60,845 bases of DNA from Sideroxydans sp. GTDB taxonomy: Bacteria > Pseudomonadota > Gammaproteobacteria > Burkholderiales > Gallionellaceae. The notes under the pieces are model-generated. The model saw nothing but the letters and a program-made list of their open reading frames with translations. It was not told the DNA's origin and made no database searches. Made by a program: the position numbers and the translations under genes. Below, one piece after another: positions 1 to 60,845 of the stretch (the first letter of the stretch is position 1; every line of letters starts with the position of its first letter). The DNA lies in assembly GCA_029850585.1 (NCBI GenBank), contig JARCRQ010000074.1, forward strand, positions 1-60,845, read 5' to 3'.

Positions 1-90
1 TTCACAATTGACCGCCTCGCCGCCCGCGTGCTGGATTTCGATGTGAAGTATGTGTTGGAACGGAGCGAATACAACGAGGGACACCGTTAA
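1..90 (+). CDS. C-terminal fragment of an unidentified protein
   Basis: Frame 1 is open from the first base to a TAA at 88-90 and encodes 29 residues ending SEYNEGHR. The start lies outside the window. The fragment is too short to assign to a family. It is kept because the frame is open with a reasonable residue mix (RLAARVLDFDVKYV). Bases 91-206 downstream hold no gene and no convincing hairpin-plus-T terminator, although the next gene converges on it. Confidence 0.45.
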   Translation, partial: FTIDRLAARVLDFDVKYVLERSEYNEGHR

Positions 91-206
91 TCAGAGAAAT
101 CAGAACCCCTCACCAGCACGGTTAGCGCACCAAGCCTTCTGCTCTAAACCTGATTAGAAAAGGGTTTTACGCCTGCGCCACACACCGAAACCGCAGCATC
201 TTGCGC

Positions 207-923
207 CTACAAGTACATCTGCCGCTCACGTTCTGCCTCCGACGGCTCGAAGCCACGCGTCTCATAATGTTTGAAAATCGCACTAACCACTTCGCTGGGT
301 TCGTCTATCAGTTGGATTAAATCCATGTCTTCGGGGCTGATGACTTTTTCATTGATGAGCGTGGTGCGGAACCATTCCAACATGCCCGCCCAAAATTCGC
401 TGCCAACTAAGATGATGGGGATGCGGCGGGTTTTGCCCGTTTGCACCAGCGTTAAGGCTTCCATCAATTCGTCTAGCGTGCCAAAGCCACCTGGCATTAC
501 GACATACGCGCTGGCAAATTTGACGAACATGACTTTGCGCGAAAAAAAATGTTGGAAAGTTTGGCTGATGTTTTGGTAGGCGTTGCCCGATTGCTCGAAT
601 GGCAATTGGATGTTTAAGCCCACGCTGGGAGATTTTCCGTAGAACGCGCCCTTGTTGATGGCTTCCATGATGCCAGGCCCGCCGCCCGAAATGACCGAGA
701 AGCCCGCGTCAGACAATAGCCGCGCGATTTCTTCGGCGAGTTTGTAATAACGGTTGTCGGATTTGGTGCGCGCGCTGCCAAAAATACTCACGGCGGGATG
801 AATGCGGTTGAGGCGTTCGGTGGCAGAAACAAACTCTGACATAATGCCGAACACCCGCCACGCCTCCTTAGAATTCCACGCATCGGGCATTGCAGGAGTC
901 GGCAGTTTCGGCGGTGTGCTCAT
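207..923 (-). CDS. LOG-family Rossmann-fold protein (TIGR00730 type)
   Basis: A 238-residue soluble protein with the signature of the LOG/'lysine decarboxylase-like' family: SGGGPGIMEAINKGAF near residue 80 and PGGFGTLDELMEALTLVQTG near residue 143. These form the nucleotide-binding and catalytic loop (PGGxGTxxE). Characterised members are cytokinin riboside 5'-monophosphate phosphoribohydrolases that split nucleoside monophosphates into base and ribose 5-phosphate. It is the short bacterial form, not the longer PpnN type. The start has a good Shine-Dalgarno (TAGGA) about 8 bases upstream. It is divergent from polA with only 22 bp between the start codons. Substrate is unknown; family assignment is strong. 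Confidence 0.88.
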   Translation of the reverse strand: MSTPPKLPTPAMPDAWNSKEAWRVFGIMSEFVSATERLNRIHPAVSIFGSARTKSDNRYYKLAEEIARLLSDAGFSVISGGGPGIMEAINKGAFYGKSPSVGLNIQLPFEQSGNAYQNISQTFQHFFSRKVMFVKFASAYVVMPGGFGTLDELMEALTLVQTGKTRRIPIILVGSEFWAGMLEWFRTTLINEKVISPEDMDLIQLIDEPSEVVSAIFKHYETRGFEPSEAERERQMYL

Positions 924-945
924 GTTTATTTCCTAGTTAAAAATA

Positions 946-3771
946 ATGAAAAAATTGCTGTTAGTCGATGGCTCGTCGTTCTTGTATCGAGCTTTTCATG
1001 CCATGCCCGATATGCGCAACGCCGACGGCTTTCCGACGGGTGCGATTTACGGCGTGTTGAACATGCTGCGTAAATTGCGCGCGGATTATCCAGCGGATTA
1101 TAGCCTGTGCGTATTTGATGCCAAAGGTAAAACCTTCCGCGACGATTGGTATCCCGAATACAAAGCCACGCGCGCGCATATGCCCGACGATTTGGCGTTG
1201 CAAATTGAGCCGCTGCATCAACTGATTGCGGCGAACGGTTGGCACATCGCGATGATCGAGGGCGTGGAAGCCGACGATGTCATCGGCACGCTGACCAGTA
1301 TCGCCAGCGCGGATGGTGTGCAATGTATCGTTGCCACAGGCGACAAGGATTTAGCCCAGTTGGTCAATGAGCAAGTGTTTCTGATTAACACCATGAACAA
1401 TGAAAAACTCGATGTGGCAGGTGTCATCGAAAAATTCGGCGTGCCGCCTAACCGTATTATTGATTTGCTCACACTGACGGGCGACACCGTGGACAACGTG
1501 CCGGGCGTGGCAAAAGTCGGCCCGAAGACGGCAGTGAAATGGCTCACGCAATATGGCTCGCTTGATGAAATCATCGCGCACGCCAGTGAAGTCGGCGGCG
1601 TGGTTGGACAAAATTTACGCGATGCTTTGGACTGGTTGCCGCAAGCGCGCCGCCTGATTACCGTCAAGTGTGACGTGGCATTGGCGCAGCCTTATGCTGA
1701 ACTTACCGACTTGCCTTTGGATATGGCAACACTGCGCGAGCTGTATCAACGCTTTGGATTTAGAACGTGGTTAAGGGAGGTGGGCGGAGCATCAACGCTC
1801 CCTTCCCCTGTCGGGGGAAGGGCTGGGGATGAGGGAGCTCACGCTCAACAATCCTCGCTTTTTCAAACAGAGAGTGCGCCACTCATCGCGCCCTCCCTCA
1901 CTCTCCCCCCAAAGGAGAGGGAACTTGTGCCGAGTTTCATTGATGCTGAACCGAATCCTAGTAATAACGCGAATTACGAAACCATTTTGACCGACGCGCA
2001 ACTCGATATTTGGCTGGCGAAACTACTCGCCGCCGAGCTGGTCTGCGTCGATACCGAAACCACGGGCTTGGACAGCATGAGCGCGCAACTGGTGGGAATT
2101 TCTTTTGCCATCACGCCACACGAGGCGGCGTATTTGCCGCTGGCGCACGTCTATCCTGGCGCGCCAGACCAGCTAAATCTCGCCGCGACATTAGAGAAAT
2201 TAAAGCCTTGGCTGGAAAGTGCGACGCATAAAAAGTTGGGGCAAAATCTCAAATACGACCAGCATATTTTCGCCAATCACGGTGTCAGTTTGGCGGGTAT
2301 TGCCGAGGACACTTTGTTGCAATCTTATGTGCTGGAATCGCACAAGCCGCACGACATGGACAACCTCGCGCTACGGCATTTAGACGTACAAACGATTAGC
2401 TATGCAGATGTGGTGGGCAAAGGCGCGAAGCAAATTTGTTTCGACCAAGTTGATTTGGACATCGCGACAAAATACGCAGCAGAAGATGCCGACATTACGC
2501 TGCAATTGCATCAGGCACTCGCCCCGCAAGTCGCGGCGCAACAGGGTTTGCAACATGTCTATCGCGACATTGAAATGCCTAGTCGTCAAGTTTTGTATGT
2601 GATGGAGCGCAACGGCGTGTTGCTCGATAGCGCGCTGCTGCAAATTCAAAGTCGCGAATTGGGCGAAAAATTATTGGCGTTGGAAGCGCGCGCTTATGAA
2701 GCGGCGGGGCAACCGTTCAACCTGAATTCGCCCAAACAATTACGCGAAATTTTGTTCGATAAATTGCAGCTGCCCGTGAAGAAAAAAACGCCCAGTGGCG
2801 ATCCGTCCACCGATGAAGAAGTGCTGCAAGAACTGGCATTGGATTATCCGCTGCCGAAAATTTTGCTCGATTATCGCGGCATGGCAAAACTCAAATCGAC
2901 TTACACCGACAAGTTGCCGCTGTCGGTGAATCGCGCCACGGGACGAGTGCATACCAGCTATTCGCAAGCCGTCGCGGTGACGGGACGCTTGGCTTCTAAC
3001 GATCCGAATCTGCAAAACATTCCCGTGCGCACCGCCGAAGGACGACGCATACGCGAGGCATTTATCGCACCAGCAGGTTCGCACATCGTGTCCGCCGATT
3101 ATTCGCAAATTGAGTTGCGCATCATGGCGCATTTGTCCAGTGATGACGGGCTACTCAAGGCATTCGCCAACAACGAAGACATACACCGCGCCACCGCCGC
3201 CGAAATTTTTATGACCTCGCGCGAAGAGGTCACGAGTGAGCAACGCCGCTATGCCAAAGTCATCAATTTCGGATTGATTTACGGTATGTCCGCGTTCGGT
3301 TTGGCGAAACAATTAGGCGTGGAACGCAGTGCCGCCGCCGCTTATATCGAACGCTATTTCGCGCGTTATCCCGGCGTGAAAAATTATATGGACAGCACCC
3401 GCGAACTGACGAAACAACAGGGTTTTGTCGAGACGGTATTCGGTCGCCGCTTGTGGTTGCCCAATATCAAATCCAGTAATGCCATGCAACGCCAAGGCGC
3501 AGAACGCGCCGCTATCAACGCGCCGATGCAGGGCACAGCAGCTGACCTGATTAAGCTGGCGATGATTGCGGTGCAGTCTTGGTTGGAAGCGGAAAAATTA
3601 AGCACGCGGTTAATCATGCAAGTTCACGATGAATTGATCCTCGAAGTGCCTAACGCGGAGCTGGAATTGGTCAAACAAAAATTGCCGCATCTGATGTGCA
3701 GCGTTGCGAAATTAAAAGTGCCACTGCTGGTGGAAATGGGTGTGGGGAAAAATTGGGACGAGGCACATTAA
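946..3771 (+). CDS. polA: DNA polymerase I
   Basis: Three-domain DNA polymerase I of 941 residues, acting in Okazaki-fragment maturation and repair. The 5'-nuclease domain spans about residues 1-280. The 3'-5' exonuclease begins near 345 with exo motif I (VCVDTETTGLD), so proofreading is probably active. The polymerase domain fills the last 380 residues, with motif A (DYSQIELRIMAHLS), motif B (RRYAKVINFGLIYGMSAFG) and motif C (MQVHDELILEV). Length is near the 928 residues of E. coli PolA. The oddity is the linker at about residues 283-327, encoded by two palindromic repeats in opposite orientation that keep the frame. No clear Shine-Dalgarno precedes the ATG. It appears monocistronic. Confidence 0.97.
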   Translation: MKKLLLVDGSSFLYRAFHAMPDMRNADGFPTGAIYGVLNMLRKLRADYPADYSLCVFDAKGKTFRDDWYPEYKATRAHMPDDLALQIEPLHQLIAANGWHIAMIEGVEADDVIGTLTSIASADGVQCIVATGDKDLAQLVNEQVFLINTMNNEKLDVAGVIEKFGVPPNRIIDLLTLTGDTVDNVPGVAKVGPKTAVKWLTQYGSLDEIIAHASEVGGVVGQNLRDALDWLPQARRLITVKCDVALAQPYAELTDLPLDMATLRELYQRFGFRTWLREVGGASTLPSPVGGRAGDEGAHAQQSSLFQTESAPLIAPSLTLPPKERELVPSFIDAEPNPSNNANYETILTDAQLDIWLAKLLAAELVCVDTETTGLDSMSAQLVGISFAITPHEAAYLPLAHVYPGAPDQLNLAATLEKLKPWLESATHKKLGQNLKYDQHIFANHGVSLAGIAEDTLLQSYVLESHKPHDMDNLALRHLDVQTISYADVVGKGAKQICFDQVDLDIATKYAAEDADITLQLHQALAPQVAAQQGLQHVYRDIEMPSRQVLYVMERNGVLLDSALLQIQSRELGEKLLALEARAYEAAGQPFNLNSPKQLREILFDKLQLPVKKKTPSGDPSTDEEVLQELALDYPLPKILLDYRGMAKLKSTYTDKLPLSVNRATGRVHTSYSQAVAVTGRLASNDPNLQNIPVRTAEGRRIREAFIAPAGSHIVSADYSQIELRIMAHLSSDDGLLKAFANNEDIHRATAAEIFMTSREEVTSEQRRYAKVINFGLIYGMSAFGLAKQLGVERSAAAAYIERYFARYPGVKNYMDSTRELTKQQGFVETVFGRRLWLPNIKSSNAMQRQGAERAAINAPMQGTAADLIKLAMIAVQSWLEAEKLSTRLIMQVHDELILEVPNAELELVKQKLPHLMCSVAKLKVPLLVEMGVGKNWDEAH
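1798..1837 (-). repeat. REP-like palindrome inside polA (copy 1)
   Basis: A GC-rich element read on the minus strand as TCCCTCATCCCCAGCCC, then a short inverted hairpin of CCCTTCCCC and GGGGAAGGG. It matches the CCCTCACCCyAACCCTCTCCC type of element seen elsewhere in this window. It is translated in frame as roughly polA residues 285-298, in the linker between the 5'-nuclease and exonuclease domains. Confidence 0.75.
1887..1922 (+). repeat. REP-like palindrome inside polA (copy 2)
   Basis: A second copy of the same family, opposite in orientation to the one at 1798-1837. It shows CCCTCCCTCACTCTCCCC followed by AAAGGAGAGGGA. About 50 bp separate the two. Both are read through in frame as polA linker residues up to about 326, giving Pro/Ser-rich sequence (APSLTLPPKERE). 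Confidence 0.72.
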
Positions 3772-3856
3772 AGTCACCGTTTTAGATACTGCGCCCGACT
3801 TAACCCGCACGCTGTTTCAGTTATAGTGCGCCACCTTAGATATTTGAAAGCTTGTG

Positions 3857-4555
3857 ATGAATAAAATGTTTGCCCTGTTGTTGCTGCTGATTGCGCCACT
3901 CGCTCATGCGGGTGAAGCGGAAATTCGTCAGTCGTTTGCCGCGAAATTTCCTGATATAGACAAGCTTGATCACATTGTGAAAACACCCTATTCAGGCTTA
4001 TATGAAATTGTCGTTAACGGGCAAATTATGTACACCGATGAGCAGGGTGTTTATTTGTTTGATGGCAACGTGATTGACCTCGCGACGCGCACTAATTTGA
4101 CTGAAAAACAAAGCCAAAAATTGTTTGCGATTGACTTCGATAAACTGCCGTTGAATTTGGCGATTAAAAAAGTGAAGGGCAATGGCAAACGAAAAATGGC
4201 GTATTTCACCGACCCGAATTGCGGTTATTGCAAGAAGCTGGAAAAGGAATTGAGCAAAGTAACCGACGTGACTTTGTATATTTTCTTGTACCCAATTTTT
4301 CAAGGTTCAGACGTGATGGTGAATAATATCTTGTGTGCCAAAAGCCCAGTGAAGGCGTGGGATGAGCTGATGCAAAACGGCAATGCCGCCCCTGCTGCAA
4401 CGTGCAAAACCAATACCGATAAAGTGTTGGCACTGGGCAAAAAATTACGCGTCACAGGTACGCCAAATTTGATTTTTGCTAATGGTGTGCAAAGCCCTGG
4501 TTACTTGCCTAGCGAAGAATTAGAAAAACATTTGAACGAGGTGAAAGCGAAATAA
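3857..4555 (+). CDS. dsbC: Periplasmic thiol:disulfide isomerase DsbC
   Basis: A 232-residue DsbC-family disulfide isomerase. The N-terminus is a signal peptide (LLLLLIAPLAHAG, predicted cleavage after about residue 18). A short dimerisation domain follows, then a thioredoxin-like domain with the active site FTDPNCGYCKK (Cys122 and Cys125) and the cis-Pro loop VTGTPNLIF. It reshuffles wrong disulfides in exported proteins and would need DsbD, not seen here. ATG at 3857 is chosen; an in-frame GTG lies one codon upstream. It sits 2 bp before the LOV-GGDEF gene and is probably co-transcribed with it. Confidence 0.93.
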   Translation: MNKMFALLLLLIAPLAHAGEAEIRQSFAAKFPDIDKLDHIVKTPYSGLYEIVVNGQIMYTDEQGVYLFDGNVIDLATRTNLTEKQSQKLFAIDFDKLPLNLAIKKVKGNGKRKMAYFTDPNCGYCKKLEKELSKVTDVTLYIFLYPIFQGSDVMVNNILCAKSPVKAWDELMQNGNAAPAATCKTNTDKVLALGKKLRVTGTPNLIFANGVQSPGYLPSEELEKHLNEVKAK

Positions 4556-4557
4556 TC

Positions 4558-5511
4558 ATGCCCTCCCCCGCCGACATTTCCGCCGCGCTGTTAGCCCTCG
4601 CGGTCGATCAATCGCTTGATGGCATCACCATCTCGGACGCCTTGTTGCCCGACATGCCGTTGATTTATGTGAACGCAGGCTTTGAGAAAATGACGGGCTA
4701 TCGTGCCGCCGAAGTGTTGGGCAAAAATTGTCGCTTTCTGCAAGGCACAGCCAGCGCGCAACCCGCAGTGGGCGTGTTACACGAGGCGATTAAACGGGGT
4801 GAAGGCTGCATCGTCATTTTGCAAAACTATCGGCGCGACGGCACGCTGTTTTGGAATGAATTTAATATCTCACCCGTGCGTAATGCGGACAATCTGATTA
4901 CCCATTTTATTGGCGTGCAAAAAGATGTCACCGCGCGGGTAGAAATGTTGCAGCACTTACGCCAGTCTAAGAAGGATTTGCAAGCTGCCAATTTGCAACT
5001 GTCGCGTCTGGCGATGAGCGATGGACTGACTGGGATTAGCAATCGCCGTCACTTTGATGAACAGCTACACGCCTTGCTATCTATGGCGCAGCGCGGTGGC
5101 ACGTCGATTGCGGTGTTGATGATGGACTTGGATTTTTTCAAACGCTTTAACGATCACTACGGTCATCAAGCGGGCGACTATTGTTTAACTCAAGTGGCGC
5201 AAACTATCGCGGCAGCATTTCAGCGACCCAGCGAATGTGCGGCACGTTATGGCGGCGAAGAGTTCGCCGTGGTGGCATTAAATATGAGCGCGGCGGAACT
5301 AAGCCACTACGCGCAACTGCTCTGCGACAAAGTCCGCGCGCTGAATATTCCCCATCAAGATGCGCCCACTGGCGTGGTAAGCATCAGCATCGGTGGCATC
5401 AGCCTAGTGCCCACTCGCGACACCACCCCCGCCTCGCTCCTCAAACTCGCTGATGGCGCGCTCTACGAGGCTAAAGCGCGCGGACGTAATTGCGTACATA
5501 TCGTTAGCTAA
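4558..5511 (+). CDS. LOV-GGDEF blue-light-type diguanylate cyclase
   Basis: A 317-residue soluble protein. Residues about 15-130 are a PAS domain with full LOV flavin-site features: GKNCRFLQG with the photoactive Cys58, then Asn90 (QNYRRDG), Asn100 (FWNEF) and Gln121 (FIGVQKDVT). The spacings closely match phototropin LOV domains. A short helical linker leads to a GGDEF domain (SDGLTGISNRRHFDEQL; MDLDFFKRFND; active loop GGEEF at 232-236). The allosteric I-site position reads RPSE rather than RxxD, so product inhibition may be weak. Inferred role: blue light sensed by FMN controls c-di-GMP synthesis. It follows dsbC by 2 bp. Confidence 0.9.
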   Translation: MPSPADISAALLALAVDQSLDGITISDALLPDMPLIYVNAGFEKMTGYRAAEVLGKNCRFLQGTASAQPAVGVLHEAIKRGEGCIVILQNYRRDGTLFWNEFNISPVRNADNLITHFIGVQKDVTARVEMLQHLRQSKKDLQAANLQLSRLAMSDGLTGISNRRHFDEQLHALLSMAQRGGTSIAVLMMDLDFFKRFNDHYGHQAGDYCLTQVAQTIAAAFQRPSECAARYGGEEFAVVALNMSAAELSHYAQLLCDKVRALNIPHQDAPTGVVSISIGGISLVPTRDTTPASLLKLADGALYEAKARGRNCVHIVS

Positions 5512-5515
5512 CGCT

Positions 5516-6679
5516 TTAGTTTGGTTCGCCACCCTTAGGAAACAACACCCATAGTTGCCCGCTTTGTTTCATCCGCCCTGCTTGTTGTCCCGCCTCGTCA
5601 CCATAGCCCCAGAAAAAATCCGCGCGCACCGCACCTTTGATTGCGCCACCCGTGTCTTGCGCTAGCATCAAGCGATTCAGCGGCTCGTTGCTGCTCGGAA
5701 AAGTGCTGGATAAAAACACCGGACTGCCAAGCGGAATGCTGCGCGGATCGACGGCGATGCTGTACGCCTCAGTGAGCGGCACGCCCAATGCGCCCAAGGG
5801 ATTGCTGGCTTGGTCGGGCAGCTCGCGGAAGAACACAAAGCTGGGATTCATCGCCAACAACGCGGGCAATTTTTCGGGGTGTTGTTCGCCCCATAATTTG
5901 ATGCCTTGCATCGAGGCTTGCTCTAATTTGAGCTCGCCCATCTCGATTAACTTTTTGCCGATGGAACTGTAGGGCTGACCATTTTGTTCCGCGTAGCCGA
6001 TCTTCACATTCGTGCCGTCAGGCAAGGCGATGCGCCCCGATCCTTGGATTTGCAGGAAGAATAATTCCACCGCGTTTTCCACCCAAAATAATTCGCGTCC
6101 AGCTAAATTTGCCTTGCCCGACTCGATGTCCGCCCGTGCAAAATAAGGCACGACACGCTTGCCTTGCACGCGTCCGCGCAAGCGCAAATCTTTGAGCTGC
6201 GGATATACCTCACTCAAATCTATCGTCAACAAATCGTCTGGCACGCCATACACGGGATAGCGAAAGCGCGCGGTTTTAACGCGACTGCCGAGCAGCTTCG
6301 GCTCGTAATAACCGGTGATAAGCCCCTGCGCCGAACCATCGGCATTGAGCACTTGGTAGGGCGAAAAATTCGCCTCAAAAAACTGATGCAAGCTGGCATC
6401 GTCAGGCTGAAATAGTTGTTCAGCCTTGCCGCACGAAGTTTGCCACAGCGTTTTATTCTTTAAGGCACGGCAGCTTTGCAACAAGGCGGCAAAACTCGCC
6501 GACAACTCAGTGTTTTGCCATTCAGGTAAATGCGCCCAATCGCTGACCGCATAAGGCGCGCTAGGTATCGCCACGCTAGGTACGGGTGGTGCGATGACGA
6601 CAGGCGGCGCAGGTTTTTTTGGTGTGTTACACGCAGCTAAAAAAAGCAACGCGAGTAAGGAAAGTTTTTTGATTTGCAT
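5516..6679 (-). CDS. mltA: Membrane-bound lytic murein transglycosylase A
   Basis: A 387-residue outer-membrane lipoprotein that cleaves the MurNAc-GlcNAc bond to give 1,6-anhydromuropeptides. A lipobox is visible (LLFLAACNT, lipidated Cys near residue 17), followed by a Pro-rich linker. The MltA core contains GYYEP near residue 125 and LPDGTNVKIGYAEQNGQPY. The C-terminal 3D domain ends LAQDTGGAIKGAVRADFF...GYG, where the catalytic Asp lies. It converges on the LOV-GGDEF gene with 4 bp between them. Family assignment is secure. Confidence 0.95.
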   Translation of the reverse strand: MQIKKLSLLALLFLAACNTPKKPAPPVVIAPPVPSVAIPSAPYAVSDWAHLPEWQNTELSASFAALLQSCRALKNKTLWQTSCGKAEQLFQPDDASLHQFFEANFSPYQVLNADGSAQGLITGYYEPKLLGSRVKTARFRYPVYGVPDDLLTIDLSEVYPQLKDLRLRGRVQGKRVVPYFARADIESGKANLAGRELFWVENAVELFFLQIQGSGRIALPDGTNVKIGYAEQNGQPYSSIGKKLIEMGELKLEQASMQGIKLWGEQHPEKLPALLAMNPSFVFFRELPDQASNPLGALGVPLTEAYSIAVDPRSIPLGSPVFLSSTFPSSNEPLNRLMLAQDTGGAIKGAVRADFFWGYGDEAGQQAGRMKQSGQLWVLFPKGGEPN

Positions 6680-6700
6680 GGGGGGCGGGGGAGGAAATTA

Positions 6701-6762
6701 GGGTGTCTCTAAAAATTAAAATATCGAAGCAACAACCCATCGCGAAGAGATTTGAATTTTGC
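6701..6762 (-). repeat. 3'-UTR MITE-like element, internally deleted copy (after apaG)
   Basis: Read on the minus strand, it starts AAAATTCAAATCTCTTCGC 8 bp after the apaG stop and ends TTCGATATTTTAATTTTTAG followed by AGACACCC. These match both ends of the element at 19315-19510, but the central hairpin is missing. Orientation relative to the upstream gene is the same as in the other three copies (rlmH, rng, ksgA). Confidence 0.7.
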
Positions 6763-6770
6763 GAAATGTC

Positions 6771-7154
6771 CTAGTGCAACACGCGTGGCACGCTCAAGAC
6801 AAACTCATGCACGGGCGCGTCGAATTCTTCGCCGTCTTCAGCTTGAAATTGATAGCTGCCACGCATCGTGCCGACATCGGTCGCCAGCACCGTGCCACTG
6901 GTGTATTCAAAACTTTGCTTCGGTTTGAGCAGCGGTTGTTCGCCCACCACGCCTTGTCCGCGCACCTCTTGCACCTGATTATTGCTATCGGTAATCACCC
7001 AGTGACGGCTCAGCAATTTAGCGGCTTGCGTGCCGATATTATTGATGGTGATGGTGTAGGCAAACACGTAACGATTGGCCGCCTCATCGGATTGGTCGGC
7101 TAGATAGTTGACTTTGGTTTGCACCACGATTTCATGCGGATTGGGATTTTTCAT
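6771..7154 (-). CDS. apaG: ApaG protein
   Basis: A 127-residue ApaG-family protein (DUF525, fibronectin-III-like fold), associated by mutant phenotype with Co2+/Mg2+ efflux but of unresolved biochemistry. Family landmarks are FAYTITINNIGTQAAKLLSR, HWVITDSNNQVQEVRGQGVV, GEQPLLKPKQSFEYTSGT and MRGSYQF. The start is placed at ATG 7154 (MKNPNPHEI) to match the usual 125-127 residues; in-frame ATGs at 7163 and 7190 would extend it. In many proteobacteria apaG follows ksgA. Here it is apart from that operon, upstream of mltA and divergent from ilvA. Confidence 0.92.
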   Translation of the reverse strand: MKNPNPHEIVVQTKVNYLADQSDEAANRYVFAYTITINNIGTQAAKLLSRHWVITDSNNQVQEVRGQGVVGEQPLLKPKQSFEYTSGTVLATDVGTMRGSYQFQAEDGEEFDAPVHEFVLSVPRVLH

Positions 7155-7255
7155 GCGCGGCATTTGAACCGATTTTGCTATATCTCGCAAGGGTTAAGGC
7201 GCACTTTTATGCTACCCTTCGCGGTCATTTTTTTCGCCTCTTGCCCTGCCTTGCT

Positions 7256-8773
7256 ATGAATAATTACCTTAAAAGAATCTTGAATGCGCGCGTTTATGAC
7301 GTAGCAATCGAAACCCCGTTAGAGTTCGCGCCGAATTTATCCGCGCGCATCGGCAACCGAATTTTATTTAAGCGCGAAGATATGCAGCCCGTGTTTTCCT
7401 TCAAGCTGCGCGGGGCGTACAACAAAATGGCGCAGCTCAACAGCGCGCAATTAAAGCAAGGTGTCATCGCCGCATCGGCGGGTAATCACGCGCAAGGCGT
7501 GGCGATGTCGGCGCAAAAATTGGGCTGCCAAGCCATCATCGTGATGCCCACCACCACGCCCAATGTGAAGATAGATGCGGTAAAGCATTTCGGCGGCAGC
7601 AATGTAAAAATCGTGCTGCACGGCGACAGTTACAGCGACGCTTATGCGCACGCTTTGCAACTGGGCGCGGAGAAAAAACTGAGTTTTGTCCATCCCTTCG
7701 ATGACCCCGATGTGATTGCCGGACAAGGCACAATCGGTATGGAAATTTTGCGTCAGCACCACGCGCCCATCCACGCGATTTTTTGCGCCATCGGCGGAGG
7801 CGGCTTGATTGCCGGCGTGGCGGCGTATGTCAAAGCGGTGCGTCCCGACATCAAAATTATCGGTGTGCAAACCACCGATTCGGACGCAATGTATCGTTCC
7901 TTGCAAGCTAAACAACGCGTGACTTTGGATGATGTGGGGCTATTTTCGGATGGCACGGCAGTCAAATATGTGGGCGCGGAAACCTTCCGCCTGTGCCAGC
8001 AATTAGTCGATGAAGTTATCTTGGTGAACACCGACGAAGTGTGTGCCGCGATTAAAGATGTGTTCCAAGATACCCGTTCGATTTTAGAGCCAGCGGGTGC
8101 GTTGGCGGTGGCGGGCGCGAAACTGTATGCCAAGCGCGAACAACTCAAAAATGAGACGCTGATTCCGATTGCCTGCGGCGCGAATATGAATTTTGACCGC
8201 TTACGTTTCGTCGCCGAGCGCGCTGAAATCGGTGAAAAACGCGAGGCGATTTTGGCGGTGACCATCCCCGAAACGGCGGGCAGTTTCCGCAAGTTTTGCG
8301 CGCTGTTAGGCCGTCGCAATATCACCGAATTTAACTATCGCTACGCCGACCCAAAAGCCGCGCAAGTGTTCGTCGGTATTCAAGTCAAAGACCAAAGCGA
8401 GACCGCTGAACTGGTGGCGACGCTGCAAAATAATGATTTGGCGACGCTGGATTTATCCGCCAACGAAATGGCGAAACTGCACGTGCGTCACTTGGTCGGC
8501 GGTCACGCGCCCGCCGCAAAAGATGAAATCATGTTCCGCTTCGAGTTTCCCGAACGTCCCGGCGCGCTGATGAATTTTTTGAACAGCATGAGCCACAACT
8601 GGAATATCAGCTTATTCCACTATCGCAACCACGGCGCGGACTACGGCCGCGTGCTGGTCGGAATGCAAGTGCCACACCACGACACCGCCGCCCTGCGCGC
8701 CTTCCTCGACAAACTCGGCTACCCGTACTGGGACGAAAGCGACAACCCTGCGTATAAATTGTTTTTGGGTTAG
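7256..8773 (+). CDS. ilvA: Threonine ammonia-lyase, biosynthetic
   Basis: A 505-residue PLP enzyme converting threonine to 2-oxobutanoate, the first step to isoleucine. The catalytic domain holds the PLP lysine in FSFKLRGAYN (Lys50), the SAGNHAQGVA substrate/phosphate loop and a Gly-rich loop (CAIGGGGLIAGV). Two tandem ACT-like regulatory domains follow: one begins near AILAVTIPETAGSF, the other near MFRFEFPERPGALM. This two-domain layout is that of the isoleucine-inhibited biosynthetic form, not catabolic TdcB. The start is ATG 7256 (MNNYLKRILNARVYDVA), matching homologue length; the frame is open further upstream. Confidence 0.95.
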   Translation: MNNYLKRILNARVYDVAIETPLEFAPNLSARIGNRILFKREDMQPVFSFKLRGAYNKMAQLNSAQLKQGVIAASAGNHAQGVAMSAQKLGCQAIIVMPTTTPNVKIDAVKHFGGSNVKIVLHGDSYSDAYAHALQLGAEKKLSFVHPFDDPDVIAGQGTIGMEILRQHHAPIHAIFCAIGGGGLIAGVAAYVKAVRPDIKIIGVQTTDSDAMYRSLQAKQRVTLDDVGLFSDGTAVKYVGAETFRLCQQLVDEVILVNTDEVCAAIKDVFQDTRSILEPAGALAVAGAKLYAKREQLKNETLIPIACGANMNFDRLRFVAERAEIGEKREAILAVTIPETAGSFRKFCALLGRRNITEFNYRYADPKAAQVFVGIQVKDQSETAELVATLQNNDLATLDLSANEMAKLHVRHLVGGHAPAAKDEIMFRFEFPERPGALMNFLNSMSHNWNISLFHYRNHGADYGRVLVGMQVPHHDTAALRAFLDKLGYPYWDESDNPAYKLFLG

Positions 8774-8780
8774 TCGAGTG

Positions 8781-9371
8781 ATGCGTGAGACTTTGATTCA
8801 AAAACAAACTCTCCGTACCACCCTACTCGCCACGCGCGAGGCTTTGTCGCCTGCCGAGCGTGCCAACTTGAACTCGCAAATTATCCAGCGCATGGCGGCG
8901 ATGCCTGAATATCAGCGCGCCAATACAGTATTGGCGTATATGAATTTTGGCAGCGAGTTTGGTGGCGCGGATTGGGCGGCGCGGGTGTTGTCGGATGGCA
9001 AACGCTTGGTGTTGCCTAAAGTGAATCGCGCTAGCAATGAGCTGGATTTGTATTGGGTAAGCGACTTGAGCGGGCAGTTAGAACAAGGGGCGTGGGGGAT
9101 TGCTGAGCCTGTGCCCGCACGCTGCGAGCGGCTAAACAGCTTAAATGCTGTAGAATTCGCGACCTTGCCGGGGCTGGGTTTTGCCAAAAATGGCGCAAGA
9201 CTGGGCTATGGCGGGGGGTTTTACGACAAGTTATTAGCGCGCATTACGCCGCATCCTGTGCTGGTCGCCCCCGCTTACGCGCTGCAAGTGGTGCAAGAAA
9301 TTCCGCAACAAACTACCGATGTGCAAGTGGATTGGATAGTCACCGAACACGAAGTGATTCAGTGTTCGTAA
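8781..9371 (+). CDS. ygfA: 5-formyltetrahydrofolate cyclo-ligase
   Basis: A 196-residue enzyme that converts 5-formyl-THF to 5,10-methenyl-THF using ATP, salvaging a folate storage form. Visible family features: an N-terminal basic helix (LIQKQTLRTTLLATREALS), a central segment VLAYMNFGSEF, and the C-terminal signature PGLGFAKNGARLGYGGGFYD. An in-frame GTG lies one codon upstream at 8778. It starts 7 bp after the ilvA stop and is probably co-transcribed. A 6S-RNA gene accompanies this gene in many proteobacteria; I could not recognise one in the 88 bp downstream. Confidence 0.92.
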   Translation: MRETLIQKQTLRTTLLATREALSPAERANLNSQIIQRMAAMPEYQRANTVLAYMNFGSEFGGADWAARVLSDGKRLVLPKVNRASNELDLYWVSDLSGQLEQGAWGIAEPVPARCERLNSLNAVEFATLPGLGFAKNGARLGYGGGFYDKLLARITPHPVLVAPAYALQVVQEIPQQTTDVQVDWIVTEHEVIQCS

Positions 9372-9459
9372 AAAATTGTCTTTTGTTAGTTCAACCTCGC
9401 ATGTCGCGGGGCTGGCAGAAGGCGATATAAATATCAATGCAATAAATGGAGAAGTGAAG

Positions 9460-12117
9460 ATGCCAACATTACCTGATTACGATCCGCAAGAAACCCAAGA
9501 ATGGCTAGACGCGCTGGAGTCTGTGTTTGAACAAGCAGGCTCAGAACGCGTGCATTTCATTTTGGAAAAATTGCTCGACAAAGCGCGTAGTAGCGGCGCA
9601 GGCGTGCCATTTAGTGCGACCACTCCTTATTGCAACACCATTCCTGTGGCGGACGAACAACGCTCGACCGGCAATCACGACATGGAACATCGCATTCGCG
9701 CGTTGATGCGCTGGAACGCGATGGCGTTAGTCTTGAATGCGAATAAAGATTCTTCAGAATTGGGCGGACATATCGCCAGTTTCGCGTCGGCAGCGACTTT
9801 ACATGACGTAGGTTTCAACCATTTTTATCATGGCAAAACCGACACCCACGGCGGCGATTTAATTTATTTCCAAGGTCATTCGTCGCCCGGTGTGTATGCG
9901 CGCGCCTACCTTGAAGGTCGTATCACCGAAGAGCAAATGTATAAATTCCGCCAAGAAGCGGGCGGCGATGGCTTGTCCTCGTATCCGCATCCTTGGTTGA
10001 TGCCAGATTTTTGGCAATTCCCGACTGTGTCGATGGGCTTGGGCCCATTGATGGCGATTTACCAAGCGCGCTTTATGCGCTACTTGGAACTGCGCGGCTT
10101 GGCGAATACCGCTGGTCGTAAAGTTTGGGCATATTTGGGCGACGGCGAAACCGACGAACCCGAATCATTGGGCGCGGTGTCGATGGCGGGTCGTGAAAAA
10201 CTCGACAATCTGATTTTTGTCATCAACTGTAATTTGCAACGCTTGGATGGTCCAGTACGCGGCAACAGCAAAATCATTCAGGAACTCGAAGGCGTGTTCC
10301 GTGGCGCGGGTTGGAACGTCATCAAAATCGTCTGGGGCGGTCAGTGGGATCGTTTGTTTGCCAAAGACAGCAAAGGCTTGTTGCAAAAGCGTATGCAGGA
10401 AGTGGTGGACGGCGAATATCAAACGTATAAATCCAAGAATGGCGCGTATGTGCGGGAACATTTCTTTGGCAAATCACCTGAATTGTTGGCGATGGTTGCC
10501 GACATGTCAGATGATGAAATTTGGTCATTGAATCGCGGCGGACACGATCCACATAAAGTATTTGCAGCGTATGCAGCGGCCTCCAAACACACGGGTCAAC
10601 CGACTGTGATTTTGGCGAAAACCATTAAAGGTTACGGCATGGGCGAAGCGGGTGAAGCGCAGAACATTACCCATCAGCAAAAGAAAGTGAACAACGAAGC
10701 GTTGCTGAAATTCCGCGACCGTTTCCAAATCCCATTGAACGACGAACAAGTCGCCAGCCTGAATTTTTACCGTCCACCAGCGGACAGTTTGGAAGCCAAA
10801 TATCTCAAAGAACGCAGTGTCGTAATGGGTGCGATTCCAGCGCGTAATCCTGTTACCACCCCGCTGGCAATCCCCGAATTGAGTGCGTTTGATGCCTTGC
10901 TGCAAAGCACAGGTGAGCGCGAAATTTCCACCACCATGGCGTTTGTGCGCATCTTGGGTGTATTGCTCAAAGACAAAAATATCGGCAAGCAAATCGTGCC
11001 GATTGTGCCCGATGAATCGCGCACGTTCGGTATGGAAGGCTTGTTCCGCCAACTGGGAATTTTCTCGCAAGTCGGGCAAAACTACACCCCGCAAGATGCC
11101 GACCAACTGATGTTCTACAAAGAATCTTCGACCGGTCAAGTGTTGCAAGAAGGTATTAACGAAGCGGGCGGCATGTCCGACTGGATTGCCGCCGCGACTT
11201 CTTACGCCAACCATGGCGTGGCGATGTTGCCGTTCTACATCTTCTATTCGATGTTTGGCTTCCAACGTATCGGTGACTTGGCTTGGGCGGCGGGCGACAT
11301 GCGCGCGCGCGGCTTCTTGTTGGGCGGCACGGCGGGTCGTACCACGCTGAACGGCGAAGGCTTGCAACACGAGGATGGTCACAGCCATTTGATGTCGGCG
11401 ACGATTCCGAATTGCGTGTCTTACGATCCGACGTTTGGCTACGAATTGGCGGTCATCATTCAAGACGGTTTGCGCCGCATGTATGTTGAGCAAGAAGACG
11501 TGTTCTATTACTTGACCGTGATGAACGAAAACTACCTGCATCCTGAGATGCCAAAAGGTGCTGAAGCAGGCATTTTGAAGGGTATGTATTTGTTGAGCGA
11601 AGGCAAGGCGAAAGACAAAAAACTCAAAGTGCAATTGATGGGCAGCGGCACGATTTTGCGTGAATCTATCGCGGCAGCAGAGTTGTTGGCGAAAGATTTT
11701 GGCGTGGCAGCCAACGTGTGGAGCGTCACCAGTTTTACCGAATTGCGCCGCGAAGGCTTGGATTGCGAGCGTTGGAATATGTTGCATCCCGAAGCGAAAC
11801 CGCGCGTCAGTTACGTTGAACAATGTATGGCGAAACACAGTGGGCCGGTGATTGCTTCGACCGATTATATGCGCTCGTTTGCCGATCAAATTCGTGGCTT
11901 CTTGCCGCAGCGTTTTACCGTGTTGGGCACAGATGGTTTTGGTCGCTCCGATACGCGTAAACATTTGCGCGAATTCTTTGAAGTGAATTGTCATTACATC
12001 GCCGTCGCTGCCTTGAAAGCCTTGGCGGACGAGGGTTCGATTGCCGCATCCGAAGTGACGCGCGCCATCAAGCTATACAACATCAATCCAGAAAAAGCTA
12101 ATCCAACCACCGTTTAA
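9460..12117 (+). CDS. aceE: Pyruvate dehydrogenase E1 component (homodimeric)
   Basis: An 885-residue homodimeric E1, which decarboxylates pyruvate with thiamine diphosphate and reductively acetylates the lipoyl group of E2. The family start is PDYDPQETQEWLDALESV. The ThDP motif runs GDGETDEPES...INCNLQRLDGPVRGN near residues 225-270. The second half has the transketolase-like pyrimidine-binding domain (VPDESRTFGMEGLFRQLG) and GTDGFGRSDTR near the C-terminus. ATG 9460 is chosen for its GAAG Shine-Dalgarno and family length; an open TTG-initiated extension to 9376 looks unreal. It is 16 bp from aceF. Confidence 0.97.
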   Translation: MPTLPDYDPQETQEWLDALESVFEQAGSERVHFILEKLLDKARSSGAGVPFSATTPYCNTIPVADEQRSTGNHDMEHRIRALMRWNAMALVLNANKDSSELGGHIASFASAATLHDVGFNHFYHGKTDTHGGDLIYFQGHSSPGVYARAYLEGRITEEQMYKFRQEAGGDGLSSYPHPWLMPDFWQFPTVSMGLGPLMAIYQARFMRYLELRGLANTAGRKVWAYLGDGETDEPESLGAVSMAGREKLDNLIFVINCNLQRLDGPVRGNSKIIQELEGVFRGAGWNVIKIVWGGQWDRLFAKDSKGLLQKRMQEVVDGEYQTYKSKNGAYVREHFFGKSPELLAMVADMSDDEIWSLNRGGHDPHKVFAAYAAASKHTGQPTVILAKTIKGYGMGEAGEAQNITHQQKKVNNEALLKFRDRFQIPLNDEQVASLNFYRPPADSLEAKYLKERSVVMGAIPARNPVTTPLAIPELSAFDALLQSTGEREISTTMAFVRILGVLLKDKNIGKQIVPIVPDESRTFGMEGLFRQLGIFSQVGQNYTPQDADQLMFYKESSTGQVLQEGINEAGGMSDWIAAATSYANHGVAMLPFYIFYSMFGFQRIGDLAWAAGDMRARGFLLGGTAGRTTLNGEGLQHEDGHSHLMSATIPNCVSYDPTFGYELAVIIQDGLRRMYVEQEDVFYYLTVMNENYLHPEMPKGAEAGILKGMYLLSEGKAKDKKLKVQLMGSGTILRESIAAAELLAKDFGVAANVWSVTSFTELRREGLDCERWNMLHPEAKPRVSYVEQCMAKHSGPVIASTDYMRSFADQIRGFLPQRFTVLGTDGFGRSDTRKHLREFFEVNCHYIAVAALKALADEGSIAASEVTRAIKLYNINPEKANPTTV

Positions 12118-12133
12118 GGTCAGGAGAACTATC

Positions 12134-13429
12134 GTGGCAGAAATGAAAAATGTAAGTGTGCCGGACATCGGCGATTACAAAGACGTGAGCATCATCGAAG
12201 TGATGGTCAAAGTGGGCGACACCATTGCGGCGGAAGACACGCTGTTGACGCTGGAAACCGACAAGGCAGCGATGGATGTGCCCTCGCCTTACGCGGGTGT
12301 CATCAAAGAATTGAAAATCAAACTGGGCGATAAAGTCTCGCAAGGTTCAGTGATTTTGGTATTGGAAAGCAGCGATGCGGCAGCACCTAAAGCGGCGGCG
12401 GCACCTGCTGCCATCGCAGCGGTTGCACCTGCGCCCGTAGTCGCCGCACCTGTTGCTGCGCCCGCGCCTGTCATTGCTGCACCTGTTGCGATTCAAACTA
12501 TCGCCACGCCATCAGGCAAAAAAGCCCATGCCAGTCCTGCCATGCGTCGTTTTGCGCGTGAGTTGGGCGTGGACATTGCCCTCGTGCCAGGCAGTGGCGA
12601 TAAAAATCGTGTTACGCGCGAAGACGTACAAAACTTCGTCAAAGGTGCGTTGGCATCACCGCGCGCTTCAGCATCGGCAGGCGGCAATGGCTTGCAAGTA
12701 TTGGCTTCGCCCGTCATTGATTTTGCTAAGTTCGGCGCGGTGGAAGTCAAACCGCTGTCGCGCATCAAGAAAATTTCTGGCGCAAATTTGCATCGCAACT
12801 GGGTGACCATTCCGCACGTCACGCAATTTGACGAAGCCGACATCACCGAAATGGAAGCGTTCCGCAAGCAGTTGGGCGAGGAATACGCCAAGCAAGCTAT
12901 CAAAATCACGCCGCTGGTATTTATGCTCAAAGCGGTGGTTAAAGCTCTGCAACGATTCCCCGAATTTAATGCTTCACTCGATGCCAGCGGCGAAAATTTG
13001 GTCTATAAAAATTATTTCCACATCGGCGTGGCGGTTGATACACCTGACGGTTTGATGGTTCCCGTGTTGCGCGACGTGGACACCAAAGGCTTGGTGCAAC
13101 TGGCGAAAGAGCTGGGCGAGATTTCTGCCAAAGCGCGTGAGAAAAAAATCACCGCAGCCGATATGCAAGGCGGCTGCTTCTCGATTTCCAGCTTGGGCGG
13201 CATCGGTGGCACGGCGTTTACGCCCATCATCAACGCACCCGAAGTGGCAATTTTGGGTGTATCCAAATCGTGCATGAAACCTGTCTATAAAGACGGCGAA
13301 TTCGTCGCACGTTTGATGTTGCCGTTGTCGCTGTCCTACGACCACCGCGTCATTGATGGCGCGTTAGCCGCCCGCTTCACCGCGTATCTGGCAAAAGTCT
13401 TGTCGGATATACGTTTGTTGGCGGTTTAA
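12134..13429 (+). CDS. aceF: Pyruvate dehydrogenase E2, dihydrolipoyllysine acetyltransferase
   Basis: A 431-residue E2 core protein starting at GTG 12134 behind AGGAGA. It has one lipoyl domain with the lipoylated lysine in LETDKAAMDVPSP near residue 45, an Ala/Pro-rich mobile linker (about 80-130), a peripheral-subunit-binding domain (ASPAMRRFARELGVD...VTREDVQNF), and a catalytic domain with LSYDHRVIDGALAARF near the end. Many relatives have two or three lipoyl domains, so a single one is a lean version. E3 (lpd) often follows in this operon type but is absent; a restriction-modification pair follows instead. Confidence 0.96.
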   Translation: MAEMKNVSVPDIGDYKDVSIIEVMVKVGDTIAAEDTLLTLETDKAAMDVPSPYAGVIKELKIKLGDKVSQGSVILVLESSDAAAPKAAAAPAAIAAVAPAPVVAAPVAAPAPVIAAPVAIQTIATPSGKKAHASPAMRRFARELGVDIALVPGSGDKNRVTREDVQNFVKGALASPRASASAGGNGLQVLASPVIDFAKFGAVEVKPLSRIKKISGANLHRNWVTIPHVTQFDEADITEMEAFRKQLGEEYAKQAIKITPLVFMLKAVVKALQRFPEFNASLDASGENLVYKNYFHIGVAVDTPDGLMVPVLRDVDTKGLVQLAKELGEISAKAREKKITAADMQGGCFSISSLGGIGGTAFTPIINAPEVAILGVSKSCMKPVYKDGEFVARLMLPLSLSYDHRVIDGALAARFTAYLAKVLSDIRLLAV

Positions 13430-13472
13430 GCGCGCAGGCAATAGTTAAATGAGCTTTGAAGGATTGTCTAAC

Positions 13473-14513
13473 ATGATTGATACAGATGTAAGTTGTAGCA
13501 CGTCTGTATCTGTGCAGGCGCAACTTCAAAAGTCAGAGCCACAAATGTTGTCGCTGCTGTCGCTTTTTTCTGGTGCAGGTGGCATGGACATCGGATTTGA
13601 AAAGGCGGGGTTTAAGACTATCTGGGCGAATGAATACGACAAAACAATCGCTCCTTCGTATCGCCAGTATTTCCCAAATACACACTTTGACGGACGCTCT
13701 ATCCGAGATGTGCCTGATGCTGATTTGCCAAAATCAGTAGTGGGCGTAATCGGTGGACCACCTTGTCAATCGTGGTCTGAAGCGGGTGCGCGACGAGGCA
13801 TTAACGATGCACGTGGCGAGTTGTTCTTTGAGTATTTGCGCGTGATTAAGCGCACTAATCCAGCATTTTTTGTTGCTGAAAATGTCCATGGTTTGATTCA
13901 CTCTCGTAACATTGAATCATTCAAAAAAATAGTTCAGATGTTTGAAACCGAAGGTTATGAGGTTAGTTGGAAGCTCTTGAAGGCTAGTGATTACGGTGTG
14001 CCTCAAGATCGTGAACGCGTGTTTATTGTTGGCTATCACAAGTCATTAGAAAAAAAATTTATTTTCCCTGAGCCACTAAAAAGTAAAAAGACCTTACGCG
14101 ATGCAATTGGTGATTTAGCCAATCTAAAAATTGGTCTCACCAAGAAAGTAAAAAACCATGAATTCATGGACAGCGGTTACTCGCCGATTTTTATGTCGCG
14201 TAATCGGGTGCGCGGATGGGATGAGCAGTCTTATACAATTTTAGCAACGGATAGACATATTCCATTTCATCCGCAAGCACCTAAAATGATTAAGGTTGCA
14301 GGGCAAGAGTTGCGCGAATTTGCTAAAGGACACGAGAGTGAGTATCGACGTTTAACTATCCGTGAGTGTGCGAGGATTCAGACCTTCCCGGATGACTATG
14401 AGTTTGTTTATACCAATATGCGTAATGGCTACAAGATGATAGGCAATGCCGTTCCTGTTGATTTGGCTTATTGGGTTGCGAAAGCCATTAAAGACGATTT
14501 GGAGAATGTGTGA
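13473..14513 (+). CDS. DNA cytosine-5 methyltransferase, HaeIII-like (predicted GGCC)
   Basis: A 346-residue C5-cytosine methyltransferase. Motif I is LFSGAGGMDIGFEKAGF; motif IV has the catalytic Cys in GGPPCQSWSEAGARRGI; motif VI is AENVHGL; motif VIII is QDRERVFIVGY; motifs IX-X include RECARIQTFPDD and YKMIGNAVPV. Several stretches, such as PPCQSWSE and SPIFMSRNRVRGW, recall M.HaeIII as I remember it, suggesting GGCC specificity. The start is placed at ATG 13473 because GAAGGA lies 9 bases upstream; ATG 13449 lacks a ribosome site. Local GC is lower than in neighbours, suggesting transfer. It overlaps the next gene by 4 bp. Confidence 0.92.
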   Translation: MIDTDVSCSTSVSVQAQLQKSEPQMLSLLSLFSGAGGMDIGFEKAGFKTIWANEYDKTIAPSYRQYFPNTHFDGRSIRDVPDADLPKSVVGVIGGPPCQSWSEAGARRGINDARGELFFEYLRVIKRTNPAFFVAENVHGLIHSRNIESFKKIVQMFETEGYEVSWKLLKASDYGVPQDRERVFIVGYHKSLEKKFIFPEPLKSKKTLRDAIGDLANLKIGLTKKVKNHEFMDSGYSPIFMSRNRVRGWDEQSYTILATDRHIPFHPQAPKMIKVAGQELREFAKGHESEYRRLTIRECARIQTFPDDYEFVYTNMRNGYKMIGNAVPVDLAYWVAKAIKDDLENV

Positions 14514-15436
14514 GTACGCAAACAGATAACGGTAGAGCCTTTGAGTGGGCAGTAGGTACTGCTTTGGAAAAGCAAACGGGTTTTGCAATTGAGAAGAATG
14601 CTTTTTCGAGCAATGCTAAGTTGGCTTTTGCTGCGGTTTCAGAAAAGAAGCAAGCTACATTTACTGCCGCTGCTGAAATTGCGGTGCAACATATTCTGAA
14701 CAAGGAAATTTTATTTGTTCAATCGGGCGCAGATGGAAGCATCAAATTTAACTCAGACCAAGCGGGTTCGGCGGGTGACGTGCGCGATGTGTTGCTTACT
14801 GTGAATGGAAAAACGCTAGGCATATCCTGCAAGAATAATCATCAAGCGTTAAAGCATTCGCGACTATCTGGTACGGTCAATTTTGTTAAAAAATGGGGTA
14901 TAGATTCTGAAGGATGCAGTGCCGATTACTGGCAAGCCGCGACACCGTTGTTCGATGAGCTTAAAAAAATAAAAAAAGGCTCTGATGGGACAGCTCTATG
15001 GAGCGACATGGATGACAAAGCCCAACGTTTTTATTGGCCGATTTTGGATGCTTGGGCAGATGAATTGCAGAGAATTTGCCATATCAGCACAGCTAAGCAA
15101 GCGGAGCTTTGCAAGGCAATTATTTCTTACCTGGTTGGTAAGCATGACTTTTACAAAGTGATTTGTGAAGGTTCTACCAACGTTCAAATTCAAGCATGGA
15201 ATTTCAACAAAACGCTCGCTACAAAACGTACTAAATATCCTGATTGCATTAACGCAATCAATAATAAAAATGGTGGCCTGTATTCCAAAACCTTAGTGTT
15301 TAATCATGGCTATAGCATAAATTTTAGAATCCATAGTGCGAGTAGTCGGGTTGAACCTTCGTTAAAGTTTGATATAAACGCAATAGGTTTGCCTTCGAGT
15401 GAGGTTTATCAGCAAACTTTAGATTTACCAAAGTAG
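14510..15436 (+). CDS. HaeIII-family type II restriction endonuclease (predicted)
   Basis: A 308-residue protein beginning at GTG 14510 in a GTGA overlap with the methyltransferase stop. The segment SAGDVRDVLLTVNGKTLG followed by ISCKNNHQALKHSRLS resembles the catalytic region of the RE_HaeIII family (Asp, then Ser-x-Lys in place of the usual Glu-x-Lys). No other domains, membrane segments or signal peptide are seen. The HaeIII-like methyltransferase partner supports cutting at GGCC. Composition is AT-richer than the flanking genes. Endonuclease role is confident from context; the family name rests on motif memory. Confidence 0.8.
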   Translation: MSTQTDNGRAFEWAVGTALEKQTGFAIEKNAFSSNAKLAFAAVSEKKQATFTAAAEIAVQHILNKEILFVQSGADGSIKFNSDQAGSAGDVRDVLLTVNGKTLGISCKNNHQALKHSRLSGTVNFVKKWGIDSEGCSADYWQAATPLFDELKKIKKGSDGTALWSDMDDKAQRFYWPILDAWADELQRICHISTAKQAELCKAIISYLVGKHDFYKVICEGSTNVQIQAWNFNKTLATKRTKYPDCINAINNKNGGLYSKTLVFNHGYSINFRIHSASSRVEPSLKFDINAIGLPSSEVYQQTLDLPK

Positions 15437-15439
15437 AAA

Positions 15440-16102
15440 ATGCTGCACCCCATCGGCATTTTAGGCGGGACGTTTGACCCTATACATTACGGGCACTTGC
15501 GCTTGGCTGAGGAGATGTTGGAGCTGGCGAATTTGCAGCAGATACGCTTTATTCCCACGGGGATTCCGTCGCATCGCACCACCCCGCAAGTGTCGGCGCA
15601 ACAGCGCAGTGAGATGGTGAAATTGGCGATTGCCGAGCAGCCCGCTTTTGTGTTGGATGAACGCGAAGTGCAGCGCAGTAGCAAGTGTTACACGGTGGAT
15701 ACGCTGCGCGAGTTGCGCGCTGAAGTGGGCGAGCATCAACCGCTGTGTTTGCTGATGGGCGGCGATGCGTTTTTGCAGTTGCACACTTGGCACGAGTGGG
15801 AAGCGTTGTTCGAGTTGGCGCATATCGTGGTCGGTTATCGGCCCGGTTTTACTATTGAAGAGCGCATCGAATCTGCGCCACAAATTTTGCGTGAGCAGTA
15901 TCAAAATCGCTTATGCGCAGCGAGTCAGTTACAGCAGCAAACACATGGCGGCATCGCCGTGTTAGGTATCCCAAAATTAGAAATTTCAGCCACCGTAATT
16001 CGCTCGCGTGTGGCGGAACAACGCAGCATCCGCTATCTGCTACCCGGTTCGGTGGCGGAATATATTTATGAGAATCATTTGTACCAACATGCTAACTACT
16101 GA
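15440..16102 (+). CDS. nadD: Nicotinate-nucleotide adenylyltransferase
   Basis: A 220-residue enzyme that adenylylates nicotinate mononucleotide to deamido-NAD. The N-terminus carries the nucleotidyltransferase signature GGTFDPIHYGHLRLAEE; the C-terminus has the ISATVIRSR motif, a variant of the ISSTxIR ATP-binding motif. It starts 3 bp after the endonuclease stop and overlaps rsfS by 14 bp. The nadD-rsfS-rlmH-maf-rng order is typical of betaproteobacteria. The R-M pair therefore sits directly upstream of an essential operon and may be transcribed into it. Confidence 0.96.
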   Translation: MLHPIGILGGTFDPIHYGHLRLAEEMLELANLQQIRFIPTGIPSHRTTPQVSAQQRSEMVKLAIAEQPAFVLDEREVQRSSKCYTVDTLRELRAEVGEHQPLCLLMGGDAFLQLHTWHEWEALFELAHIVVGYRPGFTIEERIESAPQILREQYQNRLCAASQLQQQTHGGIAVLGIPKLEISATVIRSRVAEQRSIRYLLPGSVAEYIYENHLYQHANY

Positions 16103-16448
16103 AGAAAAAATTAAGGCCGTTGTCGCCGCTCTGGAAGACATCAAAGCCGTCAACATCACCACCATCGACACCAGCAAATTAAGCTCGCTGTTCGAGTGCA
16201 TGATTATCGCCAGCGCGAATTCTCGCCGCCAAACTAAAGCCCTCGCGGATAACGTCGTCGTCAAGCTCAAAGAGCTAGGCGAAGAAGTGATTGGTCGTGA
16301 AGGCGAAGAAAGCGGCGAATGGATTTTGGTCGATTTGGGCGAAGTGTTAGTCCACATCATGCAGCCCGCGATTCGTGAGTATTACAACCTCGAAGAGCTG
16401 TGGAGCAAAGCCCAAGCAGCGCGCCCGAAGCTGGCGGGCTCTCACTAA
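16089..16448 (+). CDS. rsfS: Ribosomal silencing factor RsfS
   Basis: A 119-residue member of the Iojap/RsfS family, which binds ribosomal protein uL14 and blocks subunit joining in starvation. Recognisable family stretches are ALEDIKAVNITTIDTSK, MIIASANSRRQTKALAD and GEESGEWILVDLGEVLVHIM. ATG 16089 (MLTTEEKIKAVV) fits family length; the open frame upstream is an overlap with nadD. Translation is probably coupled to nadD through the 14-bp overlap. Confidence 0.95.
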   Translation: MLTTEEKIKAVVAALEDIKAVNITTIDTSKLSSLFECMIIASANSRRQTKALADNVVVKLKELGEEVIGREGEESGEWILVDLGEVLVHIMQPAIREYYNLEELWSKAQAARPKLAGSH

Positions 16449-16472
16449 CAATACGGCTGATTCACTGTTTGG

Positions 16473-16614
16473 AAAAACCTCGTAAAACCGTAGCGAGTGG
16501 CTTGAGTGCAAGGCGCACGGAACGGAGCGACCGAGACATACCGCAAGGTAGGCGAGGAAGCGAGTACCGCGCAACGCAGCAATCGAGTCACGCAGTAGGT
16601 TTGGCGAGGTTTTT
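16473..16614. repeat. MITE-like element with AAAAACCTCG inverted ends
   Basis: The rsfS-rlmH spacer is almost entirely one element bounded by AAAAACCTCG (16473-16482) and CGAGGTTTTT (16605-16614). The imperfect inversion extends further inward (AAAACC against GGTTT). The interior is rich in short direct GCGA/GCGC words and has no open frame of note. The right end places GAGG 8 bases upstream of the rlmH ATG, so the element appears to provide the rlmH ribosome-binding site. Only this copy was seen in the window. Confidence 0.65.
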
Positions 16615-16617
16615 AAT

Positions 16618-17088
16618 ATGAAGCTCATCATCGTCTCCGTAGGTCACAAAATGCCTGATTGGATTACGGTCGGGTTCAATGAGTACGTCAAGCGGATGCC
16701 GCGCGAGGCGAAGATTGAGCTGCTGGAAATCAAGCCTGAGCCGCGCACCACGGGCAAAACCACCGAGCAAATTATGCAAGCGGAAGCGCAGCGCATTTTG
16801 GCGGCGTTGCCGTCGAGTTGTTGGCGCATTGCTTTGGATGAACGCGGCGCGACACCGACCACCAAACAGCTCGCCGCGCACCTGCAAGACTGGATGCGCG
16901 AAGGCTGCGATGTCGCTTTTATTGTCGGTGGCGCGGATGGCTTACACCCAACGGTGAAGCAATCCGCCAAGCAGTTAATGGCTCTTTCCGCCTTGACCTT
17001 GCCGCACGCGTTTGTGCGCGTGCTGCTCGCCGAGCAGTTGTATCGCGCGCACAGCTTGATGCACAACCATCCGTATCATCGCGAGTAA
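16618..17088 (+). CDS. rlmH: 23S rRNA (pseudouridine1915-N3)-methyltransferase RlmH
   Basis: A 156-residue SPOUT-fold methyltransferase that methylates pseudouridine 1915 in helix 69 of 23S rRNA. Family landmarks are the N-terminal [16 protein letters not shown], the SAM loop [14 protein letters not shown], and the C-terminal [20 protein letters not shown]. Length is that of E. coli RlmH (155). Its start codon lies 3 bases after the end of a MITE-like element, and an orientation-biased repeat begins 6 bp after its stop. Confidence 0.96.
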
Positions 17089-17094
17089 TCAGGA

Positions 17095-17229
17095 GGCTCT
17101 AGAAACTCAAATCTCGTCGCAATACGGCGTTGCTCACAAAAAAATTACTCCTCACATAGTTGTTCTATGCGTCGTCGCAATTTTTTGTTCGCACCTTGTC
17201 TTGCTTAGATATTTGAATTTCTAGACCCC
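17095..17229 (+). repeat. 3'-UTR MITE-like element, full copy (after rlmH)
   Basis: The ends are inverted: TCTAGAAACTCAAATCTC at the left and, reversed, TCTAGAAATTCAAATATC at the right. The centre is a long imperfect hairpin, TGCTCACAAAAAAATTAC...CACATAG, loop TTGTT, then CTATGCG...GCAATTTTTTG. The left end begins 6 bp after the rlmH stop, in the same orientation relative to the gene as copies after rng, apaG and ksgA. The T-rich right arm could act in transcription termination. Confidence 0.78.
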
Positions 17230-17243
17230 CCTAAGAGATAAAC

Positions 17244-17858
17244 ATGCCCTTTCCGAAAATTTACCTCGCCTCACAAAGCCCGCGCCGCGCTGAGTTGCTT
17301 ACGCAAATTGGCGTGGCGTTTGAAGTGTTGCATGTGCGTAGCGACCGCGCGCGCGGTATGGATGTGGACGAAACGCCGTTGCCAAAAGAATTGCCCGAGG
17401 CGTATGTGCAGCGCGTGTGTTTGGCTAAAGTGACGGCGGCTTATGCCGTGTTGGGCTATCGCGCTTTGCCTGACGCGCCTGTATTGGCGGCGGATACCAC
17501 GGTGGTGCTGGACGGCAAAATTTTAGGTAAGCCCGACAGTCCCGCGCACGCGCTGGAAATGTTGCAAAGTTTATCGGGGCGCGAACATCAGGTGCTGACT
17601 GCATTGGCGGTGCGGCATGGCACGCAAGTTGAGACGGCATTGTCGGTATCCCGCGTGTGCTTTATTGAGCTGGATGAAGCGCGCATTCGTCGTTATTTGA
17701 TGAGCAGCGAAGGACGTGACAAAGCAGGCGGATATGGCATACAAGGTTTGGGGGGCGCGTTTGTGGCGCATCTGGCGGGCAGTTATTCGGGCGTGGTGGG
17801 TTTGCCCTTATGCGAGACCGTCGCGCTGTTACGCAAATTTAATTTAGTCACACCGTGA
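17244..17858 (+). CDS. maf: Maf-family nucleoside triphosphate pyrophosphatase
   Basis: A 204-residue Maf/HAM1-fold house-cleaning pyrophosphatase. Motifs are LASQSPRRAELLTQIG at the N-terminus, AADTTVVLDGKILGKP near residue 80, and DKAGGYGIQGLGGAFV near residue 157. The segment near DETPLPKELPEAYVQRVC resembles the YhdE-type dTTP/UTP pyrophosphatase rather than the m7GTP (YceF) type. Substrate class is inferred from that resemblance. It precedes rng by 10 bp, a conserved pairing. Confidence 0.93.
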   Translation: MPFPKIYLASQSPRRAELLTQIGVAFEVLHVRSDRARGMDVDETPLPKELPEAYVQRVCLAKVTAAYAVLGYRALPDAPVLAADTTVVLDGKILGKPDSPAHALEMLQSLSGREHQVLTALAVRHGTQVETALSVSRVCFIELDEARIRRYLMSSEGRDKAGGYGIQGLGGAFVAHLAGSYSGVVGLPLCETVALLRKFNLVTP

Positions 17859-17868
17859 GGAGCTGCGC

Positions 17869-19314
17869 ATGAGCGACGAAATTTTAATCAATGTCACCCC
17901 GCAAGAAACTCGCGTGGCGGTGATGCAGCAAGGCATCGTGCAGGATTTGCATATTGAGCGCAGCACGAGTCGCGGCATTGTCAGCAATGTGTATTTGGGT
18001 AAGGTGAAGCGCGTGTTGCCAGGGATGCAGTCGGCGTTTATCGACATTGGCATGGAGCGTTCGGCGTTTTTGCACGTTGCCGATATTTGGGAAAATACTG
18101 CCGACCCTAAGCCCATCGAACATCGTTTATTCGACGGGCAAAACATCTTGGTGCAAGTGATTAAAGACCCCATCGGCACGAAAGGTGCGCGCCTCACCAC
18201 GCAGCTCAGCATGGCGGGACGGCTGTTGGTTTTTTTGCCACAAGAAAGTCATATCGGCGTGTCGCAACGCATCGAAAGTGAGGCGCAGCGCGATGCCTTG
18301 CGCGCCAGTTTGCTGGCGGCGATTCCTGCCGAACATAAAGGTGGCTACATTATTCGCACCGTTGCCGAAGCCGCCGAGCAGCCTGATTTCGCAGCGGATG
18401 TGGCGTATTTGGATAGGTTGTGGACGGCATTGCAACTGGCGGCTAAAACCGCCAGCGCGCCGCAATTGTTGTATCAAGAATTGGACATCAGCCTGCGCGT
18501 GTTGCGCGACTTCGTGAACCAAGACACCGCGCGCATCCAAATTGATTCGCGCGTGACCTATCAAAAAATGTTGGATTTTGCGCAGGCTTATACGCCCATC
18601 GCTGCCGATAAATTAGAGCATTACCCTGGCGCGCGTCCGCTGTTTGATTTGTATGGCGTGGAAGAAGAAATCGAGCGCGCCTTATCTAAGCGCGTCGATT
18701 TGCCGTCGGGTGGTTATCTCATCATCGACCAGACCGAGGCATTGACCACGGTGGATGTGAACACGGGCGGCTTTGTCGGCTTGCGCAATTTTGACGACAC
18801 CATTTTTAAGACCAATCTCGAAGCCACCCAAGTTATCGCACGCCAACTGCGGCTGCGTAATTTGGGCGGCATTATCATTTGCGATTTTATCGACATGGAG
18901 AGTGCCGAACATCAAGCCACGGTACTGGCGGAGTTAAGCAAAGCACTGGCGCGCGACCATACGCGCATCACCGTGAATGGCTTTTCCGCATTGGGGTTGG
19001 TGGAGTTGACGCGCAAGCGCACGCGCGAAAGTCTGGCGCATTTACTATGCGAAGCCTGTCCGACCTGCCAAGGGCGCGGGCAGGTAAAAACCGCGCAAAC
19101 CGTGTGCTACCAAATCGTGCGGGAAATCGTCCGCGAAGCGCGTCAATTTAACGCGCGCGAATACCGCATCATGGCAGCACAACAAGTGATTGATTTGTTC
19201 TTAGACGAGGAATCGCAAGCCTTGGCGGAGCTGTCTGATTTCATCGCCAAACCCATTTCCTTGCAAGTCGAAACGGCTTATACGCAAGAGCAATACGATG
19301 TCATCCTGATGTAG
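17869..19314 (+). CDS. rng: Ribonuclease G
   Basis: A 481-residue RNase E/G-family endoribonuclease that processes the 5' end of 16S rRNA and some mRNAs. The start MSDEILINVTPQETRVAV is typical. An S1 domain follows (YLGKVKRVLPGMQSAFIDIG) with 5'-sensor residues, then the DNase I-like catalytic region with metal-binding Asp in TVDVNTGGFVG and CDFIDM. The Zn-link appears as CPTCQGRG near residue 400. It lacks the long C-terminal scaffold of RNase E. A repeat element begins at the stop codon. Confidence 0.96.
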   Translation: MSDEILINVTPQETRVAVMQQGIVQDLHIERSTSRGIVSNVYLGKVKRVLPGMQSAFIDIGMERSAFLHVADIWENTADPKPIEHRLFDGQNILVQVIKDPIGTKGARLTTQLSMAGRLLVFLPQESHIGVSQRIESEAQRDALRASLLAAIPAEHKGGYIIRTVAEAAEQPDFAADVAYLDRLWTALQLAAKTASAPQLLYQELDISLRVLRDFVNQDTARIQIDSRVTYQKMLDFAQAYTPIAADKLEHYPGARPLFDLYGVEEEIERALSKRVDLPSGGYLIIDQTEALTTVDVNTGGFVGLRNFDDTIFKTNLEATQVIARQLRLRNLGGIIICDFIDMESAEHQATVLAELSKALARDHTRITVNGFSALGLVELTRKRTRESLAHLLCEACPTCQGRGQVKTAQTVCYQIVREIVREARQFNAREYRIMAAQQVIDLFLDEESQALAELSDFIAKPISLQVETAYTQEQYDVILM

Positions 19315-19510
19315 GGCATCCCGTAAAACTCAAATCTCTTCGCGATGCGTTGTTACTCACAAAAAATTACTCCTTACATAGCACCTCTATGCCGCGTCGT
19401 AATTTTTTGTTCGCGCCTTCACATGAAACAAGAAGCGTAGCGACTATGTTTCATGGGGAAGCCCCTTGCGGGTTACCCTCACTTCGATATTTGAATTTTC
19501 CGAGATACCC
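19315..19510 (+). repeat. 3'-UTR MITE-like element with nested insertion (after rng)
   Basis: It starts directly at the rng stop with AAAACTCAAATCTCTTCGCG, continues through the same AAAAAATTACTCC...AATTTTTTGTTCGC hairpin as the 17095 copy, and ends ATATTTGAATTTTCCGAG. Relative to that copy it holds about 60 extra bases (roughly 19420-19480) with their own inverted repeat, ATGAAACA...TGTTTCAT, flanked by CTTCAC/CCTCAC. This explains most of the 321-bp gap before the carbonic anhydrase gene. Confidence 0.75.
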
Positions 19511-19536
19511 AGCAACTATTTAAGATATTACTTTTT

Positions 19537-19566
19537 TTCCACAGCGCAAAAATAACTGGCTATACT
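19537..19566 (+). promoter_or_regulatory. Candidate sigma70 promoter of the carbonic anhydrase gene
   Basis: A TATACT at 19561-19566 sits 18 bases after TTCCAC (19537-19542). It is the best -10-like hexamer in the non-repeat part of the spacer, about 70 bases before the ATG. The -35 box is weak. Confidence 0.32.
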
Positions 19567-19635
19567 CTTACGCTGCGACCGTGCAGTAAATAATTGCGGC
19601 GCACATCTAAATTAACTAAGGCTCAGGGAGAGTGT

Positions 19636-20379
19636 ATGTTTAAGCAAAAAATTGCATCGTTGTTGATCGCCGTTAGTATCTGTAGCCCGATGACCGTTAG
19701 CGCACATGAACACGGCGAAGCAGCCGTAGCGCGCTCTTTTATCAAAGACATTCAACAGGTAGAAAGCTCTTATGCAGCGGTGCATGGCGCGACGTTTTTC
19801 CAAGAATTATCGCGTGGACAACATCCTCGCGCCACTGTGGTCGCCTGCTCTGATTCGCGCGTGCATACCAATATGTTGGACACCAGCCCCGAAGGCGATT
19901 TGTTTATGATTCGCGACATTGGTAATCAAATTGCCACCGCCAAAGGTTCGGTGGAGTACGGCATCAATCATCTGGGCTCATCGTTGTTGCTGATTTTGGG
20001 ACACTCACGTTGCGGCGCGATTGCGGCAGCCAGCAGCGATTACAGCAAATTAGAAGAGGCGATTAAAAAAGAGTTGGACACCATTAAAGTGGCTAAAGGG
20101 GTGGCAAGCATTGACGGCGTACAAAGCAATGTGAACAACCAGGTTGCAGCGGCACTGGTGGAATACGCAGAAGCCGTTAAAGAAGGTCATCTGTTGATTG
20201 TCGGCGCGGTATATGACTTTGCTGATGATATGAAACAAGGTTCAGGCAAAATCAACATCATCAATGTCAACGGCAAAACGGATAGCAAGCAAATCAAGCT
20301 GCAATTAGAGCCGCATGATATTGCTGATGAAATGGGGCATGTCAGCCACAATGATATGGCACCCGCTACGGTTCACTAA
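19636..20379 (+). CDS. Exported beta-carbonic anhydrase
   Basis: A 247-residue beta-class carbonic anhydrase interconverting CO2 and bicarbonate. The zinc ligands are in VVACSDSRVH and ILGHSRCGAIAA. A clear signal peptide precedes the enzyme (KIASLLIAVSICSPMTVSAHE, cut near residue 22), so it should act in the periplasm. ATG 19636 follows CAGGGAG, and the upstream frame extension lacks support. It is flanked by its own weak promoter and a strong terminator, so it is a single-gene unit. A role in periplasmic inorganic-carbon or pH handling is inference. Confidence 0.92.
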   Translation: MFKQKIASLLIAVSICSPMTVSAHEHGEAAVARSFIKDIQQVESSYAAVHGATFFQELSRGQHPRATVVACSDSRVHTNMLDTSPEGDLFMIRDIGNQIATAKGSVEYGINHLGSSLLLILGHSRCGAIAAASSDYSKLEEAIKKELDTIKVAKGVASIDGVQSNVNNQVAAALVEYAEAVKEGHLLIVGAVYDFADDMKQGSGKINIINVNGKTDSKQIKLQLEPHDIADEMGHVSHNDMAPATVH

Positions 20380-20399
20380 GTAGCCGCGATAGCCGCAAG

Positions 20400-20426
20400 A
20401 AAAAACCAGCGCAAGCTGGTTTTTTT
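20400..20426. terminator. Rho-independent terminator between carbonic anhydrase and yggU
   Basis: AAAAAACCAGC, loop GCAA, GCTGGTTTTTTT: a strong stem followed by T's. The A-run makes it usable on both strands, serving the converging yggU operon as well. It overlaps the last codon of yggU by 2 bp. Confidence 0.88.
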
Positions 20427-20718
20427 ACGTCGAGCTTAACAAAGTTTCAGGGGAGATTTTGCTGTTGCTGATTAGCACCACTTTGTACCGTGATTGCGTG
20501 CCTTGTTTGAGCGTGACATCGCGCAATCCCACCTGAAATTGCTCGGCAATAAAACGTCGTAAAGCCTCATTCGCCTTACCTTCTACGGGCGGCGCGGCAA
20601 GTTTCAGCTTCAGCGCGTCGCCGTGCAGCCCAACAATTTCACTGCGTTTCGCGCCAGGCTGAACGTGCAGTGTGAGCGTGATGCCATCAGCGTGGCTGCG
20701 ATACCAAGTGACGGACAT
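20425..20718 (-). CDS. yggU: DUF167 family protein YggU
   Basis: A 97-residue member of the DUF167/UPF0235 family. Family features are the GITLTLHVQPGAKRSEIVG start, LAAPPVEGKANEALRRFIA in the middle, and a C-terminal TQSRYKVVLI strand. The function is not established. It is the last gene of the yggS-proC-yggT-yggU unit; its ATG overlaps the yggT stop by 1 bp and the terminator follows immediately. Confidence 0.92.
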   Translation of the reverse strand: MSVTWYRSHADGITLTLHVQPGAKRSEIVGLHGDALKLKLAAPPVEGKANEALRRFIAEQFQVGLRDVTLKQGTQSRYKVVLISNSKISPETLLSST

Positions 20719-21287
20719 TAGAGCAGTCGTAGCGCGAAATTTTCTAGTAGCGCGAGGGGTGCGCGCAGCACCATTTGGCAGATGACAAACAAAATCAGCG
20801 GCGACAAATCCAGATTGCCAACCAGCGGCACGATGCGTTGAATCGGCGTTAAAAAACGCTGCGTGATGCTATGCAAAATCGGTGCGAGTGGCGTGTGTGG
20901 ATTGGTCCACGACAACACCGCTTGTGCAATCAGCACACCGATTAAAAAGTACACCGTGAGCAGCAGCAATTTAACGCAGCTCAACGCCAATAATCCCAAC
21001 AGAGAATAATTCACCATACCCTGCAATGCCAAGCTCAATGCGACATACAGAGCCATCACCAATATCGCCAACAGCAAACTTGCCGTGTCTAATTGGCGCA
21101 CGGACGGCACATAGCGGCGCGTGGGCAACACGATAAAATTGCTCAACGACATCACCATTTCGCCAAGTGGATTACGCAGCGGTGCGCGCAAGGTTTGCAA
21201 TAAAAAGCGCGCCAGCAAGATACCCGCAAAGCCTTGCACAAAAACGTCTAGCAGCAGTTGCAAGATGTCGTTAATCATTATGCGCAC
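20718..21287 (-). CDS. yggT: YggT family integral membrane protein
   Basis: A 189-residue inner-membrane protein with two YggT repeats, each about two helices: FVQGFAGILLARFLLQTLRA, then LLTVYFLIGVLIAQAVLSW with the family motif TNPHTPLAPILHSITQRFLT and PIQRIVPLVGNLDLSPLI. The family has been tied to osmotic tolerance but its mechanism is unknown. It overlaps proC by 10 bp, so translation is probably coupled. Confidence 0.92.
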   Translation of the reverse strand: MRIMINDILQLLLDVFVQGFAGILLARFLLQTLRAPLRNPLGEMVMSLSNFIVLPTRRYVPSVRQLDTASLLLAILVMALYVALSLALQGMVNYSLLGLLALSCVKLLLLTVYFLIGVLIAQAVLSWTNPHTPLAPILHSITQRFLTPIQRIVPLVGNLDLSPLILFVICQMVLRAPLALLENFALRLL

Positions 21288-22087
21288 CCCAATTCATCGC
21301 CCATTTCACGCGAACGCGCCGCAGCGGCGTGCGCGGCGGTGATGATGTGTTGCTTAACCTGATTGGCTTCTAAGCTCAATAACGCGCGCTCGGTTGTGCC
21401 GTTTTTTGAGGTGACGCGTTGGCGCAAAATTGCCACATCATCGGGACTGGCAAGGGCTAGTTTGGCTGCACCTAAAAAAGTTTCTTGGCTAAGTTGGCGC
21501 GCCTCGTTGGCATTAAAGCCCAGCTCTATGGCTGCCGCTTGCATGGCTTCGATGAGATAAAAAACATAAGCGGGACCACTGCCCGAAATTGCGGTGACCG
21601 CATCCAACATCGCCTCGTCGGACAGCCATAAGGTTTTGCCCACTGCTGCCAAAATCTGTTCGGCTTGCGCGCGTTGCGCCGCAGCCACATTGGGCAAGGC
21701 GAACAAGCCCGTCATGCCGCTTTGAATCAGCGCGGGCGTGTTGGGCATGGCGCGTACCACAGCTGTGCTATTTGCCCAGCGCGCCAGGTCGGAAGCGCGA
21801 ATACCTGCGGCAATCGAAATCAATAATTGCCCTGTCAGCATCGGCGCAAGTTGCGTGGCAACCTCGTGTAATTGCTGCGGTTTCACCGCCAACACGATGC
21901 AAGCGCAACCTTGAATGCCAGCCGCTAAATCAGCCGAACAACGCACGCCAAATTGCGCCGTTAAGCGCGTGCGATTGTCGGCGTTAATTTCAACTACGCT
22001 TAAATCAATCGCCTTAAAGCCCTGTGCCAGCAAGCCGCCGATGAGTGCGGTTGCCATATTGCCGCCGCCGATAAAACAAATTTTCAT
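21278..22087 (-). CDS. proC: Pyrroline-5-carboxylate reductase
   Basis: A 269-residue NAD(P)H-dependent enzyme for the last step of proline synthesis. The N-terminal Rossmann motif is FIGGGNMATALIGGLL; the mid-protein stretch VRAMPNTPALIQSGMTGL and the C-terminal dimerisation/substrate region AISGSGPAYVFYLIEAM are diagnostic. It overlaps yggS by 4 bp and yggT by 10 bp, in an order conserved across proteobacteria. Confidence 0.96.
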   Translation of the reverse strand: MKICFIGGGNMATALIGGLLAQGFKAIDLSVVEINADNRTRLTAQFGVRCSADLAAGIQGCACIVLAVKPQQLHEVATQLAPMLTGQLLISIAAGIRASDLARWANSTAVVRAMPNTPALIQSGMTGLFALPNVAAAQRAQAEQILAAVGKTLWLSDEAMLDAVTAISGSGPAYVFYLIEAMQAAAIELGFNANEARQLSQETFLGAAKLALASPDDVAILRQRVTSKNGTTERALLSLEANQVKQHIITAAHAAAARSREMGDELGCA

Positions 22088-22785
22088 ACTGTTTCCTTAG
22101 AGTAATTACGATTGCCAAATATAGCCGAGCCGATACGAATAATAGTTGCGCCTTCTGCAATTGCGGCAGGAAAGTCGTGCGACATGCCCATCGACAAAGT
22201 ATCGAGTTGCAAGCCGTATTGATTTAATTCATCGCGCAATGCGCGTAGCTTGGCGAACGCGGCGCGTTGTAGCGCGACATTGTCACTGGCGGCGGGAACG
22301 GCCATTAAGCCGCGCAAGTTAAGATTGGGTAAGCATGCTAATTGCAACCCTAAAGCAATAGCCTCGTCGCTGGCAACCCCGCTTTTACTGGCTTCGTCGC
22401 TGATATTCACTTGCAGGCAAATTTGCAGCGGCGGTAAATTTAAGGGGCGTTGCGCGGACAATCGCTCTGCGATTTTTAATCTATCCACGCTATGCACCCA
22501 GGCAAAGTTTTCTGCAATCAAACGCGTTTTATTGCTTTGTAGCGGCCCGATAAAATGCCACTCCAGCGGCAAATTCTGCAAAGCGGCGATTTTATCCAGT
22601 GCCTCTTGCAGATAGTTTTCAGCGAAACAGGTTTGTCCTGCAAGGTAGGCTAAACGCACATCGGCAGCAGGAAAAGTCTTACTCACCGCTAATAATTTAA
22701 CTGCGCCAGACGCACGTTTAGCGTGTATGACGGCTTGATGAATTTGCTGATTCACAGCTTGCAAGTTAGATGCGATTGTCGTCAT
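22084..22785 (-). CDS. yggS: YggS family PLP homeostasis protein
   Basis: A 233-residue single-domain PLP-binding protein (PLPHP/YggS) that buffers pyridoxal phosphate rather than catalysing a known reaction. The PLP lysine is in VKLLAVSKTFPAADVR. Family stretches FAENYLQEALDKIAALQ, WHFIGPLQSNKTRLI and MGMSHDFPAAIAEGATIIRIGSAIFG are all present. It leads the operon and is divergent from pilT across a 65-bp spacer holding a small GCGGCT/AGCCGC inverted repeat (22815-22829). Confidence 0.95.
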   Translation of the reverse strand: MTTIASNLQAVNQQIHQAVIHAKRASGAVKLLAVSKTFPAADVRLAYLAGQTCFAENYLQEALDKIAALQNLPLEWHFIGPLQSNKTRLIAENFAWVHSVDRLKIAERLSAQRPLNLPPLQICLQVNISDEASKSGVASDEAIALGLQLACLPNLNLRGLMAVPAASDNVALQRAAFAKLRALRDELNQYGLQLDTLSMGMSHDFPAAIAEGATIIRIGSAIFGNRNYSKETV

Positions 22786-22850
22786 AATCCGCGCCTTGTT
22801 TGCCCCATACTCACGCGGCTTAGAGCCGCTTAAAAAAATAGGAAATTATA

Positions 22851-23897
22851 ATGGATATCACCGAGTTGTTAGCCTTTGGCGTGAAGAACAAAGCCTCCGA
22901 TTTGCATTTGTCTTCAGGCTTGCCACCGATGATTCGAGTACACGGTGATATGCGTCGTATCAATCTTCCGCCAATGGAACACAAAGAAGTGCACGGGCTG
23001 ATTTACGACATTATGAATGACGGTCAGCGCAAACATTACGAAGAAAATAAAGAGGTTGATTTCTCATTTGAGATTCCTGGTTTGGCGCGCTTCCGTGTCA
23101 ACGCCTTTGTGCAACAACGTGGTGCGGCAGCGGTGATGCGTACCATTCCGTCTAAAATTCTCAGTTTGGAAGATCTGAAAGCTCCGAAAATCTTCACTGA
23201 TATTTCTGATACGCCACGCGGCTTGGTGTTGGTCACAGGCCCTACGGGTTCAGGTAAATCCACCACCCTCGCGGCGATGGTGAATTACATCAACGAAAAA
23301 GAAATGGGACATATTCTGACCGTCGAAGACCCGATTGAATTTGTCCACGAAAGCAAAAAATGTTTGATTAACCAACGTGAGGTCGGTCCGCATACCTTGT
23401 CGTTTAACAATGCCTTGCGCTCGGCGTTGCGTGAAGATCCTGACGTGATTCTAGTTGGTGAAATGCGCGATCTGGAAACCATACGTTTAGCGATGACGGC
23501 AGCGGAAACGGGTCACTTGGTGTTCGGTACGCTGCACACCAGCTCGGCGGCAAAAACCATCGACCGTATCATCGACGTGTTCCCTGCTGACGAAAAAGAA
23601 ATGGTGCGAGCGATGTTGTCCGAGTCGCTGCGCGCAGTGATTTCACAGGCGTTGCTCAAAACTAAAGACGGCACAGGGCGTGTCGCAGCGCATGAAATTA
23701 TGTTGTGTACACCCGCGATTCGTAACTTAATTCGTGAAGCTAAAGTGCCGCAAATGTATTCCGCGATTCAAACGGGACAAGGCATGGGGATGCAAACGCT
23801 GGATCAATGCTTAACCACTTTGGTAAAAAGCGGCGTGATTAGCAACACCGAAGCGCGTGGTAAAGCGATGAACAAAGACGCTTTCCCAGGCGCGTAA
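22851..23897 (+). CDS. pilT: Type IV pilus retraction ATPase PilT
   Basis: A 348-residue hexameric AAA-type ATPase that powers pilus retraction and twitching. The N-terminal PAS-like domain begins MDITELLAFGVKNKASDLHLS. Walker A is GPTGSGKSTTLAAM, the Asp box is LTVEDPIEFVH, Walker B is ALREDPDVILVGEMRD, followed by a His box (ETGHLVFGTLHTSSA). The C-terminal AIRNLIREAKVPQMYS motif needed for retraction is visible. It is divergent from yggS, with pilU 40 bp downstream, as in Pseudomonas and many betaproteobacteria. Confidence 0.96.
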   Translation: MDITELLAFGVKNKASDLHLSSGLPPMIRVHGDMRRINLPPMEHKEVHGLIYDIMNDGQRKHYEENKEVDFSFEIPGLARFRVNAFVQQRGAAAVMRTIPSKILSLEDLKAPKIFTDISDTPRGLVLVTGPTGSGKSTTLAAMVNYINEKEMGHILTVEDPIEFVHESKKCLINQREVGPHTLSFNNALRSALREDPDVILVGEMRDLETIRLAMTAAETGHLVFGTLHTSSAAKTIDRIIDVFPADEKEMVRAMLSESLRAVISQALLKTKDGTGRVAAHEIMLCTPAIRNLIREAKVPQMYSAIQTGQGMGMQTLDQCLTTLVKSGVISNTEARGKAMNKDAFPGA

Positions 23898-23937
23898 AAA
23901 ATCGCGAACGACGCGCTAAACAACCAAGGAGTTAAGC

Positions 23938-25074
23938 ATGGAAAGAGATCAAGCCACCGAGCTGGTACACAATTTATTGCGCGGCATGATTGCGCGCAAA
24001 GCCTCGGATTTATTTGTTACAGCAGGCTTCCCACCTGCCTTCAAAATTGACGGCAAACTTACCCCCGTGTCTAGCCAAGTACTGACGCTGCAACATACCC
24101 AAGAACTGGCGCGCAGCATTATGAACGACCGCCAAGCGGCGGAATTCGAGACCAATCACGAATGTAACTTTGCGATTAGCCCACCAGGTATCGGGCGTTT
24201 CCGCGTTAACGTGTTCTTACAGCAACAGCGCGTCGGCATGGTGTTGCGTACCATCACCACCAAAATTCCTGATTTGGATGAGATGGCAATGCCGCCAGTT
24301 CTGAAAGACATCGTGATGACCAAGCGCGGCTTGGTTATTCTGGTGGGTGCGACGGGTTCGGGTAAATCGACCACGCTGGCGGCGATGCTGGGACACCGCA
24401 ATCAAAATAGTTACGGTCACATCATCACCATCGAAGACCCCGTCGAATATGTGCATGACCATAAGAATTGCATCATTACCCATCGCGAAGTAGGCGTGGA
24501 TACCGACAACTGGCACAACGCGCTGAAGAACACCTTGCGCCAAGCCCCTGACGTGATTTTGATTGGTGAAATTCGCGATCGCGAAACCATGGAATACGCG
24601 GTGGCGTTTGCCGAAACGGGGCATTTATGTATGGCGACATTGCACGCCAATAGTGCCAACCAAGCTCTCGACCGCATCATCAACTTCTTCCCCGAAGAAC
24701 GCCGCGAGCAGTTGTTAATGGACTTGTCGTTGAACATTAAAGCCCTCGTTTCACAACGCTTAATCCCCACCAAAGACGGCAAAGGTCGCGCCGCTGCGAT
24801 TGAGATTTTGCTCAACTCGCCATTGATTGCCGATTTGATTTTCAAAGGCGAAGTCAACTCGATTAAAACCGTCATGGCAAAATCGCGCGAACTCGGCATG
24901 GAAACCTTCGATGGCGCGTTATTCAAACTATATGAGGACGGCAAAATCGCTTACGAAGAAGCATTGAAGAATGCCGACTCGGTCAACGATTTACGTTTAC
25001 GCATTAAGTTAGAAAGCAAAACCAATGTGGATCGCGATGTGATGAGTGGCACCGACCATTTGCGCATGACTTAA
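23938..25074 (+). CDS. pilU: PilT-like accessory ATPase PilU
   Basis: A 378-residue PilT paralogue with GATGSGKSTTLAAM (Walker A), ITIEDPVEYVHDHKN, RQAPDVILIGEIRDRETM (Walker B) and CMATLHANSANQALDRI. PilU works with PilT to increase retraction force. The extra C-terminal tail (SVNDLRLRIKLESKTNVD...) is typical of PilU and absent from PilT. An AAGGAG ribosome site precedes the ATG. A strong terminator follows, so pilT-pilU forms a two-gene operon. Confidence 0.95.
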   Translation: MERDQATELVHNLLRGMIARKASDLFVTAGFPPAFKIDGKLTPVSSQVLTLQHTQELARSIMNDRQAAEFETNHECNFAISPPGIGRFRVNVFLQQQRVGMVLRTITTKIPDLDEMAMPPVLKDIVMTKRGLVILVGATGSGKSTTLAAMLGHRNQNSYGHIITIEDPVEYVHDHKNCIITHREVGVDTDNWHNALKNTLRQAPDVILIGEIRDRETMEYAVAFAETGHLCMATLHANSANQALDRIINFFPEERREQLLMDLSLNIKALVSQRLIPTKDGKGRAAAIEILLNSPLIADLIFKGEVNSIKTVMAKSRELGMETFDGALFKLYEDGKIAYEEALKNADSVNDLRLRIKLESKTNVDRDVMSGTDHLRMT

Positions 25075-25094
25075 CCTTAAGCCGAGCTGCCAAT

Positions 25095-25128
25095 AAAAAA
25101 CCTAGCTCAACATCCGCTAGGTTTTTTT
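25095..25128. terminator. Rho-independent terminator after pilU
   Basis: AAAAAACCTAGC, loop TCAACATCC, GCTAGGTTTTTTT. The symmetric A and T runs suggest it also ends the converging methyltransferase operon, whose last stop is at 25148. Confidence 0.88.
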
Positions 25129-25147
25129 ACGTCACAGGCGCGTGCAA

Positions 25148-26302
25148 TTATTTTGCCAGCGCGTCTTTGCGGTTGCTGCCGCTGACCATTTTGTATTGCA
25201 ATAAGCGGCATTCAATCGCACCGTTAAACAGCGGGGTGCGACGTGAAGGTGACAAGCGCATCAACTTCAAAATGGCTTTGTCGGCGGTGAATAAATACGC
25301 TGTCCAACCGCCAAAATTTTTCTTCAGCGCGTCGCCCAATTTCGGATACAACTCCGCCAATTCATCTAACTCACCCATGCGTTCGCCGTAGGGCAAATTT
25401 GCGACCAAGGTCCCCACTGCGGCGGGTGCGGTAATCTCCAAGATGTTGGCCTGATTGAGTTCCACGCATTCGTCCAAGCCCGCATCTTGCAGATTGCGCT
25501 GCGCCGTTTTCAGTGCGTCGCCAAATAAATCGCTGCCGTAAATTTCCAAAGGATGCGGTGCGATTTGTGCGGCGAGTGCCGCTTTGCGCATCGCTTGCCA
25601 TTTCACTGCATCGAAATTTTTAAGATTTTCAAAACCAAAACGGCGCGAAATTCCTGGCTGAATGTTGAGCGACATTTGCGCCGCTTCAATCAAAAATGTG
25701 CCGCTGCCGCACATCGGATCAAGCAGCGGAGTGTTGGGTTGCCAGCCGCTCAAGCGCAAAATTCCCGCCGCTAAATTTTCGCGTATCGGTGCTTCATTGG
25801 TGTGCATCCGCACGCCACGTTTGAACAGCGCGTCACCCGAGGTATCGAGATACAACATGATGGTGTCGTCTTCGATAAAGGTGTGGATGCGAATGTCCGG
25901 CTCTTGCGTGTTGACGCTAGGACGTTCATTGCAGTGCTCGCGAAAGCGGTCACACACTGCATCTTTAATCAGCAGCGTGATGAATTCCAAACTCTTCAGC
26001 GGGCAGCGTATCGCGGTGACGTGTACGCGGATGGTGTGCGTGACATCGAACCAATTCTGCCAGTGCATCTTGTACGCGGCTTGATAAATATCTTGCTCGC
26101 TGGCGTATTTGGCACTGCACACGCGCCACAAAATTCGGCTTGCCACGCGGCTCTCTAAATTGGCGCGATAGCATAATTCCCAGTCGCCAAAAAAGTGCAC
26201 CCCACCCTCGGTGGTCTTCACATTTTTCGCGCCCATTTTTTCTAGGTCGCTGTGGAGAATGGCTTCAAGGCCGCGTGGGCAAGGGGCAAAAAAATCAGGC
26301 AT
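25148..26302 (-). CDS. rlmL: THUMP-domain rRNA methyltransferase (RlmL type)
   Basis: A 384-residue protein matching the N-terminal half of E. coli RlmKL, which makes m2G2445 in 23S rRNA. It starts FFAPCPRGLEAILHSDLEK, followed by a THUMP domain (about 45-155). The Rossmann methyltransferase domain has LLDPMCGSGTFLIEAAQ and the catalytic NLPYGERMG. The RlmK half is missing, a common arrangement outside enteric bacteria. It is the last gene of the hemJ-side run, 13 bp after hemJ. Assignment to position 2445 is by family only. Confidence 0.88.
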   Translation of the reverse strand: MPDFFAPCPRGLEAILHSDLEKMGAKNVKTTEGGVHFFGDWELCYRANLESRVASRILWRVCSAKYASEQDIYQAAYKMHWQNWFDVTHTIRVHVTAIRCPLKSLEFITLLIKDAVCDRFREHCNERPSVNTQEPDIRIHTFIEDDTIMLYLDTSGDALFKRGVRMHTNEAPIRENLAAGILRLSGWQPNTPLLDPMCGSGTFLIEAAQMSLNIQPGISRRFGFENLKNFDAVKWQAMRKAALAAQIAPHPLEIYGSDLFGDALKTAQRNLQDAGLDECVELNQANILEITAPAAVGTLVANLPYGERMGELDELAELYPKLGDALKKNFGGWTAYLFTADKAILKLMRLSPSRRTPLFNGAIECRLLQYKMVSGSNRKDALAK

Positions 26303-26315
26303 AGGGTCTTCTCTT

Positions 26316-26726
26316 TTAGAAAGGTTTAACCACCACCAAAATCACAATGGCGATGAGCATCAGTACTGGGACTTCGTTGAACCAGCGATAAAACACATGG
26401 CTACGGGTATTTTTGTCGGCGGCGAATTGTTTGACTAATTTGCCGCAATAGCCGTGATAACCGAACAAGCAAAATACTAAAAATAATTTCGCGTGTAACC
26501 AGCCGCCGCTAAAGCCAAAACCTAGCCATAGCCACACGCCTGAAATCAACACCAACCATGAAATCGGCGTGACGAAACGGTACAGCTTATGCGCCATCAG
26601 TTTTAAGCGTGCGATTTCGGCGGGCTCGGTTGCCATGGCAAGATTGACGAAAATGCGCGGCAAATAAAACAAGCCTGCGAACCAACTGACCACCACGATT
26701 AAGTGAAATGCTTTAAGCCATAACAT
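26316..26726 (-). CDS. hemJ: HemJ/CopD-family membrane protein, probable protoporphyrinogen oxidase
   Basis: A 136-residue protein with four predicted membrane helices. It starts MLWLKAFHLIVVVSWFAGLF, with the conserved His near residue 8 that is essential in HemJ, and has the Lys-rich loop LMAHKLYRFVTPISW and HAKLFLVFCLFGYHGY. HemJ oxidises protoporphyrinogen IX in bacteria lacking HemG or HemY. ATG 26726 fits the family; the longer open frame upstream overlaps the ABC permease. Whether another protoporphyrinogen oxidase exists cannot be told from this window. Confidence 0.85.
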   Translation of the reverse strand: MLWLKAFHLIVVVSWFAGLFYLPRIFVNLAMATEPAEIARLKLMAHKLYRFVTPISWLVLISGVWLWLGFGFSGGWLHAKLFLVFCLFGYHGYCGKLVKQFAADKNTRSHVFYRWFNEVPVLMLIAIVILVVVKPF

Positions 26727-26736
26727 GATGAAATCC

Positions 26737-27522
26737 TTATTGAGATAAACGGCGACGAAACAACACCAGCGCGACATAAAAGCCGCATAGCGCGTAGGCA
26801 ACGAGCACGGCAATATGCAAGATAAAGTGCGACGGGAGGGTGTTGCTTAACAGCGGTCGAGCAAGACTGATAGCGTGCGTGAGCGGTAAAAAAGCCGAGA
26901 CACTTTGCAGCCAAACGGGTAATTGCGCGACAGGAAAAAACACCCCACATAATATCACCATAGGCGTGATGACCAAGGTGAAGTAGTACATGAAAAAGTC
27001 ATAACCCGGTGCTAACGCGGTCATAATCAAGCCCAGCGCGGCGAAACATAAGCCAACCAAAAATGCCAAAGGAATAATCCACAACGACAGCGGCGAATGC
27101 GACAAGCCCATCACCCAAATCACCGCCAGCACCGCTAATCCCGACAACAAACTTTTACTCGCCGCCCACACTATTTCTGAAAATACGATGTCGTCCAAGG
27201 TAATCGGTGTATTGAGTATCGCCTCCCAAGTGCGCTGCTCGTGCATCCGCGCAAAGCCCGAATACAAAGCCTCGAAACTCGCCGAATTCATGGTGCTATA
27301 ACACACCGTTCCTGCCGCCAAAAACGTGATATACGAAATGCCGTCTATGTTGGGCAACATGCTGCCCAAGCCGAACCCCAAGCCCAGCATGTAAATCACG
27401 GGATCAGCGAGATGCCCCAAAATAGATGAGCCCGCCATCTTTTTCCACACCATAAAATTGCGTTGCCAGATGGGGATAAAACGGCGGCTGAAGCGCGGTA
27501 AGGCGTAGTGATTAGTTTGCAT
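26737..27522 (-). CDS. ABC-2 type transporter permease (NodJ-like)
   Basis: A 261-residue permease with about six membrane helices and the ABC-2 signature region (FARMHEQRTWEAILNTPITL, then ALAPGYDFFMYYFTLVITP). It resembles NodJ-type exporters. Its natural partner is the NodI-like ATPase at 29475-30404, about 2 kb upstream on the same strand; the two are separated by a UPF0489-like gene, a toxin-antitoxin pair and a thioesterase gene. It overlaps the thioesterase gene by 11 bp. Substrate is unknown. Confidence 0.88.
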   Translation of the reverse strand: MQTNHYALPRFSRRFIPIWQRNFMVWKKMAGSSILGHLADPVIYMLGLGFGLGSMLPNIDGISYITFLAAGTVCYSTMNSASFEALYSGFARMHEQRTWEAILNTPITLDDIVFSEIVWAASKSLLSGLAVLAVIWVMGLSHSPLSLWIIPLAFLVGLCFAALGLIMTALAPGYDFFMYYFTLVITPMVILCGVFFPVAQLPVWLQSVSAFLPLTHAISLARPLLSNTLPSHFILHIAVLVAYALCGFYVALVLFRRRLSQ

Positions 27523-27985
27523 TTTTTCTATCCGACTCTATCGCCGCCATTGCCTCCATCGGGCTGATGACACCGTGATTTTTTGCATAGACACAACCTT
27601 TGGACGTACCTTGCGCCAGCACACGACCCGCGCGCATAAAAGTGTGCGTCATATAAAAATACTTCTCATCGCTATGGGTAACTTGCAAGCTCACCCTATA
27701 GCGTTGCCACAGATTCAGCGGGCGTTTATACGTCATGGTGTGCTCGGCAATCACAGGTATCCAGCCGCGCTTAAACATCGCGCGCATCAATCCTGAACGA
27801 ATAAATAAATCCACGCGATTCAAATCACAGATGGTCAGATAACGTCCATTATTCATGTGCAGATTGATGTCCAAATCGTTCGGCAAAACGCGCAAACTCA
27901 GCTCGCTCACCATATTGTCCGCCGTGATGCGTGGACGAAACAATGACAACACAAACACATAAATCATGCGCAAGATGAGGTTCAT
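27512..27985 (-). CDS. Hotdog-fold thioesterase family protein
   Basis: A 157-residue protein with a 4HBT-like hotdog fold: LPNDLDINLHMNNGRYLTICDLNRVDLFIRS holds the usual Asp and the substrate-pocket HMNNG motif, followed by a central PVIAEHTMTYKRPLN strand. An acyl-CoA thioesterase role is predicted; the substrate is unknown. The N-terminal stretch MNLILRMIYVFVLSLFR could anchor it to the membrane. Its start overlaps the toxin stop (ATGA), placing it in the toxin-antitoxin transcript. Confidence 0.78.
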   Translation of the reverse strand: MNLILRMIYVFVLSLFRPRITADNMVSELSLRVLPNDLDINLHMNNGRYLTICDLNRVDLFIRSGLMRAMFKRGWIPVIAEHTMTYKRPLNLWQRYRVSLQVTHSDEKYFYMTHTFMRAGRVLAQGTSKGCVYAKNHGVISPMEAMAAIESDRKNAN

Positions 27986-28359
27986 GGTTTAGTCCACAGC
28001 GACAGAAAATCGAATGACAATTGGCGGTGATGTTTGATTGCCAGCAAATAAATCACCGGGCCAAATTGCGCGTACAACACCATGTAATCGTCCAGCAAAT
28101 ATTCGCGCAATTCGCCGTCTTGCAATTGCTTGGTCAAGCGCGCCAGAGCGTTGCTTACCTCCACCGAACACACCGGACGATTGAGAAATGGGCGACCTAG
28201 CGCGGGGAAACTTTCCAAGTTTGGAATTAAAGTTTCGGTGAGCGTGTCCAGCAAATCATCATAGGCAAATGCTACATTTGCTTCGGTCAAAAATGCATCT
28301 ATTCCTTCGAGATTTCGCTCGAAGTTTGCGGTCAGTTTAATGGTAGTTTTCTTTGCCAC
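27982..28359 (-). CDS. RelE/ParE-superfamily toxin
   Basis: A 125-residue protein with ParE/RelE-like layout: an N-terminal helix (LTANFERNLEGIDAFL), a helical hairpin, then beta strands (LREYLLDDYMVLYAQFG, VIYLLAIKHHRQLSF). It is slightly longer than the usual 90-105 residues. It lies 8 bp downstream of a Phd/YefM antitoxin. RelE-type (mRNA cleavage) and ParE-type (gyrase) action cannot be told apart by eye. Confidence 0.8.
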   Translation of the reverse strand: MAKKTTIKLTANFERNLEGIDAFLTEANVAFAYDDLLDTLTETLIPNLESFPALGRPFLNRPVCSVEVSNALARLTKQLQDGELREYLLDDYMVLYAQFGPVIYLLAIKHHRQLSFDFLSLWTKP

Positions 28360-28367
28360 GGTTTGAG

Positions 28368-28658
28368 TTACGCGGCGCGCTTACGTTTGATTTTTTGTAG
28401 CGTGAGTTTGGCATCTTTCACGCGTCCCGCCGCCACATCCGCCAAGCCTAATGCGGCTTCGTCTATCAGCAACAAATGAATGCGCTCACGCTCCAAACGG
28501 TGATAGTAATCCAGCCGATCTGAATCTATCAAAGCCACATAGCTTTCGCCGTTCTTGGTGATGATTTTCTCCGCCCCCGCTTTGACCTGCTCCGCCAAAT
28601 CGGAAAGATTCGCACGCGCCTGAGAAAATGCCACCACGTCATGCACCGAAATTCCCAT
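28368..28658 (-). CDS. Phd/YefM-family antitoxin
   Basis: A 96-residue protein with the Phd/YefM N-terminal DNA-binding pattern (VVAFSQARANLSDLAEQVKAG...IITKNGESYVALIDSD) and a charged C-terminal helix (KDAKLTLQKIKRKRAA) likely to wrap the toxin. A strong GGGAGG site precedes the ATG. A palindrome just upstream is a likely autoregulatory operator. Confidence 0.85.
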   Translation of the reverse strand: MGISVHDVVAFSQARANLSDLAEQVKAGAEKIITKNGESYVALIDSDRLDYYHRLERERIHLLLIDEAALGLADVAAGRVKDAKLTLQKIKRKRAA

Positions 28659-28680
28659 GATGCCTCCCGATAGTTACAAA

Positions 28681-28707
28681 ATATTGTGCAATATGACGTG
28701 CATTATA
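28681..28707 (-). promoter_or_regulatory. Candidate toxin-antitoxin promoter and operator
   Basis: On the minus strand, TATAAT (28702-28707 on +) is followed by the palindrome ATATTGCACAATAT (28681-28694), 22 bases before the antitoxin start. A repressor bound there would block transcription, as for YefM-type antitoxins. The -35 box is weak. Bases 28709-28794 hold nothing else recognisable. Confidence 0.45.
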
Positions 28708-28794
28708 TAGGCGAAAATTGAATAAGATAAATGATGAGTGCTTAATGAGCATTACACCTGTTTGGGCATTAGTAAAATATCAACCACAATCATG

Positions 28795-29478
28795 CTAACG
28801 ATTTTCTCGGCATTCGAGTATCCACGGAATCACAAGCTCCGTAAGGTGGCGTGTGTCCGCGACATTGCCAGAATAATTGAACGACATCGAAACCGTGACC
28901 AATTCAGCGAAATGAATGAAATGGCGAACGGTATGCAAAAACTGCACGATTTCAGTATCGTTCCAAAGCTCGCCTTCGCACCATTGGTCGCTCTTATTAA
29001 ATAGGTCGAGGCAAAGGTCAAAGATAAATGAGCCATCAATTTGTGCATTGGCTAAACTCGCAATATCCGTATAGACAAACTGAGTTGCACCGCAGAGTAA
29101 TAAAAAATCAGAATCGAAGGCATTGTCGTCACCTTCGTTTTGCAAACAATAAAAATGGACTGTGTGAATGAGTCCTCGACGAAGGGCTGGGGCAATGAAT
29201 GAGTCGAAACAAACCCACTTACCTTCGGCAACTAATTGTGCAACTTGCGCGGAAGAGGCCTGCAACAACTGCTCCTCGATTTCGGCCGAATCGTGAAAAT
29301 CGTAGATGTTATCCCAGTGATAGTCAGCGTGAATCAGCGAGTAACTTTGGTTTGATTTTTCGTTTTCCCAAACCTTTAACGCCCATCGGTGATTGTCCAT
29401 TAACCAAACGCCGCGACCGAGATTGACGAGGTAATTATCGTCTTCGACAAGCGCGGAGAAATTGATGGTTGTCGTCAT
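28795..29478 (-). CDS. UPF0489-like protein of unknown function
   Basis: A 227-residue soluble protein. The segment [14 protein letters not shown]...[19 protein letters not shown] resembles the UPF0489 family, with a conserved Asp/His set suggesting metal or nucleotide binding, but no activity is known. It is rich in acidic residues, Trp and Cys and has no signal peptide or membrane helix. The ATG overlaps the ABC ATPase stop (ATGA). Base composition looks AT-richer than the flanking genes, so it may be a later arrival between the ATPase and its permease. Confidence 0.7.
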
Positions 29479-30404
29479 TCCCGCATCTCTCTTCCCGTCA
29501 ATTTCAAAAACACATCTTCCAAATTCGCTGGTCTGTGCAGGTAGCGCAATTCAGTTTGTGTTTGCAAATGCGCGACTAAAACTTGCGCATCTTGCACGTA
29601 GCAGAACACCGATTCGCCGCTGATTTCAAAACGCTGTGCGTAGTGCGCGGCGTGTTGTTCCGCCCATGCCGCTGAGGTTTCGCTGAACACTTCCACGACT
29701 TGCGGTTCGATGTTCTTTTCTATCAGTTCTCGCGGTGTGCCTTGTTGGATGAGCTTGCCGTGATCCATCACGGCGAGGCGGTGGCACAGGCGTTCGGCTT
29801 CTTCCATAAAGTGCGTGGTGAGCAGCAGCGTTTTGCCTTGCGCGGTGAGTTCGCGCAGGCGTTGCCAGATGAGGTGGCGCGCTTGTGGGTCGAGTCCGGT
29901 GGTGGGTTCGTCGAGAAAAATAATGTCGGGATCGTTCACCAGCGCGCGTGCCAAAGTCAGTCTGCGTTTCATGCCGCCGGACAGCGTCGGCACTTTTGCA
30001 TCGCGCTTATTCGTGAGATTGGCGAACTCTAAAAGTTGCGGAATACGCGCCTCGATTGCTGCGTCGCTCATGCCGAAATATCGACCATATACCAGCAGAT
30101 TTTCCGCCACGGTAAAGTCGGGATCGAGGTTGTCGAATTGCGCCACCACACCCACGCGTAAGCGTGCCACACGGGCATCTTGTGGTACAGCGTGATTAAG
30201 CAAACTCAGCTCGCCACCATCGGGCGCAATCAGTCCCAACAGCAAGCGTAAAGTAGTGGTTTTGCCCGCGCCATTTGGCCCCAATAAACCAAAACATTCG
30301 CCGCGTTGGATGGTGAGATTGAGGTCGTTGACGACCCGCGTATCGCCATAACTTTTGCGCAAGCCGCGCGCTTGAATGACCGCGTTCATAGGTTCGGCAC
30401 TCAT
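29475..30404 (-). CDS. ABC transporter ATP-binding protein (NodI-like)
   Basis: A 309-residue ATPase with Walker [21 protein letters not shown]-loop [20 protein letters not shown], signature [19 protein letters not shown], Walker [15 protein letters not shown] and switch His in [15 protein letters not shown]. The pattern is that of NodI/DrrA-type exporters pairing with ABC-2 permeases. The permease at 26737-27522 is the probable partner although not adjacent. It overlaps cca by 4 bp at its start. Confidence 0.92.
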
Positions 30405-31633
30405 GCGCGTTGCGCAGCGACCGCGTCGTGGATGGCGGCGACGCGCGCGCGACTGATGGCTTCGGGAATTTTGGCGGGTGAGCCACAGCTTGCCGCAATC
30501 GCACCTGCATCGACAGCGCGTGCCAGAGTCAGCAAACCTAATAAATACGCGGCTTGCGGGTAGTCGTCAGTTTCGTTTCCCGTGCGTCCGCGTGCGTCCG
30601 AGGCGCAGGCTTGCAGTAGTTCGGCGAAACGTTCAGGTTTGCGCCACGCATCCACGCTTTGAAATAATTTGATGACGGTGTCGGCGCGCAGCTCAAACGC
30701 GCGGTGAATGTCGCCGTGATAGCGCGCGGTAAGCAGGGCTAAGTCGCGGCATTCAGCAGGCACGCGCAAGCGTTCGCACAAGGCCTTTACCAAACTCACG
30801 CCGCGCGCCTCATGTCCTAAATGACGCGGCAAAATATCGGCGGGTGTGTTGCCTTTGCCCAAATCGTGCAGCAGCGCGGCGAAGCGCGTGGCGAGGGAAT
30901 AGTCGTGTCGCGCTGCATCGTCTAGCACCATCATCACATGAATACCGCAGTCGATTTCGGGATGATGCAAAGGCGGCTGAGGCACGCCGAATAAGGCATC
31001 TAGCTCTGGCATGATTTTTTGTAACGCGCCGCACTCGCGCAGCGTTTCGATAAAGCGCGCAGGATTTTTTTCCATCAAACCGCGTGCCAATTCTTGCCAC
31101 ACACGTTCCGCCACCAACGCATCGACTTCACCGTTGCTGACCATGTCGCGCATCAGTTGCAAGGTTTCGGGGGCGATGACAAAAGCAAAGCGCGCCGCGA
31201 AACGCGCGCCACGCAAAATGCGCACCGGGTCTTCACTAAACGCGCTGCTGACATGGCGCAACACACCCGCCTTGAGGTCAGCTAGTCCGTGATAAGGATC
31301 GGTGAGCGTGCCGTCAGCGGCGCGCGCGATGGCGTTGATGGTGAAGTCGCGGCGCGATAAATCTTGCTCCAGCGTCACGTCGGGTGCGGCATATACAGCA
31401 AAGCCCTGATAGCCCTTTGCTGTTTTGCGCTCGGTGCGCGCTAAGGCATATTCTTCATGGGTTTGCGGGTGTAAGAACACGGGGAAATCTTTACCGACTG
31501 GCAAGTAACCTTGTGCCAACATCGCTTCGAGACTGCCGCCCACCACCACCCAATCGTGGTCGTGCACAGGCAAACCTAGTAGCGCGTCGCGCACCGCACC
31601 ACCGACGCAATAAATTTGGGGGGAGTTAGTCAT
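30401..31633 (-). CDS. cca: Multifunctional CCA-adding tRNA nucleotidyltransferase
   Basis: A 410-residue class II CCA enzyme that builds or repairs the 3' CCA of tRNAs without a template. The catalytic head is [26 protein letters not shown] with the DxD metal pair. The [10 protein letters not shown] motif, a tRNA-binding region and a C-terminal HD domain ([29 protein letters not shown]) follow, as in E. coli Cca, where HD gives phosphatase and phosphodiesterase activity. ATG 31633 is chosen; the open frame upstream is an overlap artefact. It is ATGA-coupled to the genes on both sides. Confidence 0.94.
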
Positions 31634-32016
31634 TGCTTCCAGCCCTCCTGTTTCAATCGTTTTGCGCGAACAATAAACGTAAAAATTGCGGCGACAATTT
31701 GCAAAACGATGGCGAGTGGCAAATATAACAGCCACTGAAGGGGTAGACCTGACGGGTCTTGTGGCAGCAACCATAACGCCGAAATTGCTGACAGCGCGAC
31801 GGAAGCAGCGATTAAACCAGCGTGCCATAGTGCGTTTGAGAACTTAGCAAATACAGCAACGGTTAGCCATAGGAAATGAGGTGCCGCGTAGAAAAAAAAA
31901 CTCATTAGTTGCGCGACATCAACTGCCCCACCACTAACACTCCCTACTATGGTCAGCAAAGCGGGGAGGGAGAGGTAAACCATTAAAACTGATAAACGCA
32001 TCGCATTATTTTTCAT
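31630..32016 (-). CDS. Small membrane protein of unknown function
   Basis: A 128-residue protein with four predicted helices ([79 protein letters not shown]) and a basic C-terminus ([12 protein letters not shown]). I recognise no family. It overlaps slt by 11 bp at its start and cca by 4 bp at its end, so it is expressed with both. Confidence 0.7.
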
Positions 32017-33928
32017 CTGGTATCGCCCTCTGATTCTCTACCGTCTTACCCGCAATCACGCCCATACGGTCTTTCAAGCTGCGCGTCGGTGCGCCGAATT
32101 GTTTGGCGTAATAGTGGGTGTTACTCATCACTTTTTTAACGTAATCACGGGTCTCGTCAAAGGGAATGGTCTCGGCGTAAATCGCACCTTCTAGATCTTG
32201 TTCGCCGCGCCATTTGCGCGCCCGCCCTGGGCCTGCGTTGTAGGCGGCGGTTGCCATGACGGGGCTAGCGCCTGCCGAGTTCAACACGTTTTTCATATAA
32301 AACGTGCCGAGCTTTAAGTTGGTATCGAGCTGCGCAATTAGATGGTCGCGATAGCTTTTTAACCCCAGTTGTTTTGCCACCCAGCGCGCGGTGCTGGGCA
32401 TGATTTGCATCAGTCCTGCCGCGCCCACAGGCGAGCGCGCGCTGGTGGCGAAGCGGCTTTCTTGGCGCATCAAACCGAATACCCACGCTTCTTCCAAGCC
32501 GTTTTCGACGATGTGTTCTTTGAGCGCGTCGCGGTACGGTGCCATATAGCGCAAGCTGAAGTCGTGAGTGAACACGGTTTTTTCTGCCGCACCGATGGCG
32601 CGATCGAACATCTCGTTGCGCTTGGCAAACTCGGACGCGGTGAGTAATTCTTGGTCGTTAAAGTTGCGCAATAACCAAATCCATTCCAGTCGCGCATCGA
32701 CGCGCATATCCAGTCGGTACAAGGCGAGCGTGCGTTGCGCGCCTATGCTTTTGGCGAGGCTGTCGAGCTCGCTTTTGCTCGGCTCAAAGCGCGGCTTGAT
32801 GGCGGTCAAACTCGGCACACCAGACAGTTCGGCATTGGCGAGTTGCCCGTAAAAATTAAATTCGTCACTGAGTGGCGCGAATAATTTCATCGCCTCATTG
32901 GGTTTGCCCATAGTTTGCAAGGCGCGCGCTTGCCAGTATCGCCAGGCAGGATCGAGGCGTTGTTCGGCACCCATGGCTTGCACGCTACGCAACACCTCCG
33001 CCCAATCTAACTGACGCAATGCGGCACGCGTGCGCCATGCCAGTTGCGCGTCGCTCAAGGCTTGTGCGCCCGCGAGTTTGTACCATTGCATCGCTCTAGG
33101 ATCTTGCTGGCGCGCCGCTTCATAGCCGAGCGTGGCGTAAAAATACTGGAGCTCAGGCACGGTAAAAAATGCCGCTAAGGGTTTCCATTTGGCTAACGCT
33201 AAGTCGGGCGATTGCTTGGCTAAACGTTGCAGTGCGAACAATGCCACCATGCGCTCGCCTTCGTTTTCTTTATCCAAATGGGCTTTGCTCAAATAGCGAT
33301 CGGCATCATTCGCAGCGCGGCTGATCTGATCGGGAGTGACTTGATGTGCTTCGCCTAAGCGTTCGTTGATGTCGCGCGCCAAGGACACGTTGCCTGCTTC
33401 TAGGCTGAGGCGAAAGCGTTGCCAGGCATCGCTCTCAGTCAAGATACCACTCGCAAATGCCGCGTTAAAAACGTCACCACAACTATCGGGCTGGCTCTTG
33501 CCGGTCAACCATAAAGCCTGCACCTCGGCGGTGGGTAAAGCATGGTCGGGATGGGCTTGCATGGCGTAGCAGCTGACCGCCGCATCTTCATTTAACAAAC
33601 GCGGATAAACCAAATTAAATAATTCCCAACGATGTTGCCGCCCCAACACTTTGAGCCACTCGCTGCGCATGGCATCTATTAACGGGCTGTCTTCGGGGCG
33701 GGCTAAAAACGCCAATACAGGCTCGGCGGGTGTGGCATCCAGATTGAGTTTTAGCTGGTAATAGCTGAGATAAATTTCTAGCGGATGATTTTTTAGTGGC
33801 TTGGCGAGTTGCGCCAATTTGGCTTGATTACCGGCGCGATAGGCATCGCGCGCAGCGAGAAAATCGGCATCTTGATCGGCAAACGCGGACAAGCTGACAC
33901 TCGCCAAAAACAATAATATAAATTTCAT
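32006..33928 (-). CDS. slt: Soluble lytic murein transglycosylase (Slt70 type)
   Basis: A 640-residue periplasmic enzyme with a signal peptide (KFILLFLASVSLSAFAD), a long alpha-superhelical doughnut domain of about 430 residues and a C-terminal lysozyme-like SLT domain. The catalytic Glu is in FGLMRQESRFATSARSPVGA, followed by GLMQIMPSTARWVAKQLG and AAYNAGPGRARKW. It cleaves peptidoglycan to anhydromuropeptides. It abuts the antiporter gene stop. It is one of three lytic transglycosylases here, with MltA and the MltF-like protein. Confidence 0.95.
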   Translation of the reverse strand: MKFILLFLASVSLSAFADQDADFLAARDAYRAGNQAKLAQLAKPLKNHPLEIYLSYYQLKLNLDATPAEPVLAFLARPEDSPLIDAMRSEWLKVLGRQHRWELFNLVYPRLLNEDAAVSCYAMQAHPDHALPTAEVQALWLTGKSQPDSCGDVFNAAFASGILTESDAWQRFRLSLEAGNVSLARDINERLGEAHQVTPDQISRAANDADRYLSKAHLDKENEGERMVALFALQRLAKQSPDLALAKWKPLAAFFTVPELQYFYATLGYEAARQQDPRAMQWYKLAGAQALSDAQLAWRTRAALRQLDWAEVLRSVQAMGAEQRLDPAWRYWQARALQTMGKPNEAMKLFAPLSDEFNFYGQLANAELSGVPSLTAIKPRFEPSKSELDSLAKSIGAQRTLALYRLDMRVDARLEWIWLLRNFNDQELLTASEFAKRNEMFDRAIGAAEKTVFTHDFSLRYMAPYRDALKEHIVENGLEEAWVFGLMRQESRFATSARSPVGAAGLMQIMPSTARWVAKQLGLKSYRDHLIAQLDTNLKLGTFYMKNVLNSAGASPVMATAAYNAGPGRARKWRGEQDLEGAIYAETIPFDETRDYVKKVMSNTHYYAKQFGAPTRSLKDRMGVIAGKTVENQRAIPDEK

Positions 33929-35173
33929 TTACGGCTGGTCGTCGGCTAATAGGTTAAGTTTTTTTGCCAGCCATTTGGTGGTGGTAGCCTGAATTAAAAT
34001 CGTCATCAAAATCGCAATGAAAGTCACTGAGGCGATGATTTCCGCGCCGGGGGCTTTCATGCCGAGCAACAAGCCCGCCAGCGCGCCAGGGATGACACCC
34101 GTCTCGCGCGTCCAGCACATGAACAGCAATTCTTTGACGCTCCAGTTGGCGCGGCGGTCGGGCAAGGCGCATAAAAATACCGTGGCGGGACGCGCCACCA
34201 ACATGAAAATCACCACCACGCCGACACCTGCAAACAAGTATTGATTCATCAGCGCGAAGTCCACTTGCGTGCCGAGCAAAATAAAAATGAACATGCGCAT
34301 GATGAGCGCGGTGGTCATTACATAGTCTTCGAGCTGATGGCTTTCTTGCGCAGTTTGTTTGAAGCCCAATGACGCTTGATTGCCCAGCATGATGCCGAAT
34401 ACGAACACCGCCATAAAGCCGCTAGAACCCATGCCGTCCGCGCCCATATAAGCGGCGATGACCGCCATCAAACTGACCACGGGGGCGAATTCTGCCAAGA
34501 AGCCGAGCTTTTCATGCGAGATAAATAACGCCGCCAGATAACCCAACACGCCGCCGATAACAACGCCTAGCAAGGCTTGTTTAAGTAAATCCGCCATAGC
34601 CGCGCTCAACGAAAAATCACCCGCGCCCATTGCCACGCCGAGTACCGTAAAAGTGAGAATCGCGCCCATTGCATCATTGAAGGCGGACTCGCTCATCACC
34701 GTTTGCGCGACGCGTTCTTTGATGCGAATTTGTTTGAAAATCGGCACCAGCGTGGCGGGGTCGGTGGAGGCTAAAACTGCACCCAACAGCAAGGCAACAA
34801 TAGGCGTGAGACCCAGCAAATAATGCGCGGCGATGCCCGTGATGACGGCGGTAATCAACACGCCCAAAGTGGCAATACTCAACAGCGTAATCCACACCTC
34901 TTTGAGTACCTTGAGTTTGATGGACGCGCCGCCGTCGAACAAAATATAGCTAGACCCAAAAATCATAATGAATTGGTTGATGGTCGAATCGGCTTGGATA
35001 TTCACCCAGCCCAAGCCACTCGAGCCGATGAGCATCCCCACCAGTAAGAAAATCACCACGTCAGGGACTTTTACCCAGCGCGCCAGCACGCCCGAAAACG
35101 TGCCCACGGCAAGCAAGATGCCGAACATCAGCAAGGCATGTTTGGCGAGTTCTAGTGAGAGATTGGCTGCCAT
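33929..35173 (-). CDS. Cation:proton antiporter, CPA1/NhaP type
   Basis: A 414-residue protein with about 11-12 membrane helices. Recognisable CPA1 features are VPDVVIFLLVGMLIGSSGLG near the N-terminus, GAVLASTDPATLVPIFKQI near residue 130, SAFNDAMGAILTFTVLG (the two-Asn/Asp ion site) and CWTRETGVIPGALAGLL near the end. It probably exchanges Na+ or K+ for H+. ATG 35173 is preferred over the upstream open frame because it follows the folB stop by 2 bp. Confidence 0.9.
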   Translation of the reverse strand: MAANLSLELAKHALLMFGILLAVGTFSGVLARWVKVPDVVIFLLVGMLIGSSGLGWVNIQADSTINQFIMIFGSSYILFDGGASIKLKVLKEVWITLLSIATLGVLITAVITGIAAHYLLGLTPIVALLLGAVLASTDPATLVPIFKQIRIKERVAQTVMSESAFNDAMGAILTFTVLGVAMGAGDFSLSAAMADLLKQALLGVVIGGVLGYLAALFISHEKLGFLAEFAPVVSLMAVIAAYMGADGMGSSGFMAVFVFGIMLGNQASLGFKQTAQESHQLEDYVMTTALIMRMFIFILLGTQVDFALMNQYLFAGVGVVVIFMLVARPATVFLCALPDRRANWSVKELLFMCWTRETGVIPGALAGLLLGMKAPGAEIIASVTFIAILMTILIQATTTKWLAKKLNLLADDQP

Positions 35174-35175
35174 AT

Positions 35176-35532
35176 TTATTTCACCTGTCCGCGTTCTAAG
35201 GTAATCCCGACCATGCGGCAGTTGCGTATCGCTTGCAGTTTTGCCACGCTGATTTTGACCCACGGTGCGCCAAAATCTTTCAGGATAATTTGCGCGATAT
35301 GCTCGGCTAAAGTTTCCAGCAAAGAAAAATGTCCCTCGCTTAAAACTGTCTGAATATGCTCGGCGACTTTGGCGTAATCGAGCGCGTCGTCTATATCGTC
35401 GCTGATACAGGCGCGGCTATTCGGCAAGGCAATGTCGAGGTCGATTTGCAAGGTTTGCGGCACGCATTTTTCGCGTGCGTAAATGCCGATGAGCGTGGTG
35501 ACTTTGAGTTCGCGGATGAAAATAATGTCCAT
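35176..35532 (-). CDS. folB: Dihydroneopterin aldolase
   Basis: A 118-residue folate-pathway enzyme splitting dihydroneopterin to 6-hydroxymethyl-dihydropterin and glycolaldehyde. The family start is [22 protein letters not shown]. The catalytic Tyr is in [12 protein letters not shown], the substrate Glu in [15 protein letters not shown], and the C-terminal strand is VGITLERGQ. It leads the long minus-strand chain folB-antiporter-slt-orf-cca-ABC-UPF0489 and is divergent from plsY. Confidence 0.95.
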
Positions 35533-35626
35533 GATTTTGAATGCCGTGATTTTTGCTTGCAGAAGTTTTAGGAGGCGTGCGGTGATTCAAGTAAAATCCG
35601 CAATTCACTATTTTAGGGCATTCCCG

Positions 35627-36223
35627 ATGTTGACCATAGCTTTTGTCGTTGCAGCTTATCTTTTAGGTTCTATTTCTTTCGCCGTGGTCACCAGCAAAGC
35701 CTTCGGCATTGCCGATCCGCGCACCTATGGCTCGGGCAATCCGGGTGCTACCAATGTGTTGCGCAGTGGTAAAAAAGCCGCCGCCGCATTGACCTTATTC
35801 GGCGATGCAGCCAAAGGTTGGTTAGCCGTATTTTTGGCAATGCACTTTTATCCAGAGGCAAGTTTGTTTATCGCGTTGGTAGCACTCGCGGTATTTTTAG
35901 GTCACGTCTTCCCAGTGTTCTTAAAGTTTCAAGGCGGCAAAGGCGTTGCCACTGCGCTGGGGATTTTGTTGGCGTTAAACGGCTGGATGGGGCTGGCGGT
36001 GTTGGCGACTTGGCTGTTGATGGCGGTGGTGTTTCGCTACTCATCGTTGTCGGCTTTAGTCGCTGCGATTGCTGCGCCGATTTACGCCATGCTGCTTCAG
36101 TTGCGCATCGAGTTAGTCATCGCCACCGCCATCATGTCGTTGCTGTTGCTATGGCGACATAAAAGTAATATTCAAAATTTAATGAGCGGCAAAGAAAGCA
36201 AAATCGGCAGTAAAGCAAAATAA
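35627..36223 (+). CDS. plsY: Acyl-phosphate glycerol-3-phosphate acyltransferase
   Basis: A 198-residue integral membrane enzyme with about five helices, making lysophosphatidic acid from acyl-phosphate. Motifs: [15 protein letters not shown], then [20 protein letters not shown] (active-site loop), [21 protein letters not shown], and a C-terminal [21 protein letters not shown] 35627 matches family length; the frame is open upstream but lies within the folB start region. The folB/plsY divergent pairing is common in proteobacteria. Confidence 0.95.
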
Positions 36224-36225
36224 AT

Positions 36226-36253
36226 TTGCGGCGGCAAAGCTTTCCTCTATAAA
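36226..36253 (+). promoter_or_regulatory. Candidate sigma70 promoter of the porin-SBP-GGDEF operon
   Basis: TTGCGG (36226-36231) and TATAAA (36248-36253) with a 16-bp spacer, about 60 bases before the porin ATG, which has GTGAGGA as ribosome site. The -35 box starts 2 bp after the plsY stop. Confidence 0.38.
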
Positions 36254-36314
36254 ATCCCGCACCGCGCAACACCTGATACACAATAATAAATTCAATCATC
36301 GTGAGGAAAATTCC

Positions 36315-37508
36315 ATGTTCAAAGCTGGCTGTCATGCTGTGCTGTTTGCGCTCCTCGCCTTATCCTCGCTGCCCGCACAGGCAGCCAAACGGATAGGCGA
36401 GTTTGCTTTTACGGGGTCGGGTTTTATGACCTTAGGGGTGGGGCAGATGTTGGGCGGCACGCACGGCACCGTGCTAGATAAAACCTGCCCGTGTTTGATT
36501 GCCGACTATGCACAAAACGCCATTTACGATGGCAGCGGCGGCTTGCAATTTTCCCCTGACTCCAAACTCGGTTTGCAAGGCACGATGACCTTGCCCAATC
36601 CCAATTTTTCCGTGACCGCACAAGCCGTGGCACGCGGCAGTCTCAACGGTAATATCAATCTCGAATGGCTGTACGGCAGCTATCAATTTAGCGACGCTTC
36701 GACCATACAAATCGGACGCAAACGCTTGCCGATTTTTTATTATTCGGACAGTCAAGACATCGGCTTTGCCTTGCCTTGGACGCATTTACCCCCTCAGTTA
36801 TATGGCTGGGAAGCGGTGAACTACAACGGCATCAGCTTGCAACAGCGCGCCCAAGTAGGTGATTGGGATGTGTTGGCGGGCGGCTTGCTGGGCAACGAAC
36901 ACGTTACCGACAGTGGCTATTGGCAGATATACAACGGGCAAGCCTCACAGACCAATGTGCAATGGAAAAATATCGTCGGGGCAAATGTGCAACTGACGCG
37001 CGACTGGTTTGAAACGCGTTGGTCGTATATTCAATCCGACACCGAGCGGCAAAATATCAATGGCGTGTGGAACAACGCGACCCAACGCTTGAGTGCCAGC
37101 CCCGATGCCTTTTTACATGGGCTGCGCACTAAACAAAGAATTTACACCAGCGCGTTCAGTGTCGATTACGCCGATTGGTTGGTGCAAACCGAGCTGTTGT
37201 TTATCGACCGTCCTGGCGCGAATTTCAAAGACCACGCCAATCGTCTCGGCGTAACGCGTCGCTTGGGCAGCTGGGAAGTGAGCGGCAATATCGCTGAATA
37301 TCACGCTCAGGCGGTGATTGCGCAAGGTGGCAATCCGCAAGCGCAAGAAAGCCACATCAATCAATCGCTCACCACGCGTTATTTTTTATCGCCGCAAAGT
37401 GATGTCAAAGTGCAAATCGAGCAGCAACGCGATCGTGGTGGTGTGAATTGGCAGCCCAAATATGGCAACGCCACGCTGTTAACGCTGGCTTACGACAGGA
37501 TATTTTAA
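36315..37508 (+). CDS. Porin-like outer-membrane beta-barrel protein
   Basis: A 397-residue exported protein with signal peptide (HAVLFALLALSSLPAQAAK). The rest shows alternating hydrophobic strands rich in Tyr, Trp and Gln, and a terminal Phe (TLAYDRIF), as in outer-membrane barrels. Cys-Pro-Cys near residue 56 (DKTCPCLIADY) is unusual. I do not recognise a defined porin family. It lies 2 bp upstream of a PstS-like protein and a membrane GGDEF protein, so it probably admits the ligand that those sense. Confidence 0.72.
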   Translation: MFKAGCHAVLFALLALSSLPAQAAKRIGEFAFTGSGFMTLGVGQMLGGTHGTVLDKTCPCLIADYAQNAIYDGSGGLQFSPDSKLGLQGTMTLPNPNFSVTAQAVARGSLNGNINLEWLYGSYQFSDASTIQIGRKRLPIFYYSDSQDIGFALPWTHLPPQLYGWEAVNYNGISLQQRAQVGDWDVLAGGLLGNEHVTDSGYWQIYNGQASQTNVQWKNIVGANVQLTRDWFETRWSYIQSDTERQNINGVWNNATQRLSASPDAFLHGLRTKQRIYTSAFSVDYADWLVQTELLFIDRPGANFKDHANRLGVTRRLGSWEVSGNIAEYHAQAVIAQGGNPQAQESHINQSLTTRYFLSPQSDVKVQIEQQRDRGGVNWQPKYGNATLLTLAYDRIF

Positions 37509-37510
37509 TC

Positions 37511-37930
37511 ATGCGCACACTCTTGTTAGCTGTTTTGCTCATCACCAGTCACCCTGCTGTGGCAGATCCTGCGCTTGCCATCATCGCCAATCACGACGGC
37601 GATTACGCCACGCTGACGCGCAAGCAGGTGGTGGATATTTACATGGGCAAACTTACCGTGTTGGCAAATGGCACGTTTCCTCAACCCGTTGACTATCAAG
37701 GCAACCCAGAAATTCGCGAACGCTTTTATCGCTTGATGACGGGCAAAACCCTAGCGCAAATCAATGCGTATTGGGCGCGCATGTCATTCACCGGACAAGC
37801 CAATCCAACGCGCTTATTGCCCGACCAAAAAGCCATGTTGCGCGCGGTGGGTAAAAACCAAGACGCGTTAGGCTTTGTTGATAAAGGCGAGGTCACGCCC
37901 AGCGTGAAATCATTGATGATTATCGAATGA
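37511..37930 (+). CDS. Small PstS-like periplasmic phosphate-binding-type protein
   Basis: A 139-residue exported protein (signal peptide TLLLAVLLITSHPAVADPA). The core LTRKQVVDIYMGKLTVLANG...INAYWARMSFTG...GFVDKGEV resembles one lobe of PstS-type phosphate-binding proteins. At about half the normal length it cannot form the full two-lobed cleft, so transport is unlikely and a ligand-presenting or sensory role is inferred. Its stop overlaps the start of the GGDEF gene by 4 bp. Confidence 0.75.
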   Translation: MRTLLLAVLLITSHPAVADPALAIIANHDGDYATLTRKQVVDIYMGKLTVLANGTFPQPVDYQGNPEIRERFYRLMTGKTLAQINAYWARMSFTGQANPTRLLPDQKAMLRAVGKNQDALGFVDKGEVTPSVKSLMIIE

Positions 37931-39165
37931 AGGTCTTGCAATCGCTCACGCTACAAGCCCGCTTAATGTGGATTGTGTTGGGCAGCACCGCCATCATTGG
38001 CGGCGGCACGTTGCTGTTGGTGTTTGCGATTAGCTACCAAAATAAATTAAGCGACAGCGAACAGCACATCGAGCAACTGATGAATGCGGTCGAGTACTCC
38101 GCTGCCATTGCCAGCTACAGCAGCAACAACGAAATTGCCGACGATGTCATTAAAGGGCTGATGCGCGATGAAGCGGTCTGCGCAGTGCAGCTCTCCAGCA
38201 ACGAAGGCTTACATTTAAGCCGCAGCAAATATGCCGAATCACCCAGCTGCCAGATTAGCTTGAGCCACCCGCTGTTATCGCCCTTTTCCGACACCGACTT
38301 GATTGGCACCTTAACCACTCGCGTCGATAACCGCATCATCCGCACCCGCGCGCTGCGCTATGCGGGACAAGTGGCATTAGGGCTGCTCGCCTTACTGATT
38401 TGTCCCAGCTTGGTGATTTGGTTGGCGGTATCACGCTACATCACCCGCCCCATCCATGCTTATGCGCAACAACTGCACACCATCGTGCCGGGTAGTGCCA
38501 CGCGCATCACCACCGTGCCGCACAGCTCAATAGAAATCAATCGCGTCATCGCCGACAGCAATGTTTTGCTCATCAACATCGAAGCAATGTTGCTTGATGA
38601 ACGCGCCCAACGTAGCGAAATTCAGACCTTAAAAGAACAGTATGAACATTTAGCGCATCACGATAGTTTAACGGGCTTACCCAATCGCACCATGTTCAAC
38701 GAACGCTTGGCACACATGTTGGTACAAGCAAAACGCTACCAACTAATCGGCGCGCTCATCTATCTCGATTTGGATAAATTCAAACCCGTCAATGACACGC
38801 TAGGACACGACATCGGCGACTTATTGCTCACGGCGGTGGCACAACGCTTGCTCAAAGTGGTGCGCGAATCCGACACCGTGGCGCGTTTAGGCGGCGATGA
38901 GTTTGTGGTGATGTTGCCCGCGCTACACGACGCAGCAGCCGATGCACTCGCCATTGCGGAAAAAATTCTGCACGCCCTGCAACAGCCTTTCGAGCTAGGC
39001 GCACACACCGTGCAAATCGGCAGCAGTCTAGGCATTGCGTGTTATCCAGAACATGGCAAGGATGAATTTACCCTGACCAAACACGCCGACCTTGCCATGT
39101 ATCGCGCCAAACAAAATGGGCGCAATAATGCGCAACTTTTTCAAGCGGACATGGCGGCGGTTTAA
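37927..39165 (+). CDS. Membrane-anchored diguanylate cyclase with periplasmic sensor
   Basis: A 412-residue protein. TM1 (about 13-35) and TM2 (about 145-168) frame a periplasmic region of about 110 residues resembling a CHASE8-type sensor. A HAMP-like linker (RYITRPIHAYAQQLHTI) and a coiled coil follow, then GGDEF with HDSLTGLPNRTMFNERL, LDLDKFKPVNDTLGHD and LGGDEFVVM (GGDEF at 322-326). The I-site RESD at 313-316 is intact, so it should make c-di-GMP with product inhibition. It is ATGA-coupled to the PstS-like gene, suggesting that protein is its ligand partner. Confidence 0.9.
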   Translation: MKVLQSLTLQARLMWIVLGSTAIIGGGTLLLVFAISYQNKLSDSEQHIEQLMNAVEYSAAIASYSSNNEIADDVIKGLMRDEAVCAVQLSSNEGLHLSRSKYAESPSCQISLSHPLLSPFSDTDLIGTLTTRVDNRIIRTRALRYAGQVALGLLALLICPSLVIWLAVSRYITRPIHAYAQQLHTIVPGSATRITTVPHSSIEINRVIADSNVLLINIEAMLLDERAQRSEIQTLKEQYEHLAHHDSLTGLPNRTMFNERLAHMLVQAKRYQLIGALIYLDLDKFKPVNDTLGHDIGDLLLTAVAQRLLKVVRESDTVARLGGDEFVVMLPALHDAAADALAIAEKILHALQQPFELGAHTVQIGSSLGIACYPEHGKDEFTLTKHADLAMYRAKQNGRNNAQLFQADMAAV

Positions 39166-39211
39166 CCTTGCTGCAAAACAAAAAGACACCCAAATGGATG
39201 TCCTTTCTAAT

Positions 39212-39299
39212 TGGCGGAGAGGGAGGGATTCGAACCCTCGATACCTTGCGGTATGCCTGATTTCGAGTCAGGTACATTCGACCACTCTGCCACCTCTCC
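39212..39299 (-). tRNA. serU: tRNA-Ser (anticodon CGA)
   Basis: An 88-nt cloverleaf on the minus strand including an encoded CCA. The acceptor stem pairs GGAGAGG with CCTCTCC. The anticodon arm is CCTGACTCGAAATCAGG, giving anticodon CGA (reads UCG). A long variable arm (CATACCGCAAGGTATC) marks it as class II serine, and the T arm is GAGGGTTCGAATCCCTC. The gene symbol follows E. coli usage for tRNA-Ser(CGA). It lies between the GGDEF gene and the divergent mltF-like gene. Confidence 0.96.
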
Positions 39300-39362
39300 A
39301 GGTGCTCAATGCGAGCGGCGCGCATTCTACCAGCAAGGACGCTATTCGTGAGAACTGTTGCG

Positions 39363-40808
39363 ATGAAAAAACGAGCTACACCGTATCGCTGCATGAGCAC
39401 CCGGGCTACGACCCTAGTTTTGCTCGCGCTGTTATGCGCCTGTCATGCCCCCCGCTCTACCCCTGTCGCGCCTTGGCAGCAAGGCGAATTGGTGGTGCTA
39501 GAAGATGCCGCGCAAGACAATAACGACAGTCAATTCAATCATCAGTTAGCGGTGTTATTCGCAGCGCACTTACACGCCACGCTCACCGTCATCCCCGTCA
39601 CGCCTGCCCAAATCACGCGTGAATTAACTGAGCATCACGCGCATCTCGCCGCATTCAGTTTGCGCAGCAACGAAGCCAGTTTAGGGCTGATATTTGCGCC
39701 CAGTTTTGCCAGCGTGGCAGAGCAAGTGGTGGTGAATAGCGAGCTGGCACGCCCGCACGCTTTGGATGATTTGAACTTACTGCATATCGTGGTAATTGAA
39801 GGCTCGGCGCAGCACAAAGTGTTGCAGCAACTCAAACTCAGCGCGCCAAAATTAACTTGGCAAACCCGCCGCGCAGGCGATGTCGAAGATTTGCTTGATG
39901 AGGTGGCAAACAATCAATTAGCCGCGACCTTAGCGAATGAAGAGCAGTACGCGCTGGCGGGCAATTTCTACGACAATTTATCCGATGGCACGTTTGCCCT
40001 TATCGCGCCTAGCCAATTAGCGTGGGGCTTTGCCACCGATAGCGATGCGGCGTTACGCGCCCAAGCCGAGCAGTTTTTTGCCACGCTTCGCCGCGATGGC
40101 AGACTGCATAATTTGTTAGATCGCTACTACGGATTTAATCAACGCTTGTCGCCTGTCGATGCCGCGACTTTCATCGAACAAATCGAGCACAGCTTGCCGC
40201 GCTATCAAAAATTATTTGAAGAAGCCGCGCACTGGACAGGCTTTGATTGGCAGCTTATCGCCGCCCTCGCCTATCAAGAATCGCACTGGAATCCGCTCGC
40301 CACCTCGTTCACCAATGTGCGCGGCATGATGATGCTGACCGAAGAAACCGCCGATCAACTCAAGGTAGAAAATCGCTTGGATGCGCGCGACAGTGTCTTG
40401 GCAGGCGCACGTTATTTGGCGAGCTTGCGCGACCGTTTGCCTAATCAAATTGCCGAGCCTGATCGCACTTGGATGGCACTCGCCGCGTACAACCAAGGCA
40501 TGGGACATTTGGAAGATGCGCGGGTGTTGACGCAACGCATGGGCATGAATGCTGACCGCTGGGTGGAAGTAAAAAAATGGATGCCGCAACTGACTCAAGC
40601 GGCGCACCATCAGCGACTCAAGCACGGCTATGCACGCGGCGGCGAGGCGGTAATTTTGGTCGAAAATATCCGCATGTACCAAGATATTTTGCAGCGCATC
40701 GCCCCCGCCAGTAGTGATGAAGCCCTGCCCGTCACGCCGTTTTATCAGCTACTCGACGGCAACAATAAAGCCCGTTTGAATAGCTTTAAGGATGCGGCTA
40801 AGCATTAA
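39363..40808 (+). CDS. MltF-like lytic transglycosylase lipoprotein
   Basis: A 481-residue protein. The lipobox LLALLCACHAP suggests a lipoprotein. Residues about 45-265 are a periplasmic binding-protein domain (SBP_bac_3 type), and the C-terminal SLT domain has catalytic Glu in AALAYQESHWNPLATS followed by GMMMLTEETADQL and AAYNQGMGHLEDA. This two-domain layout is that of MltF, where the binding domain regulates the enzyme. ATG 39363 is chosen, 64 bp from the tRNA 5' end; ATG 39393 is possible. It overlaps the converging GGDEF-EAL gene by 11 bp. Confidence 0.9.
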   Translation: MKKRATPYRCMSTRATTLVLLALLCACHAPRSTPVAPWQQGELVVLEDAAQDNNDSQFNHQLAVLFAAHLHATLTVIPVTPAQITRELTEHHAHLAAFSLRSNEASLGLIFAPSFASVAEQVVVNSELARPHALDDLNLLHIVVIEGSAQHKVLQQLKLSAPKLTWQTRRAGDVEDLLDEVANNQLAATLANEEQYALAGNFYDNLSDGTFALIAPSQLAWGFATDSDAALRAQAEQFFATLRRDGRLHNLLDRYYGFNQRLSPVDAATFIEQIEHSLPRYQKLFEEAAHWTGFDWQLIAALAYQESHWNPLATSFTNVRGMMMLTEETADQLKVENRLDARDSVLAGARYLASLRDRLPNQIAEPDRTWMALAAYNQGMGHLEDARVLTQRMGMNADRWVEVKKWMPQLTQAAHHQRLKHGYARGGEAVILVENIRMYQDILQRIAPASSDEALPVTPFYQLLDGNNKARLNSFKDAAKH

Positions 40809-43272
40809 CCTCGCGCTGCGCCAGCCAGAGCAAATACTCATCTATCGGCAAGGCTTTGGAAAAATAATAACCCTGCAAAATATCCACGCCCATCTCGGTG
40901 AGCAGCTTGGCGGTGGTTGCATCTTCCACGCCTTCCGCGACACATTCCATGTCGAGCGATTTGGCAATCGAGATAATCGCATCGGCAATGGCGCGACCGT
41001 TTTTAAGATGGATGCGCTTGACGAAAGCGATGTCGAGCTTAATTTCATTGGCAGGAATCTCGTGCAACTGCGCTAACGACGAATGCCCCACACCAAAATC
41101 ATCCACCGCGATGCCAAAGCCCAACGCGTCTAATTCGGCGATACGCTCCCGCGCAAAATCGACATCCGACAACGCCACGCTTTCAGTAATCTCCAACATG
41201 ATTTGGCTAGGCTGAATGTTGGCACGCGCAAGATCTTCGCAAAATTGCTGCACGATGTTGCTGGAAAATAATTGTCGCTTGGACAAGTTAATCGACAGGC
41301 GATGACCGGCTGGCAATAGCGGAAAAGCCTTGAGCGAATCTTGCCAAACCGACTGTCCGAGTTGGTCGATGAGCCCCATGCTTTCTGCCATGGGAATAAA
41401 CACCGAGGGCGGTATCCAACCTTGCTCAGGCTCATGCCAACGCGCCAACACTTCCGCGCCAATCACCTCACCTGTTTGTGCCGAAATTAAGGGCTGCAAC
41501 CAGGCTTTAATTTCTTTGCGTTGAATCGCGGCGGCTAAGCGACTTTGAATATAAAACGATTTACGTCCTGGTTCTTTTTTAGCAATCGCGTTAAAGAATT
41601 GAATGTTGTTACGCCCCTGCGCTTTGGCGTAAAACATGGCGCGATCGGCTTGCGATAACAGCATTTCACTGTTGCTGGCATCGTCAGGATAGACGGCAAA
41701 TCCGCCGCTGAACGTGAACGGAAAATTAGTCCCGTCGATGTCGATATTTTCGTGGGTGAGGCGTGCTAATTTTTGGCTAACCTCGCGCGCATCTTCCAAC
41801 GATTTTAAGTCTGGACACAGAATCACAAACTCATCGCCGCCCCAGCGACATAAGGTGTCGGAGCTGCGCAGCACGGTTTGCAAGCGTTGCGTGACTTCCT
41901 TTAATAAACGGTCACCAACTTTGTGACCAAAATGATCGTTGACTTGCTTGAAATGGTCGAGGTCGATAAAGCCTAGTGCGACGTGCATTCCCGCGCGTTC
42001 GGCACGCGGTATCGCCATCGCGATGCGATCTTCGAGCAGCACCCGATTGGGCAAATCAGTCAGCGCGTCGTGTAACGCCATGTGGCTGATTTGGCGTTCT
42101 TTGAGATAGGTGCTAGAAATATCGCGCACCACGCCACGGATAAAAATGACATGACCATTTTTGCTCACGGGCGCGAAGCGACCTTCCACCCAGATGTAAT
42201 TATTGGCGTTGTTATTGACGCTGCTCAGCAAACGAAAGCGCACATTGATTTGCTGCTTTTGCTCGAATTGCAATGCGCCAAACTGCTCTAGCAAGAGCGC
42301 CACATCTTCACTATGCACGCACTCGGCAAGGCTAATCTGCGGCGCAAAATTACTCTCGCCCGTCAACACCGTCCACGCGTCCGAAGCGCGCAGCAAATGC
42401 CCTTCGGGGGTGAACTCGACCACTGCATCCTGCAACAAACTAATGGTTTGTAAATACACTTGTTGCGCTTCGTCGTGTCGGCCAATTTCGCCGATGTAGT
42501 TGCGGATGCGCTGTGCCAGTTGGGTAAAAATATCACTTAACTGTTTCACCTCATCGCGCCCGCGATGCAGTGTGGCATCCAGCGTCAAACCATATTGCCC
42601 CGCCAAGCCGTGCATCTCTTGATTGAGCGACAAAATCGAGCGCGTCAGCCAATTAATTAACAGCCACATCACGCCCATCAGCACCACCATCAGCGCGCCT
42701 ATCATCAAGCTGGCTTGTGCGACTTGCTCATTAGCCGTCTCATTTAATTCCGCCAAAGAATAGCTCACCAATAAATTGGCATATTTCACGCCGCCTTCGC
42801 CAACGGGTTGCATCACTTGCAAGGCCTGCTGCTCATCGTCTTGCGCGACTTGTTGCGCGCCGTTATAGGCTGCTGCTGCCAACGCGAACGGCGTAACGGG
42901 ATACACCGAATTAAGCGGATAACGCAACGGATGCGAGGTCGCCAGCACATGTCCTGCATCATCGAGCAACACAATGCTAATCAATTCGCGCTCGTCCACT
43001 TCCGCCTGTTCTAGCGCGGAATGCGTGTCGCGAAACGGCGCGGCTATCAGCTCATAAACTTGAAACTCATCGCCCAAACGTAACGGTTCGAGCAACACCT
43101 GCTGATAAATTTGCGTGAGCGCGGTAGCTTCGGCACGCAAATCATGTAGGGCGGTTTGGTTCGCTAGATGCGCTACATACGCCGCGCTGGTCAAGCCCGC
43201 TACGCCTATCAGCGCAGCACACATCAACAACAGCTTGGTGCGGATGGATAATTTATCGAGTAATTTTTTCAT
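40798..43272 (-). CDS. Membrane PAS-GGDEF-EAL c-di-GMP protein
   Basis: An 824-residue protein. TM1 (about 13-33) and TM2 (about 187-210) frame a periplasmic domain; a HAMP-like segment, a PAS domain (about 270-390), GGDEF (WGGDEF, Gly478 onward) and EAL follow. The EAL motif reads EVLARW (Glu607), with the other catalytic residues present (SINLSKRQL, LEITES, DDFGVGHSSLAQLHEI, KLDIAFV, AEGVED), so phosphodiesterase activity is likely. The GGDEF site also looks intact. The start overlaps a PhnD-like gene by 20 bp. Confidence 0.92.
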   Translation of the reverse strand: MKKLLDKLSIRTKLLLMCAALIGVAGLTSAAYVAHLANQTALHDLRAEATALTQIYQQVLLEPLRLGDEFQVYELIAAPFRDTHSALEQAEVDERELISIVLLDDAGHVLATSHPLRYPLNSVYPVTPFALAAAAYNGAQQVAQDDEQQALQVMQPVGEGGVKYANLLVSYSLAELNETANEQVAQASLMIGALMVVLMGVMWLLINWLTRSILSLNQEMHGLAGQYGLTLDATLHRGRDEVKQLSDIFTQLAQRIRNYIGEIGRHDEAQQVYLQTISLLQDAVVEFTPEGHLLRASDAWTVLTGESNFAPQISLAECVHSEDVALLLEQFGALQFEQKQQINVRFRLLSSVNNNANNYIWVEGRFAPVSKNGHVIFIRGVVRDISSTYLKERQISHMALHDALTDLPNRVLLEDRIAMAIPRAERAGMHVALGFIDLDHFKQVNDHFGHKVGDRLLKEVTQRLQTVLRSSDTLCRWGGDEFVILCPDLKSLEDAREVSQKLARLTHENIDIDGTNFPFTFSGGFAVYPDDASNSEMLLSQADRAMFYAKAQGRNNIQFFNAIAKKEPGRKSFYIQSRLAAAIQRKEIKAWLQPLISAQTGEVIGAEVLARWHEPEQGWIPPSVFIPMAESMGLIDQLGQSVWQDSLKAFPLLPAGHRLSINLSKRQLFSSNIVQQFCEDLARANIQPSQIMLEITESVALSDVDFARERIAELDALGFGIAVDDFGVGHSSLAQLHEIPANEIKLDIAFVKRIHLKNGRAIADAIISIAKSLDMECVAEGVEDATTAKLLTEMGVDILQGYYFSKALPIDEYLLWLAQREVNA

Positions 43273-44116
43273 ACTGTTCTAGTTCTTTCATCAAGGCGAC
43301 TACGCCTGCAAATAATTTTTCATCGCCCGCGATAAAACCATCTAGCCCCATATACGCCAACAAGGCACGACCTTCGGCATCGCCCGTCATGCCGAGCAAT
43401 ACCGCGCGTAACTGGCGCACCTCGGCATCAGGCAGCTGCGTACTCGCCACAAATGGCGGAAAACCATATTCAGGCGACTGACTCACCAGGCGCGTGCGCG
43501 CAATTAAATCAGGCTGAAAACGCGCCAGTTGCGCATACACATAAGCGTCCACATTCGCGCCCTGCACCAAGCCATCCGCCACCGCCATGACGCTTTTGCG
43601 ATGCGAATAAGTGAACAGCGTTTTACTAAAAAAAGTTTTCGCTTGCGCACCCAAACGCTGCACTTCCACATCGGGAATCAAGCGTCCTGAATTCGATTCT
43701 GGGTCGGAATAGGCAAAACTTTTACCGCGCAAATCAGCGAGCGATTGCGTGGTTTTATCGCTACTCGGCACGATTAAATACGATTGATACAGCGGCTTCC
43801 CCTGCCACACCGCCACAGCCAGCAAGCGTTGCGCGTTGGGGTAGCGCAAATGCGGCACGGAACAAATCCAGCCCGCATCAATCTTGCCTTCTGCCAAACC
43901 ATCAATCATTTCGCGATAACTGCGTCGCTGCACAAACACCACAGGACGTTGCAAATGCGTGGCTAAATAATTTTGCCAACGCAACAACATCTCTTGTTGC
44001 TCGCCCAACATCACCGCCGACAAAGCCAATCGCAGCGGCTCAGTTGGAGTAGCAACAGGCGTTTGCGCAGAAGCGGTATTTGCCAGCAATAGCAATAGCA
44101 GCAAGGATTTCAGCAT
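43253..44116 (-). CDS. PhnD-like phosphate/phosphonate-type binding protein
   Basis: A 287-residue exported protein (signal peptide LKSLLLLLLLANTASAQTP) of the PhnD/phosphite-binding family. Features: PLRLALSAVMLGEQQEMLLR, GKIDAGWICSVPHLRYPNAQ, LRGKSFAYSDPESNSGRLIP. There is no ABC permease or ATPase nearby. Its 20-bp overlap with the GGDEF-EAL gene indicates a sensory pair in which ligand binding in the periplasm sets c-di-GMP turnover. The ligand is unknown. ATG 44116 gives a proper signal peptide. Confidence 0.85.
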   Translation of the reverse strand: MLKSLLLLLLLANTASAQTPVATPTEPLRLALSAVMLGEQQEMLLRWQNYLATHLQRPVVFVQRRSYREMIDGLAEGKIDAGWICSVPHLRYPNAQRLLAVAVWQGKPLYQSYLIVPSSDKTTQSLADLRGKSFAYSDPESNSGRLIPDVEVQRLGAQAKTFFSKTLFTYSHRKSVMAVADGLVQGANVDAYVYAQLARFQPDLIARTRLVSQSPEYGFPPFVASTQLPDAEVRQLRAVLLGMTGDAEGRALLAYMGLDGFIAGDEKLFAGVVALMKELEQYEKITR

Positions 44117-44283
44117 GATGGTAGCCCGCAAAAGATGAAAACAAGGGCGGCATTATAACGAGCGTATGGTTAATTAACCTTGCTAATATCAGGGCGGCGC
44201 GCTCACCATGTTAAATGATGACGAAGCGTTAAAAAATTTTCACTCGCAGACAAAAGCGTCATCGCGATGTCATAATCGCTGGC

Positions 44284-44289
44284 TATAAT
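44284..44289 (+). promoter_or_regulatory. Candidate -10 box of yggX
   Basis: A perfect TATAAT at 44284-44289, 26 bases before the yggX start; the -35 region is poor. The rest of the spacer (44132-44283) shows nothing recognisable. Confidence 0.4.
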
Positions 44290-44314
44290 TTTTAACCCCA
44301 TAGGAGTAAGCAAC

Positions 44315-44587
44315 ATGGCAAGAAACGTACAGTGTGTGAAGTTAGGTCGCGAAGCCGAAGGTCTGGATCGTCTGCCGTATCCTGGCCCCTTAGGTCAGCG
44401 CATTTTTGACCATGTCTCGAAAGAAGCCTGGCAAGGATGGATTAAACATCAAACCATGTTGGTCAATGAAAACCGTTTGAGCTTGGCTGATTTAGCCGCC
44501 CGCAAATATCTCGCGGCACAAATGGAAAGCTATTTTTTCGGTGGCAGCACCGATGCGATTCAAGGTTACGTCGCACCTGCGCCATAA
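44315..44587 (+). CDS. yggX: Oxidative-damage protection protein / Fe(II) trafficking protein YggX
   Basis: A 90-residue protein with the family start [20 protein letters not shown] (Cys7 conserved), [24 protein letters not shown]-like [18 protein letters not shown] and the C-terminal [13 protein letters not shown]. YggX protects labile Fe-S clusters from oxidants; iron handling is proposed. AGGAG precedes the ATG. A GGGGGCGGTGCTCCCCC hairpin (about 44618-44637) between it and ppk1 lacks a T-run. Confidence 0.95.
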
Positions 44588-44668
44588 CCTCACCCTGCCA
44601 CCAATTTCAATCCACACTAGAGGGGGCGGTGCTCCCCCGATAAAATCTGCACGCCGCGAAAGTTTTTC

Positions 44669-46750
44669 TTGAATAAAAAATTTGCTCCACAACTTTTCCT
44701 CAATCGCGAACTGGCTTTGTTGGCGTTCAATCGCCGCGTCTTAGCACTCGCTGAAAACGCCACCTTGCCGTTGCTGGAACGCTTTAAGTATCTGTGCATT
44801 GTCAGCAGCAATCTGGATGAGTTTTTTGAGATACGCGTGGCGGGCTTAAAAGAACAAGTCAAGCTAGGCGTGACCACCTTGAGTGCCGATGGCATGAGCG
44901 CGCAGCAAACTTTGAGCGTGGTGCGTGAACAAGCGCATCAACTGATTGCGCGGCAATACCAATTATTTAATGGCGAACTCACACCTGCGCTTGCCGAGGC
45001 GGGCATTAAATTTTTGCGTCGCACCCATTGGAACGAGGCGCAGCGTGCTTGGGTACGCGATTATTTTTTCCGCGAAGTGATGCCTGTGCTGACCCCCATC
45101 GGTCTCGACCCTGCGCATCCGTTCCCGCGTGTATTAAATAAAAGTTTGAATTTTGCCGTCGAGCTGCAAGGCAAAGATGCCTTTGGGCGCAACTCGGCGC
45201 GCGCCATCGTGCAAGCGCCGCGCGTGTTGCCACGGGTGATTCCGATGCCGCCCGAAGTCAGCGGCTGTGCGCACGGCTTTGTGTTTTTGTCGTCGATTAT
45301 TCATGCGCATGTGGATGAGCTATTTGGCGGCATGGAGGTATTGGGCTGCTTCCAATTCCGTGTCACGCGCAACAGCGATTTGTTTGTCGATGACGAAGAA
45401 GTGAAAAATCTGCGCTTGAGTTTGCAAGGCGAATTACCGCAGCGACACTTTGGCGACGCGGTGCGCTTGGAGATTGCCGACAACTGTTCGCCGCACATCG
45501 CCACCATGTTGCTCAAAGAATTGGGTTTGTCGGGCGCGGATGAATTCCGCGTGGCGGGTCCAGTGAATTTAGTGCGCTTGATGGACATTCAAGGCTTGGT
45601 CGATCGCGCCGATTTGAAGTTCGCCGCGTTTACGCCGAGCGTGCAGCCCACCTTGCAGAAAAAGGGCTCGGACATGTTCAAGGTGATACGCCGTGGCGAC
45701 GTGCTGCTGCATCATCCCTATCAATCGTTTAAGCCCGTGATTGATTTTATTCAGCAAGCGGCGAGTGACCCGCAAGTGGTGGCGATTAAGCAAACCGTGT
45801 ATCGCACCGGGGCAGATTCGGCGTTGATGGAAGCCCTCATCGCCGCCGCCAAACGCGGCAAAGAAGTCACCGTGGTGGTCGAGTTGCTGGCGCGTTTTGA
45901 TGAAGAAGCCAACATCAACTGGGCGAATAAATTAGAAGAGGTCGGGGCGCATGTGGTGTATGGCGTGGTCGGGCATAAAACCCACGCCAAGATGCTGATG
46001 GTAGTGCGCCGCGAAGACGGCAAGCTGCGTCGCTACGCGCATTTGGGCACGGGCAACTATCACCCGCGCACCGCCACGCTTTATACCGATTTCGGCTTAT
46101 TTACTTGTCACGAACAAATCTGCGCCGATGTCAACGAAGTGTTCGCGCAACTCACCAGCCTAGGCAAAGCACGCGAGCTGCATCACCTATGGCAATCGCC
46201 GTTTAGCTTGCACAGCCAAGTGGTCATGGCGATACAGCGCGAAACGGCGCACGCCCGTGCAGGCAAACCCGCCCATATCATCGCCAAAATGAACTCGCTG
46301 CTCGAAGCCGAAACCATCGCGGCGTTGTATGCCGCCTCGCAAGCGGGCGTAAAAATTGAGCTGCTGATACGCGGCGTGTGTGCGCTGCGTCCCGGTGTGA
46401 AAGGCTTGTCGGAGAACATCCGCGTGCGCTCGATTATTGGTCGCTTTTTGGAACATTCGCGCATCTATTATTTCCGCAACGATTTGGCGCACGACGTGTA
46501 TTTGGCGAGTGCCGATTGGATGGATAGAAACTTCTTCCGCCGCATCGAAGTAGCTTTTCCGATACTGGATGCCAAGCTGAAAAAACGCGTGTTAGATGAA
46601 GGTCTAAAAATTTATTTACGCGACAACGTCGCCGCTTGGGAAATGAATGGCGAGGGCGATTACAAACTCAAACACGCCCCGCGCAGCAAGCCGCTTAATG
46701 CGCAAAATGCCCTGCTCAAACAACTCAGCCGCAACCTGCTTGTCCCATAA
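44669..46750 (+). CDS. ppk1: Polyphosphate kinase 1
   Basis: A 693-residue PPK1 that reversibly makes polyphosphate from ATP. The N-terminal signature is FLNRELALLAFNRRVLALA. The two PLD-like catalytic domains contain HHPYQSFKPVIDFIQQAA, YAHLGTGNYHPRTATLYTDF (phospho-His region) and IIGRFLEHSRIYYF with the second catalytic His. The start is TTG 44669, since no ATG precedes the conserved N-terminus. A terminator follows. It heads a polyphosphate cluster with sixA and a PPK2-type gene. Confidence 0.95.
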   Translation: MNKKFAPQLFLNRELALLAFNRRVLALAENATLPLLERFKYLCIVSSNLDEFFEIRVAGLKEQVKLGVTTLSADGMSAQQTLSVVREQAHQLIARQYQLFNGELTPALAEAGIKFLRRTHWNEAQRAWVRDYFFREVMPVLTPIGLDPAHPFPRVLNKSLNFAVELQGKDAFGRNSARAIVQAPRVLPRVIPMPPEVSGCAHGFVFLSSIIHAHVDELFGGMEVLGCFQFRVTRNSDLFVDDEEVKNLRLSLQGELPQRHFGDAVRLEIADNCSPHIATMLLKELGLSGADEFRVAGPVNLVRLMDIQGLVDRADLKFAAFTPSVQPTLQKKGSDMFKVIRRGDVLLHHPYQSFKPVIDFIQQAASDPQVVAIKQTVYRTGADSALMEALIAAAKRGKEVTVVVELLARFDEEANINWANKLEEVGAHVVYGVVGHKTHAKMLMVVRREDGKLRRYAHLGTGNYHPRTATLYTDFGLFTCHEQICADVNEVFAQLTSLGKARELHHLWQSPFSLHSQVVMAIQRETAHARAGKPAHIIAKMNSLLEAETIAALYAASQAGVKIELLIRGVCALRPGVKGLSENIRVRSIIGRFLEHSRIYYFRNDLAHDVYLASADWMDRNFFRRIEVAFPILDAKLKKRVLDEGLKIYLRDNVAAWEMNGEGDYKLKHAPRSKPLNAQNALLKQLSRNLLVP

Positions 46751-46787
46751 AAAAAGCCCGCATTCACTAGGAATGACGGGCTTTTTT
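46749..46787. terminator. Rho-independent terminator between ppk1 and the Lys-rich protein gene
   Basis: AAAAAAGCCCGCATTC, loop ACTAG, GAATGACGGGCTTTTTT: a 15-bp stem with one bulge and T/A runs on both sides, bidirectional for the converging genes. Confidence 0.9.
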
Positions 46788-46801
46788 AGTGCTAAAGCAG
46801 T

Positions 46802-47209
46802 TTAGTTTGCTTGGCCTTTTTTAGGACGACCTGTAGCAATTTTTTCTAGCTTGCCAAACACAGTTTTCATTTCCGCAGCGTCCAACAACGACAACATCAG
46901 CAAGCCCGCACGCAACACTTCGCTTTTCTTCACAGGCACGCCTGCTTTAGCGCAGATGACTTTAATGTCAGCAATTTTTTGATATTCAGCTTCTGGCATG
47001 GTGAAGCTATCGCGCACTACTTTTGGCTTAGCCGCTTTCTTAACTTTTTTCACGGCAGCGACTTTTTTGTCAGCGTGTTTTGCGCTTACTTTTGCGCTGG
47101 CTTTATCCGCCGCAGGTTTTTTAGTTGCGATTTTTTTTGCTACAGGTGCGCTTACCGCTTTGCTTTTATCCGCAACAGGTGCAACGATTTTAGATTTTTC
47201 CGCAGTCAT
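46802..47209 (-). CDS. Lys/Ala-tailed small protein with RHH-like C-terminus
   Basis: A 135-residue basic protein. The first 65 residues are a histone H1-like Lys/Ala/Pro/Val-rich tail (VAKKIATKKPAADKASAK, KKVAAVKKVKKAAKPK). The rest, DSFTMPEAEYQKIADIK...KKSEVLRAGLLMLSLLD, resembles a ribbon-helix-helix DNA-binding domain, and the protein ends in another basic stretch (ATGRPKKGQAN). The start is ATG 47209 after AAGGACAT; the ORF extending upstream is a sixA shadow. It lies between ppk1 and sixA. PhaF/AlgP-like Lys-Ala tails bind DNA and polyphosphate, so linking granules to the nucleoid is a plausible inference only. Confidence 0.75.
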   Translation of the reverse strand: MTAEKSKIVAPVADKSKAVSAPVAKKIATKKPAADKASAKVSAKHADKKVAAVKKVKKAAKPKVVRDSFTMPEAEYQKIADIKVICAKAGVPVKKSEVLRAGLLMLSLLDAAEMKTVFGKLEKIATGRPKKGQAN

Positions 47210-47318
47210 GTTATGTCCTTTTTTATCATCAAGTAAAACAGTGTATATAGTATATTTATGTTTGTGAATTGTAATAATGATGCGGGCTAACTGAAACCGA
47301 CCAACGGGGGAGAGCAAC

Positions 47319-47771
47319 ATGGAACTGATTTTATGGCGACACGCCGAAGCCGTCGATAGCGCGCCCGATATGGCACGCGAATTGACCCCTAAGGGGCGGC
47401 TACAAGCGCAAAAAATGGCGGCATTTTTGCAGCAACATTTGCCCGCCGAGACACGCATCTTGGTCAGCCCGGCGACCCGCACCCGACAAACGGTCGCCGC
47501 GCTCACGGATAAATTTACCATCGTCAACAGCCTCGCGCCGAACGCCTCGGCACACGCAATTTTACAAGCTGCGCGTTGGCCACAAAACTCCGAACCCGTC
47601 CTCATTGTTGGTCATCAACCCACGCTAGGTGCGGTCGCTGCCTTGTTATTGGGTAGTGCGGAAAACGCTTTGAGCATCAAAAAAGGCGCGCTCTGGTGGT
47701 TCAGCCGCCGCGAGCGCGACGACACGGCGCAGACCACCTTGCGCTTAGCCATTACGCCAGAAATGCTGTAG
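47319..47771 (+). CDS. sixA: Phosphohistidine phosphatase SixA
   Basis: A 150-residue histidine-phosphatase superfamily protein. The catalytic RHG-type motif is LILWRHAEAVDSAPD, and LTPKGRLQAQKMAAFLQ, ILVSPATRTRQT and LIVGHQPTLGAVAALLL hold the other phosphate-pocket residues. SixA dephosphorylates phospho-His proteins such as PtsO/NPr or ArcB. GGGGGAGAG precedes the ATG. Its place between ppk1 and the PPK2 gene suggests a role in phosphate or polyphosphate signalling, which is inference. Confidence 0.92.
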   Translation: MELILWRHAEAVDSAPDMARELTPKGRLQAQKMAAFLQQHLPAETRILVSPATRTRQTVAALTDKFTIVNSLAPNASAHAILQAARWPQNSEPVLIVGHQPTLGAVAALLLGSAENALSIKKGALWWFSRRERDDTAQTTLRLAITPEML

Positions 47772-47791
47772 CTCACCCCTAGGAGAACATC

Positions 47792-49279
47792 ATGTTTGAA
47801 TCCGCTGAATTAGGTCATCGCATCACCAAAGCCGCTTACGATAAAGCCTTGCCCAAACTACGCGAAGACTTGCTCAACGCGCAATTTGAATTGGCGCAAC
47901 ACGCCAAATTCCCCGTGATTATTTTGGTCAGCGGCGTGGATGGCGCGGGCAAAGGCGAGACGGTCAATCTGCTCAACGAATGGATGGATCCGCGCCATAT
48001 TCAGGTACACGCAATGGCAGAACACAGCGACGAAGAACGCCAGCATCCGCCGATGTGGCGCTACTGGCGCGCGCTGCCACCAAAAGGAAAAATCGGGGTG
48101 TTTTTTGGCTCGTGGTACACCGCGCCAATAGTTGAGCGCAGCTTAGGCAACACCCGCAACAGCCAATTAAATCAAAGTATTCACGCCATCAATCATTTTG
48201 AAACCATGCTCAGCAACGAGGGCGCGCTCATCATCAAGCTATGGTTTCATTTGTCTAAAGACGCGCAAAAACAACGCTTAAAATCGTTAGAGAAAAATCC
48301 TAAAACGCACTGGCGAGTCAGCGCGCAAGACTGGAAAAACTATCAACGCTACGACAAATTCCGCAAAGTTTCCGAACACACCCTGCTCGCCACCAGCCAT
48401 GAACATGCGCCTTGGCGAGTGATAGAAGGCACGGATGCGCGCTATCGCAGCCTGACCGCAGGGCAAATTATTTTGGCGGCATTGCAACAACGCTTAAGCA
48501 AAACAGCCAAGCCCGTCGCCATCTCTGCCGCGCCACTTAGCGTGTCTATCGACTCACTGGATTTATTCGACAAATTGGATATGGCGCAAGCCATCAGCGA
48601 CAAAAAATTCGCTGTGCAATTAGAAAAATATCAAGGCAAATTAAATCTGCTCACGCGTGATGCGCGCTTCGCCAAACTGTCGGTGATTGCGGTGTTTGAA
48701 GGCTCGGATGCGGCGGGCAAAGGCGGCGCGATTCGGCGCATCACGGGCGCGCTGGACGCACGTCATTACCGCACCGTGCCGATTGCCGCGCCCACTGAAG
48801 AAGAGCGCGCCCAGCCGTATTTATGGCGGTTCTGGCGACATGTGCCGCGCGTCGGACGCTTGGCGATTTTTGATCGCTCTTGGTATGGTCGGGTGTTGGT
48901 CGAACGCGTGGAAAAGTTTTGCAGCGCGGCCGATTGGATGCGCGCTTATAACGAGATTAACGACTTTGAAGAGCAGCTCATTGACCATCACGCGCTGGTG
49001 ATTAAATTTTGGCTGACCGTCACGCCCGATGAGCAATTACGCCGCTTTCAAGAACGCGAAAAAATCGGCTTTAAGCGTTTCAAAATTACCGCTGATGATT
49101 GGCGCAATCGCGAACGCTGGGATGACTATCAAACGGCGGTGTGCGACATGGTGGATAGAACCAGCACCGAGATTGCACCTTGGACTATCGTTGAAGCCAA
49201 CGACAAAAATTTCGCCCGCATCAAAATCCTCAAAACTTTATGTAGCCGCATAGAAGCGGCGTTGGCTAATTTTGATTAG
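47792..49279 (+). CDS. pap: Polyphosphate:AMP phosphotransferase (double-domain PPK2)
   Basis: A 495-residue protein of two tandem PPK2 domains. The first has ILVSGVDGAGKGETVNLLNE (Walker A) near residue 50; the second has AVFEGSDAAGKGGAIRRITG near 305 and the lid FDRSWYGRVLVERVE. In the first domain the matching lid reads FFGSWYTAPIVERS. Two-domain PPK2 enzymes phosphorylate AMP to ADP with polyphosphate. It sits 20 bp after sixA behind AGGAGA. Together with ppk1 it gives a cycle for storing and reusing polyphosphate. Confidence 0.92.
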   Translation: MFESAELGHRITKAAYDKALPKLREDLLNAQFELAQHAKFPVIILVSGVDGAGKGETVNLLNEWMDPRHIQVHAMAEHSDEERQHPPMWRYWRALPPKGKIGVFFGSWYTAPIVERSLGNTRNSQLNQSIHAINHFETMLSNEGALIIKLWFHLSKDAQKQRLKSLEKNPKTHWRVSAQDWKNYQRYDKFRKVSEHTLLATSHEHAPWRVIEGTDARYRSLTAGQIILAALQQRLSKTAKPVAISAAPLSVSIDSLDLFDKLDMAQAISDKKFAVQLEKYQGKLNLLTRDARFAKLSVIAVFEGSDAAGKGGAIRRITGALDARHYRTVPIAAPTEEERAQPYLWRFWRHVPRVGRLAIFDRSWYGRVLVERVEKFCSAADWMRAYNEINDFEEQLIDHHALVIKFWLTVTPDEQLRRFQEREKIGFKRFKITADDWRNRERWDDYQTAVCDMVDRTSTEIAPWTIVEANDKNFARIKILKTLCSRIEAALANFD

Positions 49280-49316
49280 CAAGTCTCTGTGCGACGGAGC
49301 GTAAAGCCAGCCTTTC

Positions 49317-49381
49317 GTAGGAGGCCGACTAGTCGGGCGATTGCTATCCCATAAATATCGCGCGACAAGTCGCGCTCCCAC
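49317..49381. repeat. REP-like inverted pair downstream of pap
   Basis: The left arm GTAGGAGGCCGACTAGTCGG and right arm, reversed, GTGGGAGCGCGACTTGTCGC are diverged copies of the GTAGGAGCGGC type of REP palindrome found perfect at 59865-59918. The pair is intergenic here, 37 bp after the pap stop, and could protect or terminate the transcript. Confidence 0.7.
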
Positions 49382-49390
49382 AGGTTTGAC

Positions 49391-49444
49391 GGGTCTCTTA
49401 ATGCAGCCAAGCCGTATTGCGATGAGATTTCAGTTTTTAGAGAT
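49391..49444 (-). repeat. 3'-UTR MITE-like element, short copy (overlaps ksgA stop)
   Basis: On the minus strand it reads TCTCTAAAAACTGAAATCTC then ATCGCAATACGGC and ends near AAGAGACCC. The left end matches the copies after rlmH and rng; the centre is deleted. The TCTCTAA at its edge supplies the ksgA stop codon (49439-49437). Orientation relative to the upstream gene is again the same. Confidence 0.68.
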
Positions 49445-50246
49445 TTCCTGCAGTGGTTTTTCCGTGTAAATCACAATAATTCGCGACGCGAATAAAGTCG
49501 GCGACACTCAAATTTTCGGCGCGTAGTTGCGCGTTAATTTCTAACGCAGCGAAATCTGCTTCTTGCAAAATTTGGCGCAAAGTATTGCGCAAAGTTTTGC
49601 GCCGTTGCCCAAATGCCATGCTCACAATCGCGGCAAATAATTTTTCGTTGCGCACCAAAATTTGCTCGGCAGGCAAGGGAATCATGCGCACGATAGCGGA
49701 ATCGACTTTAGGCGCAGGTTTGAACGATTCGGGCGGTACATCCAGCAGTTTTTCCATAACAAAACGATATTGCAACATCACCGACAAGCGTCCATAAGCA
49801 GGCGTGGAATGCTCGGCGACCATGCGTTCGACCACTTCGTTCTGCAACATAAAGTGCATGTCGGTGATGCGTGCGCTAAAGCGCGTGAAGTGAAATAACA
49901 GCGGTGTGGAAATGTTGTAAGGCAGATTGCCGACGATGCGCAGCGGTGTGTCCAAGGTAGCAAAATCAAATTCCAGCGCGTCGCCCGCATGAATAATCAG
50001 CTTGGTTTTCTCGTGTTCTTGCGGGTAGTCGTTGTGCAAGCGCGCGATGATGTCGCGGTCGATTTCCACCACATGCAAATGATTGAGTTGCTTGAGTAAG
50101 GGGCGAGTCAGCGCGCCTAAACCAGGCCCGATTTCGACCATGTTGTCGGCAGCTTGAGGACGGATGCACGACACGATGTCGGCGATGATGGATTGATCGA
50201 CCAAGAAGTTTTGACCGAATTGTTTTTTAGCTTTATGCGCGCTCAT
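49437..50246 (-). CDS. ksgA: 16S rRNA dimethyladenosine transferase
   Basis: A 269-residue enzyme that dimethylates A1518 and A1519 of 16S rRNA as a late check on small-subunit assembly. Motifs: [22 protein letters not shown] loop [15 protein letters not shown], catalytic [14 protein letters not shown], and [14 protein letters not shown]. The last residues and stop are encoded by the end of a MITE-like repeat. The start overlaps the pdxA end by 14 bp in the conserved lptD-surA-pdxA-ksgA operon. Confidence 0.96.
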
Positions 50247-51213
50247 GTATTCCCATTTCTGTAGCGATTTTGATGGCTTCCAACAAGCTGCCGCAATCGG
50301 CTTTGCCTGTGCCAGCTAAATCGAGTGCGGTGCCGTGATCGACCGAGGTGCGGATGATGGGCAAGCCTAGTGTGACGTTTACGCCCGCACCAAAACTTGC
50401 GTGTTTCAACACGGGCAATCCTTGGTCGTGATACATGCTCAACACCGCGTCGCAGTGCGCCAACTTATGCGGCGTAAACAGTGTGTCGGCGGGCAGCGGC
50501 TGGCTGACCTTCATGCCAGCGGCGCGCAATTTATCTAGCACAGGCATCATCACGTCGATTTCTTCGCGTCCTAAATAGCCGCCTTCACCCGCGTGCGGAT
50601 TGAGTCCCGCCACCAAAATGCGCGGCGCGGCAATGCCAAAACGCTGCTGCAAATCACGCTGCAATATCAGTAATACTTTTTCTAATAAAGGCTGCGTAAT
50701 CGCATCAGCAACCTCGCGCAGCGGCAAGTGTGTGGTCGCCAAAGCAACGCGCATCCCGCCACCCACCAGCATCATCACCACCAAGGGCGTAGCGGTTTGT
50801 TCGGCTAAAAATTCAGTGTGTCCAGTGAAGGCGATGCCCGCGTCGTTGATGATGCCCTTGTGCACGGGCGCGGTGACCATGCCCGAAAATTCACCCGTTA
50901 CGCAGCCTTGTAGCGCACGGCGTAACGTGGCTAAAACGTAGTCGCTATTGGCGGCGTTTAACACGCCCGCAATGGCAGGCGCAGCGAGCGGAATGTGGAT
51001 GACGTGTAGAACCGGATGGCTCGTTTTAATGCGTGAAGTGTCGCCATTTGCGACTTCGCAAATATCGACGACGAGCCCCAATTGTTGCGCGCGCTGTTGC
51101 AGCAAAAATTTATCGGCGATGCACACTAAATGATGGCCCTGTGCGGCGAGCTGCACGCATAAATCAGGGCCGATGCCAGCGGGTTCGCCGCAGGTGATGA
51201 CTAACGGTGACAT
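50233..51213 (-). CDS. pdxA: 4-hydroxythreonine-4-phosphate dehydrogenase
   Basis: A 326-residue NAD-dependent enzyme of the DXP-dependent pyridoxal phosphate pathway. It begins [20 protein letters not shown]. Metal-site motifs are [12 protein letters not shown] (His) and [18 protein letters not shown], with a late [19 protein letters not shown] 51213 matches the family; the open frame upstream overlaps surA. It follows surA by 4 bp. Confidence 0.95.
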
Positions 51214-51217
51214 GGAT

Positions 51218-52507
51218 TTATTGCGGGTAATCGACAAAAGCGCGGTCGCGTAATTGGCGCAGCCAATCTTGATATTGCTCGTCGGATTTGAACGTGCCGA
51301 TGGCGACACGCGCTTGTTGGCGTTTTTGTTGCACGCTGACATCGGTGTCGCGGCGTTCTAATACTTGGATTAAATGCCAGCCAAATTGTGTTTGCACCGC
51401 GCCGATTTTTTGCACCGCGAGTTTGTTCATCGCTTCTTCAAATTCGCTCACGGTTTGACCCGGTGATAACCAATCCAAATCGCCGCCCGCTTGCGCGCTG
51501 CCGTCTTCAGAATATTTCTTGGCTTGCTCGGCAAAATCTGCACCCGCTGCGATGCGTTGCTTGATTTCCATAATGCGTTTGCGCGCTTCGGCTTCAGGCA
51601 CGATTTGGCTGGTCTTAATCAAAATATGGCGCGCGTGCGTTTGCGTAATCACCACGGGCGTACTACCTGAACGCGTCTCGACCAATTTCAAAATATGAAA
51701 ACCATTGGGACTTTGCAAAATCGGCGTGTGTTGTCCTGCTGATAATTTTTGCAACGCCGCAGCAAAACTAGGCGGCAAACGATCGCTGCCGCGCCAGCCT
51801 AAATCGCCGCCTTTTAGCGCGTCTTTGGCATCCGAGCTACCCGCTGCGACTTGGGCAAAATCCGCGCCGCCTTGTAATTGTTTGTAAGCTAATTCGGCGC
51901 GCGCGCGACTGGCTTTAATTTTGTCGGCACTGGCTTGTTCGGGTATCACCACCAAAATATGCGCCAGATGAAACTCGCTCTTTGCCCCGCCCTGCTTGCT
52001 TTGATTGGCTAAATAGTTATCCACTTCGCTGTCGCTAATAATCAATTTACTTTCCACTTCGCGTTCGCGCAAACGGGTGTAGAGCATTTCGTTACGCATC
52101 TCGTCGCGAAATTTATCGTAGTCGATGCCGTCGGCTTGCAGCTTGCTGCGCAGCTCGGACACACCCGCCAGATTATTTTGTTCGACGATGCGATTGATGG
52201 ATAAATCCAACTGCCCTTCGTCCACGCGCACGCCCGTTTCTTTGGCGTATTGCAATTGCAGTAAATCAATAATCATGCGTTCCAACAATTGCTTTTCTAA
52301 CACTTGCGCATCGGGTAACGCGATCCCTTGTTTTTTCAATTGCTTAATCGTGCTGCGCAGTTTTTCCTCCAGCTCCAAGCGCGTAATCACGTCGCTATTC
52401 ACCACGGCGACCACTGCATCTAATTTTTCCGCAGCGGCAAGCTCGCTCGCCACGGCAACAGGAGTCAGCCAAACACTGGCAAGCAAACAAAGAGAAATCA
52501 GGCGCAT
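51218..52507 (-). CDS. surA: Periplasmic chaperone / peptidyl-prolyl isomerase SurA
   Basis: A 429-residue outer-membrane-protein chaperone. After a signal peptide (LCLLASVWLTPVAVASEL), the SurA N-terminal domain is KLDAVVAVVNSDVITRLELE. Two parvulin domains follow: SEFHLAHILVVIPEQAS...GGDLGWRGSDRLPPSF, and VVITQTHARHILIKTS...AGGDLDWLSPGQTVSEFE. A short C-terminal helix completes it. It delivers barrel proteins to BAM; LptD, its best-known client, is encoded 12 bp upstream. Confidence 0.96.
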   Translation of the reverse strand: MRLISLCLLASVWLTPVAVASELAAAEKLDAVVAVVNSDVITRLELEEKLRSTIKQLKKQGIALPDAQVLEKQLLERMIIDLLQLQYAKETGVRVDEGQLDLSINRIVEQNNLAGVSELRSKLQADGIDYDKFRDEMRNEMLYTRLREREVESKLIISDSEVDNYLANQSKQGGAKSEFHLAHILVVIPEQASADKIKASRARAELAYKQLQGGADFAQVAAGSSDAKDALKGGDLGWRGSDRLPPSFAAALQKLSAGQHTPILQSPNGFHILKLVETRSGSTPVVITQTHARHILIKTSQIVPEAEARKRIMEIKQRIAAGADFAEQAKKYSEDGSAQAGGDLDWLSPGQTVSEFEEAMNKLAVQKIGAVQTQFGWHLIQVLERRDTDVSVQQKRQQARVAIGTFKSDEQYQDWLRQLRDRAFVDYPQ

Positions 52508-52519
52508 AGAGGCTTTCGG

Positions 52520-54709
52520 TTAAGGACGGGAGGTTGCATTACGGTCATTTAATTTGCTGTAGCCAGGCACGCTTTTACGCAACACGGCTAATGGGTCAGA
52601 GCCAACTTGTAAGAAGTCGTTGAGTTCGAGTTGTACGAAGATACCCGTATTGGTTTGGTGCAGAGCGGTGGTGAAGTGTTGCGCCACCAAGCGTAGTGTC
52701 CAGCAGTCTTGATTATACTCAAGCCCCGCTATCGAATCTAACAAGCGCGAGTCTTGATAAGAATAATTCCAGCGTCCCACTGCATACCATTTACCCCCCA
52801 ACGGCCATTGGGTTGAGACATCCACCATGCGCGTGGTATTGCGCAAAAAGCGATAGCCCACATTCAATGTTTTGCCAGGCTCGGGACGATAGCGCGCGCC
52901 GACGTTGTAGCGTTGGATATTGGTTTGATTGGGATTGTATTGAAACTCGCTATCGAGATGCCACTGCCGCGATGCCTGACTAGATATCGCCATCAACACA
53001 TCGGATTTTGCCGTACTGGTGTTAGCGGGCGTGAGCAAACTCACTTGCGGGGTAATGAAGCTAAATCGCTCTGCCAGCGTGACTTTCAAACGTTCTGCGC
53101 CACTGGCTTGGTTGATGATACGAGTGCTAGCACCCAAGGTCATCTGATTGGCATCGCCGATGCGGTCATTCCCAAAAAAACGGTTCTCGGTAAAAATTTG
53201 CGCAAAATTAAAGTCGGCTTGGGCTGAATCAAAGTTGGGCAATAAGTCTTGTTTGCGATACGGGATATACACATAAAACGCACGCGGCTCTAAGGTTTGA
53301 ATATAGTCATCGGCGAGCACGGTCGTCTCGCGCTCAAACGCCACACCACTATCCAAACTGACAATCGGCACGCTGCGTGTCGCATTCGGTAAAGCGGTGG
53401 TGTTATTGCTATTGAGCACATATTGACTGGTGTGCAAACCGACTTTAGGGGTGACATAAAAGGCGGGTTCGCTGACCAAGGGATAGCTCGCCTGCGGATA
53501 CATCACCAAACGATTCCCCCCCACCAAAGTAGGATGTTTGAACGCGACGAACTCATTGTTGAGCGAGACATTGAGGTCATGCCAGTTGCGCTGCGTGGTC
53601 GCGGTAACTTGTGGCAAACGCGCATACGGCACAGCAATCGGGGCGAGCGGGTCTTGCAAGGTTTGGTAGCGTTGCGCGCGCGCCACGGCGGTCCAATTAG
53701 GCGACACATAATTCAGGCTGGCATCTTGCAATAAGTTGGCTTGTGAGGTGACCGCCACCGCCGAACCTAGGTCACGAAAATACGCATCGTCGGCCACGCG
53801 ATTGAAATTCAAATTGGCACTGAAGGAATTGTCGATTGCTTGCGCATGGCGAATTGAAAAACGGCTGCGATTTATTTTGCTGACTTGGTCGCCTTGCAAG
53901 GTATCCGCATGAATTTCGCCGTTATAGCCAGAACCCAAATAACGCAGCTCGTTATTGAATTGCGTACCCCGTTTTGTAATGTAGCGCGGTGCCAGCGTTG
54001 CATCGTAATTGGGCGCGATATTCACATAATAGGGCAGCGTTAATTCCGCGCCATTCTTCACCGTGCTACCAAAATCAGGCGATAAAAATCCAGACTTGCG
54101 CGCATCGGTAAGCGGGAAATCCATCCAGGGCGTATAGACGAACGGCACACCTTTGAACTGCACATACGCATTGGTCGCCGTACCCAGCTGCTCGACTTTA
54201 TCTAAATCCAAATTACCCATGCGCAACAGCCAATCATCGTTACCCGCTGGACAAGTGGTGTAGCTTGCGCCATCTAAGTTGTAGTGCTGTTTATCGACGA
54301 TGTGCATTTGTTTAGCACTGCCGCGCGCATTATTTTCGCTGAAATGAAATTCAGGTTGCGTGAGTTCGCCGCTTTGAGTTTCTAGGTTGTATTGCAAACG
54401 CGGTCCACTCATGCGATTGCCGTCTTCTTCCACCACTACGCTGCCATCCGCCTGCAACTCACCGCTATCTTGCTGATAATCCAGTCTATCAGCGCGTATC
54501 GTTTGTCCGCCTTGTTGCAAAATCGCGTTGCCCGTCGCCTGCAACGACTTGCCTTTTTGCCCCGTCAATTTATCCGCTTCAATAGCAGTCGGCGCGAGCG
54601 GGTCGGCGGCTTTTTTCGGCGCGGCGCGGCTGGTCGTACCAGGCATCACCGCGTAGGCAGACGCGCTGGCGAATAAAGCAATGAATAATAAGGAGGGGGA
54701 TAAGCGCAT
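52520..54709 (-). CDS. lptD: LPS-assembly outer-membrane protein LptD
   Basis: A 729-residue LPS translocon barrel. Signal peptide PSLLFIALFASASAYA, a beta-jellyroll OstA domain (about 40-190; KSLQATGNAILQQGGQTI), then a 26-strand-type barrel domain. Cys pairs in SYTTCPAGNDDW and YNQDCWTLRL are probably those whose disulfide is needed for function, which fits DsbC elsewhere in the window. It leads the surA-pdxA-ksgA operon and is divergent from amgK. Confidence 0.95.
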   Translation of the reverse strand: MRLSPSLLFIALFASASAYAVMPGTTSRAAPKKAADPLAPTAIEADKLTGQKGKSLQATGNAILQQGGQTIRADRLDYQQDSGELQADGSVVVEEDGNRMSGPRLQYNLETQSGELTQPEFHFSENNARGSAKQMHIVDKQHYNLDGASYTTCPAGNDDWLLRMGNLDLDKVEQLGTATNAYVQFKGVPFVYTPWMDFPLTDARKSGFLSPDFGSTVKNGAELTLPYYVNIAPNYDATLAPRYITKRGTQFNNELRYLGSGYNGEIHADTLQGDQVSKINRSRFSIRHAQAIDNSFSANLNFNRVADDAYFRDLGSAVAVTSQANLLQDASLNYVSPNWTAVARAQRYQTLQDPLAPIAVPYARLPQVTATTQRNWHDLNVSLNNEFVAFKHPTLVGGNRLVMYPQASYPLVSEPAFYVTPKVGLHTSQYVLNSNNTTALPNATRSVPIVSLDSGVAFERETTVLADDYIQTLEPRAFYVYIPYRKQDLLPNFDSAQADFNFAQIFTENRFFGNDRIGDANQMTLGASTRIINQASGAERLKVTLAERFSFITPQVSLLTPANTSTAKSDVLMAISSQASRQWHLDSEFQYNPNQTNIQRYNVGARYRPEPGKTLNVGYRFLRNTTRMVDVSTQWPLGGKWYAVGRWNYSYQDSRLLDSIAGLEYNQDCWTLRLVAQHFTTALHQTNTGIFVQLELNDFLQVGSDPLAVLRKSVPGYSKLNDRNATSRP

Positions 54710-54778
54710 TCGGTGCTGGATTTATAAACGGAGGTGCTAAAATCCAGCGATTTTATCATTAACTACGAGCCTGCCACG

Positions 54779-55903
54779 ATGCAACGTCAACAACAACTTA
54801 CTACTTGGCTACAAGCTCTGTTCCCTGAGCAAACTTTCACCCTTACCCCCGCCTCTGCCGATGCCAGTTTTCGCCGCTATTTTCGCGCCACTTTTGCCGA
54901 TGGTGCGACGCGCATCGTCATGGACGCGCCGCCCGAACATGAAGATTGCCGCCCGTTTTTACAGGTCGGCAAATTGTTTGAGGACGCGGGCGTGCATGTG
55001 CCGCATGTGTATGCGCAAGACTTAGCGCAAGGATTTTTACTGCTGTCTGATTTGGGCAACACCACTTATTTGCAAGCCTTGAATGCCAACACCGCGAAGC
55101 CGCTGTACGCCGCCGCCACCGACGCGCTGATTAAAATTCAACTCGCTTCGGATGCGAAGAATTTACCGTCGTACGACGAAGCCTTATTGCGCCGCGAGCT
55201 GAATTTATTTCCTGATTGGTATATCGCCCAGCATTTAGGCGTGACCTTAAGCGCGCACCAGCAAAGCAAACTCGAAGAAGTATTCGCGCGCATCGTAAAA
55301 AACAATTTATCGCAGCCGATGGTGTATGTGCATCGAGATTTTCATTCGCGGAATTTGATGGTGACTGATGCCCCCCTCTCTAACTCTCCCCCGATACCCT
55401 CACCTCAATCCTCTCCCGCAAGCGGGCGAGGAGGCGAACGAAAAAGTCACGATTTAATTCTTGCGGGAGAAAGGACAAACGAGAAAAGCAACGGTTCAAC
55501 CCTGCCAGGCGTAATCGACTTCCAAGATGCGGTGTTCGGACCGATTACTTATGACCTCGCCTCGCTATTCAAAGACGCGTACATCCGTTGGGAAGAGGCG
55601 GACGTGATGGACTGGCTGATTAGCTATTGGGAGCGCGCGCGTGCGGCGGGCTTGCCTGTCCATGCTGATTTTGGCGAGTTTTATCGCGACTTTGAGATGA
55701 TGGGCGCGCAACGCCACCTCAAAGTGCTGGGCATTTTCGCGCGCTTGGCGATACGCGACGGCAAAACAGGCTATGTAAAAGACATGCCGCTGGTGATGGA
55801 TTATTTGCGCCGCGCCTGTGTGCGCTACATCGACTTAAAGCCCTTGCTCAACATTTTGGACGAGCTAGAGCCGCAGATTAAACATGCGGATTTTTCGGTT
55901 TAA
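54779..55903 (+). CDS. amgK: N-acetylmuramate/N-acetylglucosamine kinase (AmgK-like)
   Basis: A 374-residue aminoglycoside-phosphotransferase-fold kinase. Family features: SADASFRRYFRATF, catalytic loop VHRDFHSRNLMV (Asp187) and the metal motif GVIDFQDAVFGPITYDLASL (Asp247). AmgK phosphorylates MurNAc at the anomeric position in the MurU cell-wall recycling bypass, and murU follows directly, next to lptD as in Pseudomonas. The striking feature is about 40 extra residues (about 199-238) between catalytic loop and metal Asp, encoded by palindromic repeats; APH-fold kinases usually have roughly 15-20 residues there. ATG 54779 is preferred over GTG 54734. Confidence 0.88.
   Translation: MQRQQQLTTWLQALFPEQTFTLTPASADASFRRYFRATFADGATRIVMDAPPEHEDCRPFLQVGKLFEDAGVHVPHVYAQDLAQGFLLLSDLGNTTYLQALNANTAKPLYAAATDALIKIQLASDAKNLPSYDEALLRRELNLFPDWYIAQHLGVTLSAHQQSKLEEVFARIVKNNLSQPMVYVHRDFHSRNLMVTDAPLSNSPPIPSPQSSPASGRGGERKSHDLILAGERTNEKSNGSTLPGVIDFQDAVFGPITYDLASLFKDAYIRWEEADVMDWLISYWERARAAGLPVHADFGEFYRDFEMMGAQRHLKVLGIFARLAIRDGKTGYVKDMPLVMDYLRRACVRYIDLKPLLNILDELEPQIKHADFSV
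55371..55487 (+). repeat. Composite palindromic repeat inside amgK
   Basis: Outer ends CCCCCCTCTCTAACTCTCCC (55371-55390) and TTGCGGGAGAAAGGACAAAC (55461-55480) match the intergenic repeat at 55921-55971. Nested between them is a CCCTCACCTCAATCCTCTCC element with hairpin CCCGCAAGCGGG (55397-55434). The whole is read in frame as Pro/Ser/Gly/Arg-rich protein (SPPIPSPQSSPASGRGGE). Confidence 0.75.
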
Positions 55904-55920
55904 TCATTCATTCAAACCAT

Positions 55921-55971
55921 CCCCCCTATCCAACTTTCCCCCCGCCAGCGGAAGAAAGAGCAAACGAGAAA
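55921..55971 (+). repeat. Palindromic repeat in the amgK-murU spacer
   Basis: CCCCCCTATCCAACTTTCCC, CCCGCCAGCGG, GAAGAAAGAGCAAACGAGAA: the simple form of the element that forms the outer part of the insertion in amgK, without the nested copy. It fills most of the 80-bp spacer before murU. Confidence 0.65.
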
Positions 55972-55983
55972 GGCATTTATTTT

Positions 55984-56763
55984 ATGCGCGCGATGATACT
56001 TGCGGCGGGACGCGGCGAACGCATGAGACCGCTCACCGACCACACCCCGAAACCCTTGCTGCAAGTGGGTGGCAAGCCACTCATCGTGTGGCATATCGAA
56101 CGATTAGTGGCGACTGGCATCACTGAATTAGTCATCAATCACGCTCACCTAGGCGCGCAAATTGAAGCGGCTTTGGGCGATGGAAAACAATTCGGCGCGC
56201 ACATCCAATACTCACGCGAAACCGCCGCACTGGAAACAGCGGGCGGGATTGCTAATGCGCTGCCGTTATTACTTCCCTCGCCCATTGGGAGAGGGATTGA
56301 GGGTGAGGGAGCAATCTTCGCAGTGGTGAATGGCGATGTTTTTTGCGATTACGACTTTGCGCAACTGCCCGCTCTCGCCGATCAAATGCAAGCAAATAAC
56401 GATCTCGCTCATTTGGTGCTAGTGAACAATCCACCGCAACATCCGCACGGCGACTTCGCTTTGCTCGGCAGACGCATGATGTTGCCAACCCCTCCCAACC
56501 TCCCCTTGTCAGGGGAGGCGCGCACCTCCCCCCTGACAAGGGGGGCTGGGGGGGTTAAGTCCCTGACTTTCTCAGGCATCGGTCTCTATCACGCATCAAT
56601 TTTTGCCGACATCGCCGCTGGCACAAAAGCACCGCTCGCACCCTTGTTACGCGAGCAAATCGCCATAGGTAAAGTCAGCGGCGCACATCATCAAGGCGTG
56701 TGGGTCGATGTCGGCACACCGCAACGCTTAACCGAACTGGATGCTCAACTACGCCATGAATAA
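55984..56763 (+). CDS. murU: N-acetylmuramate-1-phosphate uridylyltransferase (MurU-like)
   Basis: A 259-residue sugar-1-phosphate nucleotidyltransferase. Signature MILAAGRGERMRPLTDHTPK, the metal-binding AVVNGDVFCDYDF and a late VDVGTPQRLTELDAQL. MurU makes UDP-MurNAc from MurNAc-1-P, bypassing de novo synthesis, and amgK upstream supplies the substrate. Two REP-like repeats are translated in frame: residues about 97-109 (PSPIGRGIEGEG), just before the metal-binding strand, and about 168-191 (PTPPNLPLSGEARTSPLTRG), just before LTFSGIGLYH. The family is normally about 225 residues, so the inserts explain the length. It overlaps pepP by 8 bp. Confidence 0.88.
   Translation: MRAMILAAGRGERMRPLTDHTPKPLLQVGGKPLIVWHIERLVATGITELVINHAHLGAQIEAALGDGKQFGAHIQYSRETAALETAGGIANALPLLLPSPIGRGIEGEGAIFAVVNGDVFCDYDFAQLPALADQMQANNDLAHLVLVNNPPQHPHGDFALLGRRMMLPTPPNLPLSGEARTSPLTRGAGGVKSLTFSGIGLYHASIFADIAAGTKAPLAPLLREQIAIGKVSGAHHQGVWVDVGTPQRLTELDAQLRHE
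56274..56310 (-). repeat. REP-like palindrome inside murU (copy 1)
   Basis: Reverse complement reads TCCCTCACCCTCAATCCCTC then TCCCAATGGGCGAGGGA, the same family as in polA, amgK and the terminal R-M gene. Read in frame within murU. Confidence 0.78.
56487..56556. repeat. Inverted pair of REP-like palindromes inside murU (copy 2)
   Basis: AACCCCTCCCAACCTCCCCT, TGTCAGGGGAGG, then CGCG and the inverted partner CACCTCCCCCCTGACAAGGG, GGGCTGGGGGGGTT. The two halves form a near-perfect 30-bp inverted repeat. It is read in frame as a Pro/Gly-rich loop. Confidence 0.8.
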
Positions 56764-58060
56764 AATTTACGCCGATCGTCGCCACGCTCTGTTAAATCAG
56801 ATGTCGCCTGGCATCGCCATCATTCCCACTGCGCCCGAAATGCTGCGCAACGGCGATGCGCATTACGCCTATCGCTTCGATAGCAGCTTTTATTATTTAA
56901 CGGGATTTACCGAGCCTGAAGCGGTGTTGGTGCTGATTGCGGGCGATAAACCACAAAGCATTTTGTTCTGCCGCGAAAAAAATTTAGAGCGTGAAATTTG
57001 GGACGGGCATCGTGCTGGTCCTGACGGCGCGCGCGAACAATTCGGTTTTGATGCCGCATTTCCCGTCGCGCAATTGGACGAAAAATTAGTTGAGCTAATG
57101 AGCAATCAGCCCACCTTGTTTTATCCCTTAGGCGCAGATGCCGTATGGGATGCGCGCCTGTTGAAATTGCGCGCAGTGGTGCAAGAAAAATCGCGCAGCG
57201 GCGTGCGTGCGCCCGACCAATTATTCGACATTTGCAAACTGATAAACGAACAGCGTTTGCTAAAAGACGCGCACGAATTAACTCTGATGCGCCGCGCCGC
57301 CAGCATCTCCTGCGGCGCGCATCAACGCGCCATGCAATTCACTCGCGCGGGACAATTTGAATACCAAGTTGAAGCCGAATTACTGCACGAATTTTGTCGT
57401 CACGGCGCGCGCGATGCGGCGTACACCAGCATCGTCGCGGGCGGCGCGAACGCTTGCACGCTGCACTATGTCGAGAACAATGCAAAACTCAATGACGGCG
57501 ATTTATTGCTGATTGATGCGGGCTGCGAATTTCAAGGTTACGCCTCCGACATCACGCGCACTTACCCCGTCAACGGCAAATTTTCCGCCGCGCAAAAAGA
57601 TGTGTATGAGTTAGTCCTCGCCGCGCAAACCGCCGCCATCCATTCCGCAAAAATTGGACAACATTGGAACGCACCACATGAAGCCGCGCTGCGTGTTTTG
57701 GCGCAAGGTTTTATCGATCTGAAAATGTGTCACGGCACAGTCGAAAGCGTGTTGGAAAGCGGTAGTTACAAACAGTTTTACATGCACCGCACTGGACATT
57801 GGCTAGGCATGGACGTACACGATGTCGGCGATTACAAAATCAATGACGACTGGCGCGCGCTGCAAGCGGGCATGGTGCTGACCGTCGAACCCGGCTGCTA
57901 TATCCGCCCCGCCGACAACGTGCCGCTCGCCTTATGGAACATCGGCATCCGCATCGAAGACGATGTGCTGGTGACGCAACACGGCAACGAAGTGTTAACG
58001 CAAGCCGCGCCGAAAACAGTGAGCGAAATTGAAGCTGTGATGCGTCGCACGGCTTCATAG
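56756..58060 (+). CDS. pepP: Xaa-Pro aminopeptidase
   Basis: A 434-residue M24B metallopeptidase removing N-terminal residues that precede proline. The N-terminal domain (YRFDSSFYYLTGFTEPEAVL) is followed by a pita-bread catalytic domain with metal ligands Asp254 and Asp265 (IDAGCEFQGYASDITRTYP), His348 in HRTGHWLGMDVHD, Glu378 in VLTVEPGCYI, and a Glu in GIRIEDDVLV. ATG 56756 is chosen, overlapping the murU stop by 8 bp, so the two are probably coupled. Confidence 0.94.
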   Translation: MNKIYADRRHALLNQMSPGIAIIPTAPEMLRNGDAHYAYRFDSSFYYLTGFTEPEAVLVLIAGDKPQSILFCREKNLEREIWDGHRAGPDGAREQFGFDAAFPVAQLDEKLVELMSNQPTLFYPLGADAVWDARLLKLRAVVQEKSRSGVRAPDQLFDICKLINEQRLLKDAHELTLMRRAASISCGAHQRAMQFTRAGQFEYQVEAELLHEFCRHGARDAAYTSIVAGGANACTLHYVENNAKLNDGDLLLIDAGCEFQGYASDITRTYPVNGKFSAAQKDVYELVLAAQTAAIHSAKIGQHWNAPHEAALRVLAQGFIDLKMCHGTVESVLESGSYKQFYMHRTGHWLGMDVHDVGDYKINDDWRALQAGMVLTVEPGCYIRPADNVPLALWNIGIRIEDDVLVTQHGNEVLTQAAPKTVSEIEAVMRRTAS

Positions 58061-58110
58061 TTGCGAATAAATTTGCGCCACCTAATTTGCACCGAGGATG
58101 ATTTTTTAAC

Positions 58111-60845
58111 ATGAGCCAACTGCTAATCAACGACTACCTGAAGCAACTCGATTTGATAAAAAAAATCAGTGGCAGCAGCCGCGAAACCATCGTGCGCGAA
58201 GCCTTTAAGGATTTGCTCAAGGCATGGGGCAAGCAGCAGAGCTTGGTGTTTATTGCCGAATATCCGCTCAAAACCGCGACCAAAACCAACATCATGCTCG
58301 ATGGTGCGTTGCTACATGAATTACGGATGCCGCTGGGTTATTGGGAAGCCAAAGACGCGGACGACAAGCTGGATGAAGAGGTCGTTAAAAAATTCAAAAA
58401 AGGCTATCCACAGGACAACATTATTTTTTCCGATGATGTCACCGCAGTGTTGTGGCAAAACCGTAACGAGGTGTTGCGTTGCGACATGACGGACACACAT
58501 GCTTTGGCGCAATTATTGAAACTATTTTTTAGTTTTGAGCGTCCAGAAATCGCCGGGTTTCGCACCGCCGTTGAGCAATTCAAAACCGATTTACCTGCCG
58601 TGCTGCAAGGCTTGCGCGAGATGATTGCGCTGCAACACGACAACAATAAAAGTTTTCGCCGTGCCGAGAAAAAATTCCTTGCTCATGCGCAAGAAGCCAT
58701 CAATCCCAACCTCACCGATGCCGATGTGCGCGAAATGCTGATTCAGCACATCCTCACCGAAGAGATTTTTGCCAAGGTTTTTGACGACAGCGATTTTCAC
58801 CAGCACAACAACGTGGCGCGTGAGCTGTACGCGCTGGAAGGTGAATTTTTTACGGGTAGTTTGAAGAAGCAAACGCTCAAAGGTTTAGAAACTTATTACG
58901 CCGCAATCCGCGCCGCCGCTGCGCAAATCAGCAGCCACGGCGAGAAGCAAACTTTCCTCAAAGTTATCTACGAAAATTTTTACAAAGTCTATAACGCCAA
59001 AGCCGCCGACCGCTTGGGTGTGGTCTATACGCCGAATGAAATCGTGCGATTTATGATAGACGGCGCGGACTGGTTGACCGAGCAACATTTTGGCAAAAAC
59101 CTCATCGACAAAGACGTAGAAATTCTCGACCCCGCCACGGGTACAGGCACATTTATTTGCGAATTGCTGGAACACTTTCGCGGGCAGCCCGCCAAGCTCA
59201 AACACAAATATCAACACGAGCTGCACGCCAACGAAGTCGCCATTCTTCCCTATTACGTTGCCAACCTAAATATCGAAGCCACCTACGCCGCGATTAGCGG
59301 GCAGTACGAAGAATTTCCCAATTTATGTTTTGTCGATACGCTTGATAACGTCGGGCTGCACACCGCCGCGACGGGCACAACGGGCGATATTTTTGGCGGT
59401 GTGAGCGAAGAAAACGTGGTGCGTATCAAACGCCAAAACAGCAAAAAAATTAGCGTCGTCATCGGCAATCCGCCGTACAACGCCAATCAAGCCAATGAAA
59501 ACGACAACAATAAAAATCGCGAATATAAAGACATAGATGAACGTATTAAAAATACATATCTCAGCGCAAGCTCGGCGCAAGCCAAGCAAAAAGGTTTTGA
59601 TATGTATGCGCGCTTTTTTCGCTGGGCAAGCGACCGTTTGAGCGACAACGGCGTGCTGGCGTTTGTGACCAATCGCAGCTTTATTGAAAGCCGAACTTTT
59701 GATGGATTTCGCAAAACCGTGGCGCAAGAATTCAGCGATATTTATGTGGTGGATTTAGGCGGCGACGTGCGCGCCAACCCGAAATTAAGCGGCACAAAAA
59801 ACAATGTATTCGGTATTCAAACTGGCGTAGCGATTAGCTTCTTTATTAAAAAATCTAACGCCAATGTAGGAGCGGCTTTAGCCGCGAACAGCACTTCGCG
59901 GCTAAAGCCGCTCCTACAAAAATCGCCTGCGCGCATCTATTACAACCGCCGCCCCGAACTGGAAAGCGCCGAAGAAAAACTCGGCTTTTTAGCTAACCAT
60001 CCGATGCGCCACTTGGCGTTTGAACAGGTGCAGCCCGACAAAAATCACAACTGGGTAAACCTCACCGACAACGATTTTGACACGCTGTTGCCGCTGGCGA
60101 ACAAAGAAACCAAGGCGGCGAAAACAGTGGGCAAAGAACGGGCGATTTTTAAGTTGTATTCCTTGGGCGTAAATACGAATCGTGATGATTGGGTTTATGA
60201 CCTTTCGACTGAATCACTAAAGCTGAAAATTAGTTACTTCATCAAAAAATATAACGCTAATTTGAATAGCCTAGCTCACGACTATTCGATTAAGTGGAGT
60301 TCATCACTCGTAGCTCATAAAGACGCAAAAAAGAAATGTGGGGAATTTAAGAGCGACATGGTTGGTAATGTTGCCTATCGACCATTTTTCATGGTTAAGC
60401 ACTACTCAGAGAAAATGCTTAACCATCGTTTAACAGACAATCACTATCAAACATTTGGGAATGACTTGCTCCTAAGTAATTCATTGATTTGTATTGATCC
60501 AGGAAGTAGTAAAAACTTCAGCGCATTAGCAACGAACGCAATGCCTGACCTGCATTTAACTGGTGACGCTCAGTTCCTTCCACAATTTATTTATCGTGAT
60601 GGCGTTGCGTTCGACAACATCACCGACTGGGCACTTAAAGAATTTCAACAGCACTACCAAGCCCCCTCACCCCTAGCCCCTCTCCCGCAAGCGGGCGAGG
60701 GGAACAAAGCCGCGAAACAGACCAAGCGAGGCGCAGTTTCGCTCCCTCGCCCACTGGTGGGAGAGGGTTGGGGTGAGGGACGTTCAATCACCAAACAAGC
60801 CATTTTCAATTATTGCTACGCCGTATTGCACGACCCGCTGTATCG
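58111..60845 (+). CDS. Nuclease-methyltransferase restriction enzyme, 3' end outside window
   Basis: Open from ATG 58111 to the window end (more than 911 codons, no stop). The N-terminal PD-(D/E)xK nuclease: Asp64 in IMLDGALL, then Glu79 and Lys81 in GYWEAKD. A helical region leads to an N6-adenine methyltransferase with motif I DPATGTGTF (Asp340) and motif IV GNPPY (453-456); the rest is probably the target-recognition region. No helicase motifs are seen, so it is closer to a single-chain type IIG-like enzyme annotated with the type ISP family. Two in-frame palindromic insertions lie at about residues 586-603 and 852-890. Confidence 0.85.
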   Translation, partial: MSQLLINDYLKQLDLIKKISGSSRETIVREAFKDLLKAWGKQQSLVFIAEYPLKTATKTNIMLDGALLHELRMPLGYWEAKDADDKLDEEVVKKFKKGYPQDNIIFSDDVTAVLWQNRNEVLRCDMTDTHALAQLLKLFFSFERPEIAGFRTAVEQFKTDLPAVLQGLREMIALQHDNNKSFRRAEKKFLAHAQEAINPNLTDADVREMLIQHILTEEIFAKVFDDSDFHQHNNVARELYALEGEFFTGSLKKQTLKGLETYYAAIRAAAAQISSHGEKQTFLKVIYENFYKVYNAKAADRLGVVYTPNEIVRFMIDGADWLTEQHFGKNLIDKDVEILDPATGTGTFICELLEHFRGQPAKLKHKYQHELHANEVAILPYYVANLNIEATYAAISGQYEEFPNLCFVDTLDNVGLHTAATGTTGDIFGGVSEENVVRIKRQNSKKISVVIGNPPYNANQANENDNNKNREYKDIDERIKNTYLSASSAQAKQKGFDMYARFFRWASDRLSDNGVLAFVTNRSFIESRTFDGFRKTVAQEFSDIYVVDLGGDVRANPKLSGTKNNVFGIQTGVAISFFIKKSNANVGAALAANSTSRLKPLLQKSPARIYYNRRPELESAEEKLGFLANHPMRHLAFEQVQPDKNHNWVNLTDNDFDTLLPLANKETKAAKTVGKERAIFKLYSLGVNTNRDDWVYDLSTESLKLKISYFIKKYNANLNSLAHDYSIKWSSSLVAHKDAKKKCGEFKSDMVGNVAYRPFFMVKHYSEKMLNHRLTDNHYQTFGNDLLLSNSLICIDPGSSKNFSALATNAMPDLHLTGDAQFLPQFIYRDGVAFDNITDWALKEFQQHYQAPSPLAPLPQAGEGNKAAKQTKRGAVSLPRPLVGEGWGEGRSITKQAIFNYCYAVLHDPLY
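59865..59918. repeat. Perfect REP palindrome inside the restriction enzyme gene
   Basis: Arms of 23 bp, TGTAGGAGCGGCTTTAGCCG plus CGA and its exact reverse complement, surround the 8-base loop ACAGCACT. The total is 54 bp, exactly 18 codons, read as VGAALAANSTSRLKPLLQ. The arms are identical, suggesting recent insertion. Confidence 0.9.
60664..60780. repeat. Inverted pair of REP-like palindromes near the end of the restriction enzyme gene
   Basis: CCCTCACCCCTAGCCCCTCT with hairpin CCCGCAAGCGGG (60664-60702), and the inverted partner ending GAGAGGGTTGGGGTGAGGGA (60742-60780). About 40 bp separate them. All is in frame, read as APSPLAPLPQAGEG...LPRPLVGEGWGEG. Confidence 0.85.

Follow-up and report, generated by a model that had tools for sequence, protein, structure and literature searches.

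A MITE-like repeat family of the Nitrosomonadales at stop codons, and its one-sided orientation in a Sideroxydans genome

How does one short repeat come to lie, four times in a 60,845-nt stretch of Sideroxydans sp. DNA (the window), at the very end of a gene and always in the direction of that gene? A first-pass annotation had reported copies following rlmH, rng, apaG and ksgA, and had proposed a mobile terminator, an mRNA 3′ end or a transposon that targets such sites, considering that random insertion of a MITE would not give this arrangement. All four copies proved to be real and to lie close to where they had been placed. The copies and the adjoining genes, whose products (RlmH, Maf, RNase G, ApaG and KsgA) were confirmed, are the following:

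About 6701-6771, minus strand: element copy 3′ of apaG; central hairpin deleted, both ends joined
6771-7190, minus strand: apaG (NF003967), upstream of this third copy
16618-17088, plus strand: rlmH (NF000986), upstream of the main copy
About 17092-17231, plus strand: element copy 3′ of rlmH; full, with a single long hairpin; the main copy
17244-17858, plus strand: maf, downstream of the main copy
17869-19314, plus strand: rng (ribonuclease G, RNase G; NF008689), upstream of the second copy
About 19314-19510, plus strand: element copy 3′ of rng, carrying a 56-nt internal hairpin module (about 19420-19475)
About 49391-49448, minus strand: element copy at ksgA; truncated, mostly left end plus a right-end remnant
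49437-50246, minus strand: ksgA (TIGR00755), upstream of this fourth copy

In all four cases the left end sits at the stop codon of the upstream gene and the element reads in the same direction, on either strand, as had been claimed. The left end of the rlmH copy lies 3 bp past the rlmH stop codon (17086-17088), and the last G of the rng stop codon (TAG, 19312-19314) is common to the gene and the element. The apaG copy overlaps the apaG stop codon (6771-6773, minus strand), and the ksgA stop codon (49437-49439) lies inside the element copy, which supplies it. In a comparison between species, the 400 bp 3′ of rlmH (or as much of it as the stretch covered) contained no element in any of 29 relatives. 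By eye, several relatives have other palindrome-like inserts, of unlike sequence, directly after the rlmH stop codon (L140, L146, L149, L150, L151, L153, L162, L163 and L164); this spot thus seems to be colonised by different repeats.

Architecture of the element and its census in the window genome

The consensus is 138 bp long, with GGG...CCC ends and terminal inverted repeats, and forms one hairpin closed by its ends. The long hairpin originally remarked upon in the full copies is borne out: the whole element folds as one, with an A-rich and a T-rich arm. Over 70 copies, 26 base pairs were paired in 96.1% of cases and double changes occurred at 15 of the 26 (171 cells), a level that none of 500 shuffles attained. 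This covariation is suggestive of an RNA structure maintained by compensation after insertion, an explanation we rejected because most stem changes between copies occupying the same junction in different species disrupt pairing (in 10 such pairs of copies, 32 are broken, 7 preserved through a change on one side, 6 compensatory and 5 unpaired in both, a count that includes 8 outer base pairs added by hand). The strong covariation therefore lies mainly between subfamilies; the palindrome has been kept in active lineages, and not evidently after insertion.

Selection for folding of the sense transcript is not supported either, since the antisense RNA is on average the better folder in every group considered, namely the window genome, its genus and G051, a closed 3.7-Mb genome from another family of the order. 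Mean folding energies were -52.9 kcal/mol for the antisense and -39.1 kcal/mol for the sense strand in the 17 of 36 window-genome copies that were folded. Sense-strand A-C mismatches outnumbered G-U pairs in these 17 copies (71 vs. 46) and in 86 genus copies (402 vs. 247), the balance being reversed in 46 G051 copies (115 vs. 127). At the gathering threshold of Rfam 15 the window matches only a tRNA, and a described RNA family was set aside as the identity of the element.

The element is also modular. Its 56-nt hairpin keeps to one position, a 26-nt module to two or three, and like ends flank other centres as well. The 56-nt module seen in the rng copy (19420-19475) recurs in L016, L019, L021, L028, L029 and L409, and in L409 the element ends enclose another set of modules. 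The 26-nt module occupies two or three positions within copies (L015, L021, L022, L028 and L198); it has four exact matches in its own genome, all within copies, and a one-mismatch match at C41. At a junction filled in G025, G097 and G087 (L170, L174 and L192), the G087 copy alone carries an extra 3′ module, which suggests gain or loss of modules in situ. A core CTCCTTA (19370-19376 and equivalents) is common among window-genome copies, the rlmH copy having CTCCTCA; we take its antisense, UAAGGAG, to resemble a Shine-Dalgarno sequence, with a putative effect on translation.

BLAST with the rlmH copy against its own genome (1.97 Mb in 101 contigs) gave 53 rows, and a profile built from 12 full copies gave 58, in both cases far above chance. 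Joining antisense self-hits and split pieces, and dropping short rows found by BLAST only with E >0.1, merged these into 36 places; the 56-nt module led to two more outside the 36, one sense (C75) and one between divergent genes (C46). With genes called by a small purpose-written codon-usage script rather than a standard gene finder, the 36 places comprised 25 sense and 3 antisense copies between co-directional genes; 3 further copies had convergent and 3 divergent neighbours, and for 2 a neighbour was called on one side only. The 25:3 split is significant (p = 2.7e-5). Left ends adjoining a co-directional gene fall within -20 to +10 bp of its stop codon in 27 of 28 cases, vs. 3 of the 6 right ends that face a stop codon (within -30 to +20 bp), and the next co-directional gene begins 4-127 bp past the element in the 25 sense copies. 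The sense bias and the proximity to stop codons first seen in the window thus hold throughout its genome.

Relatives of the element and its mobility

The element is a family of the Nitrosomonadales group. It occurs in at least 53 of 76 genomes of the genus and gave 65 profile matches in G051, 51 of which were classified. A pattern scan of named genomes found at least 118 stretches with the element, and among the 80 stretches listed are Gallionella, Sideroxydans, Sideroxyarcus, Nitrosomonas, Candidatus Nitrotoga, Methylotenera, Sulfuricellaceae and others. Two samples are used below, each drawn from the matches listed: a genus sample of 91 copies, weighted to those resembling the window copies, and a broad sample of 144 copies (154 before de-duplication within itself), which partly overlaps the earlier genomes and in which 35 of 144 copies have no gene on one side.

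The first 30 G051 copies viewed are nearly identical to each other, many with 4-bp direct repeats outside their ends. The 16-bp ends of the element also occur in this genome as seven pairs spaced 1,334-1,335 bp apart, which delimit IS copies; 4 of 7 of these are again flanked by 4-bp direct repeats. The first open reading frame of the IS matches the IS5-family transposase model NF033581 at 159.9 bits (cut-off 140 bits) and contains DUF772 and DDE_Tnp_1. Overlapping frames of 299 and 167 amino acids, present in four G051 IS copies among those listed, suggest a transposase of the frameshift type. The matching 16-bp ends, the 4-bp duplications and the NF033581 transposase together identify the element as an IS5-type MITE; that it is a new family within this known kind is well supported.

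Traces of target duplication are clear in the relatives. The direct match between flanks was 0.90-0.97 per base in G051 (shuffled 0.41-0.74; 30 of 51 copies, with intact ends) and 0.74-0.83 in the genus relatives (shuffled 0.37-0.60; 53 of 91 copies), and exact 4-bp duplications were called in 28 of 51 G051 and 31 of 91 genus copies, vs. 1 of 36 in the window genome. For the 15 of 36 window-genome copies with both ends intact, flank match was 0.33-0.40 (shuffled 0.31-0.35), indicating no duplication and falling well below the value of about 0.84 expected from divergence of the element itself. The bodies of these copies are thus more alike than their flanks, from which the duplications have gone. 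For them, insertion by a transposase with target duplication is an indirect conclusion, drawn from the ends and duplications of the relatives, and it is through these relatives that the window-genome element is classed as a MITE. In the same 15 copies, the bases flanking the two ends are complementary rather than duplicated, above shuffled levels at the first two positions (0.67 vs. 0.37 and 0.67 vs. 0.47) but below them at the third (0.07 vs. 0.18).

The window genome itself gave no match to an IS5_4 transposase or the NF033581 family, although a 101-contig draft may lack one. Among eight genomes, no such transposase was present in G061, G077, G085 and G008, one each in G019 and G076, and more in G099 and G051; there is no clear link with orientation, and transposase presence was discarded as the cause of even orientation. 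A loose search for element ends around the transposase genes of G019, G076 and G099 had no hit in L414 and L416 and one weak hit in L415; the same search gave one end hit in L417, which continues as an element copy.

Stop codons, orientation and competing explanations

No element copy lies inside a called gene among the 178 classified in the window genome, G051 and the genus sample. Full copies were found within -3 to +6 bp of a stop codon in 27 of 90 cases, vs. 6.8% expected (p = 3e-11) from sites allowed by the target 4-mer and the coding constraint. It should be noted that this null ignores selection against insertions in promoters and ribosome sites, so the excess mixes target preference and survival. 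In the broad sample, among the matches listed, 25 of 44 left ends and 19 of 57 right ends lie within -20 to +10 bp of a stop codon, left ends somewhat more often (p = 0.026), and 18 left and 12 right ends lie within -1 to +1. The suggestion that the element targets stop sites is consistent with its presence there beyond what a simple null allows.

The duplication provides an explanation for this placement. In 9 of 10 sense copies of the genus sample with an exact duplication, TAA or TGA lies within the duplicated 4-mer (for example TAAA, TAAT, TGAT or TGAA), and elsewhere the element contributes the last base of the stop codon with its first G. Insertion at such a site spares the gene and leaves the protein intact. 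A MITE can thus yield the observed placement simply because its 4-bp target duplication rebuilds the stop codon; this, together with the even orientation of the family, contradicts the original argument that random MITE insertion could not do so.

The idea of a fixed orientation held in the window genome (25:3), but did not extend to the family. The broad sample contains 38 sense and 36 antisense copies among the matches listed, G051 11 and 19 (of 51 copies), and the genus sample, also among the matches listed and weighted to window-like copies, 36 and 21. The family as a whole has no set direction, and the one-sidedness of the window genome, which is real, does not follow from how the element is arranged in its relatives. 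In the four relatives whose copies score best against the window profile, sense:antisense counts were 4:0 (G076), 8:1 (G019), 2:0 (G061) and 7:8 (G077). The first three pool to 14:1 (p = 0.001), although part of the orientation in these relatives had been seen beforehand and G077 was left out post hoc. Copies with exact duplications, taken from partly overlapping samples among the matches listed, number 27 sense to 31 antisense; for those without, the ratio is 49:36 if the window genome is excluded (p = 0.23) and 74:39 if it is included (p = 0.02). This pooled comparison leans towards a loss of antisense copies over time and rests largely on the window genome, while the left-right difference at stop codons leaves room for a mild insertion bias. 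Three processes are compatible with both the one-sidedness and the missing duplications in the window genome: selection that kept sense copies, a bias at insertion, or concerted evolution; a function is possible.

Our preferred reading, to which we assign a probability of roughly 0.55, is that the element is a non-autonomous IS5-family MITE for which stop codons are the favoured surviving site, and that sense copies were retained and antisense copies lost in the window lineage. A DDE transposase recognising GGGYRYCTCTAAAAAT-type ends would insert the element, with duplication, at AT-rich 4-bp targets. Copies in coding DNA would not be tolerated, in agreement with their absence from called genes, and a stop codon, itself a target, would be rebuilt by the duplication or the first G and become the favoured place of survival, as the observed placement suggests. 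Transcription there would yield a hairpin, either between two genes or within the 3′ untranslated region. Copies reading with the gene would then be kept in the window lineage and those reading against it lost, plausibly because the stronger folding computed for the antisense strand is predicted to disturb the message more.

We favour retention as the reason for one-sidedness with moderate confidence. It is supported by the even orientation where copies are young (the 27:31 of copies with duplications) compared to the 25:3 of the window genome. Counting against it are the non-significant link between age and orientation once the window genome is removed, the 7:8 ratio in G077 despite its similar copies, the excess of antisense folding in G051 with no sense bias, and the preference for left ends at stop codons, which insertion bias could also produce.

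The alternative that survives best, although we consider it unlikely, is precisely such a one-sided insertion: the target of the mobilising enzyme in the window subfamily would have been asymmetric and have taken in the stop codon, setting the orientation at insertion, with no selection needed. The differences between left and right ends in the window genome and across the family agree with this, as does the lack of normal 4-bp duplications in window-genome copies. Two window-genome sites are also filled in relatives (G076 and G077). Stop codon and orientation agree; the copies there are not the nearest kin of those in the window genome and hence not simple orthologues. Repeated targeting would give this pattern, and we discarded the view that the window-genome copies are ancient shared insertions on account of it; shared insertions of old date could, however, look the same if gene conversion had since homogenised their bodies. 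Against one-sided insertion, relatives with clear duplications use both ends at stop codons, and their duplications occur in both directions with respect to the element.

A bolder account, which we hold to be similarly doubtful, is that a stop-landing MITE has turned, in one Gallionella-like lineage, into some 25-30 sense hairpins at gene ends, serving as shared 3′-UTR or intercistronic RNA elements with exchangeable modules and maintained by selection or concerted evolution. In a stricter form that seems to us rather improbable, the copies have been put to use as hairpins that tune the decay or processing of the upstream mRNA and are kept by purifying selection. Besides their orientation and position, and the likeness of window-genome bodies whose flanking duplications have gone, this form draws on same-junction copies. 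Identity of the element in the 10 pairs from different species (8 junctions) is 74-98%, vs. 53-78% at flanking third codon positions, and the element is more conserved than adjacent non-coding DNA in 7 of 7 pairs with at least 10 bp alignable; paired columns differ slightly less often (23/408) than unpaired (28/368) or loop columns (8/73). The predominance of broken over compensatory stem changes argues against such use, as do covariation that lies mainly between subfamilies and a sense strand that is the worse folder. Moreover, several pairs have the junction partner equalled or surpassed in similarity by other copies. What looks like conservation can therefore arise through gene conversion or re-insertion, and any one of selection, gene conversion among copies and re-insertion at the same stop codon could account for the identity.

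It is improbable, too, that one-sidedness is a chance feature of one genome picked for looking unusual. The finding was indeed selected for its orientation and the broad sample is even (38:36, among the matches listed), but the p value of the 25:3 split and the counts in the window-like relatives, with the post hoc reservation attached to their pooling, speak against it. Finally, a mobile intrinsic terminator, suggested by the A-rich and T-rich arms of the hairpin and its location after stop codons, is very improbable and was rejected, and an mRNA 3′ end is not supported either: a co-directional gene follows within 4-127 bp in 25 of 36 copies and only 3 of 36 are convergent, rlmH and maf lie ≤30 bp apart in 16 of 29 relatives, and a simple consensus scan around the two full window copies (17050-17260 and 19280-19640) found no G+C-rich stem directly before a T run.

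Comparison with known repeats and wider meaning

Among the open-licence PMC papers listed for bacterial MITEs and repeats, Gallionella, Nitrosomonas, stop codons and orientation bias, none has a title or abstract opening that describes this family. The known systems that come closest are compared here by description, from parts of the cited papers. BOX of Streptococcus pneumoniae consists of small modular mobile repeats with inverted ends, for which mobilisation by a resident IS was proposed from end similarity, and 36 BOX copies provide a gene with its stop codon (PMC3049150). Modularity, inverted ends and a stop codon supplied by the repeat are thus shared with our element. The host, ends and modules differ, as judged from descriptions rather than sequences, and the parts of the source used here report no genome-wide sense lock for BOX; the Nitrosomonadales element, in contrast, has IS5-type ends and 4-bp duplications.

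ERIC (RU-1) is a mobile repeat of about 127 bp in transcribed intergenic DNA, with an orientation-dependent effect on the upstream mRNA, and is reported to have TA at its ends and TA duplications (PMC2229807, PMC2759123). The GGG...CCC ends and 4-bp duplications of our element differ from these, again as described, and ERIC membership was rejected for lack of TA ends and TA duplication. YPAL (RU-2) of Yersinia is likewise a small mobile repeat, reported to have moved recently and to be co-translated with upstream genes; in the part of the source used, it differs in its 3-26 bp duplications, internal inverted repeats and targets at or next to dyad symmetry (PMC2229807). MITEAba12 of Acinetobacter is a MITE of 111-114 bp that is moved by a resident IS whose ends match its own. 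It has 9-bp duplications and weak predicted folding, no orientation preference was found, and placement at stop codons is not mentioned in the portion of the paper drawn on (PMC6382973).

As this family illustrates, a transposable element can build up in a compact genome when the stop codon is a safe site, rebuilt by the element's own target duplication. G051, with its young-looking copies in even orientation, and the window genome, with its sense copies, offer a natural comparison for asking whether intergenic repeats are purged according to their orientation or come into use in mRNAs, as has long been asked of ERIC, BOX and REP-like repeats.
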